From Mesonia aestuariivivens (GTDB lineage Bacteria; Bacteroidota; Bacteroidia; Flavobacteriales; Flavobacteriaceae), in NCBI RefSeq assembly GCF_019311235.1, contig NZ_JAHWDF010000006.1, forward strand, positions 124,001 through 188,000: a stretch of 64,000 nt of DNA. Reading direction: 5' to 3'. This document shows, in pieces, positions 1 to 64,000 of the stretch (its first letter is position 1; each line of letters begins with the position of its first letter). A model generated the notes under the pieces. It made no database searches. It saw only the letters and a list, made by a program, of their open reading frames with translations, and was not told the DNA's origin. The translations under genes and the position numbers were made by a program.

Positions 1-337
1 CTTGTGGTTTATGATAAACTGGGATATTCAGCTCTTTTTCAAAATAATCATCCATCCAAAGATCGTGATTACCAACAAAAAAATAAATGGGAATGCCACT
101 GTCTCTAATTTCTGCTAATTTCCCTAAAACACGAACAAAACCTTTTGGGACAACGTGTTTGTATTCAAACCAAAAATCGAACAAATCTCCCAGCAAGAAT
201 ATAGCCGCAGCATCTTGTTTTACTTCTTCTAACCAAGCTATAAACTTTAGTTCTCGAGGTTTGCTGAGTTCTGGCGTTGGCGCTCCTAAGTGATTATCGC
301 TAGAGAAGTAAACTTTTTTTCCGATGGGAAGTTGCAT
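1..337 (-). CDS. lpxH: UDP-2,3-diacylglucosamine diphosphatase-like metallophosphoesterase (3' end outside window)
   Basis: Only the first 112 codons are in the window; the gene runs off the left edge. The visible protein has the calcineurin-type metal motifs in order: D14-x-H16 in SSDNHLG, G50-D51 in LLGDLFDFWFEY, and G89-N90-H91-D92 in VGNHD. The GDLFDFWFEY stretch is typical of LpxH-type enzymes, which cleave UDP-2,3-diacylglucosamine to lipid X in lipid A synthesis at the inner membrane face. The ATG is 18 nt after a TAnnTTTG box, so the leader is very short. It follows queD on the same strand with a structured repeat between them. The missing C-terminus prevents separation from other members of the phosphoesterase family. 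Confidence 0.85.
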   Translation of the reverse strand, partial: MQLPIGKKVYFSSDNHLGAPTPELSKPRELKFIAWLEEVKQDAAAIFLLGDLFDFWFEYKHVVPKGFVRVLGKLAEIRDSGIPIYFFVGNHDLWMDDYFEKELNIPVYHKPQ

Positions 338-354
338 AAGATGAATTATAAAAT

Positions 355-362
355 CAAATATA
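355..362 (-). promoter_or_regulatory. TAnnTTTG -7 box for the lpxH-like gene
   Basis: On the minus strand the sequence reads TATATTTG, a perfect match to the Bacteroidota -7 consensus, 18 nt before the ATG at 337. It gives lpxH its own promoter after the repeat that follows queD. Confidence 0.6.
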
Positions 363-385
363 CTTATTTCTATAAAAATGGTTTT

Positions 386-487
386 GCGTTAGGGATTGAA
401 GGGCGTGTTTAAGCTCTTTTATTTTTTACCCGAATAAAAAAATAAAAAGCGAGTAATGAAAGCCCGACCCGATAGGGAAACGCCCTA
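386..487 (-). repeat. Structured 3'-end repeat, copy 1 (after queD)
   Basis: Read on the minus strand the element starts TAGGGCGTT and ends CAATCCCTAACGC. The end pieces GCGTT and AACGC can pair as a closing stem. Inside are CCC/GGG and a long A/T hairpin around 410-450 (CTTTTTATTTTTT against AAAAATAAAAGAG). The stop codon TAG of queD is the first three bases of the element. Two relatives lie at 23219-23316 and 56254-56337, also directly after a gene and in its orientation. Function is unknown; a 3'-UTR or termination element is the simplest reading. Confidence 0.75.
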
Positions 488-934
488 ATTATCACTAGCA
501 AACCACTCGGCAAAACTGGTCTCGGTTTCTTGAAGTTTTAAAGAAAATAGTTGAATGTTTTTTGGTAATCTATTTTTAATTTTTTCAGCAAAATCAATCA
601 CCATCATTTCTGATGTAGGTTGGTAATCTACTAAAATGACATTGTGATCACGCTTTTTTAATTCGTTGGCTAACTCTAAATGTGGTGTGTTTTTATTAAA
701 AACGGTAGCATGATCGTACTTGTCTACGATTTCTTCTTTCACAATTTTTTTGAGGTCGCCAAAATCGATGACCATTCCAAACTTTACGTTTTGGTTGTCG
801 TCGATAGGTTCACCGATAACGGTTACGCTAAGTTTATAACTGTGACCGTGTACATTTTTACATTTGCCGTCATAGCCGTAAAGCGCGTGACCGGTTTCAA
901 AATTAAATTGCTTGGTAATTCGAATATTGCTCAT
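485..934 (-). CDS. queD: 6-carboxytetrahydropterin synthase (6-pyruvoyltetrahydropterin synthase family)
   Basis: This 149-residue protein has the family's zinc ligands H16 and the HGH pair H29/H31, with the likely catalytic Cys25 in the CKNVHGH stretch, and a late LQETETS segment holding the conserved Glu. QueD converts 7,8-dihydroneopterin triphosphate to 6-carboxy-5,6,7,8-tetrahydropterin in the queuosine/7-deazaguanine pathway; the length is normal. The ATG overlaps the TGA of a small upstream reading frame (ATGA), which suggests translational coupling. Its own stop codon TAG is made by the start of a structured repeat. No other queuosine genes are visible nearby, so a tetrahydropterin role outside queuosine cannot be excluded. 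Confidence 0.92.
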   Translation of the reverse strand: MSNIRITKQFNFETGHALYGYDGKCKNVHGHSYKLSVTVIGEPIDDNQNVKFGMVIDFGDLKKIVKEEIVDKYDHATVFNKNTPHLELANELKKRDHNVILVDYQPTSEMMVIDFAEKIKNRLPKNIQLFSLKLQETETSFAEWFASDN

Positions 935-1029
935 CGGTTTCTAAATTTATTGATTAAAACCACTACGACTAATACGATTGCTAGCAAGAGAAACAACCCG
1001 TTACCGCTTAAAAATTGTAAAATATCCAC
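931..1029 (-). CDS. Small single-pass membrane protein upstream of queD
   Basis: A 32-codon frame with a GTG start ends in TGA overlapping the queD ATG. The peptide begins MDILQFLSGNG, then has one strongly hydrophobic segment (residues 12-26, LFLLLAIVLVVVVLI) and a basic end NKFRNR. It lies between a perfect -7 box (1055-1062) and queD, so it is transcribed with queD, and the coupled overlap favours real translation. An upstream ATT is the only other start. No known family is recognised. It could be a leader peptide or a small membrane protein; the start is uncertain. Confidence 0.5.
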   Translation of the reverse strand: MDILQFLSGNGLFLLLAIVLVVVVLINKFRNR

Positions 1030-1054
1030 TTCAATTGAGTTTTAAAATAGGCTG

Positions 1055-1062
1055 CAAAGTTA
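1055..1062 (-). promoter_or_regulatory. -7 box for the small membrane protein-queD operon
   Basis: Minus-strand TAACTTTG, a perfect TAnnTTTG match, 26 nt before the GTG start at 1029. Nothing but intergenic sequence lies upstream. Confidence 0.65.
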
Positions 1063-1122
1063 AGGAATAAAAGTTTCTAAGGCGGGAATGAATTATTTTG
1101 TATTTCGCTTCCAATAAGAATC

Positions 1123-1130
1123 TATATTTG
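1123..1130 (+). promoter_or_regulatory. -7 box for the 2OG-Fe(II) oxygenase gene
   Basis: TATATTTG lies 20 nt before the ATG at 1151, with a TTTG at 1097-1100 in roughly the -33 position. Confidence 0.6.
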
Positions 1131-1150
1131 CAAGGCTTTTAACTATTGAA

Positions 1151-1795
1151 ATGAACAAAATTTTTGATCAGCTAGAGTTTGTAGAAAACCCATTATACGA
1201 AAGTATTATTGATGATTTATTGCAGCGAAAATATAGTGTTATCGATAATTTTTTTACTGCGGAAGAGGTAGAAGTATTGCGAAATGCGTTGCTGATGAAA
1301 TATGAAGAAGATCAGTTTAAAAAATCAGCAATAGGTAATAAAACCAACGAATTAATTGAAAAAGAAGTTCGTGGCGATTTTATTTTATGGTTGAATGAAG
1401 CAGATGCTGGCAAAGCCGAAGAGGTGTTTTTTAATCGTTTAAATAATTTAATCGATTATTTGAACCGTACTTGTTTTATGGGAATTTTACATAAAGAATT
1501 CCACTATGCAGTTTACCCAGAAGGTACCTTCTATAAGCGCCACTTAGACACCTTTCAAAATGATGGACGCAGAAAATTATCTATAGTTTGTTATTTAAAT
1601 GATGATACTTGGCTAGAGGAAAATGGAGGTGAGTTAACAATTTATGTAAATGAAAATGCCAATGAGCAGGCTGTAGATTTATATCCGCTTCCTGGTAGAA
1701 TGGTGATTTTTGAGAGTCAAGAATTGGAACACGAAGTGCAACGCGTACAACACTCCAAACGATTGAGCATTACTGGTTGGCTAAAAACCAGATAG
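1151..1795 (+). CDS. 2OG-Fe(II) oxygenase (prolyl 4-hydroxylase-like)
   Basis: The 214-residue protein has the Fe(II) and 2-oxoglutarate site of the P4H/SM-20-type double-stranded beta-helix: H131-x-D133 in KRHLDTF, distal H194 in ELEHEVQ, and R204 ten residues later in SKRLSITGW for the 2OG carboxylate. The preceding HYAVYPEGTFYKRHLD region and the GGELTIY strand are typical. Such enzymes hydroxylate protein or small-molecule substrates; the substrate cannot be read here. The gene stands alone with its own promoter and a strong terminator, convergent with the AAA+ ATPase gene. Confidence 0.85.
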   Translation: MNKIFDQLEFVENPLYESIIDDLLQRKYSVIDNFFTAEEVEVLRNALLMKYEEDQFKKSAIGNKTNELIEKEVRGDFILWLNEADAGKAEEVFFNRLNNLIDYLNRTCFMGILHKEFHYAVYPEGTFYKRHLDTFQNDGRRKLSIVCYLNDDTWLEENGGELTIYVNENANEQAVDLYPLPGRMVIFESQELEHEVQRVQHSKRLSITGWLKTR

Positions 1796-1798
1796 TAT

Positions 1799-1828
1799 AA
1801 AGCCTGAAGTAGTTTTCTTCAGGCTTTT
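1799..1828. terminator. Bidirectional hairpin terminator
   Basis: AAAGCCTGAAG (1799-1809) pairs with CTTCAGGCTTT (1817-1827) around a 7-nt loop, with T-runs on both strands. It separates the convergent oxygenase and AAA+ ATPase genes. Confidence 0.85.
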
Positions 1829-1889
1829 ATATTTAATTTCAAGAGAAGCTGAATTTAATTTAAGTTCTCGTATATCTAGATTAAACTCC

Positions 1890-3353
1890 TTATAAATTGT
1901 TGATATAGTTTCCATATAAATCTTGAAACTGTATTCCTTTTGAGAATCGATGCTTGCTTAATTTATTATAGGAGGTTAATCCCCACAATATAAATTCAGT
2001 TAAGAAATAACGATCTTTTTCGGGGATTTCTGGTTGATATTTATTGATTAGCTCTTGAATAGGTTGAATGTCTTTTAACGCTTTTTGATATTCGCTTTCA
2101 CTTAAATCGTCAGGTAATTCTATTCCGCTAGATTCAAAAAACCAATGTGTAATTTCATCATAGGGGTTTTCGGCATCTTGTTTTTCGAGCTTTTCAATTT
2201 TTGGAAATAATTCTGGGAAAATGGTTTTTATTGAATTTTCAATGAGGTGTTGGGCAACAAAAGCAGCACCTTCTTGTTCACCCTCGTAAACCAACTCCAC
2301 CTTTCCCGTGATAGACGGAATTACGCCCATAAAATCACCCAAGCGAAGGGTCGTTTCTTTATCTCCATTTTTTAGCGCACGACGTTCTGCGGTGCTTAAT
2401 AAATTTTGAAAAGCGGTGATGCTCATTCGAGCACTAATTCCGCTTTTTTCGTCTACATATTCGCTTTCTCGCGCTTCAAAACTAATTTGCTCTAAAATTT
2501 CGCGCGCTAAATCGGGAACTTTTACGTGTTCTTTTTGGTTGCTTTCTAAATTGGCTTCTTGCTCGGTAATGGTTTTGGCAATTTCTACTGTTTTAGGGTA
2601 GTGGGTTAGAATTTGAGAACCAATTCTATCTTTTAGCGGAGTAACAATACTACCACGGTTGGTGTAGTCTTCAGGATTTGCCGTAAATATAAACTGAAGG
2701 TCTAGCGCCATTCTTAGTTTAAAACCTCGAATCTGAATATCACCTTCTTGTAAGATATTAAAAAGCGCCACTTGTATTCTCGCCTGTAAATCTGGTAACT
2801 CGTTAATTACGAATATACAACGGTTGGCTCGCGGAATCATCCCAAAGTGAATCACACGATCATCGGCATAACTCAGTTTTAAATTTGCGGCTTTAATAGG
2901 ATCTACGTCACCAATTAGATCGGCTACCGTAACATCTGGTGTTGCTAATTTTTCTGAAAAACGCTCGTCGCGATGCAACCAAGAAATAGGAGTTTTTTCT
3001 CCTTTTTCTTTTAAGGTTTCTTGCGCATATCTTGAAATAGGGTTGAAAGGATCGTCGTTAATTTCTGAGCCTTCCACTATGGGAATATATTCATCTAAAA
3101 GCTTCACCATTAAACGTGCTAAGCGCGTTTTTGCTTGTCCGCGTAAACCGAGTAAATTGATGTTATGTTTAGAAAGAATAGCACGTTCTAGTTCTGGAAT
3201 TACGGTATCTTCATAACCGTGAACGCCTTCAAAAACCGTTTGGTTATTTTTTATTTTTTCAATCAGATTTTGACGTAACTCTTCTTTAATGCTTTTACTC
3301 TCGTAGCCTGCTTTTTTGAGTTCGCCAAAAGTTTTTATTTTAGTTAAATTCAT
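1890..3353 (-). CDS. MoxR/Mg-chelatase I-type AAA+ ATPase
   Basis: A 487-residue AAA+ protein with Walker A GLRGQAKT near residues 69-76 and a sensor region LQFIFTANPEDY. The Walker B-like segment reads CIFVINELPDLQ, with Asn where most AAA+ proteins have Asp. The start MNLTKIKTFGELKK was preferred over two upstream Mets because conserved-looking sequence begins there. MoxR ATPases work with VWA proteins as chaperone or activation complexes. The matching VWA gene lies upstream on the same strand, but a GIY-YIG nuclease gene now separates the two. The target of this pair is unknown. Confidence 0.85.
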   Translation of the reverse strand: MNLTKIKTFGELKKAGYESKSIKEELRQNLIEKIKNNQTVFEGVHGYEDTVIPELERAILSKHNINLLGLRGQAKTRLARLMVKLLDEYIPIVEGSEINDDPFNPISRYAQETLKEKGEKTPISWLHRDERFSEKLATPDVTVADLIGDVDPIKAANLKLSYADDRVIHFGMIPRANRCIFVINELPDLQARIQVALFNILQEGDIQIRGFKLRMALDLQFIFTANPEDYTNRGSIVTPLKDRIGSQILTHYPKTVEIAKTITEQEANLESNQKEHVKVPDLAREILEQISFEARESEYVDEKSGISARMSITAFQNLLSTAERRALKNGDKETTLRLGDFMGVIPSITGKVELVYEGEQEGAAFVAQHLIENSIKTIFPELFPKIEKLEKQDAENPYDEITHWFFESSGIELPDDLSESEYQKALKDIQPIQELINKYQPEIPEKDRYFLTEFILWGLTSYNKLSKHRFSKGIQFQDLYGNYINNL

Positions 3354-3399
3354 AGTATTTTTTATTTTCATTTTTTTCGTTGCACAAGGTGACAATTTT

Positions 3400-3422
3400 T
3401 GTCAGGTCGAGCGGAGTCGAGA
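3400..3422 (+). repeat. Left inverted repeat flanking the GIY-YIG gene
   Basis: This 23-nt sequence (TGTCA, then TCGAGCG, then AGTCGAGA) matches the minus strand of 3769-3791 at 20 of 23 positions. The two copies face inward around the nuclease gene. The element is itself partly palindromic (TCGA...TCGA). A second small hairpin TGACA/TGTCA sits at 3390-3404. Confidence 0.8.
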
Positions 3423-3424
3423 CC

Positions 3425-3742
3425 TTAATCTTTTGTGTTATATTTTGAGTGAGTTTTAATTTTGCATTCAGATAAGACTTTTAACGTATCAAAATCACCT
3501 TTAACTAAAGCCTTCTTTTTATGTGCACTCCATTTTTTAATTTTCGTTTCAAAATATATAGCTTGCTGTATATCATTAAAATCTTGTTGAAAAACTAATT
3601 CTAAAGGTCTTCGTTTAAATGTGAAACAGTCGGGGTTTAAACCTTTGCTATGTTCTTCTAACCTTCTAGTGATATTGTTTGTAACTCCTATATAAAATAA
3701 AACGTCAGAGCATTCAAGTATGTAAACATAATAGGTTTTCAT
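3425..3742 (-). CDS. GIY-YIG nuclease domain protein, possible mobile cassette
   Basis: A 105-residue stand-alone GIY-YIG domain: YYVYILECSD (first strand with the YV-YI pair), FYIGVTNN-x-x-x-R with the catalytic Arg region, the RRLEEHSKG helix, a Glu in YFETKIKKWS, and the final basic K-x-x-L segment. It belongs to the YhbQ/UPF0213-like group. ATG at 3742 is preferred to a TTG six nt upstream. The gene splits a MoxR-VWA gene pair and is bracketed by 23-nt inverted repeats almost touching its stop codon. That arrangement suggests a small element that mobilises itself. The enzyme's true substrate is not known. Confidence 0.88.
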   Translation of the reverse strand: MKTYYVYILECSDVLFYIGVTNNITRRLEEHSKGLNPDCFTFKRRPLELVFQQDFNDIQQAIYFETKIKKWSAHKKKALVKGDFDTLKVLSECKIKTHSKYNTKD

Positions 3743-3768
3743 AAACAATGATTTATTTTAAAAAAAAC

Positions 3769-3791
3769 TCTCGACTACGCTCGAGGTGACA
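3769..3791 (-). repeat. Right inverted repeat flanking the GIY-YIG gene
   Basis: On the minus strand this is TGTCA, cc, TCGAGCG, t, AGTCGAGA. It differs from the left copy (3400-3422) at only three positions and lies 27 nt upstream of the GIY-YIG start codon. Confidence 0.8.
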
Positions 3792-3800
3792 GCCGTCGTA

Positions 3801-3834
3801 TAAAAATTAGAATATTTTAAAAGCCTAATTTTTA
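3801..3834 (-). terminator. Hairpin after the VWA gene
   Basis: TAAAAATTAG (3801-3810) pairs with CTAATTTTTA (3825-3834), just after the VWA stop codon. It is A/T-rich and is probably a weak terminator. Confidence 0.45.
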
Positions 3835-3838
3835 GTAT

Positions 3839-4960
3839 TTACCTTATCTTCTTCTTTCTATTCGATTCGTAATCTTTAAAAATCATTTCACCTAAACCAC
3901 CCAAACCAGTGTAATATGCTTTTCCTTGATTAGACTCTGTAAATTTATCTACAAATTGCTGTAAATAAGGATCTGAGGTAATCATAAATGTGGTAATGGG
4001 GATATTTAATTTTCTTGCTTGAGCCGCCATATTATAGCATTTGCTGGTAATGTACGGATCGAGTCCCATCGAGTTTTTATAATAAGTCCCATCGGGCATT
4101 CTCAGGCAACTGGGCTTACCATCGGTAATCATAAAAATTTGCTTGTTGGCATTTCTTTTTCGACGTAAAATATCCATCGCTAATTGCATTCCTGCAACAG
4201 TATTGGTATGAAATGGACCTACCTGTAAATAAGGTAAATCTTTAATTTGGATGGGCCAAGCATCATTTCCAAACACAATAATATCGAGCGTATCTTTTGG
4301 ATAGCGCGTTAAAATTAATTCTGAAAGCGCCATGGCTACTCTTTTGGCGGGTGTAATTCTATCTTCACCATACAGAATCATACTGTGGCTAATATCAATC
4401 ATTAACACCGTGCTCATTTGAGATTTAAACTGACTGTCTTCTACCACCAAATCGTTTTCTGACAAGCTGAAATCGCCCATACCATGATTGATTTGAGCGT
4501 TTTTTAAACTTTCAGTCATCGATATTCGTTCTAAACCATCGCCATATTGATAGTTTCTAAATTCACCTGTATTCTCATCGCTGCTACCGCTATGTTTAGT
4601 TTTGTGGTTTCCTGAATTCCCTTTACGCATTTTTCCGAAAATTTGGTTAAGCGCGCGCTGTCTAATCGCTTTTTCGGTTTTCGAAGTAATTTCCATTTCG
4701 CCTTTGCCATCAGGTTTTACACGTTCTTGAATGTAGCCTTTTGCTTTCAGGTCTTCAATAAAATCGTCTATGGTGTAATCTGGCGTAGTAAGTTCGTATT
4801 CTTTGTCTAACTGGCGTAGCCAATCTATAGCTTCATCAAAATCTCCCGAAGTATAAGTGATTAGCTCTTTAAAAATTTCAAAAAGCTTATCAAAAGGAGT
4901 TTGATGGGGTGCTTCGTAGGTTTTAAAAATAAATCCGTTGCTAACTTCTTTTCTCTTCAT
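3839..4960 (-). CDS. VWA-domain partner of the MoxR ATPase
   Basis: The 373-residue protein has a helical N-terminal half and a C-terminal von Willebrand A domain. The metal-ion-dependent adhesion site is visible as D189-x-S191-x-S193 in MIDISHSM, a Thr in HTNTVAG near residue 254, and D280 in MITDGKPS. This is the ChlD/CoxE-like partner normally encoded next to a MoxR ATPase. It is cytosolic, with no signal peptide. It is first in the order VWA, GIY-YIG, AAA+; the nuclease insertion probably leaves the ATPase dependent on read-through or its own promoter. Confidence 0.85.
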   Translation of the reverse strand: MKRKEVSNGFIFKTYEAPHQTPFDKLFEIFKELITYTSGDFDEAIDWLRQLDKEYELTTPDYTIDDFIEDLKAKGYIQERVKPDGKGEMEITSKTEKAIRQRALNQIFGKMRKGNSGNHKTKHSGSSDENTGEFRNYQYGDGLERISMTESLKNAQINHGMGDFSLSENDLVVEDSQFKSQMSTVLMIDISHSMILYGEDRITPAKRVAMALSELILTRYPKDTLDIIVFGNDAWPIQIKDLPYLQVGPFHTNTVAGMQLAMDILRRKRNANKQIFMITDGKPSCLRMPDGTYYKNSMGLDPYITSKCYNMAAQARKLNIPITTFMITSDPYLQQFVDKFTESNQGKAYYTGLGGLGEMIFKDYESNRKKKIR

Positions 4961-5206
4961 AACTTAAAATTACAACATTTTTAAAGTAATTATAAGTACA
5001 CAGGTGTTAAACTGGTTTTAATTTATGAGGTTTAAAATGAAAAAACTTTAGTTTTATATTTAAGCTCGTTAGTATTTATAAAATGAATAAAATAAGGTGA
5101 TCTTGAATTTTATATAATAACTGAAGATTAAATTTTGGAGCTATAAATCTTTGTTAACAAGAATACTAAATGAAGTTAATAATAGAAAAATTTTACTTTC
5201 TTCACT

Positions 5207-5214
5207 TAGTTTTG
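5207..5214 (+). promoter_or_regulatory. -7 box for the M50-like gene
   Basis: TAGTTTTG, a perfect TAnnTTTG match, 20 nt before the ATG at 5235. The rest of 4961-5206 is A/T-rich and holds nothing else I can support. Confidence 0.55.
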
Positions 5215-5234
5215 AAGTTTTAACCTAGTCGCTT

Positions 5235-5903
5235 ATGATTGATTTTTTAGATATTCCAAAGCTCTTTTTGGCTTTCTTTATAATTCTGCCCTTGGTTTCT
5301 CTTTTCCATGAGTTTGGCCATGTGATCATTTCTAAATTGTTAGGAGCAAAAAATGTAAAAATTATTATTGGTTCTGGTAAAAAGCTGGTAACTACTAAAT
5401 TTTTTGAAATTAGAAAGTACTATTTCTATTATGGTTTTTGCTATTTTGAAAACATAGATGATGAAAGCCGTTGGAGAAATTTATTTATCTATAGTGGTGG
5501 TTTATTAGGGAATATTATTTCTTCTTACTTAGCTATTTATTTAATAGCTAATGAATATTTAGAAGAAACTATATTTACGTATCAGTTTTTATATTTTTCA
5601 TTGTATTATGTGTTTTTCTCATTACTCCCTATGAGTTACCCTGATGGAAATTACAGCGATGGAAAAATAATTTATTATTTGCTAAAAAAGAATCATCGTT
5701 TAATAAAACAAAAGCATTTTCAGCTTTGGTATGATGCTGAAGAAGACTGTTGGAAATTATCTAAAGAACGCCGAAAGAAAATAAAGAACTTCGAAAATTA
5801 TGAAAAAGCTTTAAAAGAAGCAATACATCACCGTCCCAGTAAATTGGAGGTTTTTGAAGGAAACACCAGTCATTTTGAGATTTTCCCTAGAAACCCTATG
5901 TAA
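5235..5903 (+). CDS. Membrane zinc metalloprotease, M50/site-2-protease-like
   Basis: A 222-residue membrane protein. The first hydrophobic segment contains H25-E26-F-G-H29 (HExxH) preceded by LVSLF, as in M50 proteases. The second conserved site, a late hydrophobic segment ending in an Asp-Gly, appears as YPDGNYSDGK with D142 a candidate third zinc ligand. Hydrophobic stretches cover about residues 8-24, 84-104 and 113-133. The C-terminal 70 residues are charged and probably cytosolic. No PDZ domain and no anti-sigma substrate gene is adjacent, so the substrate is unknown. It stands alone between a VWA gene and a convergent MATE gene. Confidence 0.72.
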   Translation: MIDFLDIPKLFLAFFIILPLVSLFHEFGHVIISKLLGAKNVKIIIGSGKKLVTTKFFEIRKYYFYYGFCYFENIDDESRWRNLFIYSGGLLGNIISSYLAIYLIANEYLEETIFTYQFLYFSLYYVFFSLLPMSYPDGNYSDGKIIYYLLKKNHRLIKQKHFQLWYDAEEDCWKLSKERRKKIKNFENYEKALKEAIHHRPSKLEVFEGNTSHFEIFPRNPM

Positions 5904-5942
5904 TATTTTAGAGATCAATAAGAATACTAATTAAATTATTAC

Positions 5943-7301
5943 TTATAAAGTTTCCTTTAAATATTTTCTTCTAAATTTAATAACCAGCGTAGAGCTTCTA
6001 ATTAACATCCAAACAAAGAAACCTAGCCAAATTGCATAAAGTTTTAAACCGAAGTAATCTGCAAGTAGTAGTGTTGGTGTAAAACCTAAGAAGGTGGCGG
6101 CTAATAAGACATTCCGTAAGTATTTTGCTTCCCCTAAACCTTTAAAAATACCATCAAACATAAAAGCAATGGCATTTATGGGCTGCATTAATAAAACCAC
6201 CCAAAATACAGAAGAAAACAAAGTAAGTACCGTAGTTTCTTTGTTAAATAGTAGCCCAATTTCGTCGTAAAACAGTCCGCAAATTCCCATTAAAATCAAG
6301 GCAATAAATACGGCATATTTGCAGATGTCTTTACTTAAATTCCATAAACTAACATAATCTTTAGATCCCAATAACCGACCACCAATTGCATTTCCTGCAT
6401 TGGCATAACCGTCAATAAAAAATGAAAAGAATAGCCAAATATTCATCAAAATACTTTGTGCTGCGATATAATTTTTTCCGTAGTCTGTGGCATAAGCATT
6501 AGCTAAATAAATGGCGAAGTTTAATGCTGCTGTTCTTATAAAAAGGTTGGCCGCCATAACGATTAGCGGTTTCATCTGCGGATTAATATTAAAACTCAAT
6601 TTTAAGTGAAAAGGCGTTTTTTTGAAAAAGAAATAAAAAGCCATTATTAACATCGTCGCTTGTGCTGCAAGACTAGCATATGCCGCACCTTTTAGATGAA
6701 GCGCAGGGATTAGTCCTTCAACACCATAGACCAATACGTAATCTAAACTAATATTCACGATAGCTCCGGCCAAACTACACTTCATTGCCCAAAGTGTATT
6801 TTGTAGACCTCTAAAAACTCCGAAGATAGCAAATGTGACAAGCGTTAGCGGATAGCCCAAAGCTCTAATCGTATAATAGTCTTCTGTATATTTTAAAATT
6901 AAACCATCAGCATTATAAGCGCTAAAAATGCTTTCAGCAAAATATGCGGTGATTGCATAAATGAGTAAACTCAGAAAAAGATTAAAAACAATTGCCTGTG
7001 GAATTAAAGTTTTTACCGCATGAATTCGCTTGGCTCCTAAATGCTGAGAAACAATTGCAGAAATAGCTGTTTTGGTTTGTGCTACAATCCAAATAATAGC
7101 AGAAAGAAATGAACCTACGATTCCTGCGGCGGCTAAAGATTCTATAGAATGTTCTTTTACATTACCAATTACGGCAATATCAGTAAGAGAAATTAGCGGT
7201 TCGGCAATGCCTGCAATAATCGCTGGGATTGCAATTTTATTAATTTCTCGAAAAGAAACTTTGGGAGTATTGGCTATAAGCAATGGCTTTTTAGTCTTCA
7301 A
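5943..7301 (-). CDS. MATE-family efflux transporter (DinF-like)
   Basis: A 452-residue polytopic protein with about twelve hydrophobic segments and the N-terminal signature IPAIIAGIAEPLISLTD followed by AVIGN, typical of DinF-type MATE exporters driven by Na+ or H+ gradients. The reading frame has no ATG near the family start. The best start is TTG at 7301, inside the last codons of the upstream thioesterase gene (11-nt overlap), so translation is probably coupled. Substrate is unknown; drugs, organic cations or metabolites are typical for the family. Confidence 0.88.
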   Translation of the reverse strand: MKTKKPLLIANTPKVSFREINKIAIPAIIAGIAEPLISLTDIAVIGNVKEHSIESLAAAGIVGSFLSAIIWIVAQTKTAISAIVSQHLGAKRIHAVKTLIPQAIVFNLFLSLLIYAITAYFAESIFSAYNADGLILKYTEDYYTIRALGYPLTLVTFAIFGVFRGLQNTLWAMKCSLAGAIVNISLDYVLVYGVEGLIPALHLKGAAYASLAAQATMLIMAFYFFFKKTPFHLKLSFNINPQMKPLIVMAANLFIRTAALNFAIYLANAYATDYGKNYIAAQSILMNIWLFFSFFIDGYANAGNAIGGRLLGSKDYVSLWNLSKDICKYAVFIALILMGICGLFYDEIGLLFNKETTVLTLFSSVFWVVLLMQPINAIAFMFDGIFKGLGEAKYLRNVLLAATFLGFTPTLLLADYFGLKLYAIWLGFFVWMLIRSSTLVIKFRRKYLKETL

Positions 7302-7803
7302 ATATAGCTTTAAGTTCTGTAGCTTCGCTAGGCTTCATTTTTCCTGCTAGCACTAAACTTAATTGTTTTCTACGTAAAGCTGCATCAAAACGCTCTTTTT
7401 CAACTTCTGTTTCGGGCTCAATAGCAGGAACAGGCACAGGGTTACCAGCATCATCTACGGCAACAAAAGTATAAATAGCATCGTTTGCTTTAGAGCGCAT
7501 ACCGCTTTCTCGGTCTTCAATCCAAACATCAATCACAACTTCCATAGAACTTTTAAAAGCACGAGAAAGTTTAGCTTCTACCGTTACTACACTGCCTAAA
7601 GGAATCATTTTTTTAAAGGCCACATGATTTACAGAAGCCGTAACTACAATTCTGCGGCTATGTCTTCGGGCAGCAATACTAGCAGCACGATCCATACGAG
7701 CGAGTAATTCACCACCAAAAAGGTTGTTTAGTGGATTGGTTTCACTCGGTAAAACAAGGTCTGTTAAAATAGTGCGAGATTCGCTAGGATGTTTTGGCTG
7801 CAT
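7291..7803 (-). CDS. Acyl-CoA thioesterase, hotdog fold (BACH/YciA-like)
   Basis: 170 residues from the ATG at 7803, the only start placed sensibly after the -7 box. The ETNPLNNLFGGELLARMD segment (about residues 21-38) is the central hotdog helix with the active-site Asn and Asp38 seen in acyl-CoA thioesterases, followed by the strand VVTASVNHVAFKKMI. The enzyme hydrolyses acyl-CoA to free acid and CoA in the cytosol. It overlaps the MATE gene by 11 nt in a two-gene operon. Confidence 0.88.
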   Translation of the reverse strand: MQPKHPSESRTILTDLVLPSETNPLNNLFGGELLARMDRAASIAARRHSRRIVVTASVNHVAFKKMIPLGSVVTVEAKLSRAFKSSMEVVIDVWIEDRESGMRSKANDAIYTFVAVDDAGNPVPVPAIEPETEVEKERFDAALRRKQLSLVLAGKMKPSEATELKAIFED

Positions 7804-7813
7804 TTTTTTCTTG

Positions 7814-7821
7814 CAAAGGTA
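7814..7821 (-). promoter_or_regulatory. -7 box for the thioesterase-MATE operon
   Basis: Minus-strand TACCTTTG, 11 nt before the ATG at 7803. The position rules out longer N-terminal extensions of the thioesterase. Confidence 0.65.
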
Positions 7822-7896
7822 ATCTTTTGATTTAAAACAAAAATTGATGCTTAAGAAAAGCACCAATTTTAAATGTTTTTATAATCGTAAAATCTA

Positions 7897-8847
7897 TTAA
7901 AGGTCTTGTACCAATAACCAAGCCTCCTGATTTTCAGTTGTTTTAATATTTCTTAAAGCTTTTAGTGCATCAGTTCTTTTTTCGTAACTACTGTAAATTA
8001 CTTGATGTAAGCCATATTTATTAGCCCCAATTTCACGAGCATGAAAACCTTTGTTTCTTAACTGATTTACTTTTTTGGCGGCATTTTCTTTTTCTCTAAA
8101 CGCACCAGCAACAATATGATAGCTTCCATTTTCTCTAGTTACTTCAAAAGTAACCTCAGGCAACGGATTGCTAATTACAAAAGTAGCTTCTTGAATTTGT
8201 GATTCAATTTGCTTTTCAGCTTTTTGTTGCTCAGCAATATTATGAGCTTTAATGTCATTACTGTAATAATTAGCTCCTAAGAAACCAGACAAGCCTATAG
8301 CAATAGCTCCTACTGCCGCATAACGCCAAATTGGTGTTTTAGACGTTTGAGTTTTTTCTGAAGCTAAAACTTTTTCAGAAACAGTAGCAGTTTCTAAAGT
8401 TAAATTTTCTTCTGGAATAACTTCGTTTTCTCTTTCAATGGTATTAACTGTAAATGTTGAAAGTCCAAAAGATTCAGCTAAATAATTATTATGGTAAAAA
8501 GGCTGAAAGATTACTTTCTCTTCTTCTAAGGTAAAAGTACCTATTTCTTTTAAAACTACTTCTTTATGAGATTTAAGAGTAGCTTGTAAATTTTGAACAA
8601 AAAGCATCATTTTTTCACTTGCCTCACTATAAGAAATACCTTCTGTTTTAGCGATGTAGTTGGTTAAAATCCCATCATTTTCAGCTAGTTGCTTATTAAA
8701 AGAGATTACTTTTTTAGGAGGATAAAAAGCCTGTGTAGATTCATGAATTTGTGCAGATTTACGTTGTGCTAAAAAGGCACCAAACTCAGGTATGACTACA
8801 CATTCGTAACGATATAATAATTCTTGTAAATATTGCTCTACTCTCAT
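7897..8847 (-). CDS. HU/CCDC81-like and SPOR domain membrane protein
   Basis: 316 residues. Two bacterial CCDC81-type HU repeats span about 1-60 (YECVVIPEFGAFL) and 62-130 (VVLKEIGTFTLEEE). One membrane segment follows at 174-195, then a linker, then a C-terminal SPOR domain at about 241-316 (GSYHIVAGAFREKENA, with KVNQLRNKGF). SPOR domains bind denuded glycan at division septa, so the protein probably links a cytosolic DNA- or protein-binding part to septal peptidoglycan. This architecture is characteristic of Bacteroidota. It is divergent from dprA. Confidence 0.85.
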   Translation of the reverse strand: MRVEQYLQELLYRYECVVIPEFGAFLAQRKSAQIHESTQAFYPPKKVISFNKQLAENDGILTNYIAKTEGISYSEASEKMMLFVQNLQATLKSHKEVVLKEIGTFTLEEEKVIFQPFYHNNYLAESFGLSTFTVNTIERENEVIPEENLTLETATVSEKVLASEKTQTSKTPIWRYAAVGAIAIGLSGFLGANYYSNDIKAHNIAEQQKAEKQIESQIQEATFVISNPLPEVTFEVTRENGSYHIVAGAFREKENAAKKVNQLRNKGFHAREIGANKYGLHQVIYSSYEKRTDALKALRNIKTTENQEAWLLVQDL

Positions 8848-8852
8848 AAATT

Positions 8853-8860
8853 CAAAGTTA
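8853..8860 (-). promoter_or_regulatory. -7 box for the SPOR-domain gene
   Basis: Minus-strand TAACTTTG, six nt before the ATG at 8847, implying a leader of only a few bases or a leaderless transcript. Confidence 0.6.
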
Positions 8861-8945
8861 GTATATTTTCACATTTTATAAAATAGCGTGACTGAATTTT
8901 ATTAACAAATCTTTTTAACTATTTTTAGTACTATATTTTATTAAA

Positions 8946-10043
8946 ATGAGTGAATCAGAGTTAATTTATTTATTGGCTTTGCAACGTATTCCTTATGTAG
9001 GGGATATTACTGCAAAAAAATTAGTACATCATTTTGGCTCTGCTGAAGCCATTTTTAAAGCAAAAAAAGATCGTATTCTTGCTATTGATGGCGTTGGTCA
9101 TAAAGTAGCTAAACTCTTAGATTTTTCTGCTTATGAACGAGAGGTTTTACAAGAAATAAATTTTATACAAGAAAATGGTATAAAGGTTACTTATTTTGAA
9201 GAGTCTACTTATCCTGAGCATTTAAAGCATTGTATAGATGCGCCCATACTACTTTTCGAAAAAGGAAATATCGACCTGCAGCACAAAAAAATTATAAGTA
9301 TTGTGGGTACACGAAAAGCTACAAATCATGGTATTGCTTTTTGCGAACAGCTTATCTCAGAATTAGCACCTTTAAATCCGGTTATTGTTTCTGGTTTCGC
9401 CTACGGAATTGATATTTGTGCGCATAAAGCTGCATTAGCAAATAATTTACAAACTGTAGCATGCTTAGCACATGGGTTAAATCAAATTTATCCGAAGTCA
9501 CATCAAAAATATAAAAATGAAGTGTTGAAAAATGGTGGATTTATTTCAGATTTTTGGAGTGATAAAACGTTTGATAGAAAAAATTTTTTAAAGCGAAACC
9601 GTGTTATTGCCGGAATAAGTGAAGCTACAATCGTGATTGAAAGCGCAGAAAAAGGAGGTTCTTTAGTAACTGCAGATATTGCGCATTCTTATAACCGAGA
9701 GGTTTTTGCCGTTCCTGGTAGAACCACCGATAGTTTTAGTAAAGGTTGTAATGAATTAATAAAAACTCAAAAAGCACAATTAATCACTTCTGCAGCAGAT
9801 TTAGTTTATTATTTAGGTTGGGAAATTGAAGAAAATAAGCCTAAGCAAACCCAACTTTTTGTTGATCTTTCTGGGGAAGAAGAAAAAGTCTTAAATGAAT
9901 TAAAAAAATTAGGTAAAACAGAATTAGATGTACTTGCCTTAGCTTGCCAAATGCCAACATTTGAAATCACCACCTATTTACTTAGTTTAGAATTAAACGG
10001 ATTGGTGAGGCCATTGCCCGGTAAAATGTTTGAAGTGATTTAA
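8946..10043 (+). CDS. dprA: DNA processing protein DprA/Smf
   Basis: 365 residues in the usual DprA order: an N-terminal helix-hairpin-helix/SAM-like part (residues 1-60, RIPYVGDITAKKL and IDGVGHKVA), a Rossmann core with IVGTRKA (119-125) and SGFAYGIDICAH (149-160), the GGSLVTADIAHSYNREVFAVPG signature, and a C-terminal winged helix (about 305-365). DprA loads RecA onto incoming single-stranded DNA during natural transformation. No other competence gene is adjacent. It ends in a strong terminator shared with trpS. Confidence 0.95.
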   Translation: MSESELIYLLALQRIPYVGDITAKKLVHHFGSAEAIFKAKKDRILAIDGVGHKVAKLLDFSAYEREVLQEINFIQENGIKVTYFEESTYPEHLKHCIDAPILLFEKGNIDLQHKKIISIVGTRKATNHGIAFCEQLISELAPLNPVIVSGFAYGIDICAHKAALANNLQTVACLAHGLNQIYPKSHQKYKNEVLKNGGFISDFWSDKTFDRKNFLKRNRVIAGISEATIVIESAEKGGSLVTADIAHSYNREVFAVPGRTTDSFSKGCNELIKTQKAQLITSAADLVYYLGWEIEENKPKQTQLFVDLSGEEEKVLNELKKLGKTELDVLALACQMPTFEITTYLLSLELNGLVRPLPGKMFEVI

Positions 10044-10049
10044 GTATAT

Positions 10050-10090
10050 AAAAAAGTGCAGCACGTTTTTTGAAGGTGCTGCACTTTTTT
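10050..10090. terminator. Bidirectional terminator between dprA and trpS
   Basis: AAAAAAGTGCAGCAC (10050-10064) and GTGCTGCACTTTTTT (10076-10090) form a perfect 15-bp stem with T-runs on both strands. Confidence 0.92.
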
Positions 10091-10097
10091 ATATATT

Positions 10098-11066
10098 TTA
10101 ATATCCTAACTTCGTTCTTACACGACCAAGAACTTCTTTTGCTACTTTTCTGGCTTTTTCAGCTCCTTTTTCTAAAGCGGCGTCTACTTCTTCTAAGTTA
10201 TTCATATAATAATGGTAAGCTTCTCTTTCTTTGCTGTATTTTTCAACTAAAAGCTCATATAAAGCTTGTTTGGCGTGACCGTAGCCGTAATTCCCGCCTA
10301 AGTAGTTTTTACGCATCCCTGCGGTTTGTGTTTCGGTAGCGATAATTTTATAAAGGTTGAAAACATTACACGTGTCAGGATCTTTAGGTTCTTCAAGCGG
10401 TGTACTATCGGTTTGAATAGCCATTACTTGTTTTCTAAGTTTTTTATCAGGTAAAAATAAATTGATATAATTATCTGCGGATTTGCTCATTTTTTTACCA
10501 TCAATTCCTGGTATGTATTTGCTCTCTTCTTGAATTTTAGCTTCTGGTAAAACAAAAGTTTCTCCCATTTGTGCGTGAAACCTTGTCGCAACATCCCGTG
10601 TCATTTCTATATGTTGGAGCTGATCTTTCCCTACAGGAATATATTCGGCATCGTATAAAAGTATATCTGCAGCCATTAACATGGGGTAGGTAAACAAACC
10701 TGAGTTTACATCGGCTAAACGATCTGCTTTATCTTTAAATGAATGGGCTAAGGTTAAACGCTGATACGGAAAAAAACAACTTAAATACCAAGAAAGCTCT
10801 GTAGTTTCTGGAATGTCACTTTGTCTGTAAAAAACCGTTTTTTCAATATCTAATCCAAAAGCAAGCCAGGCTGCCGCCACAGAATAGGTGTTTTCTCGTA
10901 AAGTGGGAGCATCTTTTATTTGTGTAAGTGTATGCAAATTTGCAATAAATAAAAAAGAATCGTTGTTGCTATCGTTTGCCATTTCGATGGCAGGAATAAT
11001 TGCTCCTAGTAAATTTCCTAAATGAGGAGTTCCTGTACTTTGTACTCCGGTTAGTATTCTAGACAT
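10098..11066 (-). CDS. trpS: Tryptophanyl-tRNA synthetase
   Basis: 322 residues, class I synthetase. The HIGH-type motif is TGTPHLGN (residues 11-18) and the KMSKS loop is exact at 192-196. The LAHSFKDKADRL and ADILLYDAEYIPVGKDQ segments are typical of bacterial TrpRS, and length is normal. It charges tRNA-Trp in the cytosol. It is monocistronic, divergent from plsC and convergent with dprA. A near-consensus -7 box (TACCTTTA) lies close to the start. Confidence 0.96.
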   Translation of the reverse strand: MSRILTGVQSTGTPHLGNLLGAIIPAIEMANDSNNDSFLFIANLHTLTQIKDAPTLRENTYSVAAAWLAFGLDIEKTVFYRQSDIPETTELSWYLSCFFPYQRLTLAHSFKDKADRLADVNSGLFTYPMLMAADILLYDAEYIPVGKDQLQHIEMTRDVATRFHAQMGETFVLPEAKIQEESKYIPGIDGKKMSKSADNYINLFLPDKKLRKQVMAIQTDSTPLEEPKDPDTCNVFNLYKIIATETQTAGMRKNYLGGNYGYGHAKQALYELLVEKYSKEREAYHYYMNNLEEVDAALEKGAEKARKVAKEVLGRVRTKLGY

Positions 11067-11124
11067 TGTAAATATTTTTTTTGTAAAGGTAAATGTTTTA
11101 TCATTTTCAATGCATACATTTTAG

Positions 11125-11132
11125 TACTTTTG
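11125..11132 (+). promoter_or_regulatory. -7 box for plsC
   Basis: TACTTTTG, eight nt before the ATG at 11140; a very short leader is implied. Confidence 0.6.
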
Positions 11133-11139
11133 AAAATCT

Positions 11140-11877
11140 ATGAACATTTTTAGAAAAATTCTAATCGTCTTGTGGCGTATTTGGTTTTACGTACTGCTTA
11201 CGGTGCCCATTCTAGTTATGTTTCCTTTTTTATTGTTATTTACGGCAAAAGAAAAGTACTATCCGCAATTTTTCTTTTTAGCTAAAATTTGGGCAAATAT
11301 TATTTTGTACGGCATGGGTTTTTATCCTATCGTTAAAAAACTTCAATCTCCAGAAAAAGGCAAGAGTTATATGTTTGTAGCCAATCATACTTCGATGACT
11401 GATATTATGTTGATGTTGAGTATTGTAAAAAATCCGTTTGTGTTTGTAGGAAAGAAAGAGTTGGTTAAAATTCCTCTTTTTGGTTTTTTCTATAAACGCA
11501 CTTGTATTTTGGTAGATCGTAGAAACGTAAAAAGTAGAAATGAAGTTTTTCAGCAAGCCCAGCGAAGATTAAATCAGGGTATTAGTATTTGTATTTTTCC
11601 AGAAGGAGGCGTTCCTGATGATGAATCTATTTTACTAGATACTTTTAAAGATGGCGCTTTTAGGTTGGCTATAGATCACCAAATACCCATTGTTCCTTTG
11701 GTGTTTTACGATAATAAAAAACGTTTTTCATATACGTTTATGAGTGGATCTTTGGGAAGAATGAGAGCTAAAATTTTACTTTTTTTTTCAACTGAAAACT
11801 TAGAACAAAAAGATAAAAGAGATTTACGGGAACAAGTAAGAGAAAAGATTTATAAAGAATTAATTAGTAACAATTAA
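11140..11877 (+). CDS. plsC: 1-acyl-sn-glycerol-3-phosphate acyltransferase
   Basis: 245 residues with an N-terminal membrane segment (about 8-35) and the acyltransferase motifs NH83TSMTD88 (H-x4-D), a central VDRRN, and FPEGG (153-157). PlsC transfers an acyl chain to lysophosphatidate to make phosphatidate at the inner membrane. A second PlsC-type gene is at 53967-54704, so the two may differ in acyl or head-group preference. It is a single gene with its own promoter. A poorly matched hairpin (GGAG-CAA/TTG-CTCC) follows the stop. Confidence 0.9.
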   Translation: MNIFRKILIVLWRIWFYVLLTVPILVMFPFLLLFTAKEKYYPQFFFLAKIWANIILYGMGFYPIVKKLQSPEKGKSYMFVANHTSMTDIMLMLSIVKNPFVFVGKKELVKIPLFGFFYKRTCILVDRRNVKSRNEVFQQAQRRLNQGISICIFPEGGVPDDESILLDTFKDGAFRLAIDHQIPIVPLVFYDNKKRFSYTFMSGSLGRMRAKILLFFSTENLEQKDKRDLREQVREKIYKELISNN

Positions 11878-11940
11878 AAAAGAAAAGGAGCCAAAACCAC
11901 TTGACTCCCTTTGTTTATCATTGCTTAAAAACGAACTTAA

Positions 11941-13524
11941 TTAAAATTTAAAACTGAATCCGGTATAAACCCCAAAATAGTAGGGTTTAAAATCGTTAAT
12001 AGTGTTATTATAGGTATTGAGCTGATATTTAAAAGTAGGCTCTAAATTAACTTCAAATTTTTCACTTAAATTATAGCCAAAGCCTAAACCTAAGTTAGTT
12101 GTAAAACTAACCTTGTTTAAATTATTTGCTTCTCCTAAAGATAATTGACCGTTATTAGAGTTGATAGAAATACTATTATCGTTTAAGAGTAATGTACTTG
12201 CCCCGCCAATTAAATTTATTCCAAAACGTTTATTTAATAATGCATACTCAACTTCTACAGGAATTTCTAAATAACCCAGTTGTTGATTAATCACCCCTTT
12301 TGTATCAGGAGCTATGGGTGCGCTGCTAAATTCTTGTGTATCTACAGAAGTTGCTGGTTTAGATTGGTTTTTAATACTTAAAACCTCAATGCTACTATAA
12401 TTAGGGCTTGAAGTTATTCCTTCTAATCGTGTAGCGTTTACATTGGTAGAATAAGCTATATCATTAATATTGTAACTCATGTTTACTTTACTAATTCCAG
12501 ATCTTACTTTTATTTTTTCTGAAATAGCATAAGCAAAATTAATTCCATAAGCCATGGTCACCTCACCCTTAGTATTATTGCCAGCTAAAGTTTTATCTAA
12601 ATTATTGCTGCCATTTAGACTGCCGTAGTAAATAGGAGAAATGTTAGCTTTTATAAGCCACTTAGATAATTGTTGTACGTTATCTTTTTCTTTCTCATTA
12701 TCACCTTCTTTGTTTAATTCTTTGGCAACTTCGACTAAATTCTTTGTTTTATCGGCGCTATTTTCTTCTACAATTGATGTATTTTCATTAATAGGTTTTT
12801 CATGAATAATGATTCTTTCTTTATTAAGTGGATTAGTGTTTTCTATAAATTTATTCTCCTTATTATGTTCATCTAAATTGTGGGTTAAGTTGCTTTTAAG
12901 CGATTGCTCTTCAGAGCTTAAATTTTCTTGATGAACTAAAGTTTTTGTTGAATTATTTTGACCGCTATTGAAGTCAGCATGGTTCTTTTCCTCTTCAGAA
13001 TTAGCGGAAGAATTAATTTTTTGGGTTGAGGTCGAAGAAAGCTTCTGATTTTTAACAGAGTAATTATTTTCAATAGAAGAAGTATTATTTAAAACAAGAT
13101 TTGAATTGATGTTTACCTTAGAATCATTAGTATGATTTTTTGAATTTTTACGATCAAGTTTTGTAACGGTATCACTAGAATTATCTATAGAAATAACGGT
13201 TAATGTTTCTGTAGATGTCTGATGAATAGTTTTTTCTTTGTTAAAAGTTTTATCTTTTTCATCTGTTTTGGGTTCAGTAATTTTTTTGGAATCTGTATGC
13301 ACAACTTTTTGTTGTGGAGTATTTATCAAGAAATTTCCAATAAAAAGTCCTGCAATTAAAATTGCTGCAACACCCGTAAGTTTATACCATAGTGGTATTA
13401 TTTTTCTCTTTTTTTTATGTTGCAATTTGTTAGCTATATTTTCCCAAACATGATCTTTGGGAGTCGCTTCAAATTCTTTAAAACTCTCTTGAAATAGTCT
13501 ATCTATATCTTTTTTTTCTTTCAT
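11941..13524 (-). CDS. Putative anti-sigma/trans-envelope protein with C-terminal outer-membrane beta-barrel
   Basis: 527 residues in three parts. Residues 1-44 are a charged cytosolic segment (DIDRLFQESFKEFEA, then DHVWENIANKL) typical of flavobacterial sigma-linked proteins. A membrane helix spans about 46-66. Residues 70-290 are a low-complexity Asn/Ser/Lys/Glu linker. Residues from about 293 alternate as beta strands and end in aromatic YTGFSFKF, like a PorT/OMP_b-brl-type barrel. Its ATG overlaps the TGA of the ECF sigma gene, so the two are coupled. The likely role is anti-sigma control through a protein spanning both membranes; this is inference. Confidence 0.75.
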   Translation of the reverse strand: MKEKKDIDRLFQESFKEFEATPKDHVWENIANKLQHKKKRKIIPLWYKLTGVAAILIAGLFIGNFLINTPQQKVVHTDSKKITEPKTDEKDKTFNKEKTIHQTSTETLTVISIDNSSDTVTKLDRKNSKNHTNDSKVNINSNLVLNNTSSIENNYSVKNQKLSSTSTQKINSSANSEEEKNHADFNSGQNNSTKTLVHQENLSSEEQSLKSNLTHNLDEHNKENKFIENTNPLNKERIIIHEKPINENTSIVEENSADKTKNLVEVAKELNKEGDNEKEKDNVQQLSKWLIKANISPIYYGSLNGSNNLDKTLAGNNTKGEVTMAYGINFAYAISEKIKVRSGISKVNMSYNINDIAYSTNVNATRLEGITSSPNYSSIEVLSIKNQSKPATSVDTQEFSSAPIAPDTKGVINQQLGYLEIPVEVEYALLNKRFGINLIGGASTLLLNDNSISINSNNGQLSLGEANNLNKVSFTTNLGLGFGYNLSEKFEVNLEPTFKYQLNTYNNTINDFKPYYFGVYTGFSFKF

Positions 13525-14066
13525 GGTGCCGAGCTTGCGCTATTATGGGTTGATTGCTCTTCAACTTTTATTTTCAAAATCTGCCTAGCTCGTGCCAGAT
13601 TAGATTTTGAAGTTCCTACAGAAATATTCATCATGGCAGCAATTTCTTTATGAGAAAAACCATCTAATACATAGAGATTAAAAACCATTCTATAGCGATC
13701 TGGTAATTCTTGTATAATTTTGAGCAGAAACGTTAAAGAAATTTGCTCTTCGTCTATTTCTATTTCGGGTTGTTTTAAAGATTCTTCATCTATAATCTGA
13801 AATACATCTTGTTTTCGATAGCGTTGCAATGCTGTATTTACCACAATACGTTTCATCCAACCTTCAAAAGAACCTTTATTTTTATATTGAAAAATTTTAT
13901 TGAAAATGGTTAAAAAAGCATCCTGTAAGTTGTCTTCAGCTTCTTGATAATTTCGGGAATACTTCAGGCTTACCGCAAAGAGCTTATTCGCATATAACTT
14001 GTATAGCTGCTCTTGCGATTTTAAATCTTGCTTTTTGCATTTTGCTATGAGTTGTTCAATACTCAA
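13521..14066 (-). CDS. ECF-type RNA polymerase sigma factor
   Basis: 181 residues with sigma region 2 (about 20-88; NYQEAEDNLQDAFLTIF and the W70-MKRIVVN motif) and region 4 (about 115-168; LPDRYRMVFNLYVLDGFSHKEIA helix-turn-helix). It is a group 4 sigma-70 factor. The gene is 11 nt after a lipoprotein gene and overlaps the next gene, a membrane beta-barrel protein, by 4 nt. Such triplets usually encode a sigma factor with its envelope-stress control. Confidence 0.93.
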   Translation of the reverse strand: MSIEQLIAKCKKQDLKSQEQLYKLYANKLFAVSLKYSRNYQEAEDNLQDAFLTIFNKIFQYKNKGSFEGWMKRIVVNTALQRYRKQDVFQIIDEESLKQPEIEIDEEQISLTFLLKIIQELPDRYRMVFNLYVLDGFSHKEIAAMMNISVGTSKSNLARARQILKIKVEEQSTHNSASSAP

Positions 14067-14077
14067 TATATAATTTG

Positions 14078-14509
14078 TTATTCTACCTTTACAGGTACTT
14101 CTTTTGTTAAATATATATTTTCTCCTTCTTCATCTACTCCTTGCCAAAACTTAAATATGTAGTAATCTCTTCTGATCACTTCAAAAGAAAGTTTCTTAGT
14201 AATTAATTCATTTTCTAGCTCTTGGCAGTTGGTGTTATTATCATAATAAACTCTATTTACAACCCAAATAATTCTCTCATTTTCATTCTTTTCGTTGCTA
14301 AAACCATCGAAAAAATGACAATCAGTTGGACGTTTATAGGTAATTTCGAAATCATGAATTTCTCTGAAATTCAATGTATCTGGTAGATTAACGCTATCTA
14401 TTGATACTAATTCTTGTGCTGTATATAAATTACTATTATCATCCATACTACAGCTTGCTGCAGTTAATATTAAAAATACATATAATATTACTTTATTGAC
14501 CTTCTTCAT
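14078..14509 (-). CDS. Lipoprotein at the head of the sigma factor operon
   Basis: 143 residues with a signal peptide and lipobox TAASC, Cys20 being the lipidation site. The mature part contains no domain I recognise. It is first in a lipoprotein, sigma, membrane-barrel operon, so it may be a sensor or target of the sigma system. A near-consensus -7 box (ATACTTTG, minus strand 14549-14556) lies about 40 nt upstream. Confidence 0.8.
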   Translation of the reverse strand: MKKVNKVILYVFLILTAASCSMDDNSNLYTAQELVSIDSVNLPDTLNFREIHDFEITYKRPTDCHFFDGFSNEKNENERIIWVVNRVYYDNNTNCQELENELITKKLSFEVIRRDYYIFKFWQGVDEEGENIYLTKEVPVKVE

Positions 14510-14581
14510 ATTCTTTTAATGATAAACTTGTTTCTTAATTAAGAGATGCAAAGTATAGTGAAGGGTTGCGTTGTAAACAAA

Positions 14582-14606
14582 AAAATCCTGCTGAAAGCAG
14601 GATTTT
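14582..14606 (-). terminator. recA terminator
   Basis: AAAATCCTGCT (14582-14592) pairs with AGCAGGATTTT (14596-14606) as a perfect 11-bp stem with a 3-nt loop, 25 nt after the recA stop. Confidence 0.9.
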
Positions 14607-14630
14607 AAATTTTATAAATAATAAACTTTT

Positions 14631-15644
14631 TTAAGATTTAGCAATCTTTATAGCTTCTGTAATTTTAATTTCAAGCTCTTCCATTAATTCTGGGTTGTCT
14701 TTAAGTAATGTTTTTACAGCATCACGACCCTGACCTAATTTAGTGTCTTCGTAACTAAACCAAGAACCGCTTTTCTTTACGATTTCATAGTCTACACCTA
14801 TATCTATAATTTCTCCTACTTTAGAAACTCCTTCGCCGTACATAATATCAAATTCGGCAGTTTTAAATGGAGGGGCAACTTTATTTTTAACCACTTTAAC
14901 ACGGGTTTTGTTACCCATTACATCACTATTACTATTCTTAATTTGAGTAGATCTTCTAATATCTAATCGTACAGAAGCGTAAAATTTAAGTGCATTACCA
15001 CCAGTAGTGGTTTCTGGGTTACCAAACATTACTCCAATTTTTTCACGTAACTGGTTAATGAAGATTACTGTACAATTGGTTTTGCTAATAGAGGCCGTAA
15101 GTTTTCTTAAAGCCTGAGACATTAAACGAGCATGGAGTCCCATTTTAGAGTCTCCCATTTCACCTTCAATCTCACTTTTTGGTGTTAAGGCCGCTACAGA
15201 ATCTATTACAATAATATCTATTGCACCAGATCTAATTAAGTTGTCTGCAATTTCTAAAGCTTGCTCACCGTGATCTGGTTGAGAAATAATTAAATTCTCT
15301 ATATCTATACCAAGTTTTTCTGCATAAGAACGGTCAAAAGCATGTTCTGCATCTATAAAAGCAGCAATACCTCCAGCTTTTTGAGCTTCAGCAATTGCGT
15401 GTAAAGTCAAAGTGGTTTTACCAGAAGATTCTGGACCGTAAATTTCAATCACTCTACCTCTAGGGTAACCACCTACACCAAGAGCCAAATCTAACCCTAA
15501 AGATCCAGATGGAATTGCATCTACATCTTGTACCGCTTGGTCACTCATTTTCATGACTGTACCTTTTCCGTAGGTTTTATCTAATTTATCTAGCGTTAAC
15601 TTTAACGCCTTTAATTTTGCTTCTTTTTCGTTTTCTTTACTCAT
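14631..15644 (-). CDS. recA: Recombinase RecA
   Basis: 337 residues, full length. Walker [10 protein letters not shown] is at 70-78, Walker [11 protein letters not shown] follows, and the DNA-binding loops are present ([21 protein letters not shown] and [28 protein letters not shown] segments). RecA forms filaments on single-stranded DNA for recombination and SOS signalling. It is monocistronic with a strong terminator. Upstream, a loose dyad GTGA...TCAC (about 15700-15715) is the only operator-like sequence I see. Confidence 0.98.
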
Positions 15645-15699
15645 ATTCTTGATTAAAAGGCTTTCATTTTTTTGAAGAACTGCTAAAGTACTATAAGTT

Positions 15700-15957
15700 T
15701 TTGTGATTTCAATTGGTCACGCAACCTTTTTTATTTTTTACATCTATTAAAAAAAGAAGAGAATATTCTATGAGATTTCTCAAAAAAAGATTTATTATGA
15801 ATTTCATTAGCTGCGCATTTACAGTGTGTTACATCTGTAATTGCAAGGTTGATGGTGGCTAGCGTTGTAGGGTTATTAAAATCTAAATTTAATAAAATTA
15901 ACAACGAATTAGCCATTCAAAAAAATGCTCGAAAGAATAATATTTCGGGCATTTTTT
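15700..15957 (+). ncRNA. Candidate structured small RNA between recA and trhO
   Basis: The 360-nt gap 15645-16004 holds no convincing protein gene but has clear structure. A compound stem-loop at 15857-15914 pairs GGCTA/TAGCC, GTTGT/ACAAC and TTATTAAA/TTTAATAA. Smaller hairpins occur near 15819-15841 (TTACAG/CTGTAA). A terminator follows at 15921-15957. That stem has a G.U pair when transcribed plus and an A.C mismatch when transcribed minus, so it favours a plus-strand transcript. No plus-strand gene lies upstream to need it. The 5' end is not defined and I see no exact -7 box, so the start is approximate. A 61-codon minus-strand frame (15731-15916) overlaps the structure and is probably spurious. 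Confidence 0.5.
15921..15957 (+). terminator. Terminator of the candidate RNA
   Basis: AAAAATGCTCGAAA (15921-15934) pairs with TTTCGGGCATTTTT (15943-15956) through one G.U, followed by T. It ends 14 nt before the trhO -7 box. Confidence 0.75.
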
Positions 15958-15970
15958 ATAGATAAAATTT

Positions 15971-15978
15971 TACCTTTG
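15971..15978 (+). promoter_or_regulatory. -7 box for trhO
   Basis: TACCTTTG, 26 nt before the ATG at 16005. Confidence 0.7.
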
Positions 15979-16004
15979 CAGTTTAACTTAATAATTAGTA
16001 TAGC

Positions 16005-17039
16005 ATGCAACTGTACAATAAGCTAAGTGCAAAAGAAAGAGAAGCTTTATTAGAAGAAGCAGGTGAAGATAGACTCACCATCTCTTTCTACCAATATGCC
16101 AAAATCGGTAATCCAGAACTTTTTAGAAACCATTTATTTGTCGCTTGGGATAAATTAGAGGTCTTAGGTAGAATTTATGTAGCCAATGAAGGTATTAATG
16201 CCCAACTTTCTGTTCCGGCAAAAAAATTTAATGCTTTTAAAGAATTTTTAGACGGAATTTATTTTCTAAAAGACATTCGTTTAAATATTGCCATCGAGCA
16301 AGATTTAAAATCGTTTTTGAAACTGAAAGTGAAAGTAAGGTCTAAAATATTAGCCGACGGTCTTAATGATAACACCTTTGATGTAACCAAAAAAGGAGAG
16401 CACGTAAATGCAGAAAAGTTTAATGACCTAATTAGCGATCCTAATACCATTTTGGTAGATATGCGTAACCATTATGAAAGTGAAATTGGTCATTTTCAGG
16501 GTGCGATGACTCCAGACGTAGATACGTTTAGAGATTCTTTAGATCTTATAGAAGAAGACATTAAAGAACATAAAGAAGATAAAAACCTTGTGATGTATTG
16601 TACTGGCGGAATACGTTGTGAAAAAGCGAGTGCTTACTATAAACATAAAGGGTTTAAAAATGTTTTTCAGCTTGAAGGAGGTATTATTGAGTACACGAGA
16701 CAAGTAAGAGAAAATGAATTAGAAAATAAATTTATTGGAAAGAATTTTGTATTCGATCACCGTCGTGCCGAAAAAATTTCAGAAGATGTCATTGCTCAAT
16801 GTCATCAATGTGGTAAGCCTTGTGATACACATGTAAATTGTGCAAATGAGGCATGTCACTTATTGTTTATTCAGTGTGAAGAATGTGCCGAAAAAATGGA
16901 TAGTTGTTGTTCAGATGAATGTAAAGAAGTGAATGCTTTACCTTACGAAGAACAAAAAGCCTTAAGAAGAGGTAAGAAAAATAGTAATAAAATTTTTAAA
17001 AAAGGAAGGTCTGAAGTTTTAAAATTTAAAAGTTCATAA
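16005..17039 (+). CDS. trhO: tRNA uridine(34) hydroxylase, rhodanese family
   Basis: 344 residues. An N-terminal acylphosphatase-like part (about 20-115) precedes a rhodanese domain with the active-site loop C199-TGGIR, and the C-terminus has a Cys cluster (CHQCGKPCDTHVNC, then CEECAEKMDSCC) as in the YceA/TrhO family. TrhO uses prephenate-derived chemistry to hydroxylate U34 of certain tRNAs toward 5-methoxyuridine derivatives. It is monocistronic with a strong promoter and terminator. Confidence 0.92.
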   Translation: MQLYNKLSAKEREALLEEAGEDRLTISFYQYAKIGNPELFRNHLFVAWDKLEVLGRIYVANEGINAQLSVPAKKFNAFKEFLDGIYFLKDIRLNIAIEQDLKSFLKLKVKVRSKILADGLNDNTFDVTKKGEHVNAEKFNDLISDPNTILVDMRNHYESEIGHFQGAMTPDVDTFRDSLDLIEEDIKEHKEDKNLVMYCTGGIRCEKASAYYKHKGFKNVFQLEGGIIEYTRQVRENELENKFIGKNFVFDHRRAEKISEDVIAQCHQCGKPCDTHVNCANEACHLLFIQCEECAEKMDSCCSDECKEVNALPYEEQKALRRGKKNSNKIFKKGRSEVLKFKSS

Positions 17040-17060
17040 AAATCAAACTCTTTATTTTGT

Positions 17061-17091
17061 AGAGTAACTTGAAAAAAGTTACTCTATTTTT
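17061..17091 (+). terminator. trhO terminator
   Basis: AGAGTAACTT (17061-17070) and AAGTTACTCT (17076-17085) form a perfect stem followed by a T-run. The remaining gap to 17324 is A/T-rich, with no gene or repeat that I can support. Confidence 0.9.
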
Positions 17092-17324
17092 TTATGTGAT
17101 CTTTTCTAACTATAAAATTTTTCAAGTTAATTTAGAAAAATAAGATACTCAAAATCAATTTATACATTTATAATTTAAATAGCTAAGAAGTATCAATAAT
17201 TTTTCTCTATACATCATTTTTCTGTCTCCTCACAATAAATTGGTATATTTACCCTTTAAATATAAATAGTAATTTATCAATACAGAAGTAAAAAAGCTTC
17301 TAGTATTTCAATATATATAATTTT

Positions 17325-18503
17325 ATGGCGTGTGGAAGTTGCTCGACCGGGAAAGACGGTCAGCCAAAAGGATGTAAGAGTAATGGTAATTGTGGCACTG
17401 ATAGCTGCAACAAATTAAGTGTTTTTGATTGGTTATCAAATATGTCGTTACCTGGCGGGGTGGAGCCTTATGGCTGTGTAGAGGTAAGGTTTAAAAATGG
17501 CAGAAAACATTTTTTTAAGAATGCTGAAGACTTAACACTAAGCATGGGTGATGTGGTAGCCACAGAAGCTTCCCCAGGTCATGATGTAGGGGTGGTTACG
17601 TTAACCGGTGAACTTGTAAAAGTTCAAATGAAGAAAAAAAAGGTAAAAAAAGATAGTGAAGAAGTAAAGAAAATTTACAGAAAAGCCAGTCAAAAAGACA
17701 TTGATGTTTGGCAATCTTGTCGAGAACGAGAAGAGCCTATGAAGGTTGCTGCCCGTCAAATTGCGATAAAGCTTAATTTAAAAATGAAAATTAGTGATAT
17801 CGAATTTCAGGGAGATGGATCTAAAGCTACTTTTTATTATACAGCGGAAGATCGCGTAGATTTTAGACAATTAATCAAAGAATTTGCTAGAGAGTTTAAA
17901 ACAAGAATAGAAATGCGCCAAATTGGTTTCCGTCAAGAAGCCGCAAGATTGGGTGGCATTGGTTCTTGTGGTCGAGAATTGTGTTGTTCTACTTGGCTAA
18001 CAGATTTTAGATCGGTGACCACTTCTGCGGCTAGATATCAGCAATTATCTCTAAACCCTCAAAAGCTTGCTGGGCAATGTGGTAAACTTAAATGCTGTTT
18101 AAACTATGAATTAGACGCATATTTAGATGCACTAAAAGAATTTCCTAGACAAGATATAAAGCTTCAAACTCAAAAAGGCACCGCGGTTTGTCAGAAAATA
18201 GATATTTTTAAAGGTAGTCTTTGGTATGCCTATGAAGGAGAATGGATGAATTGGCATGAACTTACCACTGCACAAGTGCACCAAATAATTCAAGCAGCAA
18301 AAGCGAAAAAACCAGTGGCAAGCTTAGAAGAATTTTCTGTAGAATTACAAAAAACAGAAAGTACAGACTTTGGTGATGTAGTAGGGCAAGATAGCCTTAC
18401 TAGATTTGATCAACCTAAGAAAGCTCAGCAAGCAAATAAAAAGAGAAAACGAAAAAAAAGAAATAACAAACCAAGAGGTAAAAAGCCTAATAATAATGCA
18501 TAA
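17325..18503 (+). CDS. ricT: PSP1/RicT-like regulatory iron-sulfur protein
   Basis: 392 residues with a PSP1 C-terminal-type core. Conserved cysteines are in CGRELCC (about 214-220) and CGKLKCC (about 252-258), as in the Bacillus YaaT/RicT family, plus an N-terminal Cys-rich extension (C3, C6, C17, C23, C28). The last 35 residues are Lys/Arg/Asn-rich. In Bacillus, RicT acts with RicA and RicF in RNase Y control; the role in Bacteroidota is not established. Its end overlaps gldH by 8 nt, so it is in one operon with gldH and a PBP1A gene. Confidence 0.85.
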   Translation: MACGSCSTGKDGQPKGCKSNGNCGTDSCNKLSVFDWLSNMSLPGGVEPYGCVEVRFKNGRKHFFKNAEDLTLSMGDVVATEASPGHDVGVVTLTGELVKVQMKKKKVKKDSEEVKKIYRKASQKDIDVWQSCREREEPMKVAARQIAIKLNLKMKISDIEFQGDGSKATFYYTAEDRVDFRQLIKEFAREFKTRIEMRQIGFRQEAARLGGIGSCGRELCCSTWLTDFRSVTTSAARYQQLSLNPQKLAGQCGKLKCCLNYELDAYLDALKEFPRQDIKLQTQKGTAVCQKIDIFKGSLWYAYEGEWMNWHELTTAQVHQIIQAAKAKKPVASLEEFSVELQKTESTDFGDVVGQDSLTRFDQPKKAQQANKKRKRKKRNNKPRGKKPNNNA

Positions 18504-18978
18504 GACTCTGGTATATTCTTTGCTATTCATTTTTTGTTTAGCGTCTTGCGATTCTAAAAGAGAGTATGACCAATACAAATCACTACCAGAAAAAGGGTGG
18601 CGCAAAGATGATATAGTAAGTTTTAATGTGAAAGATATTGATACTATTAATACTTATAACTTATTTATAAATTTAAGAAATAACAGTAAGTACAATTACA
18701 ATAATATTTTTCTAATTACAGAAATGAATTTCCCTAACGGAAAAGTGATTTCAGATACTTTAGAATATGAAATGGCTTATCCCAATGGAGATTGGATGGG
18801 ACTTGGTTTTGGAGAAATAAAAGAAAGTAAACTTTGGTATAAATCTGGAGTTCAGTTTCCAGAAAAAGGCACCTATCAGTTTACCATTAGGCAAGCCATG
18901 AGAAAAAACGGAAAAGTAGACGGTATTTCAAATTTAGAAGGAATAACCGATGTTGGTTTTAGAATTGAAAGACCATAA
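18496..18978 (+). CDS. gldH: Gliding motility lipoprotein GldH
   Basis: 160 residues with a signal peptide and lipobox LASC, Cys18 lipidated. The mature protein (KGWRKDDIVSFNVKDIDT near the start, NGDWMGLGFGEIKESK centrally, and a C-terminal TDVGFRIERP) matches GldH, an outer-membrane lipoprotein needed for gliding and for the type IX secretion-linked motility of Flavobacteriia. The ATG lies inside the end of ricT (8-nt overlap) and PBP1A follows 17 nt later, the order I expect for this gene in flavobacteria. Confidence 0.9.
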   Translation: MHKTLVYSLLFIFCLASCDSKREYDQYKSLPEKGWRKDDIVSFNVKDIDTINTYNLFINLRNNSKYNYNNIFLITEMNFPNGKVISDTLEYEMAYPNGDWMGLGFGEIKESKLWYKSGVQFPEKGTYQFTIRQAMRKNGKVDGISNLEGITDVGFRIERP

Positions 18979-18995
18979 TTTTAATTAAAAATAGC

Positions 18996-21326
18996 GTGAC
19001 AAAAAAGAAAGCAGCAAAGCAACCCAAGAAAACTTCATACACAAAATATATTCTTTGGTTTTGGGGATTATTCCTAGGAGGAATTTCAATTCTTATTTTA
19101 TTATTTTTACTAGCAGGATGGGGCGTTTTTGGAAAAATGCCAGCGATAGACCAGTTAGAAAATCCAGAAACAAATTTAGCCACTGAGGTATTTTCTTCCG
19201 ACGGAAAAACATTGGGTAAGTACTACAATGAAAATAGAACACCTATTAAATATGAAGACTTACCAGACAATCTTATCAATGCATTAGTAGCAACAGAAGA
19301 TGTTAGGTATTACGATCATTCAGGTATTGATGCCTTCGGAACTCTTAGAGCGGTAGCTTATTTAGGATCGAGAGGGGGGGCAAGTACTTTATCTCAACAG
19401 CTAGCCAAACAATTGTTTCATGGTGAAGGTTCTCAAAATATTATAGCGAGAATAAGCCAGAAAATGAAAGAATGGATTATTGCGGTAAGGCTAGAAAGAA
19501 GTTATACAAAAGAAGAGATTCTAGCGATGTATTTTAATGTCTATGATTTTAATAATAATGCAGTAGGTGTAAGATCTGCTTCTAGAATTTACTTTGGTAA
19601 AGAGCCAGAAAAATTAAAAATTGAGGAAGCGGCAGTTTTAGCAGGAATGTTTAAAAACTCATCTTTATACAATCCTAGAAGAAACCCAAAAGGGGTAACT
19701 AATAGAAGAAATGTAGTCTTATTGCAAATGGCTAAGGCTAATTATATTTCGCAACAAGAAAAAGATTCTTTACAACAATTACCATTAAAAATAGATTACC
19801 ACCCAGAAAGTCACCAGTCTGGTTTGGCTACTTATTTTAGAATGTACCTTAGAGACTTTTTAAAAGATTGGGCTAAAGAGGACCCAGCCCCAGACGGTGA
19901 TACTTACAATATTTATCAAGACGGTTTAAAAGTGTACACCAGTATAGATTCTCGTATGCAAAAATATGCAGAATCAGCGGTAGAGCGACATATGAAAAAC
20001 CTACAGGCAAAGTTTGATGAAAAAAATAAGAATAATGACGGGATGCCATTTCGAGATATCGGAAAAGAAGATATCGATAAGATTATTAAACGAGCTATGA
20101 AAAATAGCGATCGTTGGCATCAAATGAAGGCGAAGCACATAGATGAAGATAAAATAATTGCCTCGTTTAATAAGAAAACAGATATGAGAATTTTCTCTTG
20201 GAAAAGTGAAAATGATATAGACACCTTAATGACGCCAAGAGATTCTATTCTATATTATAAGTCTTTCCTTAATGCAGGAATGATGTCTATGACACCACAA
20301 ACCGGAGAAGTAAAAGCTTGGGTGGGGGGTATAAACTTTAAACATTTTAAATACGAGCACGTAAAACAAGCAAGAAGACAAATAGGCTCCACCTTTAAGC
20401 CATTTTTATATGCTACTGCTATCGATCAATTGCATCTATCTCCTTGTTACCAATTGCCTAATACTGTTCATACTATTCCTGCAGGAAAACACGGTGTAAC
20501 TAAAGATTGGTCTCCTAAAAACTCTAATAATAAATACGGTGGTATGGTTACCCTTAAGAGTGCATTAGCTAACTCTTTAAATACGATTAGCGCACGTTTA
20601 ATGGATAAAGTAGGGCCAGAGCCTGTAATCGATTTATTAGCCAAATTAGGAGTAGATACAGAGAATATACCTCCAGTAGCAGCCATCGCCTTAGGATCTG
20701 TAGATTTAAGTGTTTTTGAAATGGTTTCTGCCTATAGCACTTTTGCCAATAAAGGTGTTTATGTAAAGCCTGTAATTGTTACTCGTATTGAAGATAAAAA
20801 TGGAACTATCCTTTACCAGCACGTTCCAGAAAGTCGTGATGTAATGAGCGAAGAGGCTGCATACGTAACCTTAAACTTAATGGAAGGAGTAACACAAGGC
20901 GGTTCAGGTACTAGATTAAGAACCACTTGGTCCCCAGCTTATTATAAAGATGTAGTTACAGGGCATCCTTATGAATTTAAAAATGCAATTGCTGGTAAAA
21001 CAGGTACCACACAAAATCAAAGTGACGGTTGGTTTATGGGTATTGTCCCTAACTTAGTTACCGGAGTTTGGGTAGGGGCAGAAGATCGCTCGGTTCATTT
21101 TCCAGGTATTCGTTATGGGCAAGGAGCTACGATGGCATTACCCATTTGGGGCTTATACATGAAAGATGTTTATGCCGACAAAGATTTAGATATTTCTAAA
21201 GGTGAATTTGAACGTCCTGAAAACTTATCAATCAACGTAGATTGTAATGGTACTGATGAAGAAAGTGAAAATCAAACTGAAGAAGAAAAAGAAGAAGAAG
21301 AACTCAGCAATAATTTAGATTTCTAA
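18996..21326 (+). CDS. Class A penicillin-binding protein (PBP1A), glycosyltransferase/transpeptidase
   Basis: 776 residues with a GTG start. A membrane helix spans about 19-45. The GT51 glycosyltransferase domain has catalytic Glu101 in ATEDVRYYDH and the GGASTLSQQLAKQL motif. The transpeptidase domain has S465-TFK468, S527-LN and KTGTT (about 663). A Glu-rich tail ends the protein. It polymerises and cross-links peptidoglycan at the inner membrane. It is last in the ricT-gldH-PBP operon and ends in a strong terminator. Confidence 0.95.
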   Translation: MTKKKAAKQPKKTSYTKYILWFWGLFLGGISILILLFLLAGWGVFGKMPAIDQLENPETNLATEVFSSDGKTLGKYYNENRTPIKYEDLPDNLINALVATEDVRYYDHSGIDAFGTLRAVAYLGSRGGASTLSQQLAKQLFHGEGSQNIIARISQKMKEWIIAVRLERSYTKEEILAMYFNVYDFNNNAVGVRSASRIYFGKEPEKLKIEEAAVLAGMFKNSSLYNPRRNPKGVTNRRNVVLLQMAKANYISQQEKDSLQQLPLKIDYHPESHQSGLATYFRMYLRDFLKDWAKEDPAPDGDTYNIYQDGLKVYTSIDSRMQKYAESAVERHMKNLQAKFDEKNKNNDGMPFRDIGKEDIDKIIKRAMKNSDRWHQMKAKHIDEDKIIASFNKKTDMRIFSWKSENDIDTLMTPRDSILYYKSFLNAGMMSMTPQTGEVKAWVGGINFKHFKYEHVKQARRQIGSTFKPFLYATAIDQLHLSPCYQLPNTVHTIPAGKHGVTKDWSPKNSNNKYGGMVTLKSALANSLNTISARLMDKVGPEPVIDLLAKLGVDTENIPPVAAIALGSVDLSVFEMVSAYSTFANKGVYVKPVIVTRIEDKNGTILYQHVPESRDVMSEEAAYVTLNLMEGVTQGGSGTRLRTTWSPAYYKDVVTGHPYEFKNAIAGKTGTTQNQSDGWFMGIVPNLVTGVWVGAEDRSVHFPGIRYGQGATMALPIWGLYMKDVYADKDLDISKGEFERPENLSINVDCNGTDEESENQTEEEKEEEELSNNLDF

Positions 21327-21346
21327 ATTAAAGTTATACTTCCGTT

Positions 21347-21386
21347 AAAAGAACCCATTATTAAATTATTGATAATGGGTTCTTTT
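21347..21386 (+). terminator. Terminator after the PBP1A gene
   Basis: AAAAGAACCCATTAT (21347-21361) and ATAATGGGTTCTTTT (21372-21386) form a perfect 15-bp stem with a T-run. Confidence 0.93.
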
Positions 21387-21435
21387 ATTGTAGTAATCTT
21401 GTAAATTTCCTATTTTTAAACAAAATATTTATCGA

Positions 21436-22131
21436 ATGATTAATAAAACGGTTAATACAATTCAAGAAGCCTTAAAAGGAGTTGAAGATGGAATGACGTT
21501 TATGCTAGGTGGTTTCGGACTATGCGGAATCCCAGAAAACGCTATCAAAGCTTTGGTTCAAAAAAACATAAGAAACATTACCTGTATTTCTAATAATGCT
21601 GGTGTAGATGATTTTGGACTCGGACTTTTACTTCAGAAAAAACAAATCAAAAAAATGATCTCTTCTTATGTAGGCGAAAATGCAGAGTTTGAGCGTCAAA
21701 TGCTAAGCGAAGAATTAGAAGTAGAGCTTACTCCGCAAGGTACATTAGCCGCTAAATGCCAAGCAGCACAACAGGGCTTTCCCGCAATTTACACCCCTGC
21801 AGGTTACGGTACCGAAGTCGCTATGGGCAAAGAAACCCGCGAGTTTGATGGTAAAATGTATGTGTTAGAAGAAGCTTATAAAGCAGATTTCGCATTCATC
21901 AAAGCTTGGAAAGGTGACGAAGCCGGAAATTTAATTTTTAAAGGTACCGCCAGAAACTTCAATCCTTGTATGTGTGGAGCCGCAAAAATTACCGTTGTAG
22001 AGGTAGAAGAACTTGTGCCTGCAGGAGCGCTAGATCCTAACCAAATTCATGTTCCTGGAATTTTTGTACAGCGAATTTTTCAAGGAAAATCTTACGAGAA
22101 AAGAATAGAACAACGAACAGTGAAGAGCTAA
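21436..22131 (+). CDS. scoA: 3-oxoacid CoA-transferase, subunit A
   Basis: 231 residues with the subunit A signature [13 protein letters not shown] near residues 26-38 and the [22 protein letters not shown] region. With subunit B it moves CoA from succinyl-CoA to acetoacetate or a similar 3-oxoacid, in ketone body and short-chain acid use. scoA and scoB are usually adjacent; here 424 nt separate them because an S23 four-helix-bundle gene sits between. Confidence 0.93.
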
Positions 22132-22152
22132 GTAGTTAATTTGATATTTAGC

Positions 22153-22164
22153 TAATTTGAAAAT
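22153..22164 (+). repeat. Left 12-bp inverted repeat around the S23 gene
   Basis: TAATTTGAAAAT; the exact reverse complement ATTTTCAAATTA is at 22539-22550. The ATG of the S23 gene begins within this left copy. Confidence 0.65.
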
Positions 22165-22516
22165 GAGAAACGATCGACAAAATATAATTGTTCAGAAAAC
22201 TTTTCATTTTTCTTTAGCGATAATGGAGTTTACCGAAGATTTAAGAAAAGCTCACAAACACGAACTTTCTTCACAGCTTTTTAGAAGTGGAACTTCGATA
22301 GGAGCAAATATTTGGGAGGCTCAAAATGCTGAAAGCAAAAGAGATTTTGTTCATAAAGTTAAAATTTCAGCAAAAGAAGCAGACGAGACTTTATACTGGT
22401 TGAAGCTTTGTAAAGCCTCAAAATTTTATCCTAATCCATCTAATTACTTACTTGAAGAAATAGAAGTGATCATCAAAATAATATCTAAAATTGTTTCTTC
22501 TAGTAAATTAAATTAA
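22163..22516 (+). CDS. Four-helix bundle protein (23S rRNA intervening-sequence S23 family)
   Basis: 117 residues from ATG 22163; a TTG six nt upstream is less likely. The family landmarks are clear: KTFHFSLAIMEF in helix 1, SSQLFRSGTSIGANIWEA in helix 2 (the usual R-S/A-G-x-S-I-x-x-N-I-x-E motif), KRDFVHKVKISAKEADETLYWL in helix 3, and a C-terminal helix. The family was named from ORFs in rRNA intervening sequences, and its biochemical role is not settled. It splits scoA from scoB and is flanked by 12-bp inverted repeats, which suggests insertion as a cassette. A broken relative lies in the heme operon at 34452-34805. Confidence 0.88.
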   Translation: MRNDRQNIIVQKTFHFSLAIMEFTEDLRKAHKHELSSQLFRSGTSIGANIWEAQNAESKRDFVHKVKISAKEADETLYWLKLCKASKFYPNPSNYLLEEIEVIIKIISKIVSSSKLN

Positions 22517-22538
22517 TTATAAAATTAACACATTTTAA

Positions 22539-22550
22539 ATTTTCAAATTA
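22539..22550 (-). repeat. Right 12-bp inverted repeat around the S23 gene
   Basis: ATTTTCAAATTA on the plus strand, the exact reverse complement of 22153-22164, immediately before scoB. Confidence 0.65.
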
Positions 22551-22555
22551 AAACT

Positions 22556-23209
22556 ATGTTAGATAAAAACGGAATAGCACAACGTATTGCCAAAGAAGTA
22601 AAAGACGGCTTTTATGTAAATTTGGGCATCGGGATTCCTACCCTAGTAGCCAACTTTGTGCGCGACGATATTGCTGTAGAATTTCAGAGTGAAAACGGTA
22701 TTTTAGGAATGGGACCTTTCCCTTTTGAAGGCGAAGAAGATGCCGATTTAATTAACGCTGGTAAGCAAACCATTACCGCTTTACCAGGCGCTAGTTTTTT
22801 TGATTCAGCAACCAGTTTTGGGATGATTCGTGGCAAACACGTAGATCTTACCATACTCGGTGCGATGGAAGTAGCTGAAAACGGAGATATCGCCAATTGG
22901 AAGATACCCGGTAAAATGGTAAAAGGAATGGGCGGCGCCATGGATCTGGTGGCTTCGGCAGAAAATATTATCGTTGCGATGATGCACACCAATAAAGCGG
23001 GAGATTCTAAGTTGCTAAAAAAATGCAGTTTACCTTTAACAGGCGTTGGTTGTGTGACTAAAATTGTAACTAACCTTGCCGTTATAGAAGTTACCCAAAA
23101 CGGATTTAAACTTCTTGAGCGCGCTCCTGGTGTAAGTGTAGAAGAAATAGAGAAAGCTACCGAAGGCAAATTAATTATAGAGGGTGAAATCCCAGAGATG
23201 GTTTTATAA
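22556..23209 (+). CDS. scoB: 3-oxoacid CoA-transferase, subunit B
   Basis: 217 residues. The catalytic Glu is E46 in FQSENGILGMG, the SENG motif of family I CoA-transferases that forms the glutamyl-CoA thioester. GIGIPTLVANF near the N-terminus and the LERAPGVSVEEI end are typical of subunit B. It forms the active enzyme with ScoA. A divergent copy of the structured 3'-end repeat starts 10 nt after the stop. Confidence 0.93.
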   Translation: MLDKNGIAQRIAKEVKDGFYVNLGIGIPTLVANFVRDDIAVEFQSENGILGMGPFPFEGEEDADLINAGKQTITALPGASFFDSATSFGMIRGKHVDLTILGAMEVAENGDIANWKIPGKMVKGMGGAMDLVASAENIIVAMMHTNKAGDSKLLKKCSLPLTGVGCVTKIVTNLAVIEVTQNGFKLLERAPGVSVEEIEKATEGKLIIEGEIPEMVL

Positions 23210-23218
23210 AATATTAAT

Positions 23219-23316
23219 GGCGTTGCCCGATAGAAAAATCGGGATCGCGCTATTCGTTATATCTTTTTTTGCCACTTATCAAAGCAAAAAAAGGATGCCA
23301 CTCCTATCGCTAACGC
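23219..23316 (+). repeat. Structured 3'-end repeat, copy 2 (after scoB, divergent)
   Basis: Starts GGCGTTGCCC and ends ATCGCTAACGC, so GCGTT/AACGC can close the element as in the other two copies. CCCGAT/ATCGGG forms the first hairpin, and ATCTTTTTTTGC pairs with GCAAAAAAAGGAT as the apical one. Sequence in the stems differs from the other copies while pairing is kept. Orientation again follows the upstream gene. Confidence 0.6.
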
Positions 23317-23356
23317 ATTTTCAACTAAAATTTTAAATTAAAATAAACGTTCTTAA

Positions 23357-23467
23357 ATGCGCCATTCTGAATTTTTTTCAGAATATTATTCAGCTTACAA
23401 CTCTGTAGAAGAATCTGAAATCGAAGATTCAACAGTGTTAAATAAATTTACTTTGGTGAAGCGATAA
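23357..23467 (+). CDS. Possible 36-residue peptide
   Basis: An ATG frame of 37 codons beginning MRHSEFFSEYYSAYN and ending NKFTLVKR. It is Glu/Ser-rich and acidic in the middle, with no signal or membrane segment. I see no clear ribosome site, -7 box or family. It lies between the repeat after scoB and the convergent hydroxylase gene and may be a remnant or chance frame. Confidence 0.3.
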   Translation: MRHSEFFSEYYSAYNSVEESEIEDSTVLNKFTLVKR

Positions 23468-23500
23468 TTTTTAATTTTTTTATGCTTAACAGCAACCTAA

Positions 23501-24364
23501 TCAACTTTTTTTTTCTCCATATAAAGCATCGGGCGGCTGAAATAATAATTTAATCGCCTTAATTGGATTTTTCGATTTCCGCATACTTTTAAAAATATCT
23601 CCCCACACGTGAAAAACCAACTTCACAGGATTGTAATGTTTCGGTTGGTCTAAAATTCCGTAAATCGCCTGTTCGTCTTCCGGTTGAAATGTCCCAAACA
23701 TTCGATCCCAAAAAATAAATGTAGAACCATAATTTTTATCAAGGTAATGCGCATTTTTTCCGTGGTGAACACGGTGATGAGAAGGGGTAACAAATATATA
23801 ACTAAACCATTTAGGCATTTTTCTGATGTATTCGGTATGAATCCAGAATTGATACAATACCGCAATCTGGTGACAAATAAAAAATATTACCGGATGAAAG
23901 CCCAATAAGCTAATTGGTAAAAAGAATATCACTTTAATTTGCTGTGTCCAAGAAAGTCTAAACGAAGTAGATAAATTGTATTTTTCAGAGTTATGGTGAG
24001 TTACGTGAGTTGCCCAAAACAAACTAGTTTCGTGACCATAACGGTGCGCCCAATACCTACAAAAATCTAAGGCAATAAAGCATAAAATAGAAGTCCACCA
24101 ATTTACAGGAATACTCCATGGGACAATATTATAAAACCAAATTACAGAACCAAAGAGAAGAGATTTAATTAATAAATTTTGAAATACCGAAACCAATCCG
24201 ATACTTAAAGAAGCAAAAAAATCTTTCTTTTCATAAAGTTCTTTTTTTTGTCTCCAACTAAAATAAAATTCGAGTAATGCTAAACCTATCATAATAGGTG
24301 CCGCATACAAAATTAAATCTGGAGCATTAGATAATACGTCGTCTAAGGTGATCTTTTGTTTCAT
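23501..24364 (-). CDS. Sterol desaturase/fatty acid hydroxylase family membrane enzyme
   Basis: 287 residues with about four membrane segments and the eight-histidine pattern of the superfamily: H107-RYG-H111, H120-VTH123-H124, H176 in WIHTEY, and H196-H197-RVH200-H201. These bind two irons for O2-dependent hydroxylation or desaturation of a lipid CH bond in the membrane. The substrate cannot be read from sequence; sterol-type labels are family names only. It is monocistronic. Confidence 0.88.
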   Translation of the reverse strand: MKQKITLDDVLSNAPDLILYAAPIMIGLALLEFYFSWRQKKELYEKKDFFASLSIGLVSVFQNLLIKSLLFGSVIWFYNIVPWSIPVNWWTSILCFIALDFCRYWAHRYGHETSLFWATHVTHHNSEKYNLSTSFRLSWTQQIKVIFFLPISLLGFHPVIFFICHQIAVLYQFWIHTEYIRKMPKWFSYIFVTPSHHRVHHGKNAHYLDKNYGSTFIFWDRMFGTFQPEDEQAIYGILDQPKHYNPVKLVFHVWGDIFKSMRKSKNPIKAIKLLFQPPDALYGEKKS

Positions 24365-24450
24365 AAGTAATCATTATAACAAAATTTAATCACATAGAAA
24401 ATTTATGAGGTATTAATTTTAAATGATTACAATCTATTAAAAGCTAAATT

Positions 24451-24540
24451 TTGCCCACCATTCGACTCAAAACCACGATAAATGGTCCGCAAGAACGGGT
24501 GTTTAATTTATCGAGAAGTTTAGATCTTCAAATTGGTTAT
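24451..24540 (+). pseudogene. N-terminal remnant of an SRPBCC-family gene
   Basis: About 30 codons from a TTG read LPTIRLKTTINGPQERVFNL followed by SRSLDL, which resembles the start of flavobacterial SRPBCC (START-like) proteins. After SLDL the frame continues into unrelated A/T-rich sequence and the terminator of the next gene; the remaining 120 or so residues are absent. It looks like a truncated relic. Recognition is from memory of the family pattern. Confidence 0.5.
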
Positions 24541-24572
24541 AAACAAATCGAAAATAATCTTATTAGGAATAA

Positions 24573-24602
24573 AAAAAGGATTGAAATATTTCAATCCTTT
24601 TT
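24573..24602. terminator. Terminator of the Cys-rich lipoprotein gene
   Basis: A perfect palindrome, AAAAAGGATTGAAAT/ATTTCAATCCTTTTT, with T-runs on both strands. Confidence 0.88.
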
Positions 24603-24623
24603 AATTATTGAAAAAATTTAAAA

Positions 24624-25220
24624 CTAACAATCAGTTGTTCCGCAAACACTAGCGCTAAGAAATCCTCTTACCACGAAAATTCCAGCACAATCGCCATTTG
24701 ATTGTACATTTTCACTCAAAAACTCATTTGCCGCTTCAGCGACGCAACTTGATTTTACACAAGTATCTAATTCACTACTTCCTTTAGGACAACTAGCTAT
24801 TAGAGCTGGGGGAGCTGGCCCTCCTATATGTGGTGTATATTCTGGATTTGAAAAATCGTAAACTAATTTTTTATCTTGATATATACCGACTGAGGATACT
24901 ACAAGTGTATTATTAAGTACACCAATGTTAGCATTTACGGTATCACCATTATAAGTTTCTTTAATTGATTCCAATTCTTCAAAAAATGAATTGATAGCCC
25001 TAATTCTATCGTTATTTTCTACTGAAGCAAAATTTTCTAGTAAAATTCCATCAAATTTAATGGACATTTTCGAAAGATTAAGACTTAAATTAGAAAGGTT
25101 TAATTGTTCAGTTTTAATTGAGTTAGATTCCAAGTTTTCATTGGTTGAAATTTCTTCTTCACTGCAAGAGAAAAATAAAAATGATATTGCAATAAAAATA
25201 AATAAATGGTTAAATTTCAT
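24624..25220 (-). CDS. Cysteine-rich lipoprotein of unknown function
   Basis: 198 residues from the ATG at 25220, chosen because a signal peptide with lipobox FFSC (Cys19) follows directly. The mature N-terminal part is acidic (SEEEISTNENLES). The last 60 residues contain six Cys (in ASCPKG, DTCVKSSC, GDCAG, SVCGTTDC), probably forming disulfides after export. No family is recognised. An uninterrupted TA run lies 30-46 nt upstream of the start, and a strong terminator follows. Confidence 0.75.
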   Translation of the reverse strand: MKFNHLFIFIAISFLFFSCSEEEISTNENLESNSIKTEQLNLSNLSLNLSKMSIKFDGILLENFASVENNDRIRAINSFFEELESIKETYNGDTVNANIGVLNNTLVVSSVGIYQDKKLVYDFSNPEYTPHIGGPAPPALIASCPKGSSELDTCVKSSCVAEAANEFLSENVQSNGDCAGIFVVRGFLSASVCGTTDC

Positions 25221-25249
25221 AAATTTATATTTATAAGTTAATAACGCTA

Positions 25250-25266
25250 ATATATATATATATATT
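25250..25266. repeat. TA dinucleotide run upstream of the lipoprotein gene
   Basis: About eight TA units in the promoter region of the Cys-rich lipoprotein gene. Runs like this can change length by slippage. Confidence 0.85.
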
Positions 25267-25303
25267 GGTTTGAACAAATTTTAAAACTATTAATCTTCAC
25301 AAT

Positions 25304-26992
25304 TTAAATCCCTTTGGGGATGGCGTCAATTAATTTTTGAGTATATTCTTTTTTAGGATGCGCATAAATTTGATCGGCATCGCCACTTTCTACAATTTCA
25401 CCTTGATTCATCACTAATAATTGATCTGACATATATTTAACTACCGCCAAATCGTGTGAAATAAAAACATAGGTAAAGCCAAAATTTTCTTTCAGTTCAT
25501 TTAATAAATTTAGTACTTGTGCTTGAACAGAAATGTCTAAAGCCGAAACAGATTCGTCACAAACAATTAATTTAGGTTCTACCGCAATAGTTCTGGCAAT
25601 ACCAATACGTTGGCGTTGGCCGCCACTAAATTCGTGCGGATAACGGTAAAAATGACTTTCATCTAAACCAACACGATTCAACAATTCTAATGTTTTTTGT
25701 TTTCGCTCTTTGCTGTTTTTATGAAGGTTATGCACTTCCATAGGTTCCATAATGGCTTTGCCTACAGGAATTCTAGGATTTAAAGATGAAAACGGATCTT
25801 GAAAGATTAACTGAATTTCTTTCCGCAGCTTTCGTAATGCTGTTTTAGAAATTTTCGTAATGTCATTTCCTCGATAATAAACCTTTCCGCTGCTTGCTTT
25901 GTCAAGTTGCAAAATCACATTCCCTAAAGTCGATTTTCCGCAACCAGATTCACCTACCAAACCTAAAGTTTCTCCTTCATAAATTTTAAAACTCACATTG
26001 TTTACTGCTTTTACCGAGCTTTTCTGTTGAAATAAACTTGGATTACTCAAAAATTCTTTCTCTACATTAATCACTTCTAATAAAGGCTCTTGTGCGTAAA
26101 TTTTTTGATGACGCGCTTCTCGTTCTTCTTTAGTTTCGGTTTCTGTAGAAATGCTGTTTTCTAAAAAGTTTTTAACCGTAGGTAGTTTCTTTAAACGCTC
26201 TGTAGTAGATGGTTTAGAGGCTAAAAGCGCTTTAGTATAGGTTTCTTGAGGATGAAGAAATAATTTTTCAGCGGTATTTTGTTCTACAATTTTTCCTCGA
26301 TACATTACTACCACACGGTCTGAAATTTCTGAAACTAACGCCAAATCGTGAGAGATAAAAATTATACTCATTTCATTTTCTTGCTGAAGTGACTTTAACA
26401 ATAAGAGAATTTCTTTTTGCACGGTAACATCAAGAGCCGTAGTAGGCTCGTCTGCGATAAGAATTTTGGGTTTGCAAGCAATTGCCATGGCGATCATCAC
26501 TCGCTGTTTTTGTCCGCCACTTATCTGATGCGGATAAACATTATAAATACTTTCTGGACGAGGAAGTTTTACTTTTTCAAATAGACGAAGGGTTTCCGCT
26601 TTAGCTCCATTTTTAGAAAGCTGCGTATGTTGTAATAATATTTCGGTGACTTGAGGTCCGCATTTCATCGAAGGATTTAACGAACTCATTGGTTCTTGAA
26701 AAATCATTGAAATTTCTTTACCTCTAATATTTCGAAACTCATTTGCAGAAAGTTTGGAAAGGTCTTTTTGATTGTATAAAATTTCTCCTTCCGTAATTTT
26801 TGCTGTTGTGGGTAGCAAACCTAATACAGCAAGTGAGGTAAGCGATTTTCCAGATCCTGATTCTCCAACAATTCCTAAAATTTCATTTTTTTGAAGTTGA
26901 AAATTTAGTTGATATAACGTATCTCTAAACCCAGTTTCTGTGTTGAAACCAAGCGATAGATTTTTTAGTTGAAGAAGCGGTGTTAAATCCAT
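25304..26992 (-). CDS. Peptide/nickel-type ABC transporter ATPase, two fused ATPase domains
   Basis: 562 residues with two complete ABC ATPase units. The first has Walker A GESGSGKS (43-50) and signature SGGQKQR; the second has GESGCGKS (about 345-352) and SGGQRQR. This DppD-DppF (YejF/GsiA-like) fusion powers uptake of oligopeptides or similar substrates. The permease and substrate-binding genes are not in this window, so it must act with components encoded elsewhere. It is monocistronic here. Confidence 0.92.
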   Translation of the reverse strand: MDLTPLLQLKNLSLGFNTETGFRDTLYQLNFQLQKNEILGIVGESGSGKSLTSLAVLGLLPTTAKITEGEILYNQKDLSKLSANEFRNIRGKEISMIFQEPMSSLNPSMKCGPQVTEILLQHTQLSKNGAKAETLRLFEKVKLPRPESIYNVYPHQISGGQKQRVMIAMAIACKPKILIADEPTTALDVTVQKEILLLLKSLQQENEMSIIFISHDLALVSEISDRVVVMYRGKIVEQNTAEKLFLHPQETYTKALLASKPSTTERLKKLPTVKNFLENSISTETETKEEREARHQKIYAQEPLLEVINVEKEFLSNPSLFQQKSSVKAVNNVSFKIYEGETLGLVGESGCGKSTLGNVILQLDKASSGKVYYRGNDITKISKTALRKLRKEIQLIFQDPFSSLNPRIPVGKAIMEPMEVHNLHKNSKERKQKTLELLNRVGLDESHFYRYPHEFSGGQRQRIGIARTIAVEPKLIVCDESVSALDISVQAQVLNLLNELKENFGFTYVFISHDLAVVKYMSDQLLVMNQGEIVESGDADQIYAHPKKEYTQKLIDAIPKGI

Positions 26993-27078
26993 AAGTAATA
27001 ATATAGGTTTTCATTGAAGTCTATCGGTGAATGCAAAAAAGTTCTTATTTGTTAATTCAAAGAATAAACATAAATGTT

Positions 27079-27795
27079 TTAATTTACAGAAACGATTTCA
27101 TCTTCATTCAATAAATTTTCTTGTCTAAATTTTAATATAATTTGAGCTATGGCCACTACGTCTCTTTCACAATAAGCTACAATTCTGCTCAGGCTTTTTT
27201 CGTTGTAATAAACGTCTCTAACTTGGGCACCATCAATGTCTTCTTTTGGAGAAGGAATACCTAATATATGGGTTAAGAGTTTTAATGAAGTATAATGTTT
27301 ATAATCGCCAAATTTCCATAATTCTAAGGTATCTAAATGAGGAACTTCCCAAGGTTTTTTACCAAAAAGATTGAGTTTTATTGGTAACTCAATCTCGTGA
27401 ATGAGCATACGGCGAGCAATAAAAGGAAAATCGAACTCTTTGCCATTGTGCGCACAAAGCAGGTGATTGGATTTGTTGAAATAGTTATTAAGCAGTTTTT
27501 TAAATTCTTTTAAAAGTTGCTGCTCTTCGCCCTGAAAAGAAGTGATTCTAAACGTTCTTTCCTCATTTTTAAAAGTAAAATAACCTACAGAGATGCAAAC
27601 AATCTTTCCAAATTCTGCCCATATGCCTGCACGATCATAAAATTCTTTTGCTGTAAATTCATCTTTGCGCTGGTATTGTGTTTTATCTTCCCAAAGCAGT
27701 TTTTTTTCATTGCTTAATTCTTCAAAACTTTCGAATTCTGGTATCGTTTCAATATCTAAAAAAAGGATATTTTCTATTTTCAGTTTTTTAAGCAT
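27079..27795 (-). CDS. Predicted 3'-5' exonuclease, DEDDy/PolB-exonuclease type
   Basis: 238 residues, ribonuclease H-like fold. Exo motifs are visible: FLD14-I-E16 (ExoI), AHNGKEFD122FPF (ExoII) and Y208-CER-D212 (ExoIII, the YxxxD form). It resembles the family annotated as 3'-5' exonuclease related to the DNA polymerase B exonuclease domain. It is the third gene after a serine hydrolase and a DUF4153 protein, with a 12-nt gap, so it is probably co-transcribed. Confidence 0.85.
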   Translation of the reverse strand: MLKKLKIENILFLDIETIPEFESFEELSNEKKLLWEDKTQYQRKDEFTAKEFYDRAGIWAEFGKIVCISVGYFTFKNEERTFRITSFQGEEQQLLKEFKKLLNNYFNKSNHLLCAHNGKEFDFPFIARRMLIHEIELPIKLNLFGKKPWEVPHLDTLELWKFGDYKHYTSLKLLTHILGIPSPKEDIDGAQVRDVYYNEKSLSRIVAYCERDVVAIAQIILKFRQENLLNEDEIVSVN

Positions 27796-27807
27796 GGTTC
27801 TGAAATT

Positions 27808-29550
27808 TTAGATTTTTTTATAGGCAATAATCACGTAAACGCTAATATTTTCTATTTTTACTTTATTGTTTTTATTTGTACCTCCAAGACTGATGATAAT
27901 TACCTTAAATTTCCCAATATCGTTCGTGATTTCATATTTAAAGTTATCTTTTGGGATGTTGTTTAACGATTGATATTTTTTAAGTTTCTTTTTAATATCA
28001 TCACCAATATTTTTCTTGAAAAGTTCATTCCCTTCGAATCTAAGTATAATATCATGGTGATTGATATTTAGCTCATATTTAGATTTACTCTTTGATTTTG
28101 TATACGTTTTTGAAGAAATATCTAGAAATTTATCATACCCACTTATATTAATTTCACTGCCTTTATCGTAATTATGATAATAAAAGTTATTATGGTAATA
28201 ACTACTATGACTACCTTTTTTATAATTTCCTCTTCCATAAATAGAATCTAATAAATAATTACCTGCATCAAATGAATTATTAATGTAACTAGTTTCAAAA
28301 CCAATATTTTTATCAATCAAATGAAGTTTTTCTCTTTGTTTAAGATAGCTTGCAATGCTAGTGAATCTACTTACTTCTTCTACAGATAATTGCTGTTTTC
28401 CATTTTTGGTTTTTTGTATTAAGGTTGAAACCTCATTTGCTTGTGCATTTAGTGAAACCTGAAAAGCGCTCCATGGACCAAAAATACTAAACAAGCAAAG
28501 TAAAAATAGGCTTATAGGTAAAACGGATAATTTTTTTTCTTTGCTAATAAGTGCAAATAAGCTTACCCCAAGCACCCAGATGGCTAATAATAAAAGAAAA
28601 TACCTGTTTTCAGTAAAATTATACGCTTCAATTCTGGTAAAAATGGCTATAAATAATAAGATGAATAAAGGAAATAATGAAAAATATAATACCGGATAGA
28701 ACTTATTAATTATTAGGTTTTTATGTTGCTTGCGAATGGGTTCAATAATTATATGAATTATAAAACCAACAATAGAGAGAATACTAATTAAATATGAAAC
28801 CCATCCTTTCGGGAGTTCCCAGATGAATAATATTTTTAAAGAATATGCATAGACAATAACCAAATACAAAATGATAATAGGAATCAAAATATATTTAATA
28901 AGAACATCTAGCGCTTTAGAATAGTGCAGTTCTTTAGTGTGATGAATATCTTTAGGAAAGTCTGATAAGTAGATAAACGTATTGATAATACCAATACAAA
29001 AAACAAATAATTCAGTATAAACTTTCCATTCAATATCAATTGAAAAAAGATTTTCAACAGCCAATAAAGCTAACGATAATCCCAAATAAATTATTGTTGT
29101 AAATAGAATACTTCTCGCAATAGCAATAATAATTCTTTGCAAGTAATTCCAGTAATCAACTATATTCCAATAAAAAATAAATGGGGCAAAAAATATAAAA
29201 ATATGTCCGGCCAAAAGCAAGATAAACCATCTTGTAAAAGTGATGACGTTTGCATTATCGTAGGAGGGAAGTGTAAAATAGTAAGTGATTAACAATAATA
29301 TAATTACAAGCTTGATGGTCCACCCTGTTTTTTTGTTGTAAATACTTTCTTTTAAAAATTGACTGGCAATTAACCAGCTTACGCCTAATGAAAGTATAAG
29401 CATTTCTTTATATGCAGACCTAAATATGTTAACCTCTAATTGAATAAGCGCTATAATCAAAAGGCTCCCAGCAACTGCCCATAATAAAGTTATAGGAAAG
29501 CGCTTAAAAGCCAAGTTCATTTTTGAAGGCAGTTCTTTAAAATAACTCAT
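27808..29550 (-). CDS. DUF4153-type polytopic membrane protein
   Basis: 580 residues with about ten hydrophobic segments in the first 370 residues and a hydrophilic C-terminal domain of about 200 residues (Lys/Tyr/Asn-rich, probably outside the cytosol). It fits the DUF4153 family, whose function is unknown. The ATG overlaps the stop of the serine hydrolase gene (4 nt), so the two are coupled. Confidence 0.75.
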   Translation of the reverse strand: MSYFKELPSKMNLAFKRFPITLLWAVAGSLLIIALIQLEVNIFRSAYKEMLILSLGVSWLIASQFLKESIYNKKTGWTIKLVIILLLITYYFTLPSYDNANVITFTRWFILLLAGHIFIFFAPFIFYWNIVDYWNYLQRIIIAIARSILFTTIIYLGLSLALLAVENLFSIDIEWKVYTELFVFCIGIINTFIYLSDFPKDIHHTKELHYSKALDVLIKYILIPIIILYLVIVYAYSLKILFIWELPKGWVSYLISILSIVGFIIHIIIEPIRKQHKNLIINKFYPVLYFSLFPLFILLFIAIFTRIEAYNFTENRYFLLLLAIWVLGVSLFALISKEKKLSVLPISLFLLCLFSIFGPWSAFQVSLNAQANEVSTLIQKTKNGKQQLSVEEVSRFTSIASYLKQREKLHLIDKNIGFETSYINNSFDAGNYLLDSIYGRGNYKKGSHSSYYHNNFYYHNYDKGSEINISGYDKFLDISSKTYTKSKSKSKYELNINHHDIILRFEGNELFKKNIGDDIKKKLKKYQSLNNIPKDNFKYEITNDIGKFKVIIISLGGTNKNNKVKIENISVYVIIAYKKI

Positions 29551-30692
29551 AAGTTTTCTTTCAGCATATTATAACTCTCTTCGATATACATATAAAAATC
29601 TTCTGTAAAATTTTTAGCTTCTAATTTCTTACCACGTTGGTGACCTAATCTAACGATAATTAAATCATCTTCAGGAATGCTAATCACATATTGTCCCAAA
29701 ATACCGCGCATCGCAAAAATTTTCTTATCCATAAAATTGCTCAACCAAAAACCGTAACCGTAAAACGGCGCTTCTTCAAATCTAGGTTCTATAGATTTTT
29801 GTACAAAACTAGAGTCTAGTAATTGTTTACCTTTAAAATTTCCTTGGTGGGCATAAAGCTGACCAATTTTAGCAAAATCTCTGGCATTGCTGGCAATACA
29901 ACAAAAGGCTTTTTCCATACCACTTTCTTCACTATCTAATTGCCAAAGTGCATTTTTATGCATTCCCAAAGGTTTCCAAAAACTTTCTGAAAGGTATTGA
30001 GATAGGTTTTTACTGGTAGCTTTTTCAATTACCATACCTAATAACTCAATGTTTCCACTAAGGTATTTAAATGCTTGCCCCGGTTTTTCACTTACTTTTA
30101 AATTAAGTATTAATTCTCGAATATCACTATCTAAATAAGATCGTGCTGTCATCCCTAGCGGATTGTAATAATCTTCTTTCCAATTAAGTCCGCTTGCCAT
30201 AGAAGAAAGATCGCCAACGGTTAAGCGAGTGTCAAATTGCGGATAAAAATCTGAAACCGATTGTTCTAAATTTTTAATATAACCATCTCTAATGGCTTTT
30301 CCTAAAAGTGCAGATGTAATACTTTTTGCCATTGAAAAAGAATTGGTTTTAGAATCTTCCGAATAATTTTCGGCATAATCTTCATACCAAATGCTATCAT
30401 TTTTGATAATAAGAAAAGCAATTGTACCTAATTCTTTATTTGTTTGCTGAAGTTTTGGAGTTGCTTCTACAGCGTTATAATTAACATGTAACGGCCAAGT
30501 TTTTGGCGTTTCAGCAGCGATAGTTCTGTTATCAAAATTTGGATAATCGTCAATATAGGCGGTTTTATGCCCTTTTAAATAAGTAATGCGTATGCCTTTT
30601 AATAAGTATGCTTTATCAAAAGCAAACAATAAACCAACTGCAATGATTAAAATTGTGAGTAGGCCAATACTAATTCTTTTTATAATTTTCAT
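29547..30692 (-). CDS. Serine hydrolase, beta-lactamase class C-like
   Basis: 381 residues with one N-terminal membrane anchor (about 7-27). The catalytic motif S120-MAK123 is clear, the Tyr motif is Y210-LSGN, and a late H-x-x-G element (GHQRGKK) is where the KTG-like triad would be. The family includes DD-peptidases, esterases and lactamases, so the activity is undetermined; the domain faces the periplasm. It heads the operon with the DUF4153 protein and the exonuclease. Confidence 0.88.
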   Translation of the reverse strand: MKIIKRISIGLLTILIIAVGLLFAFDKAYLLKGIRITYLKGHKTAYIDDYPNFDNRTIAAETPKTWPLHVNYNAVEATPKLQQTNKELGTIAFLIIKNDSIWYEDYAENYSEDSKTNSFSMAKSITSALLGKAIRDGYIKNLEQSVSDFYPQFDTRLTVGDLSSMASGLNWKEDYYNPLGMTARSYLDSDIRELILNLKVSEKPGQAFKYLSGNIELLGMVIEKATSKNLSQYLSESFWKPLGMHKNALWQLDSEESGMEKAFCCIASNARDFAKIGQLYAHQGNFKGKQLLDSSFVQKSIEPRFEEAPFYGYGFWLSNFMDKKIFAMRGILGQYVISIPEDDLIIVRLGHQRGKKLEAKNFTEDFYMYIEESYNMLKENL

Positions 30693-30766
30693 CGAAATCT
30701 TTTAGTTCTTCTAAAATAAGCATTTCGATCGATAATGGAAGATTTCAATATATTAAACTCTAGTTT

Positions 30767-31240
30767 TCAAAAAAGAGATTGTTGTGGTGAGGGGCTTTCA
30801 TGATCTAATAACCATTTTTTCCGCCAAAGTCCGCCAGCATAACCAGTTAGTGAACCATCGCTTCCAATTACCCGATGACAAGGAACTACAATCCATAATG
30901 GATTTTTACCATTAGCCGCAGCCACTGCCCGAATCGCTTTTACGTCACCTATTTTTTTAGAAATCTCGAGGTATGAAACGGTTTTTCCGTGAGGAATTTC
31001 TACTAATGCTTTCCAAACTTTTTGTTGAAATTCAGTTCCCTTTAAATTTGTTTTAAAAGTAAATTCTTTTCGTATTCCTTTAAAATATTCTTGTAATTGA
31101 AGGGTAGCTTTTTTTAATTCAGTAGGGATTTCTGTAGTAATAAAATCAGTATCGTTAGCGATATAAACTTTAGAAACTCCATGTTCATTTCCTTCAATTT
31201 TAGCAATGCCTAGTGGAGTTTTAATTATCGCTTTTTTCAT
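30767..31240 (-). CDS. ogt: Methylated-DNA-[protein]-cysteine S-methyltransferase
   Basis: 157 residues. The acceptor cysteine is C121 in VVPCHRVIG, preceded by the DNA-binding helix-turn-helix region (GKTVSYLEISKKIG and RAVAAANGKNP). It repairs O6-alkylguanine by one-time transfer to Cys. Its start overlaps the end of the CorC-like gene by 20 nt. Confidence 0.95.
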   Translation of the reverse strand: MKKAIIKTPLGIAKIEGNEHGVSKVYIANDTDFITTEIPTELKKATLQLQEYFKGIRKEFTFKTNLKGTEFQQKVWKALVEIPHGKTVSYLEISKKIGDVKAIRAVAAANGKNPLWIVVPCHRVIGSDGSLTGYAGGLWRKKWLLDHESPSPQQSLF

Positions 31241-32336
31241 TTGAATCTTCTGAAACTTTTTCTTTTTTGTTTTCTTTAGGGTGAGAAATGATTCCGAGGT
31301 TTTTAGAGCGTTTTTCCCAGTTTTGCCGTGCTAGATGCTGCATATCTGCAATGTTGTCGTTTTCATCCATAATTTCAAGCCCGAGCAAAGTTTCAATCAC
31401 ATCTTCCATGGTAATCACTCCTACGGTATTTCCAAATTCATCGGTAACCACGGCAATATGAGCTCTTTTTTCTATAAGGATATCAAATAAATGTTGAATA
31501 GGAGTTTGTGCTTGGGTTATCAATAATTCACGTTTAATAGATGATAAAGGTTGATTACCATTACTATTTATAATTTCTTCTAAAAAATCATCTCTTAAAA
31601 TAAAACCGGTGATGTTGTTAGGACGATTTTTGTAGATTGGTATTCTAGAAAATTTTAATTTTTTATGTTGCTTGTGGAAATCTTCAATAGCCATTTTTTC
31701 ATCTGCAGAGATAACCACAGAGAAAGGTGTCATTACATCTTTGGCTAAAATAGATTTATAGAGCATTAGATTTTTAATAAACTTAGATTCACTTTTCTCA
31801 AAAACTCCTTCTTTTTCAGCAGCATCTGTTAATGCCATAAACTCTTCTTTACTCATATGATTGCCATGCGTAGATTTACCGATGAGTCGAGTAAACAACA
31901 TTAAAATCCATAAAACACCTAAGTATCTTAAAGGAAAAAGAATAGCGGTTAATGCTTTTGAAGTGAAATTACCTAACGATTTCCAATAATTGGCGCCAAT
32001 TGTTTTAGGTATAATTTCTGAAACAATTAAAATAAGAAGGGTCATAATTGTAGAAACAATACCTACAGAATTATTACCGCTACCAAAAGTTTTTTCTGCT
32101 TGAACTCCAACTAAAATTGCACCTACTGTATGGGCAACAGTATTTAAAGTTAAAATAGCAATTAATGGTTGATCTACATCTTTTTTAAATTTTTCTAAAG
32201 TGGTAGCAAAAGATTTACCTTCTTTCTTTTTAATTCTTATATAAGTTGGTGTTACACTTAAAAGCGTAGCTTCTAATACAGAACATAGAAAAGAAATACA
32301 AATAGAAAGTAAGGCGTAAACAATTAGTAATGTCAT
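31221..32336 (-). CDS. CNNM/CorC-type transporter-associated protein (DUF21 + CBS pair)
   Basis: 371 residues. Residues 1-180 are a DUF21 membrane domain with four hydrophobic segments (ISFLCSVLEATLLSVTPTYI at the start). A CBS pair follows at about 195-330 (DVMTPFSVVISADEKM and VVTDEFGNTVGVITMEDVIE). The usual C-terminal CorC_HlyC domain is missing and is replaced by a short charged tail ending EKSDN. The family is linked to Mg2+/Co2+ efflux. Confidence 0.88.
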   Translation of the reverse strand: MTLLIVYALLSICISFLCSVLEATLLSVTPTYIRIKKKEGKSFATTLEKFKKDVDQPLIAILTLNTVAHTVGAILVGVQAEKTFGSGNNSVGIVSTIMTLLILIVSEIIPKTIGANYWKSLGNFTSKALTAILFPLRYLGVLWILMLFTRLIGKSTHGNHMSKEEFMALTDAAEKEGVFEKSESKFIKNLMLYKSILAKDVMTPFSVVISADEKMAIEDFHKQHKKLKFSRIPIYKNRPNNITGFILRDDFLEEIINSNGNQPLSSIKRELLITQAQTPIQHLFDILIEKRAHIAVVTDEFGNTVGVITMEDVIETLLGLEIMDENDNIADMQHLARQNWEKRSKNLGIISHPKENKKEKVSEDSNEKSDN

Positions 32337-32408
32337 CTTGAAGTGGTTATAGCGACAAGGTATAAATTAATTGCAGAAGCTCTTCTTAAAAAGAAACTAA
32401 AATTTATA

Positions 32409-32449
32409 AGAAAGACATCCCCGAGTGGGGTAATCGGGGAGTCTTTCTA
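32409..32449 (-). terminator. Strong hairpin between the 149-residue gene and the CorC-like gene
   Basis: AGAAAGACATCCCCGA (32409-32424) pairs with TCGGGGAGTCTTTCT (32434-32448) with a one-base bulge. The T-run on the minus strand is weak, so attenuation or processing is also possible. Confidence 0.65.
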
Positions 32450-32451
32450 GG

Positions 32452-32901
32452 TTAAGCTTTTTGAATTGTGCCTAACCATTTTTTAGCCGTATTTAAATAA
32501 ACTGCAGCATCTGCAGAAATATTGTCTTCGTCTTTATAAAATACAATTTCTTTGACTCCAAAATGTCCAGATAGTTTAACCTTTATTTCTTTTATTTCAG
32601 AGGTTTTTTTACCTGGCGCAATAAGCTGACTGTGATGAATTTCTGAAAGCGAAAGTTGTTCTATATGTTCAGGATGATAGGTGTCACCAAGCAGCAAAAC
32701 TTTTTTTACCTGATCAAAGCCTAAGAAAGACCAGTAATTAATTTCTGTGCTAGTAAGGTTTAAGCTATTAGTTTTTGCAACCTCTTTTAGCTTTTGCTGA
32801 TATTTATGCTGAAATTTTTTTTGTTTTAAGATGATAAATATAAGGGGAGCCATAAAAAGTACTAAAAAGAAAACCCCTATGATGATAGAAGATGTATCCA
32901 T
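32452..32901 (-). CDS. Membrane-anchored protein of unknown function
   Basis: 149 residues. One membrane segment spans about 6-25, then a basic coiled stretch (KQKKFQHKYQQKLKEVAK), then a soluble domain of about 100 residues facing the cytosol. No family is recognised. It is separated from the CorC-like gene by a strong hairpin. Confidence 0.7.
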   Translation of the reverse strand: MDTSSIIIGVFFLVLFMAPLIFIILKQKKFQHKYQQKLKEVAKTNSLNLTSTEINYWSFLGFDQVKKVLLLGDTYHPEHIEQLSLSEIHHSQLIAPGKKTSEIKEIKVKLSGHFGVKEIVFYKDEDNISADAAVYLNTAKKWLGTIQKA

Positions 32902-33010
32902 AATAAATAATATTTTGCACTAACAATACTGCTAGATGCGATTAAATAATAAATTTGATTATCAGCTTGTTATATTTAAGCTGAATAAATTTTAGGGTAG
33001 GATACTTTTT

Positions 33011-33373
33011 TCAGAAGAAAAAATGGAAAGGGTAAATGTGTTGGAGAACTTTTTTTCTACGGTCTTCTTTATTGGTGAGATTTCTAGAAGAATTGAATAG
33101 CGAGTTTTCTCGCGCTTGAAAACTTATATGATTTAAGTTTCCTGAAAAAGAAAAATTTTCTGAGTCAGAGAGATCTTCCGTATCAATGACGAAATTAACA
33201 TCATCTTCAATAAAAACATTTTGTTGAAAATGTGAGTTTTTGAGTTCGTACTTGTTTTTTGAAACTTCTGTCAGTTCCGCTTGGTTAAAATCATTTTGTA
33301 TGGCAGCCCAAGCGGGAAGCCATACAAAACAACAAGTAACAAGTACTAATATATATTTAATTGAATTTTTCAA
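33011..33373 (-). CDS. Small exported protein of unknown function
   Basis: 120 residues with a signal peptide (about 1-23, ending AWAA). The mature part is acidic in the middle, with a basic-aromatic end (EDRRKKVLQHIYPFHFFF). No domain is recognised. Its perfect -7 box lies at the very end of hemB, so it is expressed separately from the heme operon. Confidence 0.65.
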   Translation of the reverse strand: MKNSIKYILVLVTCCFVWLPAWAAIQNDFNQAELTEVSKNKYELKNSHFQQNVFIEDDVNFVIDTEDLSDSENFSFSGNLNHISFQARENSLFNSSRNLTNKEDRRKKVLQHIYPFHFFF

Positions 33374-33413
33374 TTTAAAAATTTCATCTCAAACTACTTA
33401 GCTAATGATGTGC

Positions 33414-33421
33414 CAAAGTTA
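33414..33421 (-). promoter_or_regulatory. -7 box for the small exported protein gene
   Basis: Minus-strand TAACTTTG, overlapping the hemB stop codon and 40 nt before the ATG at 33373. Confidence 0.55.
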
Positions 33422-34414
33422 ATCATTTAATAATTTGGCAGCGTGTTTTGCAAAATAAGTTGAAATAATGCTAGCTCCAGCTCTTTTAATGGCTGTTAAT
33501 TGTTCTAATAAGACAGCATCGTGATCTATCCAACCTTTTTCTGATGCTGCTTTAATCATCGCATATTCACCAGAAACTTGGTAGACTGCTACTGGTACGT
33601 TAACTGCATTTTTAACTTCTCTTACTACATCTAGATAACATAATCCTGGTTTAACCATTACAATATCTGCACCTTCTTCTACATCGTGAATGGCTTCTTT
33701 AATGGCTTCGGTACGGTTGGCAAAATCCATCTGATATGTTTTTTTATCTTTTGGCACTTTTACAGTACTGTCTTTTGGAGCAGAATCTAAGGCATCACGA
33801 AACGGGCCGTAAAATGCAGAGGCGTATTTGGCGCTGTAACTCATGATACCCACGTTAGAAAATCCGTTTTCTTCTAAGCCATTTCTTATGGATAAAATTC
33901 TACCATCCATCATATCGCTAGGCGCAATAAAATCTGCTCCAGCTTCAGCGTGGCTAATACTCATTTTAGTTAAAGCATCATTTGTAGGGTCGTTAGCAAT
34001 TTGTCCATTTTCAATAATGCCGTCATGACCATAAATAGAATAAGGATCTAAGGCAACATCTGGCATTACAATCATTTCTGGGACAGCATCTTTAATAGCT
34101 TTAATGGTTTGTTGCATTAAGCCATCTTTGTTCCAAGCTTCTTTCCCTGTATTGTCTTTTAAATCTTCACTTACTTTGGCATAAAGATTAACCGCTTTTA
34201 CGCCTAAAGACCATAATTCTTTTACTTCTTGTACAGTACCATCTAAAGATTGACGGTAAACTCCCGGCATAGAAGGTACTTCTGTTTTTATTCCTTTTCC
34301 TTCGGTTACAAACATAGGGCACATAAAATCTTGTGGACTTACGTTTGTTTCTCTTACTAAACTTCTAATCGATTCGTTGGTACGTAATCTTCTATTTCTT
34401 TGTAGTGGGAACAT
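33419..34414 (-). CDS. hemB: Porphobilinogen synthase (delta-aminolevulinate dehydratase)
   Basis: 331 residues. The two Schiff-base lysines are K196 (SYSAKYAS) and K255 (VMVKPGLCY). The metal segment reads DVALDPYSIYGHDG, the Cys-poor form found in Mg-dependent rather than zinc-dependent enzymes. It condenses two aminolevulinates to porphobilinogen. It is last in the heme operon, after hemF and a broken S23 gene. Confidence 0.96.
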   Translation of the reverse strand: MFPLQRNRRLRTNESIRSLVRETNVSPQDFMCPMFVTEGKGIKTEVPSMPGVYRQSLDGTVQEVKELWSLGVKAVNLYAKVSEDLKDNTGKEAWNKDGLMQQTIKAIKDAVPEMIVMPDVALDPYSIYGHDGIIENGQIANDPTNDALTKMSISHAEAGADFIAPSDMMDGRILSIRNGLEENGFSNVGIMSYSAKYASAFYGPFRDALDSAPKDSTVKVPKDKKTYQMDFANRTEAIKEAIHDVEEGADIVMVKPGLCYLDVVREVKNAVNVPVAVYQVSGEYAMIKAASEKGWIDHDAVLLEQLTAIKRAGASIISTYFAKHAAKLLND

Positions 34415-34451
34415 AATTTATTTAAAAAATTTAGCTGTTAGCTTCTCGCAA

Positions 34452-34805
34452 TTAGCTGGTTATTTTCTTTATTAATGAATTTAGCATCTTTTTAATCTCT
34501 TCAATATCTTGAAGAATATTTTTTCCTTTTTCTTGTTTAATGAATTTAAGATCGATACTAAGTATAATTTGATATTCTATTTCATTTGCAGATCCGAAAG
34601 CAAAATAAAGAAACCTTAAAAAATCTTTATCTGAATTTCTTCCGCAGCCTTCTGCAATATTTGTAGGTATTGAACTAGCTGATCTCCTCATTTGACTAAC
34701 TAGGTTATAAAGCTCTTATTTGGGAAATTCGCTGGTTATTTGATAAATATTTAGAGTGAATTGATGTGCTTTTTCCCAAATCAAATAATTCTTATAATTT
34801 CTCAT
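34452..34805 (-). pseudogene. S23 four-helix bundle gene broken by a nonsense codon
   Basis: From ATG 34805 the frame reads MRNYKNYLIWEKAHQF and continues to TSEFPK, then a TAA at codon 30 (34716-34718), then in the same frame ELYNLVSQMRRSASSIPTNI followed by AEGCGRN, a typical S23 core, through to 34452. A single G-to-T change (GAA to TAA) would explain it. The downstream Met39 could start only a truncated protein. It is inserted between hemF and hemB, and AGCT-rich sequences flank it on both sides. Confidence 0.85.
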
Positions 34806-34851
34806 AGATAAACTTTTAAAGCTTATAGCTGAAGGCAAACAGCTAAAAAAA

Positions 34852-35754
34852 TTAAACCCACTTCACCGGCTTTTTTAATACATTTAGCAGCTTTTCTTCT
34901 TCACTGCCAGCTTCTGGTGTTTGGTTGTACACCCATTGCACGTGTGGTGGCAAACTCATTAAAATACTTTCTATTCTTCCGTTGGTTTTAAGACCAAATA
35001 AAGTTCCTTTATCGTGTACCAAGTTAAATTCTACATAACGACCTCTTCGCACTTCTTGCCAATCTTTATGCGTTTGATTATAAGTAAGTTCTTTTCTTTT
35101 TTCAACAATAGGAATATAAGCTTCTAAAAAACTATCTCCTACTTCGGTTACAAAATTATACCAGTCTTCAATAGTTTTTTCTTCATTTGCTTTTAAGTAA
35201 TCAAAAAATAAACCACCAATACCACGAGCTTCATGTCTATGAGAGTTCCAGAAATAGTCGTCGCATTTCTTTTTATATTCAGCATAAAAACTTGTGTCGT
35301 GTTGGTCACAAGCGCTTTTAGAAACTTGATGAAAATGTTTAGCATCTTCTTCAAATAAATAATAGGGAGTAAGGTCTTGCCCGCCGCCAAACCACTGATC
35401 TATTACATTTCCTTCTTTATCGTACATTTCAAAGTAACGCCAATTAGCGTGAACGGTTGGCACCATTGGGCTTTTGGGATGAATAACTAAACTTAAACCA
35501 CAGGCAAAAAAGTGAACATCACCTACGTTAAAATATTTTTGCATCGCAGGAGCTAGCGGTCCGTGAACTGCCGAAATATTTACACCTCCTTTTTCAAAAA
35601 TATTTCCATTTTCAATCACACGTGTTCTTCCGCCGCCACCTTCTTCACGTTCCCAAAGGTCTTCATGAAATTTAGCTTTGCCGTCAATCTCTTGTAATTT
35701 CTGAGTAATCGTGTCTTGAAGCGTTTCTATATATTGATAAAATTGTTCTTTCAT
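34852..35754 (-). CDS. hemF: Oxygen-dependent coproporphyrinogen III oxidase
   Basis: 300 residues. Family landmarks include WEREEGGGGRTRVIENG, NISAVHGPLAP, the substrate-binding VHANWRYFE and DQWFGGGQDLTPYY stretches, the HRHEARGIGGLFFDYL segment and the GRYVEFNLVHDKGTLFGL core. It oxidatively decarboxylates coproporphyrinogen III to protoporphyrinogen IX using O2, which points to aerobic heme synthesis. Its ATG overlaps the stop of the preceding 134-residue gene by 4 nt. Confidence 0.96.
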   Translation of the reverse strand: MKEQFYQYIETLQDTITQKLQEIDGKAKFHEDLWEREEGGGGRTRVIENGNIFEKGGVNISAVHGPLAPAMQKYFNVGDVHFFACGLSLVIHPKSPMVPTVHANWRYFEMYDKEGNVIDQWFGGGQDLTPYYLFEEDAKHFHQVSKSACDQHDTSFYAEYKKKCDDYFWNSHRHEARGIGGLFFDYLKANEEKTIEDWYNFVTEVGDSFLEAYIPIVEKRKELTYNQTHKDWQEVRRGRYVEFNLVHDKGTLFGLKTNGRIESILMSLPPHVQWVYNQTPEAGSEEEKLLNVLKKPVKWV

Positions 35755-36155
35755 GAGTTACTAAGGTATTTTTGTGTAGCGCTAATTTTTTGAACCAAAT
35801 CAAAAGAAAATGTTTTGCTCTCTTCTTGCGCAGTTTCGTAAATAAAGATGATTTTTTCTGCGAGCAATGCTTGATGTGCTGGCGTTTCTAAATCTATGAT
35901 TTGCTGAAAGAGATCTGCTAATTTTTCATATAAATCAAAATCAAACTTCTTTTTATTTAAATGCTTTTTAAAATCGTCGTTTTCTGCCGCAAGAAGTTCA
36001 TTAAGTGTGTAGTCTAATTGTTGTTTAAGATGTAAACTAAATTTTTCACGATCTTGTTTTTGCCATTCTTCAGGAATATAACTCCAAGTTAATAATTGAT
36101 TTAACGCTTTATCTACTTGTTCTTTCTCTTCGTCTTTAATTCCTTTACTTAGCAT
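35751..36155 (-). CDS. Unknown helical protein in the heme operon
   Basis: 134 residues, charged and mostly helical (LLTWSYIPEEWQKQDREKF, then repeated Leu/Lys/Glu segments), with no signal or membrane segment. I do not recognise a family. It is tightly packed, 2 nt after the DUF6973-like gene and overlapping hemF by 4 nt, so it is co-translated with heme enzymes. An accessory or regulatory role in heme synthesis is only inference. Confidence 0.75.
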   Translation of the reverse strand: MLSKGIKDEEKEQVDKALNQLLTWSYIPEEWQKQDREKFSLHLKQQLDYTLNELLAAENDDFKKHLNKKKFDFDLYEKLADLFQQIIDLETPAHQALLAEKIIFIYETAQEESKTFSFDLVQKISATQKYLSNS

Positions 36156-36157
36156 AA

Positions 36158-36646
36158 TTATTTATTTAGACATTTTTCTATAAAAACTAATTTTCCTTCT
36201 ATCACTTCTTTAGTAGAATTAATTTGTTGAGCTTCATTCATCATCGCTTCAAGCTTTTCAATAATTTTTGTAGAAGTGACTCCTTGCTCAAAAAGTTTTC
36301 TTCCTATTTTATTGTTATGTAAATCCATCGCACGTGGCAGTTTTGGATTAGGCGAAAGTTTTTCGTGTAAATCTGTAATTTCTTTCGCCCACGCTATTGC
36401 CTTGTTTTTCTCTTTACACTGCGGAAGGGAAGCTTCTGCAATTAAAAAATTCCATAGCGCATGCCGAAAAGCATTGGTTTTATTGTCTTGATGATGCGCT
36501 TTGCCAAATAACTGATTGCAAATTTCAACGGTGTTTTTGGTCGCTCGATAGGTAGGAAGAAGTAAACCAGGCTTAAATAAAAAGGTTTTACCTAAAATGA
36601 AGCTTTGCTTCAAATCTAGTTGTTTTATTCTAGCCCAGATTGCCAT
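36158..36646 (-). CDS. DUF6973-like protein in the heme operon
   Basis: 162 residues. Conserved-looking polar motifs are NAFRHALWNFLIAE in the middle, a Glu in DLHEKLSPNP, and AMDLHNNKIGR, matching the pattern of DUF6973 as I remember it. The His/Asp/Asn content looks like an active or metal site. There is no signal peptide. It directly abuts hemE (no gap) and is followed after 2 nt by the 134-residue gene. Its function in heme synthesis is unknown. Confidence 0.7.
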   Translation of the reverse strand: MAIWARIKQLDLKQSFILGKTFLFKPGLLLPTYRATKNTVEICNQLFGKAHHQDNKTNAFRHALWNFLIAEASLPQCKEKNKAIAWAKEITDLHEKLSPNPKLPRAMDLHNNKIGRKLFEQGVTSTKIIEKLEAMMNEAQQINSTKEVIEGKLVFIEKCLNK

Positions 36647-37675
36647 TTATTTTGGCTGGTATTCTTTTACCGCATCTACAAAAGCTTTGGCATTTTCTAC
36701 AGGAATGTTAGGTAAAATACCGTGCCCAAGGTTTACAATGTAACGGTCTTTACCAAAATCGTCTATCATTTTGTGCACCATTGTTTTAATTTCTTTTGGC
36801 GGCGAAAATAAGCGTGAAGGGTCAAAATTACCTTGTAAGGTAATCTCTCCGCCACTTAAGTAACGGGCATTTCTAGGTGAACACGTCCAATCTACACCAA
36901 GTGCAGAAGCGCCAGATTCGCTCATTTCTTTTAGTGCAAACCAACAACCTTTACCAAAGGCAATGACAGGAACTTCATCTTTTAAAGTATCGATGATTTG
37001 TTGAATATACTTCCAAGAAAATTCTTGATAATCTGTTGGAGAAAGCATTCCTCCCCAAGAATCAAAAATTTGAAGCGCATCTACCCCTGCTTCTACTTTT
37101 CCTTTTAAATAAGCAATGGTTGTGTCTGTAATTTTTTGTAATAATGTATGTGCAGCCATAGGTTGTGTGAAACAAAACTCTTTGGCTTTATCAAAATTTT
37201 TAGAACCTTGCCCCTGTACTAAATAACAAAGAATAGTCCACGGAGAGCCGGCAAAACCAATTAACGGAACTTCATCATTAAGTTCTTGCTTGGTCATTTT
37301 AATAGCTTCGTAAACGTAACCTAATTCTTCATAAACATTAGGTACAATAACTTCACTAACTTGTTTAGGTGTTCTTATTGGAGTAGGTAACCAAGGGCCA
37401 ACGCCGGATTTCATTTCAATCTCAACTCCCATCGCTTGCGGAACCACCAAGATGTCACTAAATAAAATGGCAGCATCTGTCCCTACTTGATGAATAGGCA
37501 TCACGGTAATTTCCGTTGCCAACTCAGGAGTTCTGCATCGTGTAAAGAAATCGTATTTTTCTTTGAGCTTCATAAAGTCTGGTAAGTAACGACCCGCTTG
37601 ACGCATCATCCAAACTGGTGGGCGTTCTACCGTTTCTCCTTTTAAAGCTTTTAAAAATAAATCGTTTTTAATCAT
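36647..37675 (-). CDS. hemE: Uroporphyrinogen decarboxylase
   Basis: 342 residues starting [14 protein letters not shown]. The signature [15 protein letters not shown] (about residues 18-32) and the catalytic-Asp region [16 protein letters not shown] are clear, with the C-terminal NLGHGILP motif. It decarboxylates the four acetate side chains of uroporphyrinogen III to coproporphyrinogen III. It lies 47 nt after hemD in the same operon. Confidence 0.96.
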
Positions 37676-37722
37676 CTTTAGTTTATCTTTTATGAAACAG
37701 CTGATTAGTATTCAGCTTTATC

Positions 37723-38376
37723 TTATTTGTTAATTTTAAATTCTTTTACTACCTGAACGATCACGTTTTCAATAGTTGGTTGGTTGGCAACTCTAATCGT
37801 TGAGGTATATTTTTTTGCTTCTTGTGCGGTTGTATTGCCAATACAAAAAGCGATTTCATTTCTGCTTTTATTCAATTTAAAAAAACTTTTTACCGCACTT
37901 GGACTAAAAAACAAAACTCCATCAAATTCTTGTTGAAATTCTTTTGGGTTTAGTTTAGTCTGATACACTTCAATTTCATTAAATTGAATTTGATGTTGTT
38001 GAAGTAGTATTGGTAATTCATCTCTTCGTTTATTTCCGCAGAGAAAAGTAAATGATTTCTCGGCATGTTTTTTTATAATTTGATCTGCTAATTCTTTTGC
38101 GTTATTGGCTTTTTCTATAATAGAAATATTTGCCTCTTCTACTATATTTTCAGTTTTACTGCCTACTACAAAAGCCTGATTAATAGTTGTTTTTTCTTTT
38201 ATTGCCAACCAAGCATTTTTACTGGTAATAATGGCATTTTCAATATACTTAGGAAGTTCTGTTTTTTTATTGAATTTAACTTCAATTGCACTATAATTTA
38301 CCCAAGCAATGTCTGCATTAAATAATAGTGATGCTTGACTTTGGGTTAGTTTTTTAGTTATCAGAACGGTTCGCAT
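37723..38376 (-). CDS. hemD: Uroporphyrinogen-III synthase
   Basis: 217 residues. The sequence is divergent, as usual for HemD, but FLCGNKRRDELPILL, the VYQTKLNP turn, and VLFFSPSAVKSFF followed by CIGNTTAQEAKK are the expected landmarks of the two-lobed fold. It closes hydroxymethylbilane with D-ring inversion. The gene starts inside the 3' end of trkA (23-nt overlap). Confidence 0.88.
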   Translation of the reverse strand: MRTVLITKKLTQSQASLLFNADIAWVNYSAIEVKFNKKTELPKYIENAIITSKNAWLAIKEKTTINQAFVVGSKTENIVEEANISIIEKANNAKELADQIIKKHAEKSFTFLCGNKRRDELPILLQQHQIQFNEIEVYQTKLNPKEFQQEFDGVLFFSPSAVKSFFKLNKSRNEIAFCIGNTTAQEAKKYTSTIRVANQPTIENVIVQVVKEFKINK

Positions 38377-39058
38377 CTCTCTCTAAGTATTTTTGAATGT
38401 CACTGTTTTTACCAAAAACCACTAATACATCGTTACTTTGAAATACGGTTTCTGGTTTGGGCATACCAATTACTTCTTTCTTGCTCGATTTTCTGCCAAT
38501 AATATTACTGTATTCTTTTTTGCGTAAAATGGTAATGATGTTGAGGTTGTATTTACTTCTAAAGTTAGATTCGATTAAATCTTTATTGACCAATTCATCA
38601 CAAACTGAGACTTCAGAAACTAAATAATCATCATCAATTTCAAAATTATCTATACTTCCTTTTAAATTTATTTTTTTAGTTAATCGTTCTGCAAACTCTT
38701 GTTCTGGGTGAATAATTTGATCTACTCCCATTGCTTCTAGAATTGTATCTTGTATAGGAGAAGAAGACCTTGCCACTATGCGTGCTTCTGTGATTTTTTT
38801 AATAATTGCAGTGCTCATTAGAGCAGCACCATCTTTTTCACCAATAGCAACAATGGCCAAATCTGTGCTTTTTAAAGGTAGCGAATGGTAAGCGTTTTCG
38901 TTAGTAGCGTCTATGGCTACCGCATGAGAAACCTTATCTTTAATAAGTTCTATTTTTTCGATATCTCTGTCTGCAACGATTACTTCATTACCAGAATCTG
39001 CTAAATGTATTGCCAGTGACATTCCAAAATTTCCTAAACCAATCACTACTACCTTCAT
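38354..39058 (-). CDS. trkA: Potassium uptake regulator, TrkA/KtrA type
   Basis: 234 residues. The N-terminal RCK/Rossmann domain has GLGNFG (7-12), with the acidic D31 in EVIVADRD binding nucleotide ribose. A C-terminal TrkA_C domain runs from about residue 140 (VCDELVNKDLIESNFRSKY to the end). It gates the TrkH-type channel subunit encoded 12 nt upstream. The pair lies within the heme operon, and its 3' end overlaps hemD by 23 nt. Confidence 0.92.
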   Translation of the reverse strand: MKVVVIGLGNFGMSLAIHLADSGNEVIVADRDIEKIELIKDKVSHAVAIDATNENAYHSLPLKSTDLAIVAIGEKDGAALMSTAIIKKITEARIVARSSSPIQDTILEAMGVDQIIHPEQEFAERLTKKINLKGSIDNFEIDDDYLVSEVSVCDELVNKDLIESNFRSKYNLNIITILRKKEYSNIIGRKSSKKEVIGMPKPETVFQSNDVLVVFGKNSDIQKYLERDANRSDN

Positions 39059-39070
39059 CGTTGCTAACTT

Positions 39071-40816
39071 TTAGTTAATTAAAATATTTTCTTTAGGGTA
39101 AGTATATTCTTTTGTATTTACATTTTTAAGAATACCTATCATTAAGTTTATTAGACCTATTCTTCCAAAAAACATCAGAAAAACGACTACATATTTACTA
39201 GGATCGCTTAATTCTGAAGTGATACCCAGTGATAATCCTACGGTGCTAAATGCCGAAAACACTTCAAACGCAATTTCTAAAAGTGTGAATTCAGGATTAA
39301 AAATAAGTAATAGCAAAATACCTAAACCTATAGATGCTAATGAAATAGACATAATGGCGAAAGCTCTTAATACCGATTCTTTAGCTATTCTTCGTGTGCC
39401 AATTTCTATATTCGATTTGTCTCTTGCAATAGAAAAAATATTCATGGTTGCAATAGCAAAAGTTGTTGTTTTAATACCACCTCCAGTAGATGCGGGTGAA
39501 GCCCCGATCCACATTAAAAAGATCATAAATAAAATACCGGGAACGGTGAAATTTCTCATATCAACCGTGTTGAAACCAGCCGTCCTAGAAGTTACCGAAG
39601 AAAACATAGCCGTAGTAAATTTTCCGAATACAGTTTTATGTTCGCTTAAAAAGGTGTTTTGTTCTGAAAAGAGGAAAAAAGCTGTTCCTGCAACAATTAA
39701 AATAAGCGTAGTATAAATTACAATTTTTGTATTGAGGGTAATTACTCGAGAGATAAATTTTTTACGATTTCTATTGAATAAATTATAGATAAATTGCTTT
39801 ACATATTGAATAAAATTTGACGCAATATTATAACCCAATCCTCCAAAAACAATTAAGGCCATCACCACCCATTGCATGTAATAATTATAACGTAATGATT
39901 CTTCAAAAAGTCCTGCAGAAGAAAGCGAAAAACCTGCGTTACAATAGGCTGAAATGGCATGAAAAACAGCAAAAAACCCCCTATCTTTAAAGCTATCAAT
40001 TCCCTGAAGTGATGAGTAGATAAACAAAGCTCCTGCAGCTTCTAATACTAATGAGAACAACACAATACTCATAGCTACCTGCATAATACTATTAAGGTTT
40101 CCTTGACCTAGAATATCTTTCATATACAAGCTTTCTTTAAAAGAAGCACCGCTCTTAAAAAAATAAGCAAAGAAAGAAGTAAATGTTAACATGCCTAAAC
40201 CTCCAATTTGAAAAAGCACCATAATAATGGTCTGCCCAAATGGGGTAAAATCTTTAGCGGTATCTAAGACAATAAGTCCAGTAACTGCTGTAGCGCTAGT
40301 CGCTGTAAATAAAGCATCTGTAAAATTAATTCCGTGAGTTGTAGCAGCGGGCAGCATAAGTAAAAATGTTCCTGCCAAGGCAATAAGCGCAAAACTTCCT
40401 ACAAATAAAATTGCCGGATTAAAGTAAATACTATAAATACGGCGCATTAAGAAGCTTAATCTAATGAAGAAATAGAAAAGTAAGCCATATTCTATAACAT
40501 ATCTTTCTTTAAAAAATGTATCTAGAAGAGAGCCTTCGTAATGACTAACAATAGAAAAGACTTCTAATGCGACTAACAGTAAAAGTAAAATTAAATTCAC
40601 CTTAGCTGTTTTTTTTATTTTAAGTGAACTTTTAAAATTCTTGTATTTATGAATATTAAAAGCAATAAGGGAAAGCAGTAATACTGGGAGTGCAATTAGC
40701 TTATATGTTCTAAAGTCTTTAAAACTCTGAAACCCGAAATCAATAACTAAAAAAGCAATTAAAAACAGGTCTAAAAACCAGACAATGATATTAGATCGGG
40801 TAATTTTTTTTAGCAT
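39071..40816 (-). CDS. trkH: Potassium uptake channel subunit, TrkH/KtrB type
   Basis: 581 residues with an N-terminal extension of several membrane segments and four P-loop repeats. The filter glycines are visible in TSATAVTGL, AYCNAGFS, SRTAGFNTVD and FSTVGLSLG. It moves K+ with Na+ or H+ and works with TrkA. Its ATG overlaps the hemC stop by one base (TAATG), so it is translated in tandem with the heme gene. Finding a K+ uptake system inside a heme operon is unusual for function but may be conserved in related genomes. Confidence 0.92.
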   Translation of the reverse strand: MLKKITRSNIIVWFLDLFLIAFLVIDFGFQSFKDFRTYKLIALPVLLLSLIAFNIHKYKNFKSSLKIKKTAKVNLILLLLLVALEVFSIVSHYEGSLLDTFFKERYVIEYGLLFYFFIRLSFLMRRIYSIYFNPAILFVGSFALIALAGTFLLMLPAATTHGINFTDALFTATSATAVTGLIVLDTAKDFTPFGQTIIMVLFQIGGLGMLTFTSFFAYFFKSGASFKESLYMKDILGQGNLNSIMQVAMSIVLFSLVLEAAGALFIYSSLQGIDSFKDRGFFAVFHAISAYCNAGFSLSSAGLFEESLRYNYYMQWVVMALIVFGGLGYNIASNFIQYVKQFIYNLFNRNRKKFISRVITLNTKIVIYTTLILIVAGTAFFLFSEQNTFLSEHKTVFGKFTTAMFSSVTSRTAGFNTVDMRNFTVPGILFMIFLMWIGASPASTGGGIKTTTFAIATMNIFSIARDKSNIEIGTRRIAKESVLRAFAIMSISLASIGLGILLLLIFNPEFTLLEIAFEVFSAFSTVGLSLGITSELSDPSKYVVVFLMFFGRIGLINLMIGILKNVNTKEYTYPKENILIN

Positions 40817-41730
40817 TAAGCATTTAATTTAGACTTGATGTCGATCATCAATTCTTTTCCACCATTTGAAAGTATAGAATTTGCTGCTTTTTCTCCCTGA
40901 TTTTTGTAATTATTTAAGGGAAAAGAAACTTTTTCTTTCAGTTTTATTTTTCCGTCTAAGCTAAATAGAGCACCTGTAAATTCAACAGTATCATTTGTGA
41001 TGGTTGCTAAAGCTCCAATAGGGGCGGTACAACCACCTTCTAGCACGCTAAGAAATTCTCGTTCAATCTCTACACAAATTTCGGTTGGTGTGTCATTTAA
41101 CAGCGCAACTGCCTCTTTACAAAATGCATCATTTTCTTTAGCTACAATAAGCATTGCGCCTTGAGCGGGAGCAGGGATCATCCAGTCAAGATTAATAAAG
41201 TTTTCAGGCTTTAAATTAATACGCTCTAAACCGGCAGCGGCAAAAATTGCTCCGTTCCAATTGTTATCTTGTAATTTTTGAAGTCGTGTGTTTACATTAC
41301 CGCGCAAATTTTCTACTTGGTGGGTAGGGTAGCGATTAAGCCATTGGGCTTTTCTACGTAAGCTTCCGGTAGCAATAGTTCCTTCTGTAGCAAGAAAATC
41401 TAAACCTTTATGAATAAGAATATCTTTTACATTTGCTCTTGGCAAAACAGCTCCCTGAACTATCCCTCGAGGCAATTTAGTAGGCACATCTTTCATAGAA
41501 TGTACGGCAATATCAATTTGATTTTTTACCATAGCCACATCTAAAGTTTTGGTAAAAATCCCAGTGATTCCCATTTCGTAAAGTGGTTGATCTAAATTTA
41601 AATCTCCAGTAGACTTTACGGGGAGCAATTCGGTTTTATAGCCTAAAGCCTCTAATTTAGATTTTACGGTATTGGCTTGCCATAATGCCAGTTCACTATC
41701 GCGGGTACCTATTCGTATTGTTTTATTCAT
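40816..41730 (-). CDS. hemC: Hydroxymethylbilane synthase (porphobilinogen deaminase)
   Basis: 304 residues. The dipyrromethane-cofactor cysteine is C234 in LEGGCTAPIG. N-terminal RIGTRDSELALWQ, the HSMKDVPTKLP loop, and TGSLRRKAQWLNRYP are classic. It polymerises four porphobilinogens to hydroxymethylbilane. It starts one base after the hemA stop codon. Confidence 0.97.
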   Translation of the reverse strand: MNKTIRIGTRDSELALWQANTVKSKLEALGYKTELLPVKSTGDLNLDQPLYEMGITGIFTKTLDVAMVKNQIDIAVHSMKDVPTKLPRGIVQGAVLPRANVKDILIHKGLDFLATEGTIATGSLRRKAQWLNRYPTHQVENLRGNVNTRLQKLQDNNWNGAIFAAAGLERINLKPENFINLDWMIPAPAQGAMLIVAKENDAFCKEAVALLNDTPTEICVEIEREFLSVLEGGCTAPIGALATITNDTVEFTGALFSLDGKIKLKEKVSFPLNNYKNQGEKAANSILSNGGKELMIDIKSKLNA

Positions 41731-41731
41731 C

Positions 41732-42988
41732 TTATTTGGAAACTTCGTCTAACTGAAAAACTTTTTTGATAAGCTCGAGGCTTTCATCGGTAGAATCGGA
41801 ACCATTTTTTAAATGGCTGGCAAATTGATTCATGATTTTTTGAATAATGCGATTGCTTACAATTTCTGCATGTTCATTATTAAAATCGTTTATTTTTTTT
41901 CGCTGAAAGTCTAACTCAGCATCTTTCATTTCGCCAAGTTTAAGCTTTAAAGCTTTTATGGTAGGAGCAAATTTTCTGGTTTCTAACCAAGCATTAAAAT
42001 CTGCTTTTACTTCTTCTATAATTTTTTTTGCTTGTGGAATGTGTTTTTTACGATTCTCTAAGGTTTGATCTGTCATTTTAGAAAGATCATCTAAATGAAC
42101 AAGAGTTACATTCTCTAAATTGGCTACATCGGCGGCAACATTTTTAGGAATAGAAAGGTCTAAAATTAATAACTCTTTCTTGCAGTAAATTAATTCTTTA
42201 GAAATCGTTGGATTTTGTGCTCCTGTAGCAACAATTAAAATATCTGTATTTCTAATTTCTGCCTGAAGTTCTGCATGATCTTTAACGATTAAATTGAATT
42301 TCCCCGCTACCTTTTCAGCTTTATCTTTGGTACGGTTAATAAGCGTGATGTGATCATTTTGAGTATGCTTAATTAAGTTTTCACAGGTATTTCTGCCTAT
42401 TTTTCCCGTTCCAAAAAGTAAGATATTTTTTTCTGAAACGTTTTCAACTTCATTTAAAATATATTGAACCGAGGCAAAAGAAACCGAAGTGGCGCCAGAA
42501 GAAATTTCCGTTTCATTCTTAATGCGTTTACTCGCTTGAATTACAGAATTTAACAATCGTTCTAAAAGAGGCGTTGTCATTCCTGAATTTTTAGAAATGG
42601 TAAAGGCATATTTTAACTGACTTATAATCTCAAAGTCTCCTAAAATCTGACTATCCAACCCAGTGCCCACTTTAAAAATATGAGCGATTGCTTCTTGTGA
42701 TTTGTATACGTAAGCTACTTTTTCAAATTCTTCTACTGTGCCACGTGTATGCTGGCAAAGTAGTTTAATAAGCTGAAAAGGATGCTGTGCAAAACCATAA
42801 ATTTCGGTTCTGTTACAGGTAGAGGTAACTAAAATTCCGGTAATCCCTTCTTTTTTAGCGTCTTGAATAAGAGCATGTTTTTGATCTTCATCTAAACTAA
42901 AATGACCTCTAATTTCTGCATCTGCTTTTTGGTAGCTTAAACCAATTGCGTAAAAAGTAGTATGTTTATTGATATGTCTAGTAAGCAT
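41732..42988 (-). CDS. hemA: Glutamyl-tRNA reductase
   Basis: 418 residues. Catalytic Cys58 is in TSTCNRTEIYG, and the NADPH-binding segment LLFGTGKIGRNT follows at about 195. It reduces glutamyl-tRNA to glutamate-1-semialdehyde, the committed step of C5-pathway heme synthesis. It is first in the operon, behind a perfect -7 box, and divergent from an AraC-type regulator. The next enzyme, hemL, is not in this window. Confidence 0.97.
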   Translation of the reverse strand: MLTRHINKHTTFYAIGLSYQKADAEIRGHFSLDEDQKHALIQDAKKEGITGILVTSTCNRTEIYGFAQHPFQLIKLLCQHTRGTVEEFEKVAYVYKSQEAIAHIFKVGTGLDSQILGDFEIISQLKYAFTISKNSGMTTPLLERLLNSVIQASKRIKNETEISSGATSVSFASVQYILNEVENVSEKNILLFGTGKIGRNTCENLIKHTQNDHITLINRTKDKAEKVAGKFNLIVKDHAELQAEIRNTDILIVATGAQNPTISKELIYCKKELLILDLSIPKNVAADVANLENVTLVHLDDLSKMTDQTLENRKKHIPQAKKIIEEVKADFNAWLETRKFAPTIKALKLKLGEMKDAELDFQRKKINDFNNEHAEIVSNRIIQKIMNQFASHLKNGSDSTDESLELIKKVFQLDEVSK

Positions 42989-43014
42989 TAATGAAAAAAG
43001 CCGTGATTCGTTTG

Positions 43015-43022
43015 CAAATTTA
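43015..43022 (-). promoter_or_regulatory. -7 box for the hemA operon
   Basis: Minus-strand TAAATTTG, 26 nt before the ATG at 42988; the probable start of the long heme operon. Confidence 0.65.
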
Positions 43023-43097
43023 ATCGTTAAAGAATTGCAAAAACAACGACAGAAGTACTTTTATTGTCGATAGAAGTTATTTTTGAGTATAAAGGTC

Positions 43098-43125
43098 TAT
43101 ATTTGTTGAGTTTGACATACTTTTG
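43098..43125 (+). promoter_or_regulatory. Tandem -7 boxes for the AraC-type regulator gene
   Basis: Two perfect TAnnTTTG matches, TATATTTG (43098-43105) and TACTTTTG (43118-43125), lie 67-88 nt before the ATG at 43193. The region is shared with the divergent hemA promoter. Confidence 0.55.
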
Positions 43126-43192
43126 TAGCAATGACAGAAGTTTGAAAACGCTTATTTTAGAACGAGTCTAAATAAAAAGAGAGTTAAAAGAG

Positions 43193-44095
43193 ATGGGAGA
43201 TATAGATAAAAATAACGCTAAAAGTACTTTTCGTAAGGTTACTATAGAAGATAGTTTTAAGATTCTAACCTATCAAAATAATACAGATTCTTTTAAAGTT
43301 TTAACAGAAGAAACCCATCGTGATTTTATTCAATTTCATTTTTGTTTAAAAGGCAATGCAAAATTTAAATTTAATGAAGGAAACTACGCATTAGATTTAG
43401 GAGATGAGAAAGCTTTATTGTTGTATAACCCAATTAAAGATTTGCCTTTGCATTTAGAAGTTGCTCCAAAATCTTGGATGGTAAGTGTATTGGTCTCTAT
43501 TCAAAAATTACACTCTTTGTTTTCTGAAGAAGCAGATTATATTCATTTTCTTACCGAAGAAAATATGGGTAAAAAGTATTATCAAGAATTAAATGTAAGT
43601 CCTTCAATGGCTGTTGTTTTAAGTCAGATTTTAAATTTTAATTTGCACCCTTCTGTCAAGAAAATTTATTTAAAAGGAAAAGCTTACGAGTTAATAGGCT
43701 TATACTTTAACCGTCCTGAAGAAGCAGATATAGAACAATGTCCATTTTTGGTAGATGAAGAGAACGTACGAAAAATTAGAAAAGCCAAAGAAATTGTGAT
43801 TAACCGTATGGCAGAACCGCCTTCTTTGCAAGAGCTTTCTGATGAAATAGGTTTAAGTTTAAAAAAACTAAAAGAAGGTTTTAAAGAAATTTATGGTGAA
43901 ACTGTTTTTGGTTTTCTTTTTGACTACAAAATGGATTATGCTAGAAAGTTGCTAGAAACTGGACAACATAATGTGAATGAAGTAGGACTGCGTGTGGGTT
44001 ACAGTACGGCAAGCCATTTTATTGCCGCATTTAAAAAGAAGTTTGGGACAACCCCAAAAAAGTACATTATGGCTTTACCTATTTCTAATTCATAA
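43193..44095 (+). CDS. AraC-family transcriptional regulator
   Basis: 300 residues. The N-terminal part is a cupin-like sensing domain (HFCLKGNAKFKFNEGNYAL). The C-terminal double helix-turn-helix spans about 200-298 (SLQELSDEIGLSLKKLKEGFKEIYG and VNEVGLRVGYSTASHFIAAFKKKFGTTPKKY). It lies between divergent hemA and codirectional hemH, so it is a good candidate regulator of heme synthesis. Ligand and targets are inference. Confidence 0.9.
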   Translation: MGDIDKNNAKSTFRKVTIEDSFKILTYQNNTDSFKVLTEETHRDFIQFHFCLKGNAKFKFNEGNYALDLGDEKALLLYNPIKDLPLHLEVAPKSWMVSVLVSIQKLHSLFSEEADYIHFLTEENMGKKYYQELNVSPSMAVVLSQILNFNLHPSVKKIYLKGKAYELIGLYFNRPEEADIEQCPFLVDEENVRKIRKAKEIVINRMAEPPSLQELSDEIGLSLKKLKEGFKEIYGETVFGFLFDYKMDYARKLLETGQHNVNEVGLRVGYSTASHFIAAFKKKFGTTPKKYIMALPISNS

Positions 44096-44130
44096 AATTA
44101 AATAGAAATATAGAAAACTATAATAGTTTA

Positions 44131-44164
44131 TCAGCTTTACGCTGAAGATATAGTTGTATTTTTG
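44131..44164 (+). promoter_or_regulatory. hemH promoter with an overlapping dyad
   Basis: TATTTTTG at 44157-44164 is a perfect -7 box, 20 nt before the ATG. The dyad TCAGC-tttac-GCTGA (44131-44145) covers the -33 position and could bind a regulator. Confidence 0.5.
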
Positions 44165-44183
44165 TAACTGAAAAAGAAAAAAT

Positions 44184-45221
44184 ATGAGCAAAGGAGTTTT
44201 AATGGTAAATTTAGGCTCTCCTAAAAGTACCAATCCTAAAGACGTAAAAAATTACCTTGACGAGTTTTTAATGGATGAACGCGTAATAGACGTTCCTTAT
44301 TTATTAAGAGCTTTTATCGTTAAAGGTATTGTACTTAATACAAGACCTAAAAAATCTGCTGCTGCTTATCAACGCATTTGGTGGGATGAGGGTTCACCAT
44401 TAATTGTACTTTCAGAGCGTTTGCAAGAAAAAGTAGATAATTATACTGGTGTACCCATTGCTTTAGCGATGCGTTATGGCGAACCTTCCATTAAACAAGG
44501 ATTGCAAGAATTGGTCGATAAAGGTGTAGATGAAATTTTATTAATGCCACTTTACCCGCAATTTGCAATGGCAACTACGGAAACGATCTTGGTATTAGCA
44601 GAAGAATTACAAAAAGAATTTTTTCCGCAGGTAAAATTCACCACGCTTCCTCCATTTTATAATCATCCAGATTATATTAATGTACTTTCTAGAAGTATTG
44701 CAGAGAAACTAGAAGGCGTAGATTACGAGCATTTATTGTTTAGTTATCATGGCGTACCAGAGCGGCATATAAAGAAAAGTGATATTACTAAATCTCACTG
44801 CCAAATAGATGGTAGCTGTTGTCAAACCGCTTCACCTGCACATCAGTTTTGTTATCGCCATCAATGTAAAGAAACCACCAAGCAAGTAGCAGAAGCGCTA
44901 CAGTTAAAAGAAGGAACTTTTAGTACTTCGTTTCAATCTAGATTAGGTTTCGATCCATGGTTACAACCTTATACTGATAGAACCATCGAAAAATTTGGAC
45001 TAAACGGAATGAAAAAAATGGCCATTGTTTCTCCTGCTTTTGTTTCTGATTGTTTAGAAACTTTGGAAGAATTAGGCATGGAAGGAAAAGAGATATTTGA
45101 AGAAAATGGAGGCGAAGAATTTACACTCATTCCTTGTTTAAACGATCGCGAAGATTGGGTGAAAACCTTAAGCCGTTGGATAGACGAGTGGGCTACACAA
45201 CCTGAAACTCAAAAAGCTTAA
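44184..45221 (+). CDS. hemH: Ferrochelatase
   Basis: 345 residues. MVNLGSPKSTNPKDV at the start, LLFSYHGVPERHIKKSD with the catalytic His, and FQSRLGFDPWLQPYT near the C-terminus are standard for ferrochelatase. It inserts Fe2+ into protoporphyrin IX. Four Cys occur in CQIDGSCCQT and YRHQC, possibly [2Fe-2S] ligands, but this is uncertain. The next gene's ATG overlaps its stop by one base. Confidence 0.95.
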   Translation: MSKGVLMVNLGSPKSTNPKDVKNYLDEFLMDERVIDVPYLLRAFIVKGIVLNTRPKKSAAAYQRIWWDEGSPLIVLSERLQEKVDNYTGVPIALAMRYGEPSIKQGLQELVDKGVDEILLMPLYPQFAMATTETILVLAEELQKEFFPQVKFTTLPPFYNHPDYINVLSRSIAEKLEGVDYEHLLFSYHGVPERHIKKSDITKSHCQIDGSCCQTASPAHQFCYRHQCKETTKQVAEALQLKEGTFSTSFQSRLGFDPWLQPYTDRTIEKFGLNGMKKMAIVSPAFVSDCLETLEELGMEGKEIFEENGGEEFTLIPCLNDREDWVKTLSRWIDEWATQPETQKA

Positions 45222-46594
45222 TGCCAAAAGTAGATTCTTCCGCCCTAGGCAAAGAACCCATTAGCAAATTGTTAATCAAACAGTCTGCTCCCGCTTCTAT
45301 TGGTATTCTAGTGATGTCGTTAAACATTCTAGTAGATACTATTTTTGTAGGAAACTGGATTGGCTCTATAGCGATAGCTGCAATTAATGTAGTTTTACCT
45401 ATTTCCTTCTTTATTGCAGCTTTAGGGATGGCAATAGGTATTGGAGGCTCTTCTATGATTTCTCGTGCTTTAGGCGCTAACGATCAAAAGAAAGCGCTAA
45501 AAACTTTTGGAAACCAAATCACCTTAACCATCTTGCTAACCACCAGTTTTGTGGTGGCAGGATTGTTATTTGTTAACGATCTGATTCCGGCTTTTGGTGG
45601 AAAAGGAGATATTTTTGAACCTGCAAAAATTTATTACAAAATCGTATTGTACGGGGTTCCTATTTTGGCGCTCAATATGATGGGAAATAATGTAATTAGA
45701 GCAGAAGGCAAGCCAAAGTTTGCGATGATTGCGATGATAATTCCTTCCGTAGGAAATTTAATTGCAGATTATTTTTTAATAAATGTTTTTGATTTAGGAA
45801 TGGCAGGCGCAGCTTGGGCTACAACAGGTTCTTATGCGGTATGTTTTCTTTATGTACTTTGGTTTTTTCTTTCTAAAAATTCTGAATTAAAAATTACATT
45901 CCATCATTTTGGCTTAAATAAAAAAATCTTAAAAGAAATAGGTGCTTTAGGCTTTGTTACTCTTGCGCGTCAAGCCGTGGTAAGTATTACTTATTTATTA
46001 ATGAATAATATTCTCTTTAAACTTGGCGGTGAATCCTCGGTAGCGATTTATGCCATTATAGGGAGAATGCTCATGTTTGCTTTATTTCCTGTATTGGGAG
46101 TTACGCAAGGGTTTTTGCCAATTGCAGGCTACAACTATGGAGCTCAAAATCCTAAACGAGTAAGAGAAAGCATTAATAAAGCAATAATGTATGCAAGTGT
46201 TTTAGCCTTGGTAGTTTTTACGGTGATTATGATTTTTCCGAAAGAAATTGTATCGGTATTTACTAAAGATGAATACATTTTAAAAGAAACTCCAAGTGCT
46301 ATGCGATGGGTTTTTGCAGCTATTCCAATTATTGCATTACAATTAATAGGTTCAGCATATTTTCAGGCGATAGGGAAAGCTGTACCCGCACTTCTACTTA
46401 CATTAACTAGGCAGGGCTTTTTCTTTATTCCGTTAATACTCATATTGCCTAATTATTTTGGTGAATTAGGCGTTTGGATTTCCTTTCCGTTAGCAGATGT
46501 GATTTCAACTATCGTTACTGGGTTTTTCCTGAATCGGGAAGTTCGACTTCATTTAAAACCTAGTGAAATGCAAACAACATCTATTAAATATTAA
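45221..46594 (+). CDS. MATE-family efflux transporter
   Basis: 457 residues with about twelve hydrophobic segments. SAPASIGILVMSLNILVDTIFVGNWIGS at the start is typical of NorM/VmrA-type MATE exporters. It is translated directly after hemH (TAATG overlap) and is 17 nt before hemJ. Its place between two late heme enzymes raises the possibility that it exports porphyrins or heme, but this is inference from position only. Confidence 0.9.
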   Translation: MPKVDSSALGKEPISKLLIKQSAPASIGILVMSLNILVDTIFVGNWIGSIAIAAINVVLPISFFIAALGMAIGIGGSSMISRALGANDQKKALKTFGNQITLTILLTTSFVVAGLLFVNDLIPAFGGKGDIFEPAKIYYKIVLYGVPILALNMMGNNVIRAEGKPKFAMIAMIIPSVGNLIADYFLINVFDLGMAGAAWATTGSYAVCFLYVLWFFLSKNSELKITFHHFGLNKKILKEIGALGFVTLARQAVVSITYLLMNNILFKLGGESSVAIYAIIGRMLMFALFPVLGVTQGFLPIAGYNYGAQNPKRVRESINKAIMYASVLALVVFTVIMIFPKEIVSVFTKDEYILKETPSAMRWVFAAIPIIALQLIGSAYFQAIGKAVPALLLTLTRQGFFFIPLILILPNYFGELGVWISFPLADVISTIVTGFFLNREVRLHLKPSEMQTTSIKY

Positions 46595-46611
46595 TTACTT
46601 TAGCTCTTATT

Positions 46612-47163
46612 ATGGCTGAATATTATAATTATATAAAATCACTTCATCTTATTTTCGTGGTGACTTGGTTTGCGGGTTTGTTTTACATTCCGCGTTTATT
46701 TGTTTACCAGATAGAAGCTTTTGCGAAGCCTTCGCCTGATAAAGAAATTTTGGGAGAACAATTAAAAATTATGGCCAAACGTCTTTGGCTTATTATTACT
46801 TGGCCGTCTGCCATTTTAGCAACCATTTTTGCGGTATTGCTTCTAATTATTCAACCAGTTTGGTTGCAGCAAGGTTGGATGCACGTAAAACTAACATTTG
46901 TGGTTCTACTTTTTGCTTATCATTTAAAAACTCACCATATATTTAAGCAACTTCAACAGGATGTGGTAAAATGGACATCCAACCAGATGCGTTTATGGAA
47001 TGAAGGAGCAACTATAATTCTGTTTTCGGTAGTATTTTTAGTAATTTTAAAGAATTCTATCAATTGGATTTTTGGCGTATTGGGAATTTTTGTTTTGGCA
47101 ATAATACTCATGTTAGGCTTTAAAATCTATAAACGTTACAGAACTCGCGAGCCTAAAAAATAA
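46612..47163 (+). CDS. hemJ: HemJ-type protoporphyrinogen IX oxidase
   Basis: 183 residues with four to five membrane segments. The family features are YIKSLHLIFVVTWFAGLFYIPR with H12, a second conserved H-x-K in GWMHVKLTF, YHLKTHH, and a late R-LWNE motif. HemJ oxidises protoporphyrinogen IX to protoporphyrin IX in bacteria that lack HemG/HemY. Here it supplies the step between HemF and HemH, both encoded nearby. Confidence 0.85.
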   Translation: MAEYYNYIKSLHLIFVVTWFAGLFYIPRLFVYQIEAFAKPSPDKEILGEQLKIMAKRLWLIITWPSAILATIFAVLLLIIQPVWLQQGWMHVKLTFVVLLFAYHLKTHHIFKQLQQDVVKWTSNQMRLWNEGATIILFSVVFLVILKNSINWIFGVLGIFVLAIILMLGFKIYKRYRTREPKK

Positions 47164-47224
47164 ATTGGCGTTAATCTTGTAGTTGGTAGCGTATTAATAA
47201 GATAGATTTATTTTTAAAATAACT

Positions 47225-48679
47225 ATGAAAATTTTTAAACGCTCTTTACGCACTCGTATCTTCTTTAGTATGATCTTTTTGGTATTGGGCGCTTCTATTC
47301 TCATTGCTGGGGTTACTATAATTCAATATAAAGATGAAGCAATAGCTTACCAGAAAGATAAGTTAAAGCGAAAGGAAGCTTCTATTCGGGCAAGTATCAA
47401 TTATGAAATAAAACATACTACTTACGAGGTAAACACAAAAAATATCCCTTGGATTTTTAAAGACAAAATCTACGAGCTTCAAAACATTCACGGTACAGAA
47501 ATTAATATTTATAATTTAAAGGGGAAGTTATTAAAATCTTCTAAAGCTACTTTTTTCAGAGACAGTTTGAGTACAAAAATGTCTGCTAAGGCTTTAAAAG
47601 GTTTAGAAGAATCTCAAAGCAATCGTTTTGTGCAACATCATTCTGGCGGTGTAAAAGGAGATTATCAATCTTCTTACAGTTATATCACCGATCAGTATTT
47701 TAAACCTTTAGCAATCTTAAATCTACCAAAAATTGAAGACGATGGTTTTGTAGATACGCAGCTAAAAAGTTTTCTTTCTATTTTGGCTCAGGTTTATATT
47801 GTAATGATTATTGCGGCCATCTTGCTTTCTTATTTTTTATCTAAATACATTACTTCTTCCTTAAAAGCGGTGAGTGAAAAAATTCTCGCTACTCGATTAG
47901 ACAAAAAAAATAAAAAAATTAAATTAAAAGATGCCTCAGAAGAAATTAGATCGCTGGTAAAAGCTTACAATTCTATGATTGATGAATTAGAAGAAAGTGC
48001 GGTGAAACTAGCGAGAAGCGAACGTGAACAAGCTTGGCGAGAAATGGCTAAGCAGGTAGCTCACGAGATTAAAAACCCATTAACGCCAATGCGTTTAAGT
48101 GTACAAAGCTTTGAGCGAAGATTTGATCCTCAAGATCCAGATAGTAAAGAAAAATTAAGAGAATATAGTTCAACCTTAATTCAGCAAATAGATACGATGA
48201 GTTCTATTGCTTCAGCATTTTCAAATTTTGCAAAAATGCCAGCACAACAAAATGAAGAACTTAACGTGCCAAAAATTGTAAAACTCGGTTTAGATATTTT
48301 CAACGAAGATTATATTTATTTTGAAACTGAAGCTGAAGAAATTCTGGCAAAATTTGACCGTACGCAGTTAATTAGGGTAGTTACCAATTTGGTAAAAAAT
48401 GCCATTCAAGCTTTAGAAGAAACAGAGCAGCCTTTAATTGAAGTCGCAGTAAAAACCGAAGAACAAAATGTAGTTATCTTGGTGAACGATAACGGTCATG
48501 GAATTTCAGAAGAAAATAAAGAACAAATATTTGAGCCTAAGTTTACCACTAAATCTAGCGGAATGGGCCTAGGCTTAGGTATTATAAAAACGATTATCGA
48601 GGCTTTTCAAGGAAGTATAAATTTTACTTCAGAAGAAGGAAAAGGCACTACATTTATTGTTAAATTCCCAAAAAAATAG
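47225..48679 (+). CDS. Sensor histidine kinase
   Basis: 484 residues. Membrane segments at about 12-30 and 188-207 bracket an extracytosolic sensor part of about 155 residues. A HAMP-like linker follows. The HisKA box has phospho-acceptor H280 in VAHEIKNPLTPMRLS (NtrY-like), and the ATPase domain has NLVKNAIQAL and DNGHGI plus GMGLGLGIIKTII. No response regulator is adjacent, so it is an orphan whose partner is elsewhere. Confidence 0.93.
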   Translation: MKIFKRSLRTRIFFSMIFLVLGASILIAGVTIIQYKDEAIAYQKDKLKRKEASIRASINYEIKHTTYEVNTKNIPWIFKDKIYELQNIHGTEINIYNLKGKLLKSSKATFFRDSLSTKMSAKALKGLEESQSNRFVQHHSGGVKGDYQSSYSYITDQYFKPLAILNLPKIEDDGFVDTQLKSFLSILAQVYIVMIIAAILLSYFLSKYITSSLKAVSEKILATRLDKKNKKIKLKDASEEIRSLVKAYNSMIDELEESAVKLARSEREQAWREMAKQVAHEIKNPLTPMRLSVQSFERRFDPQDPDSKEKLREYSSTLIQQIDTMSSIASAFSNFAKMPAQQNEELNVPKIVKLGLDIFNEDYIYFETEAEEILAKFDRTQLIRVVTNLVKNAIQALEETEQPLIEVAVKTEEQNVVILVNDNGHGISEENKEQIFEPKFTTKSSGMGLGLGIIKTIIEAFQGSINFTSEEGKGTTFIVKFPKK

Positions 48680-48683
48680 AATT

Positions 48684-49466
48684 ATGAGTTATCAAAATAT
48701 TTTAGTTGAAACAGAAAATTTTATGACTACGGTTACGATTAACCGTCCTAAAAAGCTAAATGCATTAAATCGTGAGACCTTAGGTGAAATTCACGATGCT
48801 TTTGTAGAATTAGAAAGTGATGAAAAAACAAAAGTAATCATCATCACCGGAAGCGGAGAAAAAGCGTTCGTAGCGGGAGCAGATATTTCAGAATTTGCCA
48901 ATTATACTGTAGAAGAAGGAAAAAATTTAGCCGCTCGTGGTCATCAAGAAGTATTCGATTTTATAGCGAATTTTAAAAAACCAGTAATTGCTGCTGTAAA
49001 TGGTTTTGCTCTTGGTGGTGGCCTAGAACTAGCAATGGCTGCGCATTTTAGAATTGCTAGTGATAATGCAAAATTGGGTTTACCAGAAACATCATTAGGT
49101 GTAATTCCAGGCTACGGTGGTACACAGCGTTTACCGCAATTAGTAGGGAAAGGTCGTGCGATGGAAATGATTATGACCGCCGGAATGATAGACGCCAATC
49201 AAGCGTTACAATACAACTTAGTGAATCACGTGACAGCACAAGAAGATTTAATAGAGCTTGCAGAAAAATTAGCAGGTAAAATTTTAAGAAACTCTACGGT
49301 AGCTATAGCTCAAGCGATTGAAGCAATTAACGCTAATTATGAAGTAGGAGTTAATGGTTTCGAAAAAGAAATTGAAGGCTTTGGTAAAAGTTTTGGCACC
49401 GAAGATTTTAAAGAAGGAACTTCAGCATTTTTAGAAAAACGTAAAGCAGAGTTTCCAGGAGAGTAA
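48684..49466 (+). CDS. Enoyl-CoA hydratase/isomerase family protein
   Basis: 260 residues from the ATG at 48684, four nt after the kinase stop; the longer frame overlapping the kinase is unlikely. The crotonase fold is clear, with the two catalytic glutamates E115 (GGGLELAMA) and E135 (LPETSLGVIPGYGGTQR), and oxyanion-hole strands FVAGADISEF and VNGFALGGG. It probably hydrates 2-enoyl-CoA. A terminator hairpin follows. Confidence 0.93.
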   Translation: MSYQNILVETENFMTTVTINRPKKLNALNRETLGEIHDAFVELESDEKTKVIIITGSGEKAFVAGADISEFANYTVEEGKNLAARGHQEVFDFIANFKKPVIAAVNGFALGGGLELAMAAHFRIASDNAKLGLPETSLGVIPGYGGTQRLPQLVGKGRAMEMIMTAGMIDANQALQYNLVNHVTAQEDLIELAEKLAGKILRNSTVAIAQAIEAINANYEVGVNGFEKEIEGFGKSFGTEDFKEGTSAFLEKRKAEFPGE

Positions 49467-49477
49467 ATATTTCAATT

Positions 49478-49507
49478 AAAAAAGCCAGAATTTTCTGCTT
49501 TTTTTAT
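49478..49507 (+). terminator. Terminator after the enoyl-CoA hydratase gene
   Basis: AAAAAAGC-AGAA pairs with TTCT-GCTTTTTT around a short loop, with one bulge and a long T-run. Confidence 0.75.
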
Positions 49508-49519
49508 AATTAAAGTTTA

Positions 49520-51043
49520 ATGAAAACCAATGTACTATTGCTTTTTCTTTTGTTTTTTACAATAAAAAACATTGAAAGTCAAGAGCTGAATCTTCATAAA
49601 AGTGAAGTGTTTAAAGATATAGGTAGAGATTCAAGATTAGCTTTTTATGATGAAGATAATTCTGGAAATACTTTTGTTTTACGTAAGTTTTATGGAGGAA
49701 TAGATAGAAAAGTAAGAATCTACCTGCTCGAGCGTTACGATTCAAAATTAAATAAAAAGGAGTCAAAAGAATTTCTAGAGAAAAATATTAAAGAATTATT
49801 TGTTAAAAATGGTTACTTGCATTTAATTTTATTGGAAGATGAAGGGAAAAATAAAAAATTTAATTATAAAGTATTAAGGTCTCCCGTACAGAAGTTTGAT
49901 TTCGAGTCTTTTAAGCTATTCTTGGATAAAGATGCTATGCTTGCACATACAGTAGATGTAAATAAAAATTCTCTTACTACCAATTACTTCAATGAAACAC
50001 ATAATGGATATACTGGAGAGGTAATGATCTCTAAGAATAAAAATTTTATTGGATTAAACCTTCAATTAAATAATATAAAAAATGAAACAAACCGTATTGC
50101 TGTCTTTAATTTAAATTTTGAGAAAATTTTTGAACATGAAGTTCAACAAAATTTGAAAGATAAAAGGTATGAGTTTAATTCTTTTTTAATTGATGATGTA
50201 GATGGATCTGTTTATTTTTTAGGAAAATATAAACCTAATTTTTTGCAGAAAGTTAAGTTGAGTAACGAGGAACCCTTTAGTTTTAATATGTTTAAAATTA
50301 ATAAGGATAGTGAACAGGTTCTTGAGTTCAAAACAGGAGACAATTTTATTTCATCTTTAAAATTATTAGAATCAGACAATAAATTGATGTGTGTTGGTTT
50401 GTATTCTACGTCTGAAAATAAAGCGACCAAAGGAATTGCTTACTACCAGATTGATAAAAATAGCCTTAGTGTTCACGAAAATAATTTTTTAGAATTAAAG
50501 AGCAAAAACATAAAAAATTTAAATCTTAAAAAGGTATTAGTTGATCAAGATGAAAATTTATATGTTGCTGCTGAAGAGCGCTATGTAGTCGGTACCCCTG
50601 CTCCTGGCTCTCAGTTTAGCGTTCGCTCTAGTAATCAATCTTTTCATTTTGATAACATACACTTTGCTAAAATAGATAATAAAGGAGATTTAGATTGGTA
50701 TTATCAGTTGCATAAAAGCCAGTCAAGCTCAAGAAATTACTTTGTTTATTTTTCTTACTTATTCAATTTGATAGATAATAAACCCTATTTAGTTTTTAAT
50801 TCAAATCAAAAAAAAATATTGAAAGATGGTGAGTTAAATATTAGAAGTACTAGCTTAGATAAAATGTTTTTATACGCTTTAGTTTTTGATCAAAATGGCG
50901 AGTATAGTTTAAAACTACTAGATCACGATAAATCTAAAAAAATTACCTTTAAGACTTTACAAGGCTTAGTTAATAAAAATTCTTTTCTTTTGGAAGGAGA
51001 CTTTAAAAAGAATAAACAAATTCTAAAACTTAAACAAGGTTAA
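49520..51043 (+). CDS. Large exported protein of unknown function
   Basis: 507 residues with a signal peptide (about 1-20, ending NIESQ). The rest is Lys/Asn-rich with alternating beta-type segments and no lipobox. No domain is recognised. It could be a beta-propeller-like or cell-surface protein, but nothing decisive is visible. It stands alone between terminator-like sequences. Confidence 0.7.
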   Translation: MKTNVLLLFLLFFTIKNIESQELNLHKSEVFKDIGRDSRLAFYDEDNSGNTFVLRKFYGGIDRKVRIYLLERYDSKLNKKESKEFLEKNIKELFVKNGYLHLILLEDEGKNKKFNYKVLRSPVQKFDFESFKLFLDKDAMLAHTVDVNKNSLTTNYFNETHNGYTGEVMISKNKNFIGLNLQLNNIKNETNRIAVFNLNFEKIFEHEVQQNLKDKRYEFNSFLIDDVDGSVYFLGKYKPNFLQKVKLSNEEPFSFNMFKINKDSEQVLEFKTGDNFISSLKLLESDNKLMCVGLYSTSENKATKGIAYYQIDKNSLSVHENNFLELKSKNIKNLNLKKVLVDQDENLYVAAEERYVVGTPAPGSQFSVRSSNQSFHFDNIHFAKIDNKGDLDWYYQLHKSQSSSRNYFVYFSYLFNLIDNKPYLVFNSNQKKILKDGELNIRSTSLDKMFLYALVFDQNGEYSLKLLDHDKSKKITFKTLQGLVNKNSFLLEGDFKKNKQILKLKQG

Positions 51044-51057
51044 ATTCCATAAAAATG

Positions 51058-51087
51058 GATTTAATCCGATTAAATCAGTTAACTTTG
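51058..51087 (+). promoter_or_regulatory. Radical SAM gene promoter with a 19-bp palindrome
   Basis: GATTTAATCCGATTAAATC (51058-51076) is a perfect palindrome with 9-bp arms around a single C. It sits just before the perfect -7 box TAACTTTG (51080-51087), in the -33 to -7 spacer, where a bound regulator would block polymerase. The preceding CCAT/ATGG hairpin (51047-51058) may terminate the upstream gene. Confidence 0.6.
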
Positions 51088-51112
51088 ACATAGCAATAAG
51101 TTAAAGTTTTTT

Positions 51113-52183
51113 ATGCCTAATAATTACATCAAAGGTCGAGGAGCACAACAAAATGTGCATAATAAATTTGAAAAGTTACAGCATACTACAGATGCTGAAT
51201 TTTTAGAATATTGCTTTAAAGAAGGAGAGGAAGCAAACGATGTTAAAACTAGATTTCAAGATGTTTTCCCAAAAACCATCGTGAATAAAGTAACTAGTCC
51301 AGATGTAGCGATGGAGTATTCTTTAAATCCTTATCAAGGTTGTGAGCATGGGTGCATTTATTGTTATGTGAGAAACTCTCATGAATATTGGGGCTACAGC
51401 GCTGGTTTAGATTTTGAAAAACAAATCTTGGTCAAGAAGAATGCTCCTCAACTCTTAGAGCAAAAATTTCAGCAGAAAAAATGGGAGCCTACTGCCATTG
51501 TTTTTTCAGGAAATACAGATTGTTACCAACCCGCAGAAAAAAAGTACCAGCTTACTCGTGAGTGTCTTAAAGTAATGCTGAAATATAAACACCCTACAGG
51601 CATTATAACTAAAAATAGTTTAGTACTTCGTGATCTCGATATTTTAAGAGAATTGGCAAAGCTGAATTGTATTCGAGTAAGTATATCCATTACCTCTTTA
51701 GAAGAAGAAACCCGACGTATTTTAGAACCAAGAACAGCGACAATTAAGCAACGTTTAAAAACAGTGGAAAAATTAACTGCGGAAGGAATACCAGTTAATG
51801 TGATGGTTGCTCCAATAATTCCGTTTATAAATAGTCACGAAATTTTACCCATTGTAAAAGCGGTAAGTGAAGTAGGAGCGTATTCTGTAGGCTATACGAT
51901 CGTAAGGTTAAACGGAGCAATTGCTGAAATTTTTAAAGATTGGATTGAAAAAACTCTACCCGATAAAGCTGAAAGAGTTTTGCATCAAATTGAAGCTTGC
52001 CACGGTGGAAATTTAAACGATAACAGATTTGGTACCCGGATGAAGGGAGAAGGTGAATTTTCTAAACAAATAGTACAACAGTTTAGAATAGCTAAAAGAA
52101 AATACCTGAAAAATAGAAAAATACCTGAAATGGATACTTCTCATTACCTTCAGCTTAAAAACCCGCAGTACAAGTTATTTTAA
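51113..52183 (+). CDS. PA0069-type radical SAM protein
   Basis: 356 residues. The [4Fe-4S] cysteines are C77, C81 and C84 in GCEHGCIYCYVRNSHEYW (CxxxCxxC), followed by a SPASM-less TIM-barrel core (VFSGNTDCYQP, TGIITKNSLVLRD, RVSISITSLEEE). It fits the PA0069/Rv2578c group related to spore photoproduct lyase; the substrate is unknown. The stop codon overlaps that of the convergent HD gene. A perfect palindrome overlies its promoter. Confidence 0.87.
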   Translation: MPNNYIKGRGAQQNVHNKFEKLQHTTDAEFLEYCFKEGEEANDVKTRFQDVFPKTIVNKVTSPDVAMEYSLNPYQGCEHGCIYCYVRNSHEYWGYSAGLDFEKQILVKKNAPQLLEQKFQQKKWEPTAIVFSGNTDCYQPAEKKYQLTRECLKVMLKYKHPTGIITKNSLVLRDLDILRELAKLNCIRVSISITSLEEETRRILEPRTATIKQRLKTVEKLTAEGIPVNVMVAPIIPFINSHEILPIVKAVSEVGAYSVGYTIVRLNGAIAEIFKDWIEKTLPDKAERVLHQIEACHGGNLNDNRFGTRMKGEGEFSKQIVQQFRIAKRKYLKNRKIPEMDTSHYLQLKNPQYKLF

Positions 52184-52836
52184 ATTTTTCCTTCCCATTC
52201 TGCATAAAATTGCTCGAGAAAAGTTTCCATAAATTGATGGCGCTTTTCGGCTAATTCTTTACCTTTTTTAGTATTCATACGATCTTTTAATAAAAGAAGT
52301 TTTTCGTAAAAATGATTAATAGTAGGGTTATCACCTATTTTATATTCTTCTTTTGTCATATTTAATTGAGGTGCAATTTCGGGATCGTAGAGCTTACGAT
52401 TTTTAAAACCAGCATAATTAAAAGTTCTAGCAATACCGATTGCTCCAAGCGCATCTAAACGATCTGCATCCTGTACGATCGCCAATTCTTTAGAATGAAA
52501 TTTTTGCTGAAAATTACCTCCTTTAAATGAAATATTTTCAATAATCTTAATTACGTGTTCCATAACATTTTCATCTGCTTGTATAGATTCTAAGAAGTCT
52601 TTAGCTTTTTTAGGGCCAACAGACTCATCACCTTGATGAAATTTAGCATCAGCGATATCGTGTAGTAAAGCACCAAGAGCGATAATTTCAAGATTTACAT
52701 TTTCATCTTTCGAAATGAGTAGTGCATTTTTATAGACTCGCTCAATATGAAACCAATCGTGCCCACCTTCTGCATTAGCTAATTCAGATTTCACAAAAGA
52801 TTTTGTAGCGTTAATTATTGGAGTTTCTGTTGTCAT
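52180..52836 (-). CDS. HD-domain phosphohydrolase
   Basis: 218 residues. The HD pattern is H30 (HDWFHIERV), H59-D60 (LLHDIADAKF) and D123 (QDADRLDALG), which bind the catalytic metals. It resembles the YedJ-like HD hydrolases that act on nucleotides or nucleotide derivatives; the substrate is unknown. It is convergent with the radical SAM gene, their stop codons overlapping in TTAA. Confidence 0.9.
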   Translation of the reverse strand: MTTETPIINATKSFVKSELANAEGGHDWFHIERVYKNALLISKDENVNLEIIALGALLHDIADAKFHQGDESVGPKKAKDFLESIQADENVMEHVIKIIENISFKGGNFQQKFHSKELAIVQDADRLDALGAIGIARTFNYAGFKNRKLYDPEIAPQLNMTKEEYKIGDNPTINHFYEKLLLLKDRMNTKKGKELAEKRHQFMETFLEQFYAEWEGKI

Positions 52837-52900
52837 ATTTCTTTGTTTAGCTTCTTTATAAATTACAAAAAAAATTAGTTTTTTTATATTGGCATAAACA

Positions 52901-52940
52901 TAAAAAGTGCTGCTTAATAATTATTAAACAGCACTTTTTA
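52901..52940. terminator. Terminator of the desaturase gene
   Basis: TAAAAAGTGCTG (52901-52912) and CAGCACTTTTTA (52929-52940) pair perfectly, with TTAATAA/TTATTAA continuing the stem inside. Confidence 0.9.
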
Positions 52941-52961
52941 TTTGTAGAGTTAAGGTAGCAA

Positions 52962-53954
52962 TTACTTTACCATTGCTGGGTTTACCCATTTAAAATGAGT
53001 AATTTTTTCTGAAATTTTTATACGCTGATTGATGCGTTCCATTCTAGCAGGAAGGTTAACTACAAAATCACGTGCCTTTTCAGCTTCATCGGTAAGTCCG
53101 GTAATTTTCTCAATATCCCAACGTACGATTAGTTTTTTCATGATATCGATATAATCATGACCAGTGTAAACTCCAATACGTTGTGCTGCATTAGAAAACT
53201 CATCGAAAGCATCACCAATGCTATCTCCAGATTCTCTCAAGAACATAGCTGGCATGACAATCTTATTCTTCATCATATCTCTAAAAGCAATCATCATCTG
53301 GCTTGGGTCAATCTGGAAGATCTCTTTTACAAAAGTACTGTAGGCATTATAATGCCTCATCTCATCACCAGAAATGATTTTACACATTTTTGCTAACGAT
53401 TTGTTACCATGTTCACGAGCTAATTTAGCAACGCGGTTGTGAGAAACGTAGGTTGCTAATTCCTGAAAACTAGTATAAACGAAGTTTTTATAAGGATCAC
53501 GATCTGTACCAATATCAAAACCATCATTAATTAAATGCTGGGTTGTACGCTCTACTTCAATCATATTTACACGTCCAGAAAGGTAAAGGTACTTGTTAAG
53601 CACATCACCGTGTCTGTTTTCTTCTCCTGTCCAATAACGTACCCAACGAGACCAAGCAGTTCCGCCGTCGTGTTGGTTTACTCCCTCAACATCCATTAAC
53701 CAAGATTCATACGTAGGTAGGGCTTCTTCAGTAATGGTATCACCTACTAAAACTACCCAAAAATCGTAAGGTAATTCTTTAGCTAATTCTCTAATTTCTG
53801 TTACTTCATCGTAGAATGTATCTTTTTGAGAATTAGGTAAAAAGTCTGTGGGTTGCCAAATTTTTTCAACAGGAATTAAAAACTCATCAATAAACCCATC
53901 AACCTTAGGTTCTAATTGCTGCATTACTTCCAGTCTAACATTTTTTTCAGGCAT
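52962..53954 (-). CDS. Acyl-ACP desaturase (ferritin-like di-iron)
   Basis: 330 residues. The di-iron ligands of acyl-ACP desaturases are visible: E77 in TITEEALPTY, E111 and H115 in EENRHGD, E165 in SFQELATYVSH, and E198/H201 in DEMRHYNAYS. It introduces a double bond into acyl-ACP in the cytosol, needing ferredoxin. It is 12 nt after an acyltransferase gene in one operon, coupling desaturation and phospholipid acylation. Confidence 0.93.
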   Translation of the reverse strand: MPEKNVRLEVMQQLEPKVDGFIDEFLIPVEKIWQPTDFLPNSQKDTFYDEVTEIRELAKELPYDFWVVLVGDTITEEALPTYESWLMDVEGVNQHDGGTAWSRWVRYWTGEENRHGDVLNKYLYLSGRVNMIEVERTTQHLINDGFDIGTDRDPYKNFVYTSFQELATYVSHNRVAKLAREHGNKSLAKMCKIISGDEMRHYNAYSTFVKEIFQIDPSQMMIAFRDMMKNKIVMPAMFLRESGDSIGDAFDEFSNAAQRIGVYTGHDYIDIMKKLIVRWDIEKITGLTDEAEKARDFVVNLPARMERINQRIKISEKITHFKWVNPAMVK

Positions 53955-53966
53955 AATATTATAGTT

Positions 53967-54704
53967 TTATTGATTTTTTATATCTTTTATAATTTCTTGT
54001 TCTACTTTTTCTATTAAAGTATCTGTATCAAATTGATCTACTAAAATAGGTTCTTGTACGGTAAGTTTTACGTGTATTCCTAAATTTAGAGGAAAAGAAC
54101 CAAACTTAACTATTTTCCAAGAGTTATTTATGGTAATAGGTACAATAACTGCTTTTGGACAATACCTAAATAACATTTTTAATCCGTTAGGTGAAAATTT
54201 TCTTGGCATTCCTGTTTTGCTTCGAGTGCCTTCTGGAAAAATTACTGCTGAACGATTAGTTTCATTCAAATACTGTGCAAAGTTTTTAATTGCGGGTAAA
54301 GATTGTCTAGGATTTTTTCTATCAATTAAAATTGACCCTCCTTTTCTTAAGTTGTAAGATATGCTTGGGATACCTTTACCTAGTTCTTTTTTACTTATAA
54401 ATTTAGGATGAATTTTACGTAAATACCAGATAATTGGAGGAATATCATACGGACTTTGGTGATTAGCCACAATAATATGTGGTACTCCTTCTGGAAGATG
54501 GTGTTTGTTTTCAAATGTAATTCTTGTACCTAGAATATTTAAACATCTTAGTAAGCATAAATTTAAATAATCTACACTTTTTTTATGAGCTTGATAACCA
54601 AACACATTATAACAAACCCACTGAATTGGGTGAAAAATTACAAGTGATAACCCAAAGAAAAAGTAATAAATAGCAGTTATAGGGTACGAAAAAAATTTCT
54701 TCAT
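53967..54704 (-). CDS. 1-acyl-sn-glycerol-3-phosphate acyltransferase (second PlsC)
   Basis: 245 residues. N-terminal membrane segments precede the motifs NH82QSPYD87 (H-x4-D) and FPEGTRSKTG. It has the LPLAT fold of PlsC and differs in sequence from the other plsC at 11140-11877. It is first in an operon with the acyl-ACP desaturase, behind a large palindrome that may be a lipid-responsive operator. Confidence 0.92.
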   Translation of the reverse strand: MKKFFSYPITAIYYFFFGLSLVIFHPIQWVCYNVFGYQAHKKSVDYLNLCLLRCLNILGTRITFENKHHLPEGVPHIIVANHQSPYDIPPIIWYLRKIHPKFISKKELGKGIPSISYNLRKGGSILIDRKNPRQSLPAIKNFAQYLNETNRSAVIFPEGTRSKTGMPRKFSPNGLKMLFRYCPKAVIVPITINNSWKIVKFGSFPLNLGIHVKLTVQEPILVDQFDTDTLIEKVEQEIIKDIKNQ

Positions 54705-54722
54705 TTAAACGTAATTAAAACA

Positions 54723-54786
54723 CAAAAATACTTTAAAATGGGATTATGCACGCACATTTGATTCAAAACAAATATGCATGCATAAT
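54723..54786 (-). promoter_or_regulatory. Promoter and long palindromic operator of the acyltransferase-desaturase operon
   Basis: The minus-strand -7 box is TATTTTTG (54723-54730). Upstream, ATTATGCACGCACATTTG (54743-54760) and CAAATATGCATGCATAAT (54769-54786) are 18-nt inverted arms with 16 matches and an 8-nt spacer. The palindrome covers the -33 position. As minus-strand RNA the two mismatches become G.U pairs, so an RNA hairpin is also possible. The right arm contains the self-palindrome ATGCATGCAT. Confidence 0.65.
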
Positions 54787-54820
54787 AAATTGAATCTTAA
54801 CTTAGAAATTTAGATATAAA

Positions 54821-54848
54821 AAAAGCCACTAAAATTTTAGTGGCTTTT
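54821..54848. terminator. Terminator of the bacilliredoxin gene
   Basis: AAAAGCCACTAAAA/TTTTAGTGGCTTTT, a perfect 14-bp palindrome. Confidence 0.9.
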
Positions 54849-54867
54849 AAATGTTTATAAAGCTTTC

Positions 54868-55278
54868 TTAGCAATATTCATTATAAGCATCTCTAAGGTT
54901 TTCTGCAATCATTTCTGCAGGTCTTCCTTCAATATGATGCCGCTCTAGCATATGTACTAATTCTCCATTTTTAAATAATGCCATAGAAGGTGAGCTTGGA
55001 GGGAAAGGTACCATCATCGCTCTCGCTTTATCTGTAGCTTCTTTATCTACACCCGCAAAAACAGTGACCAAATGATCTGGTTTTTTACTATTATCTAAAG
55101 ACATTCTTGCGCCGGGACGAGCATTTGCTGCCGCACAACCACAAACAGAATTTACTAACACTAATGTAGTACCTTCTTTTTTCATTGCGTTATCTACGGC
55201 TTCAACATTTTGTAATTCTTCAAAACCAACCGTGGTAAGTTCTTCACGCATAGGTTTTACTAAATCTGCTGGATACAT
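54868..55278 (-). CDS. Bacilliredoxin (BrxA/BrxB, YphP/YqiW family)
   Basis: 136 residues starting MYPADLVKPMREEL, with the C46-G-C48 motif in VNSVCGCAAANARPG and the SPSMALF and MLERHHIEGR segments. BrxA/B remove bacillithiol from oxidised protein thiols in Firmicutes and some Bacteroidota. The cytosolic role here assumes bacillithiol is made. It is monocistronic. Confidence 0.92.
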   Translation of the reverse strand: MYPADLVKPMREELTTVGFEELQNVEAVDNAMKKEGTTLVLVNSVCGCAAANARPGARMSLDNSKKPDHLVTVFAGVDKEATDKARAMMVPFPPSSPSMALFKNGELVHMLERHHIEGRPAEMIAENLRDAYNEYC

Positions 55279-55314
55279 ATGTTTATTTTTTTTCTATATT
55301 AATTTTAAAGTTTA

Positions 55315-55322
55315 CAAAGATA
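55315..55322 (-). promoter_or_regulatory. -7 box for the bacilliredoxin gene
   Basis: Minus-strand TATCTTTG, 36 nt before the ATG at 55278. Confidence 0.6.
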
Positions 55323-55470
55323 TTAAATTAGTAATGGCTTTAATCACTTCATAAGTGCTAGTTTATCATTACGTCATTTAAAAATCTATCTATAAAGTCG
55401 AAATCTTTATATTAACATTACAATAAAAGTATAAATCTCTATAAACCCTAATAACCTAAGCTAAGCTTTT

Positions 55471-55478
55471 TATATTTG
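55471..55478 (+). promoter_or_regulatory. -7 box for the TerB-DnaJ gene
   Basis: TATATTTG, 19 nt before the ATG at 55498. Confidence 0.65.
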
Positions 55479-55497
55479 CAGCTCAATCTTTGCAATT

Positions 55498-56256
55498 ATG
55501 ATTAAATGGGTGCTTGCGGTATTAGGTTTTGTTTATATGAGACTACCTGGTGCAGTAATGGGTTTTATATTAGGTACTTTATTAGAGTTATTTCTTAAAA
55601 AAGGAGGAAGCGCTCATAAAAGTGTTTCCGAAATGTTTGGGCAAGAACGAGAAGTCTCTATGGGAGATTTTGAGTTAAATTTACTGACTCTCTCTACTAT
55701 TGTGGTAAAAGCAGACGGAAAAGTAAGTCAAAAAGAGTTAGATTATGTAAGAAGTTACTTTGTAAGTGCCTATGGTAAAGAAAGAGCAAACTCAACCTTT
55801 AGGGCTTATAACGAAGTAGTAAAAAATAGACAAATTGATGCGGGAAGAATTTGTGCTTATTTACACATGCGTACAACTTACGAGGTTAGGCTTCAAATTT
55901 TACATTTCTTATTTGGTATAGCACATGCAGATGGCGATATCTCTAAAGGAGAATTACAACAACTAGCTAAAATAGCGGGACATTTACGCCTAGGTCAACG
56001 CGATTTTGAAAGTATAAAAGCCATGTTTAATGTCTCGGGGAGAGCACCTGGAGACACTTCTTATGCTTACAAAATTTTAGAGATCGATAAAAATGTGTCT
56101 AATGCAGAGGTAAAAAAAGCTTATCGTACCATGGTTAAAAAATACCACCCCGATAAACTGCAGCATATGGATGAGGTACATCAAAAAGGCGCGCGAGAAA
56201 AATTTAATAACGTGCAAGAAGCCTACGAGCAAATTCAGAAAGAAAGAGGTTTTTAG
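55498..56256 (+). CDS. TerB-like and DnaJ-domain membrane protein (DjlA-like)
   Basis: 252 residues. A short hydrophobic N-terminus (about 2-30, VLGFVYMRLPGAVMGFILG) is followed by a TerB-like domain (about 52-172, VVKADGKVSQKELDYVRSYF) and a C-terminal J domain with H217-P-D in KKYHPDKL. This is the DjlA layout, a membrane co-chaperone that stimulates DnaK. The last codon is followed directly by the structured repeat, which provides the TAG stop. Confidence 0.9.
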   Translation: MIKWVLAVLGFVYMRLPGAVMGFILGTLLELFLKKGGSAHKSVSEMFGQEREVSMGDFELNLLTLSTIVVKADGKVSQKELDYVRSYFVSAYGKERANSTFRAYNEVVKNRQIDAGRICAYLHMRTTYEVRLQILHFLFGIAHADGDISKGELQQLAKIAGHLRLGQRDFESIKAMFNVSGRAPGDTSYAYKILEIDKNVSNAEVKKAYRTMVKKYHPDKLQHMDEVHQKGAREKFNNVQEAYEQIQKERGF

Positions 56257-56337
56257 GGCGTTCCCTTCGGGCGGGCTTTACGTTACAATCTTTGGCTTCT
56301 AGCGTCGCCAAAGGATTTTCACTTCAATCCCTAACGC
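56254..56337 (+). repeat. Structured 3'-end repeat, copy 3 (after the TerB-DnaJ gene)
   Basis: Starts TAGGGCGTTCCC and ends CAATCCCTAACGC. GCGTT/AACGC closes the element, CCC-ttc-GGG forms hairpin 1, and ATCTTTGGC pairs with GCCAAAGGAT as the apical hairpin. The TAG stop of the upstream gene and, on the other strand, the last codons and TAG stop of the thioredoxin-like gene (56331-56333) both lie inside it. Confidence 0.8.
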
Positions 56338-56801
56338 GAAATCTTGATAAGCTGCAACATTTTTTCAGTAGTTAAGTAGGTAAATTTTCTGTTAATTACC
56401 TTAAAATCGTTATTAAGTAAAATAATGGCAGGAAGTGTAAAAGCTTGGTTTTTACGACTGGCTAGCAATTTTGCCAGTTGATGGGTGGGGTTTCGATGAG
56501 TTTCGACTTCCTCATTAATAAAAGTGTTTCTTTCAAAAATAATAGTGTCGGTTGTTTCTGCATTCATTTTTAAGGCATAAAAATTTTCCGATAATGTTTT
56601 TATGACTTCTTGATTTTGAAAAGCGTGCCGATCCATCTTCTTGCAAAACACACACCAATCGGCATAAAAGTATATGAAAACTGGTTTAGTTTCTTGGTGT
56701 AATTTTTCTTGCAGCTGTTTAAAATTAAGCCAATCAATTTCGGCTTGAGCAAAATTACTTCCGCAGTAAAATAAAAGCGATAATAGAAAAAGATATTTCA
56801 T
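56331..56801 (-). CDS. Exported thioredoxin-like protein
   Basis: 156 residues with a signal peptide (about 1-19, ending NFAQA) and a thioredoxin fold with C50-VF-C53 in YADWCVFCKKMD. It is DsbD-gamma/thioredoxin_7-like and is probably periplasmic, acting in thiol reduction. The final residues Ser-Arg and the stop TAG come from the structured repeat. It lies 85 nt downstream of the TonB-dependent receptor gene. Confidence 0.88.
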   Translation of the reverse strand: MKYLFLLSLLFYCGSNFAQAEIDWLNFKQLQEKLHQETKPVFIYFYADWCVFCKKMDRHAFQNQEVIKTLSENFYALKMNAETTDTIIFERNTFINEEVETHRNPTHQLAKLLASRKNQAFTLPAIILLNNDFKVINRKFTYLTTEKMLQLIKISR

Positions 56802-56886
56802 GATAAAAGTTTAAAAACTGGCATCTTCTTGAGTAAGATGTCGTGGATAAACAAAAGTTTTAGATCAACAAAAATTATTGGGTCGT

Positions 56887-59247
56887 CTATAAATTATTCA
56901 GGTTGCCAAATTTAATTCCGAAGAAAAAAGTTCTAGGTTGTGATGGTCCGTAAACATAATCAGAGTCACGAGTAGGACCAGTATCAAAATCATTTTGGTA
57001 ACTGTTAAAGGCATTTTTAATGCCAGCAAAAATATTTACTTGTAAGTTTTCGTTTAAATCGATATGATGATTTAATTTCAAATTAATATCGTAAAAAGGA
57101 TTGCTTTCATTTAATTGTAAAAAGCCATTATCACTTATTACTCGAGGGATTGTCATTTTACCAGTATAAGTTCCGGTTATGTCGATACTCGATTCTTTTA
57201 AAATACTGATATTGGTATTTAGGTAGCCATAAACATTTGGGTTTCTTACAAAATCTTCAATTACAATATTTGTTTCGGCAGCATTGGTTCCTTCAGCTTC
57301 AAAAAGTATTTGATCTTTTCTGTATTTAGATTGCTGTATTGTTCCTCCCATCTGGTAGGTGAATTTTGATGAAGGTGAAATACCTACTTCAAAATTAGCT
57401 CCAGCAACATAGGCGCCACTACCATTTCGTACTTCTTCTAAAATAGATCTATTAGGTAAGCTTGCGCCTGTACTTACTGTAGTGAATGGATTTTCTAAGC
57501 TCGTATAAAAACCTTCTATCAAAAAATTGGTTTGTAATTTTTTAAAATTATTCGAGTAGTTTAAAGAAGCTGTAAAAGCGTTTGAGTATTCTGTTTCTAA
57601 ATCTTTAGAAAGAATAACAAATTGGGGTTCACCGCCAACAGAAGAAACATGTAAATCTTCATTAAATGCCTGTGGCGCTCGAAAGCCTCTCGCATAACCT
57701 CCTCGTAAACGCCAATTTTCAGCAAAATTATAGAGCATAGTTAGCCGCGGACTCAAAACGGCTTGATCTATTTTTGAGTTTCTATTTATATTTTGAATGG
57801 TGTAATAACCTTTTACATTTACATAATCTAATCTAGTCCCTATTAGAGCAGAAAATGCTTCGGTAGGTTTCCATTCATATTGCGCAAAAATACCTATAGA
57901 ATTCACTTTTTGATTTATAGATCTGTTATACCCCACGATGACATCTTCAGTATTATTTAAATTGTACTCGACTCCCGTTGTTAAAATGTCATTATTTTTA
58001 AAATAATGTGTAAACTGCCCACCAAATAATAAAGCCAAATCGTCTGTATTTCCATAAGCATTAGCTGCGACTATAGAGTCTTGCGTCGTTCGGCCTCCAC
58101 CTAAACCACCATAAAAACTTTTTCTGTCGGTATGTTGTCCAGAACTGTAAATAGAAAAATTATTGGTTTTGTCTTCGTTGCTAATTTCATAAGTGAGCCC
58201 GCCCATAATAGTGTTATGGTCCAATTCTTCTGTAATATCAGTTAAGTGTGGAGCTAAATTTAATCGATCACCGCCTCGTCGGTATTCTTCAATAGCAGTA
58301 ACATCTAAGGTAATTTTGCTATTTTCATTAGGTTTATAGAAAGATTTAGCACCTAAACTCGTATTGGTAAATTTTGTAAGTTCAGAAAAATCATCTCCAT
58401 TGGCATCATAACTATCACGGTCTCGTTTCATTCCGTAAACGGTAATTCCGTTAGTTAAATCTTCACTAACTACGCTTGCATTTACAGTTAAGGTTCTGTC
58501 TGGTATGTTACCGGTAATAAGTCCAAAATTAGAAGATACTTCCCAAGAGTTTAGAACGGGTTCTTTGGTGATGATATTGATGGTTCCGGCAATAGCGTTA
58601 GATCCATACAGAGCAGAGCCACCGCTTCGTACAACTTCAATACGATCTAAAATAGAAGTAGGTATTTGCTCGAGTCCATATACACTATTAAGTGCGCTAA
58701 ATACAGATCTACTATTTATAAGAACTTGTGTGTAACTTCCGTCTAAACCATTGAGCCGCACTTGAGTGAAACCACAATTTTGGCAATTTGTTTCTACCCG
58801 AACTCCTGGTTGGTAATTTAAACTTTCGGCAACAGCAATAGATTGGGTAGCATTAAAAAGTTTAGGACTTAATACATTTACGACGACCGGAGTTTTTTTT
58901 ACATTCACCCGATTTCGCGTTGCGCTAATCACTACATCGTCTAAGCCTAACATGTCTTCCTGTAATTCGACGGTAAGAGGAGTCGTGTTGTAATCTTTAG
59001 TTGAAATTTTTTTCTTTTCGGTTTTAAAGCCAACGGCTTGGATTACTAATGTGTATTCACCAGATTCAATTTCTAATAAAAAATTCCCGTTAAGATCTGC
59101 AGCTGTGCCTTGCATTGTTCCTTCAATGCTAATATTAGCGAAAGCTATTGGTTTCCCTTCAGAAATCACCTTTCCTTTTATGGGTATTAATTCTTGCGAG
59201 AACCCTAAAGCTGAACCTATAAATACCATCAGTTGAAGTAATTTCAT
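56887..59247 (-). CDS. TonB-dependent outer-membrane receptor, probably for metal or metallophore
   Basis: 786 residues. After the signal peptide (about 1-17) comes a carboxypeptidase-regulatory-like beta domain (about 23-95), a plug domain (about 118-230, with TNCQNCGFTQVRLNG and GSALYGSNAIAGTINIIT), and a 22-strand-type barrel ending FFGIKFGNLNNL. It imports a ligand through the outer membrane with TonB energy. It is divergent from a DtxR/MntR regulator across a DtxR-type operator and precedes Mn/Zn/Fe transporters, so metal uptake is likely; the ligand is unknown. Confidence 0.9.
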   Translation of the reverse strand: MKLLQLMVFIGSALGFSQELIPIKGKVISEGKPIAFANISIEGTMQGTAADLNGNFLLEIESGEYTLVIQAVGFKTEKKKISTKDYNTTPLTVELQEDMLGLDDVVISATRNRVNVKKTPVVVNVLSPKLFNATQSIAVAESLNYQPGVRVETNCQNCGFTQVRLNGLDGSYTQVLINSRSVFSALNSVYGLEQIPTSILDRIEVVRSGGSALYGSNAIAGTINIITKEPVLNSWEVSSNFGLITGNIPDRTLTVNASVVSEDLTNGITVYGMKRDRDSYDANGDDFSELTKFTNTSLGAKSFYKPNENSKITLDVTAIEEYRRGGDRLNLAPHLTDITEELDHNTIMGGLTYEISNEDKTNNFSIYSSGQHTDRKSFYGGLGGGRTTQDSIVAANAYGNTDDLALLFGGQFTHYFKNNDILTTGVEYNLNNTEDVIVGYNRSINQKVNSIGIFAQYEWKPTEAFSALIGTRLDYVNVKGYYTIQNINRNSKIDQAVLSPRLTMLYNFAENWRLRGGYARGFRAPQAFNEDLHVSSVGGEPQFVILSKDLETEYSNAFTASLNYSNNFKKLQTNFLIEGFYTSLENPFTTVSTGASLPNRSILEEVRNGSGAYVAGANFEVGISPSSKFTYQMGGTIQQSKYRKDQILFEAEGTNAAETNIVIEDFVRNPNVYGYLNTNISILKESSIDITGTYTGKMTIPRVISDNGFLQLNESNPFYDINLKLNHHIDLNENLQVNIFAGIKNAFNSYQNDFDTGPTRDSDYVYGPSQPRTFFFGIKFGNLNNL

Positions 59248-59274
59248 CTAAAGTTAGTTTTATTTAATTTAATT

Positions 59275-59290
59275 TTTAGGTAAATCTAAA
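59275..59290. promoter_or_regulatory. DtxR/MntR-type operator
   Basis: TTTAGGTAAATCTAAA is a near-perfect palindrome (arms TTTAGGT/ATCTAAA, one mismatch) of the DtxR-family type. It lies between the divergent TonB receptor and the DtxR-type regulator gene and directly precedes the -33 TTTG (59293-59296). Confidence 0.75.
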
Positions 59291-59292
59291 AA

Positions 59293-59322
59293 TTTGTTTT
59301 TAATAAAAAAAATGTATTTTTG
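59293..59322 (+). promoter_or_regulatory. Promoter of the mntR operon
   Basis: TTTG (59293-59296), an 18-nt spacer, and TATTTTTG (59315-59322) give a full Bacteroidota promoter, 18 nt before the ATG at 59341. Confidence 0.75.
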
Positions 59323-59340
59323 TGTTCATAAAAAAATTGA

Positions 59341-60000
59341 ATGACACTTTCTGAAGAAAATTATCTAAAAGCGGTTTATAACCTTCAAAAACACTATAAA
59401 AAAGGTGTTCCTACTAATGCAATAGCAGAAGAGATGGCTACTAAGGCTTCATCTGTAAGTGATATGATAAAACGTTTAGCAGAAAAAAAGTTGCTTTTCT
59501 ATAAAAAATATCAAGGCGCAAAACTTTCTGAAAGCGGAGAAGCACACGCCATTAAAGTGATTAGAAAACATAGGCTTTGGGAGACTTTTCTGGTAGAGAA
59601 ACTTAATTTTTCTTGGGATGAGGTTCATGATATTGCAGAGCAATTAGAACATATAGAATCAGAAAAACTTATTAAAGAATTAGATAAATTATTAGGTTAT
59701 CCTAAAGTAGATCCGCATGGAGACCCTATACCTGATGAACAAGGAAATGTTATTGCTGTAGAAAAAAGACTTTTATCTGAATTTAATAAAGGAGAACAAG
59801 GAATTTGCGTAGGAGTTAATGATTCATCTTCATCATTTTTACAATATTTAGATAAACATCAAATTTCTTTAGGGAAAATAATTGTTGTGAAAGATAAAGA
59901 AGAGTTTGACGGCTCTATGCAACTACAAGTTAGTGAAAAGCAATTTTCTATTTCTCAATTAGCGGCGAATAATATTTACTTGAAAAGCCTGAAAGAATGA
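59341..60000 (+). CDS. mntR: DtxR/MntR-family metal-dependent repressor
   Basis: 219 residues. The N-terminal winged helix (about 3-62, TNAIAEEMATKASSVSDMIKRL) is followed by a dimerisation/metal domain with H77 (RKHRLWE), E100, E103 and H104 (AEQLEHIES), the positions used by MntR-type proteins. A C-terminal FeoA/SH3-like domain follows from about 150. It should repress metal uptake genes when Mn2+ or Fe2+ is plentiful. A matching operator lies upstream. The stop overlaps the Nramp start (ATGA). Confidence 0.93.
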   Translation: MTLSEENYLKAVYNLQKHYKKGVPTNAIAEEMATKASSVSDMIKRLAEKKLLFYKKYQGAKLSESGEAHAIKVIRKHRLWETFLVEKLNFSWDEVHDIAEQLEHIESEKLIKELDKLLGYPKVDPHGDPIPDEQGNVIAVEKRLLSEFNKGEQGICVGVNDSSSSFLQYLDKHQISLGKIIVVKDKEEFDGSMQLQVSEKQFSISQLAANNIYLKSLKE

Positions 60001-61892
60001 ATAATGAAGGCCAAGAACATAAATCTTTAGATGAAGTTCATGAATCAGTAAAGACTTCAGTCAAAAAGAAAGGCTGGCGAAAGATTTTAGCATTTTTAGG
60101 CCCCGCATATTTAATTAGTGTGGGCTATATGGATCCTGGAAATTGGGCAACAGATTTAGCTGGCGGAAGTCAATTTGGTTATTCTTTACTTTGGGTCTTG
60201 CTTATGTCTAATCTTATGGCTCTTTTATTACAGAGTTTAAGTACAAGATTGGGTATTGTAAGAAAAGTAGATTTGGCACAAGCTTCTCGAGAAGAATACC
60301 CAAAATTTGTGAATTATATCTTATACCTATTTGCTGAAATTGCAATAGCAGCTTGTGATTTGGCCGAGGTTATTGGAATGGCTATAGGTTTACAACTGTT
60401 ATTTGATTTGCCATTAATTTGGGGAGTTTGCATCACAGTGTTTGATAGCTTTTTATTACTTTTTCTGCTGAATAAAGGAATGCGGAAAATGGAGGCTTTT
60501 ATCGTAAGTCTTATAGCTATTATTGGGGTTTCTTTTTTAATAGAAATGTTTTTTGCAAAACCAATACTTTCTGAAGTAGTTTCAGGATTTGTCCCTTCAA
60601 TACCAGACGGACGCGCATTGTACATCGCTATTGGTATTATTGGGGCAACCGTCATGCCTCATAATTTATACTTACACTCTTCATTGGTACAAACCCGAAA
60701 AATAAAATCTGGCAAAAAAAGCATAAAGCAAGCCATTAGATTTAACCTTATAGATTCTACCATAGCTCTTAATTTGGCATTTTTTGTGAATGCAGCTATA
60801 TTAATTTTGGCGGCAGCGGTATTTTATAAAAATGGTAGATTTGACGTGGCAGAAATTCAAGATGCACATAAATTATTAGAGCCTTTTTTAGGTTCTAGCT
60901 GGGCACCAATTTTATTTGCATTAGCTTTAATTGCAGCTGGACAAAGCTCTACCTTAACAGGAACGCTAGCCGGACAAATTGTGATGGAAGGTTATTTAAA
61001 TTTAAGAATTCAACCTTGGGTTAGAAGGTTAATTACAAGGTTACTTGCCATTATACCTGCACTATTTACAATTTTATATTTTGGCGAACGAGCTACAGGA
61101 GAATTATTAGTTTTAAGTCAAGTAGTACTTAGCTTACAATTAGGTTTTGCTATTATTCCGCTTATTCATTTTGTAAGTGATAAAAAGAAAATGAAAGGCT
61201 TTCATATTAAGTGGCCTATAAAAATTATTTCTTGGGTAATTAGTATTGTTATAATTGTTTTGAACGCAAAACTAGTTTTTGATGAATTAAAATCGTGGAT
61301 GATTGCTGTCGAAAATCCAATTTATATTTGGATATTTATCGTGCCTGTAGTTGTAGGCTGTTTGGTATTGCTAATTTTTATAAGCATTTGGCCAACCCTT
61401 AAAAAGCGAAAAATTCAGCAAATTAAAAATCACGCTCCTCACCAACTTCCTGCGAAAATAGGAACTCTCAATGAGGCTGTGATTTATAAAAATATAGCAA
61501 TAGCAGTAGATTTTTCAACTGCAGATAAAAAAAGTATAGAAGCCGCAATACAACTTGGTGGCAAGTCTGCAACGTATACGCTTATACATAGTGTAGAAAC
61601 CCCTGGAGCATTTATTCACGGCAAGCATGTAGATGATTATGAAGCTGCCAGCGATAAAGCTTCTTTAGAGAATTACCAAAAAGAATTACAGGTTAAAGGT
61701 TATTTGGTTACTATAGAATTAGGTTTTGGGACAGCAAAAAAAAGTATTCCGAAAATCATTAATTCAGCAGAAGAAAAATTTGATATATTGATACTTGGAA
61801 GCCACGGTCATCAATTTATAAAAGATATTATTTTAGGAACCACCGTAGATAGCGTTCGACATAAAGTCTCTATACCGGTATTTATTGTTTAA
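59997..61892 (+). CDS. mntH: Nramp-family divalent metal transporter fused to a universal stress protein domain
   Basis: 631 residues. The Nramp part (about 30-475) has ion-binding D46-PGN in YMDPGNWATDL and the TM6 motif M220-P-H-N223, with about eleven membrane segments. A USP domain occupies about 494-631 and ends with the nucleotide-binding signature GSHGHQ, then GTTVDS. It imports Mn2+ or Fe2+ with H+. The fusion probably lets nucleotide state or stress influence transport; this is inference. It is coupled to mntR by a 4-nt overlap. Confidence 0.93.
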   Translation: MNNEGQEHKSLDEVHESVKTSVKKKGWRKILAFLGPAYLISVGYMDPGNWATDLAGGSQFGYSLLWVLLMSNLMALLLQSLSTRLGIVRKVDLAQASREEYPKFVNYILYLFAEIAIAACDLAEVIGMAIGLQLLFDLPLIWGVCITVFDSFLLLFLLNKGMRKMEAFIVSLIAIIGVSFLIEMFFAKPILSEVVSGFVPSIPDGRALYIAIGIIGATVMPHNLYLHSSLVQTRKIKSGKKSIKQAIRFNLIDSTIALNLAFFVNAAILILAAAVFYKNGRFDVAEIQDAHKLLEPFLGSSWAPILFALALIAAGQSSTLTGTLAGQIVMEGYLNLRIQPWVRRLITRLLAIIPALFTILYFGERATGELLVLSQVVLSLQLGFAIIPLIHFVSDKKKMKGFHIKWPIKIISWVISIVIIVLNAKLVFDELKSWMIAVENPIYIWIFIVPVVVGCLVLLIFISIWPTLKKRKIQQIKNHAPHQLPAKIGTLNEAVIYKNIAIAVDFSTADKKSIEAAIQLGGKSATYTLIHSVETPGAFIHGKHVDDYEAASDKASLENYQKELQVKGYLVTIELGFGTAKKSIPKIINSAEEKFDILILGSHGHQFIKDIILGTTVDSVRHKVSIPVFIV

Positions 61893-61907
61893 AACATTAG
61901 CATTAAG

Positions 61908-62729
61908 ATGAAAGAAATTACTGATTTTTTTGAAAATATAGATCCTGTTCTTGCAGCATTATATGCAACGCTTTTTACTTGGGGTTTGACTGCCTTAGGC
62001 GCATCACTAGTTTTTTTCTTTAAAAAAATGAATCGTAAATTATTTGACGGTATGTTGGGGTTTACAGGTGGTGTTATGGTTGCTGCAAGTTTTTGGAGTT
62101 TATTGGCACCAGGTATAGAAATGAGTCCTGGTGAGGGGTTTGAAAAAACTATCCCTGCTGTAGTAGGCTTTGGTTTAGGGGCACTTTTTATATTCTCTTT
62201 AGATAAGGTTTTGCCACATTTGCATGTTAATTTTCAAATGAGTGAAAAAGAAGGCGTAAAGACTCCTTGGCATAAATCGGTGTTGCTAACTTTAGCGATA
62301 ACTTTACATAATATACCAGAGGGTTTGGCAATAGGAGTTCTATTTGGTGGAGTAGCTGCTGGGTTTGAAGGAGCAAGTATCGGTGGAGCCGTAGCTTTAG
62401 CGATAGGGATAGGAATTCAAAATTTCCCTGAAGGATTTGCAGTAGCAATGCCTTTACGCGGTCAAGGATTAAGTCGTTGGAAGAGTTTTAATTTTGGGCA
62501 ACTTTCTGCTATTGTAGAGCCTGTTGCTGCAGTGATTGGCGCTTATGCTGTCATGACCTTTCAGCCTATTTTGCCTTATGCTTTATGTTTTGCTGCAGGA
62601 GCGATGATATTTGTTGTAGTAGAAGAGGTGGTGCCAGAATCTCAGCAAGATAAATATACAGATATTTCTACGCTTGGTTTTGTAGGAGGTTTTATGGTGA
62701 TGATGATTTTAGATGTTGGTTTAGCTTAA
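61908..62729 (+). CDS. zupT: ZIP-family divalent metal transporter
   Basis: 273 residues with about eight membrane segments. The TM4 and TM5 metal sites are H134-N-x-P-E138 (LHNIPEGLAIG) and QNFPEGFAVAMP. ZupT-type proteins import Zn2+, Fe2+, Mn2+ and other divalent ions. It follows mntH by 15 nt and is probably co-transcribed, extending a DtxR-type regulated metal uptake operon. Confidence 0.92.
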   Translation: MKEITDFFENIDPVLAALYATLFTWGLTALGASLVFFFKKMNRKLFDGMLGFTGGVMVAASFWSLLAPGIEMSPGEGFEKTIPAVVGFGLGALFIFSLDKVLPHLHVNFQMSEKEGVKTPWHKSVLLTLAITLHNIPEGLAIGVLFGGVAAGFEGASIGGAVALAIGIGIQNFPEGFAVAMPLRGQGLSRWKSFNFGQLSAIVEPVAAVIGAYAVMTFQPILPYALCFAAGAMIFVVVEEVVPESQQDKYTDISTLGFVGGFMVMMILDVGLA

Positions 62730-62747
62730 AATTATTATTTTTGAATC

Positions 62748-63191
62748 ATGAAAATAAATATACTTCTCATTACATCGATCTTGTTTTTTGGTTTTGTGAA
62801 AGCTCAGGCTCAAAATACAGAGGCTACACCAAATAACGACATAGAAGCTCCAGTAATAGTTATAAAGCTTTATGAAGGCAAATCTTACCAAGGCGATGGT
62901 TATTGCCTTACATTTAAAAAAATGATAGCTGATTCTAGGTGTCCAAAAGATGTTACTTGTGTTTGGGCAGGAGAGGCTAAAGCGTTGCTTACTCTAGAAA
63001 AAAATAATAAACTTGTTGAAGAAAAAGAAGTAATTATAAACAATCCTATACAACGTGGTGATTTATTTATGTTGGGAGAACAATCTTTTTTTTTATATGG
63101 GTTAATGCCATACCCTACATCTAAGGTTATAAAAGAAGATGTAGAATATTACTTGCGTTTTAAAGTTTCAGATGCTACTTCAGCAGAATAA
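62748..63191 (+). CDS. Exported cysteine-containing protein in the metal operon
   Basis: 147 residues with a signal peptide (about 1-21, ending KAQAQ) and three Cys: C53, C65 and C71 in DSRCPKDVTCVWAGEA. This motif recurs in small secreted Bacteroidota proteins of unknown function. It is 18 nt after zupT, so a role in metal binding or redox is possible but unproven. A TAnnTTTG match sits only 5 nt before the ATG and is probably fortuitous. Confidence 0.72.
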   Translation: MKINILLITSILFFGFVKAQAQNTEATPNNDIEAPVIVIKLYEGKSYQGDGYCLTFKKMIADSRCPKDVTCVWAGEAKALLTLEKNNKLVEEKEVIINNPIQRGDLFMLGEQSFFLYGLMPYPTSKVIKEDVEYYLRFKVSDATSAE

Positions 63192-63329
63192 TTAGCTACA
63201 ACCACAACCTGATTTGCCGCAAGCGCTTCCGTTTTCGGTAGTTTTTTTAGAATTTTTCCAGAAGAATTTTTTTACGATAAATCCTACAGCGATAAAAAAA
63301 GTGATAAAAACTAAAATTTCCTGTATCAT
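63192..63329 (-). CDS. FeoB-associated Cys-rich membrane peptide
   Basis: A 45-residue frame from the ATG at 63329: MIQEILVFITFFIAVGFIVK (one membrane segment), a Lys-rich linker, then SACGKSGCGCS with three Cys at the end. This is the FeoB-associated Cys-rich membrane protein type, found after feoB in Bacteroidota. Its start is 6 nt after the feoB stop. It is converging with the metal operon, the stop codons being one base apart. Confidence 0.85.
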   Translation of the reverse strand: MIQEILVFITFFIAVGFIVKKFFWKNSKKTTENGSACGKSGCGCS

Positions 63330-63335
63330 TTTTTT

Positions 63336-64000
63336 CTATTTTAAAATTTGAAATGCTGCAAATGCTGCTATATAAGCTATACCAGACATTAATACTAATT
63401 GCAATGCTGGCCATTTCCAAGAATTGGTTTCTCGCTTTACAATGGCAAGTGTACTCATACATTGCATCGCAAAAGCATAAAAGAGCAGTAAGCTAATTCC
63501 GCTGGCAAAATTAAATAACGGACCACCTAAGATGGGATTCGTTTCTGCTGCCATACGGTCTTTAATGGTTTTTTCTTCGTCGCTACCTACACTATAAATT
63601 GTGGCTAATGTGCCTACAAAAACTTCTCTTGCGGCAAAAGAACTTACAATAGCAATGCCTATTTTCCAATCGTAACCTAAAGGTCTAACTATAGGCTCAA
63701 TCCCTTTACCCATCATGCCAATGTAGCTGTTTTCTAACTTGATAGAAGCAACATGATTATGAAATTCTTCAGGAGTTAAGCTTTCTCCATATTGTTCAGA
63801 AACAATTTTTTCTGCATTATCAAATTTTTCCGTAGGGCCATAACTGGCTAATACCCATAAAATAATAGAAATTGCTAAAATGATTTTTCCAGCTCCAAAA
63901 ACAAATGATTTTGTTTTTTCTACTACATTAATAGCTACATTTTTAAATAAAGGAAGTTTGTAATCTGGCATTTCTATTACAAAATAAGTCTTGCTTTTAA
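63336..64000 (-). CDS. feoB: Ferrous iron transporter FeoB, C-terminal part (5' end outside window)
   Basis: The frame is open to the right edge of the window (codons SKTYFVIE before the internal Met at 63971), so only the C-terminal 220 or so residues are visible. They contain gate-type membrane segments, FSSFAAREVFVGTLATIY with the conserved ARE-VFVGT motif, and AMQCMSTLAIVKRETNSWKWP. FeoB imports Fe2+. The GTPase domain would lie further right. It is followed by its Cys-rich partner peptide. Confidence 0.93.
   Translation of the reverse strand, partial: KSKTYFVIEMPDYKLPLFKNVAINVVEKTKSFVFGAGKIILAISIILWVLASYGPTEKFDNAEKIVSEQYGESLTPEEFHNHVASIKLENSYIGMMGKGIEPIVRPLGYDWKIGIAIVSSFAAREVFVGTLATIYSVGSDEEKTIKDRMAAETNPILGGPLFNFASGISLLLFYAFAMQCMSTLAIVKRETNSWKWPALQLVLMSGIAYIAAFAAFQILK

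Follow-up and report, generated by a model that had tools for sequence, protein, structure and literature searches.

What are the structured repeats that lie directly behind genes in Mesonia aestuariivivens, and what keeps their fold in place? The question was raised by three elements in a 64,000-nt stretch of the genome (the window, taken at its full length), for which a preliminary description had proposed a shared design with GGCGTT(n)CCC at one end, CTAACGC at the other end, a CCC/GGG hairpin and an apical hairpin. The three elements are real, and the ends given by our covariance model R1 lie 1-2 bases from those first proposed. Both end motifs are present in 3 of 3 copies, the CCC/GGG hairpins occur as CCCTTCGGG, CCCTATCGGG and CCCGAT..ATCGGG, and the apical stems TTTGGC/GCCAAA, TTTTTTTGC/GCAAAAAAA and a long A/T stem were all found.

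Copies 2 and 3 are matches of the Rfam family RF01705 (Flavo-1; gathering cut-off 42 bits), both on the strand opposite to that of the preliminary description, and their membership is secure. Copy 1 has no RF01705 match even at E ≤ 1 and was placed in the family via R1 only; its membership is near secure. R1 was built from 11 copies of the same genome, aligned to a structure drawn by hand in which an outer stem and a third hairpin are included, and it detects all three copies of the window, with E-values that are rough and refer to one genome. Nine copies of the genome, including copy 1, were read as type 3 (see below), and 0 of the 9 are in the Rfam match list. The features of the window are as follows.

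56255 to 56339, Flavo-1 strand minus: copy 3, a Flavo-1 element (Rfam 52.4 bits at 56265-56342 minus; R1 57.7 bits, E = 1.1e-10).
56258 to 56262: first side of the outer stem P1 of copy 3, pairing with 56333-56337 (read; DNA-parameter fold; double changes).
56333 to 56337: second side of the outer stem P1 of copy 3 (read; DNA-parameter fold; double changes).
56263 to 56271: hairpin P3 of copy 3, CCC-TTC-GGG (read; helix 6 of the covariation analysis).
56273 to 56331: long arm P2 of copy 3 (read; DNA-parameter fold).
56254 to 56256, plus strand: TAG stop of the TerB/J-domain gene, at the edge of copy 3 (sequence read).
56331 to 56333, minus strand: TAG stop of the convergent thioredoxin-like gene, inside copy 3 (sequence read).
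23217 to 23318, minus strand: copy 2, a Flavo-1 element after the CoA-transferase subunit B gene (Rfam 62.4 bits at 23239-23330 minus; R1 74.5 bits, E = 5.7e-15).
384 to 486, plus strand: copy 1, with a type-3 arm, between the QueD/PTPS-family and LpxH-like genes (R1 51 bits, E = 5.7e-9).
485 to 487, minus strand: TAG stop of the PTPS-family gene, at the edge of copy 1 (sequence read).

The stops of two convergent genes thus lie at or within the ends of copy 3. An extra Flavo-1 copy (L121, G000:C56:123005-123157) is found just left of the window, in the opposite orientation and 1.2 kb from copy 1; together with copy 1 it encloses the LpxH-like gene and a small ORF, and the same pair is present in the relatives G009 and G011.

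The preliminary description had proposed a covariance-model search for further copies. At E ≤ 0.01, R1 has at least 46 matches in the M. aestuariivivens genome (G000), at least 59 in G009 and at least 55 in G011; all copy numbers in this work are lower bounds, as at most 150 (26 in the family survey) of thousands of first-look candidates were scored. Of the 160 R1 matches of these three genomes, the 150 listed were carried into the locus analyses. The RF01705 model gives at least 34 matches in the M. aestuariivivens genome at E ≤ 0.001, 23 of these above the cut-off; it has matches in 21 of 31 relatives and none above the cut-off in 14 control genomes. The suggestion that the repeat is common in Flavobacteriaceae was borne out, since R1 at E ≤ 1e-4 has a match in at least 107 of 149 genomes sampled from the family. 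In one genome, G008, the sole copy in the Rfam list (L049) lies directly upstream of a putative tmRNA gene, as judged by eye.

The Rfam Flavo-1 model has the same core as the elements described here, with internal loops in P2 and on the same strand; it differs in that the model as run lacks the P1 closing stem and the P3 hairpin, either of which may be drawn in the additional files of Weinberg 2010 (PMC2864571). The available text of that paper classifies Flavo-1 as probably RNA and probably not cis-regulatory, and considers single-stranded DNA for a different motif, STAXI. The accessible part of a review (PMC9029176) assigns Flavo-1 no function. That the preliminary description knew of no function for the repeat agrees with the available text of these two sources and of PMC9723704, and no study of Flavo-1 function was found in searches of the openly available literature.

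The fold is a three-way junction formed by an outer stem P1, a long arm P2 and a hairpin P3, in the order P1, P2, P3, P1 on the Flavo-1 strand. P2 starts from GGG.../...CCC, consists of short helices broken by internal loops, and carries a long apical stem at its tip. P3 is CCC-loop-GGG and ranges among copies from CCC/GGG to long A/T hairpins. In copy 3, the P2 base pairs 56273-56275 with 56329-56331, followed by internal loops and the apical stem TTTGGC/GCCAAA.

To quantify the pairing, we compared the 44 aligned copies of the M. aestuariivivens genome with shuffles. Pairing was found in 96.2% of 1039 pair cells versus 77.4% in shuffles, and 195 cells carry double changes versus 49.3, a value reached by 0 of 500 shuffles; because the alignments were fitted to the models, these counts lean towards structure, and the shuffles ignore kinship. 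Double changes occur at 22 of 25 pairs, and sliding the partners by 1-3 columns lowers pairing to 37-55%. For 99 aligned copies of two genomes the values are 97.1% and 23 of 25 pairs. The outer stem varies among loci (GCGTT, GCGCAA, GCATA, GCAAT, GTGTT and others), mostly together with its complement, so that 98-99% of P1 cells pair, and all five P1 pairs show double changes across copies. The pair statistics of both sets of copies support the proposal that covariation reflects a selected structure.

Conservation extends to unpaired positions. An A at position 8 is present in 70 of 70 groups and an A at position 12 in 69 of 70. The first internal loop is GNA/GNA in 84 of 142 readable elements, 10 of the 152 elements being unreadable at this loop; the number 152 was obtained after one partial match at L206 had been dropped. 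By sequence motif, which lets in chance cases such as L220, the arms fall into 77 ATCC-TTTT-like, 51 AGCT (type 3, as in copy 1), 21 CCC and 3 other arms. Apical loops often hold other palindromes (CTTCGACTCCGCTCGAAGTGACA, GTGCTTCGACAAGCTGAGCATGAC, AGATTCCTGCCTACGCAGGAA; e.g. L103:4611-4727, L109:2501-2606 and L115:2501-2600). Palindromes of this kind are also seen outside the elements, so the repeats seem to be nested.

A G.T mismatch on one strand is an A.C mismatch on the other, and the ratio of the two therefore tells which strand folds. In the core helices (P1, the P2 base and two inner P2 helices), the Flavo-1 strand has 15, 16 and 13 G.T versus 4, 2 and 3 A.C mismatches in the three genomes, or 31:8 when each orthologous group is counted once. 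Split by the way the neighbouring genes run, the ratio is 15:3 for gene pairs on the Flavo-1 strand, 11:4 for pairs on the opposite strand, 2:1 for convergent and 3:0 for divergent pairs. A folded mRNA would reverse the 11:4 class, which is not reversed, so that the constraint is independent of gene direction. For control, a model from the reverse complements (R2) was used, from which P3 was left out because its alignment was shifted; two partial rows were dropped from the resulting alignment of the loci. On the strand of the preliminary description, the same loci gave 23 A.C and 7 G.T in the core. The asymmetry weakens to 49:23 once the apical stem and P3 are included (first alignment, summed over the four gene classes), and over all 22 pairs of the control it is gone (31:31). 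The strand asymmetry is thus confined to the core. Constraint of the core structure on one strand, whichever way the genes run, is well supported.

Thermodynamic folding points to the same strand. With DNA parameters, 146 of 152 elements show better recovery of the conserved pairs on the Flavo-1 strand than on its complement; with RNA parameters, 119 of 152 do. In copies 2 and 3, P1, the P2 base and P3 are closed at the DNA-parameter minimum of this strand, and the RNA-parameter minimum fails to close them; in copy 1, neither minimum does. Within the Flavo-1 strand, DNA parameters are better in 84 of 152 elements; recovery is about equal, so that folding favours neither material. In the RNA-seq study of Flavobacterium psychrophilum by Guerin 2021, the available text describes Flavo-1 hits in sense or antisense alike, many of them outside transcribed regions (PMC9723704). 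From the gene-independent strand constraint together with this published transcriptome, we infer that the folded material is most likely DNA.

With respect to replication, the Flavo-1 strand shows a weak lagging excess of 34:20 (p 0.08) and 28:20 (p 0.31), the origin having been placed from 20 sampled stretches per genome. Replication-strand bias is expected of some single-stranded DNA elements, and its weakness here speaks against the DNA reading.

The gene neighbours of the 150 places were determined with a longest-ORF script; 9 places inside ORFs and 2 at contig edges were removed, leaving 139. In 59 of these both genes run opposite to the Flavo-1 strand, in 43 both run along it, 21 are convergent and 16 divergent. 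The preliminary description had observed that each element follows a gene on its own strand, which holds for all three copies of the window and fails genome-wide, where tandem gene pairs of M. aestuariivivens show one orientation 16 times and the other 16 times. Orientation is therefore near random, and the core constraint lies on the opposite strand; both speak against the 3′-end processing, termination or stability element on the sense strand that had been considered.

A preference for a certain gene order was discarded. The 102 tandem, 21 convergent and 16 divergent places compare with 47, 8 and 8 gene pairs in the window, and the only deviation, assessed on this window alone, is that divergent gaps hold few elements for their share of intergenic bases. 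Neighbouring copies form inverted pairs 17 times as '-+' and 6 times as '+-', with 3 '++' and 1 '--', orthologous pairs being counted repeatedly; after collapsing these by hand the numbers are about 8:5:2:1, and no claim is made.

The position of the element relative to gene ends is asymmetric. In the M. aestuariivivens genome, the P3 edge is closer to a gene than the other edge, with medians of 16 versus 72 nt. On the P3 side, 51 of 81 opposite-strand genes end within 12 nt of the element, and 20 of 81 end inside its first bases. Copies were found between leuA and leuC, leuD and leuB, and cas1 and cas2 (the last being L108, G000:C34:46286-46384), all likely operons, inside which they would be transcribed.

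E. coli REP/BIME elements protect or insulate transcripts, and Flavo-1 might likewise act in cis on mRNA, as a hairpin that lies between genes or behind them and does so in either orientation. The edges close to stop codons, the copies in likely operons and the conservation per locus (see below) agree with such a role. The core-mismatch asymmetry is independent of mRNA orientation, however, the gene orientation is near random, and many of the F. psychrophilum hits lie outside transcribed regions in the available text of PMC9723704. On balance, we regard an mRNA element as unlikely.

The same genomes were used to follow individual sites. Orthologues, defined as mutual best matches by flanks, were found for 32 of 44 M. 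aestuariivivens elements in G009 and for 32 of 44 in G011, and G009 and G011 share 47 of 54; both flanks matched in 26, 29 and 41 cases, respectively. At the compared loci, G000 shares about 82% identity with each of the two relatives, and G009 and G011 share about 93% with each other. Most copies occupy the same site in related species. Compared with the 20 nt next to it, the base of the element (P1 plus the P3 side) shows higher conservation in 30 of 32, 31 of 32 and 37 of 47 pairs, and the P1 hexamer is identical in 28 of 32, 29 of 32 and 45 of 47 orthologues versus 16-19% of paralogue pairs. In the two deep comparisons, the base was closer to the orthologue than to the best paralogue in 14 cases, less close in 14 and equal in 4, and the second comparison gave 13, 13 and 6, in a test that is strict because the best of about 50 paralogues was taken.

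The copy 3 site was followed through 80 loci. An R1 element lies beside the same gene in seven of them, i.e. four Mesonia, two Zunongwangia and one Christiangramia, and in one Mesonia it is found about 850 nt further on. At the site itself, double changes have occurred in place, for example from TTTGGC/GCCAAA to TTTAGC/GCTAAA. There is no R1 match in 73 of the 80 loci, including three Mesonia loci (L300, L302 and L307), so that either loss is common or gain at this site was repeated. Repeated gain is possible, though the seven loci share the arm type and the P1 sequence GCGTT. At the L098 site, a putative trpA/trpB gap judged by eye, the element is also present in G003 and G015 (R1), and G009, G011 and G013 have other sequence instead.

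The arm behaves differently from the base. Between G009 and G011, 9 of 47 orthologous elements have an arm identity below 0.85 while the base is at 0.85-1.00, and at these nine sites the replaced arm in G011 matches another G011 locus at 0.80-0.98. Both copies in the leucine operon change arm type between G009 and G011, with P1 and P3 unchanged. At the longer distance, 19 of 32 and 21 of 32 arms are nearer to a paralogue than to their orthologue. The P1/P3 base is thus locus-specific and conserved, and the P2 arm is replaced by arms that resemble those of other copies. This apparent exchange was seen on draft sequences, one of them metagenome-derived, and such assemblies could produce false arms.

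Signs of spread were compared between genomes. The best 19 of 26 copies in G058 have a median pairwise identity of 0.81 and their flanks one of 0.60, the likeness of the copies being inflated because they were picked by score; for Mesonia copies, pairwise identity is 0.63-0.66 (all pairs). This suggests a more recent spread in G058 than in Mesonia. Four G058 copies (L379, L382, L383 and L384) terminate a repeated stretch of about 400 nt or more, the homology of which stops within about 50 nt of the P3 edge and begins, in L383, at the 5S rRNA; L383 also has an Acido-Lenti-1 RNA match between the 5S rRNA and the Flavo-1 copy. In G030, L032 and L052 have about 60 nt upstream in common, by eye the start of a short open frame that runs into the element, and this may be a small gene that ends in Flavo-1 and was duplicated.

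A non-autonomous mobile repeat, one of the options raised in the preliminary description, would be a miniature DNA element of the MITE or REP type that is moved by an enzyme in trans and whose old copies decay. The copies of G058 that are alike in unlike flanks, the 0 to 39 Rfam matches listed per genome in 16 Mesonia genomes (lower bounds), and the orthologous sites without the element or with a different repeat are as expected of such an element. The search for a mobilising enzyme gave a different picture. Neither a Y1 transposase (PF01797) nor a match to a RAYT protein query was found in the M. aestuariivivens genome. The copy-rich genomes G000, G009 and G013 have no PF01797 match; three each are found in the copy-rich G022 and in G024, which is free of Rfam matches. 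In total, Y1 is present in 6 of 13 copy-rich genomes versus 3 of 10 without a Flavo-1 match. No R1 match was found within about 1.5 kb on each side of Y1/RAYT genes or gene pieces (8 and 22 partly overlapping loci). RAYT/Y1 was therefore rejected as mobiliser, being missing from the genome in question, without link to copy number and without adjoining elements. In addition, long constraint in place with a locus-specific P1 is unexpected for decaying insertions. We consider a mobile element improbable, and no enzyme to move it was found among those tested (Y1/RAYT and integron integrase). In two Mesonia genomes, a copy was found just upstream of a gene for a tyrosine recombinase of 410 to 420 aa, at L194 (G000:C73:51403-51512) and at G013:C21:371434-371523.

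Flavo-1 resembles several known systems in part. The attC sites of integrons have an invariant GTT/AAC core and act as a single strand that folds, its base constant and its end variable. Flavo-1 shares this layout, and differs in that it lacks a fixed GTT/AAC. An integron integrase (TIGR02249) was found above the cut-off in 0 of 31 genomes; the weaker matches, present in 31 of 31 genomes and in all 14 controls, were taken for general tyrosine recombinases. An attC site was accordingly rejected on the variation of P1 among loci and on the integrase result. ERIC and the pneumococcal BOX elements are old, structured repeats between genes, and their inner parts are modular and variable; the likeness to Flavo-1 lies in the age, the structure and the variable interior, and the difference in sequence and host. 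With REP/RAYT systems, Flavo-1 shares multicopy intergenic palindromic repeats. In the Bacteroidetes, genes of RAYT subclass 2.6 have atypical structures on their flanks, and further copies of these structures occur in other parts of the genome, according to the available text of PMC6006769. The subclass 2.6 gene was not found in the M. aestuariivivens genome, in contrast, no Flavo-1 lies beside the genes examined, and G006 has a subclass 2.6 RAYT gene and no Rfam-detected Flavo-1.

Signals of transcription start and stop were examined as well. A run of five T in the 12 nt that follow the element was found in 0 of 44 M. aestuariivivens copies on the Flavo-1 strand and in 3 of 44 (including copy 1) on the other, and terminator scans of the three window sites found none at copies 2 and 3. 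These counts and scans speak against an intrinsic terminator of the type hairpin then U-run. One terminator-like match (398-419 plus; 0.3 expected) falls within the copy 1 arm and is on the Flavo-1 strand of that copy. Of 70 groups, 8 have the promoter motif TAnnTTTG upstream, against a mean of 4.2 and a maximum of 11 in shuffles, and 8 have it on the other side; near the edge it occurs in 4 of 70 (shuffle mean 1.1, maximum 6) and in 6 on the other side. TAnnTTTG is not clearly enriched versus shuffles or versus the other side, and thus gives no clear sign of an own promoter.

These results bear on the view that the copies are genes for trans-acting small RNAs, which would fit the Rfam type 'Gene; sRNA' and a strand preference of the sort that suits a dedicated transcript. 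The promoter motif no more frequent than on the other side, the missing T-runs after the element on the Flavo-1 strand and the many F. psychrophilum hits that fall outside transcribed regions (available text of PMC9723704) make this very improbable.

At L206:2501-2589 (G009:C92), the P2 arm has become a near-perfect palindrome and the GNA loops are lost, as replication within the hairpin would give. Hairpin arms can thus be rewritten, and some of the pairing could stem from mutation and not from selection. That template switching explains all complementarity of the arms, with no selection for structure, is hardly credible: 439 double-change cells versus 45 G.T cells, the L206 arm, and an apical stem and P3 that are free of strand asymmetry would fit, and the strand asymmetry of the core, the conserved unpaired bases and GNA loops, and a base better conserved than its flanks would not.

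Taken together, we tentatively favour, as an account that may well be right, that Flavo-1 is an old mosaic intergenic repeat, the Flavo-1 strand of which folds, most likely as single-stranded DNA, and is read by a putative protein. The element would be exposed as a single strand in, for example, replication, recombination or negative supercoiling, and a putative flavobacterial protein would recognise the junction as well as the unpaired bases that are conserved; no such partner was found. The base of the three-way junction would stay at its locus and be inherited vertically, and the arm would pass between copies within a genome by non-reciprocal transfer, perhaps via short-homology conversion or template switching. 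Such exchange would be tolerated because the arm need only remain a long imperfect hairpin. The family would have started as a spreading repeat, most old copies of which are now fixed. The stronger statement, that Flavo-1 is not an RNA gene but a two-part, protein-read element folding as single-stranded DNA, with a vertically inherited junction base and an arm that moves between copies, is a possibility that we hold to be rather doubtful.

New in this work are the strand constraint, the near-random gene orientation, the orthologues in place, and the fixed base with exchanged arm. Since 2010, Flavo-1 has figured as a probable RNA with no assigned function. The strand test, together with the fixed base and the arm that is exchanged, gives it testable properties, and these point the search for its partner to DNA-binding proteins. 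If the arms truly move between fixed bases, this would be an unusual mode of evolution for a bacterial repeat.
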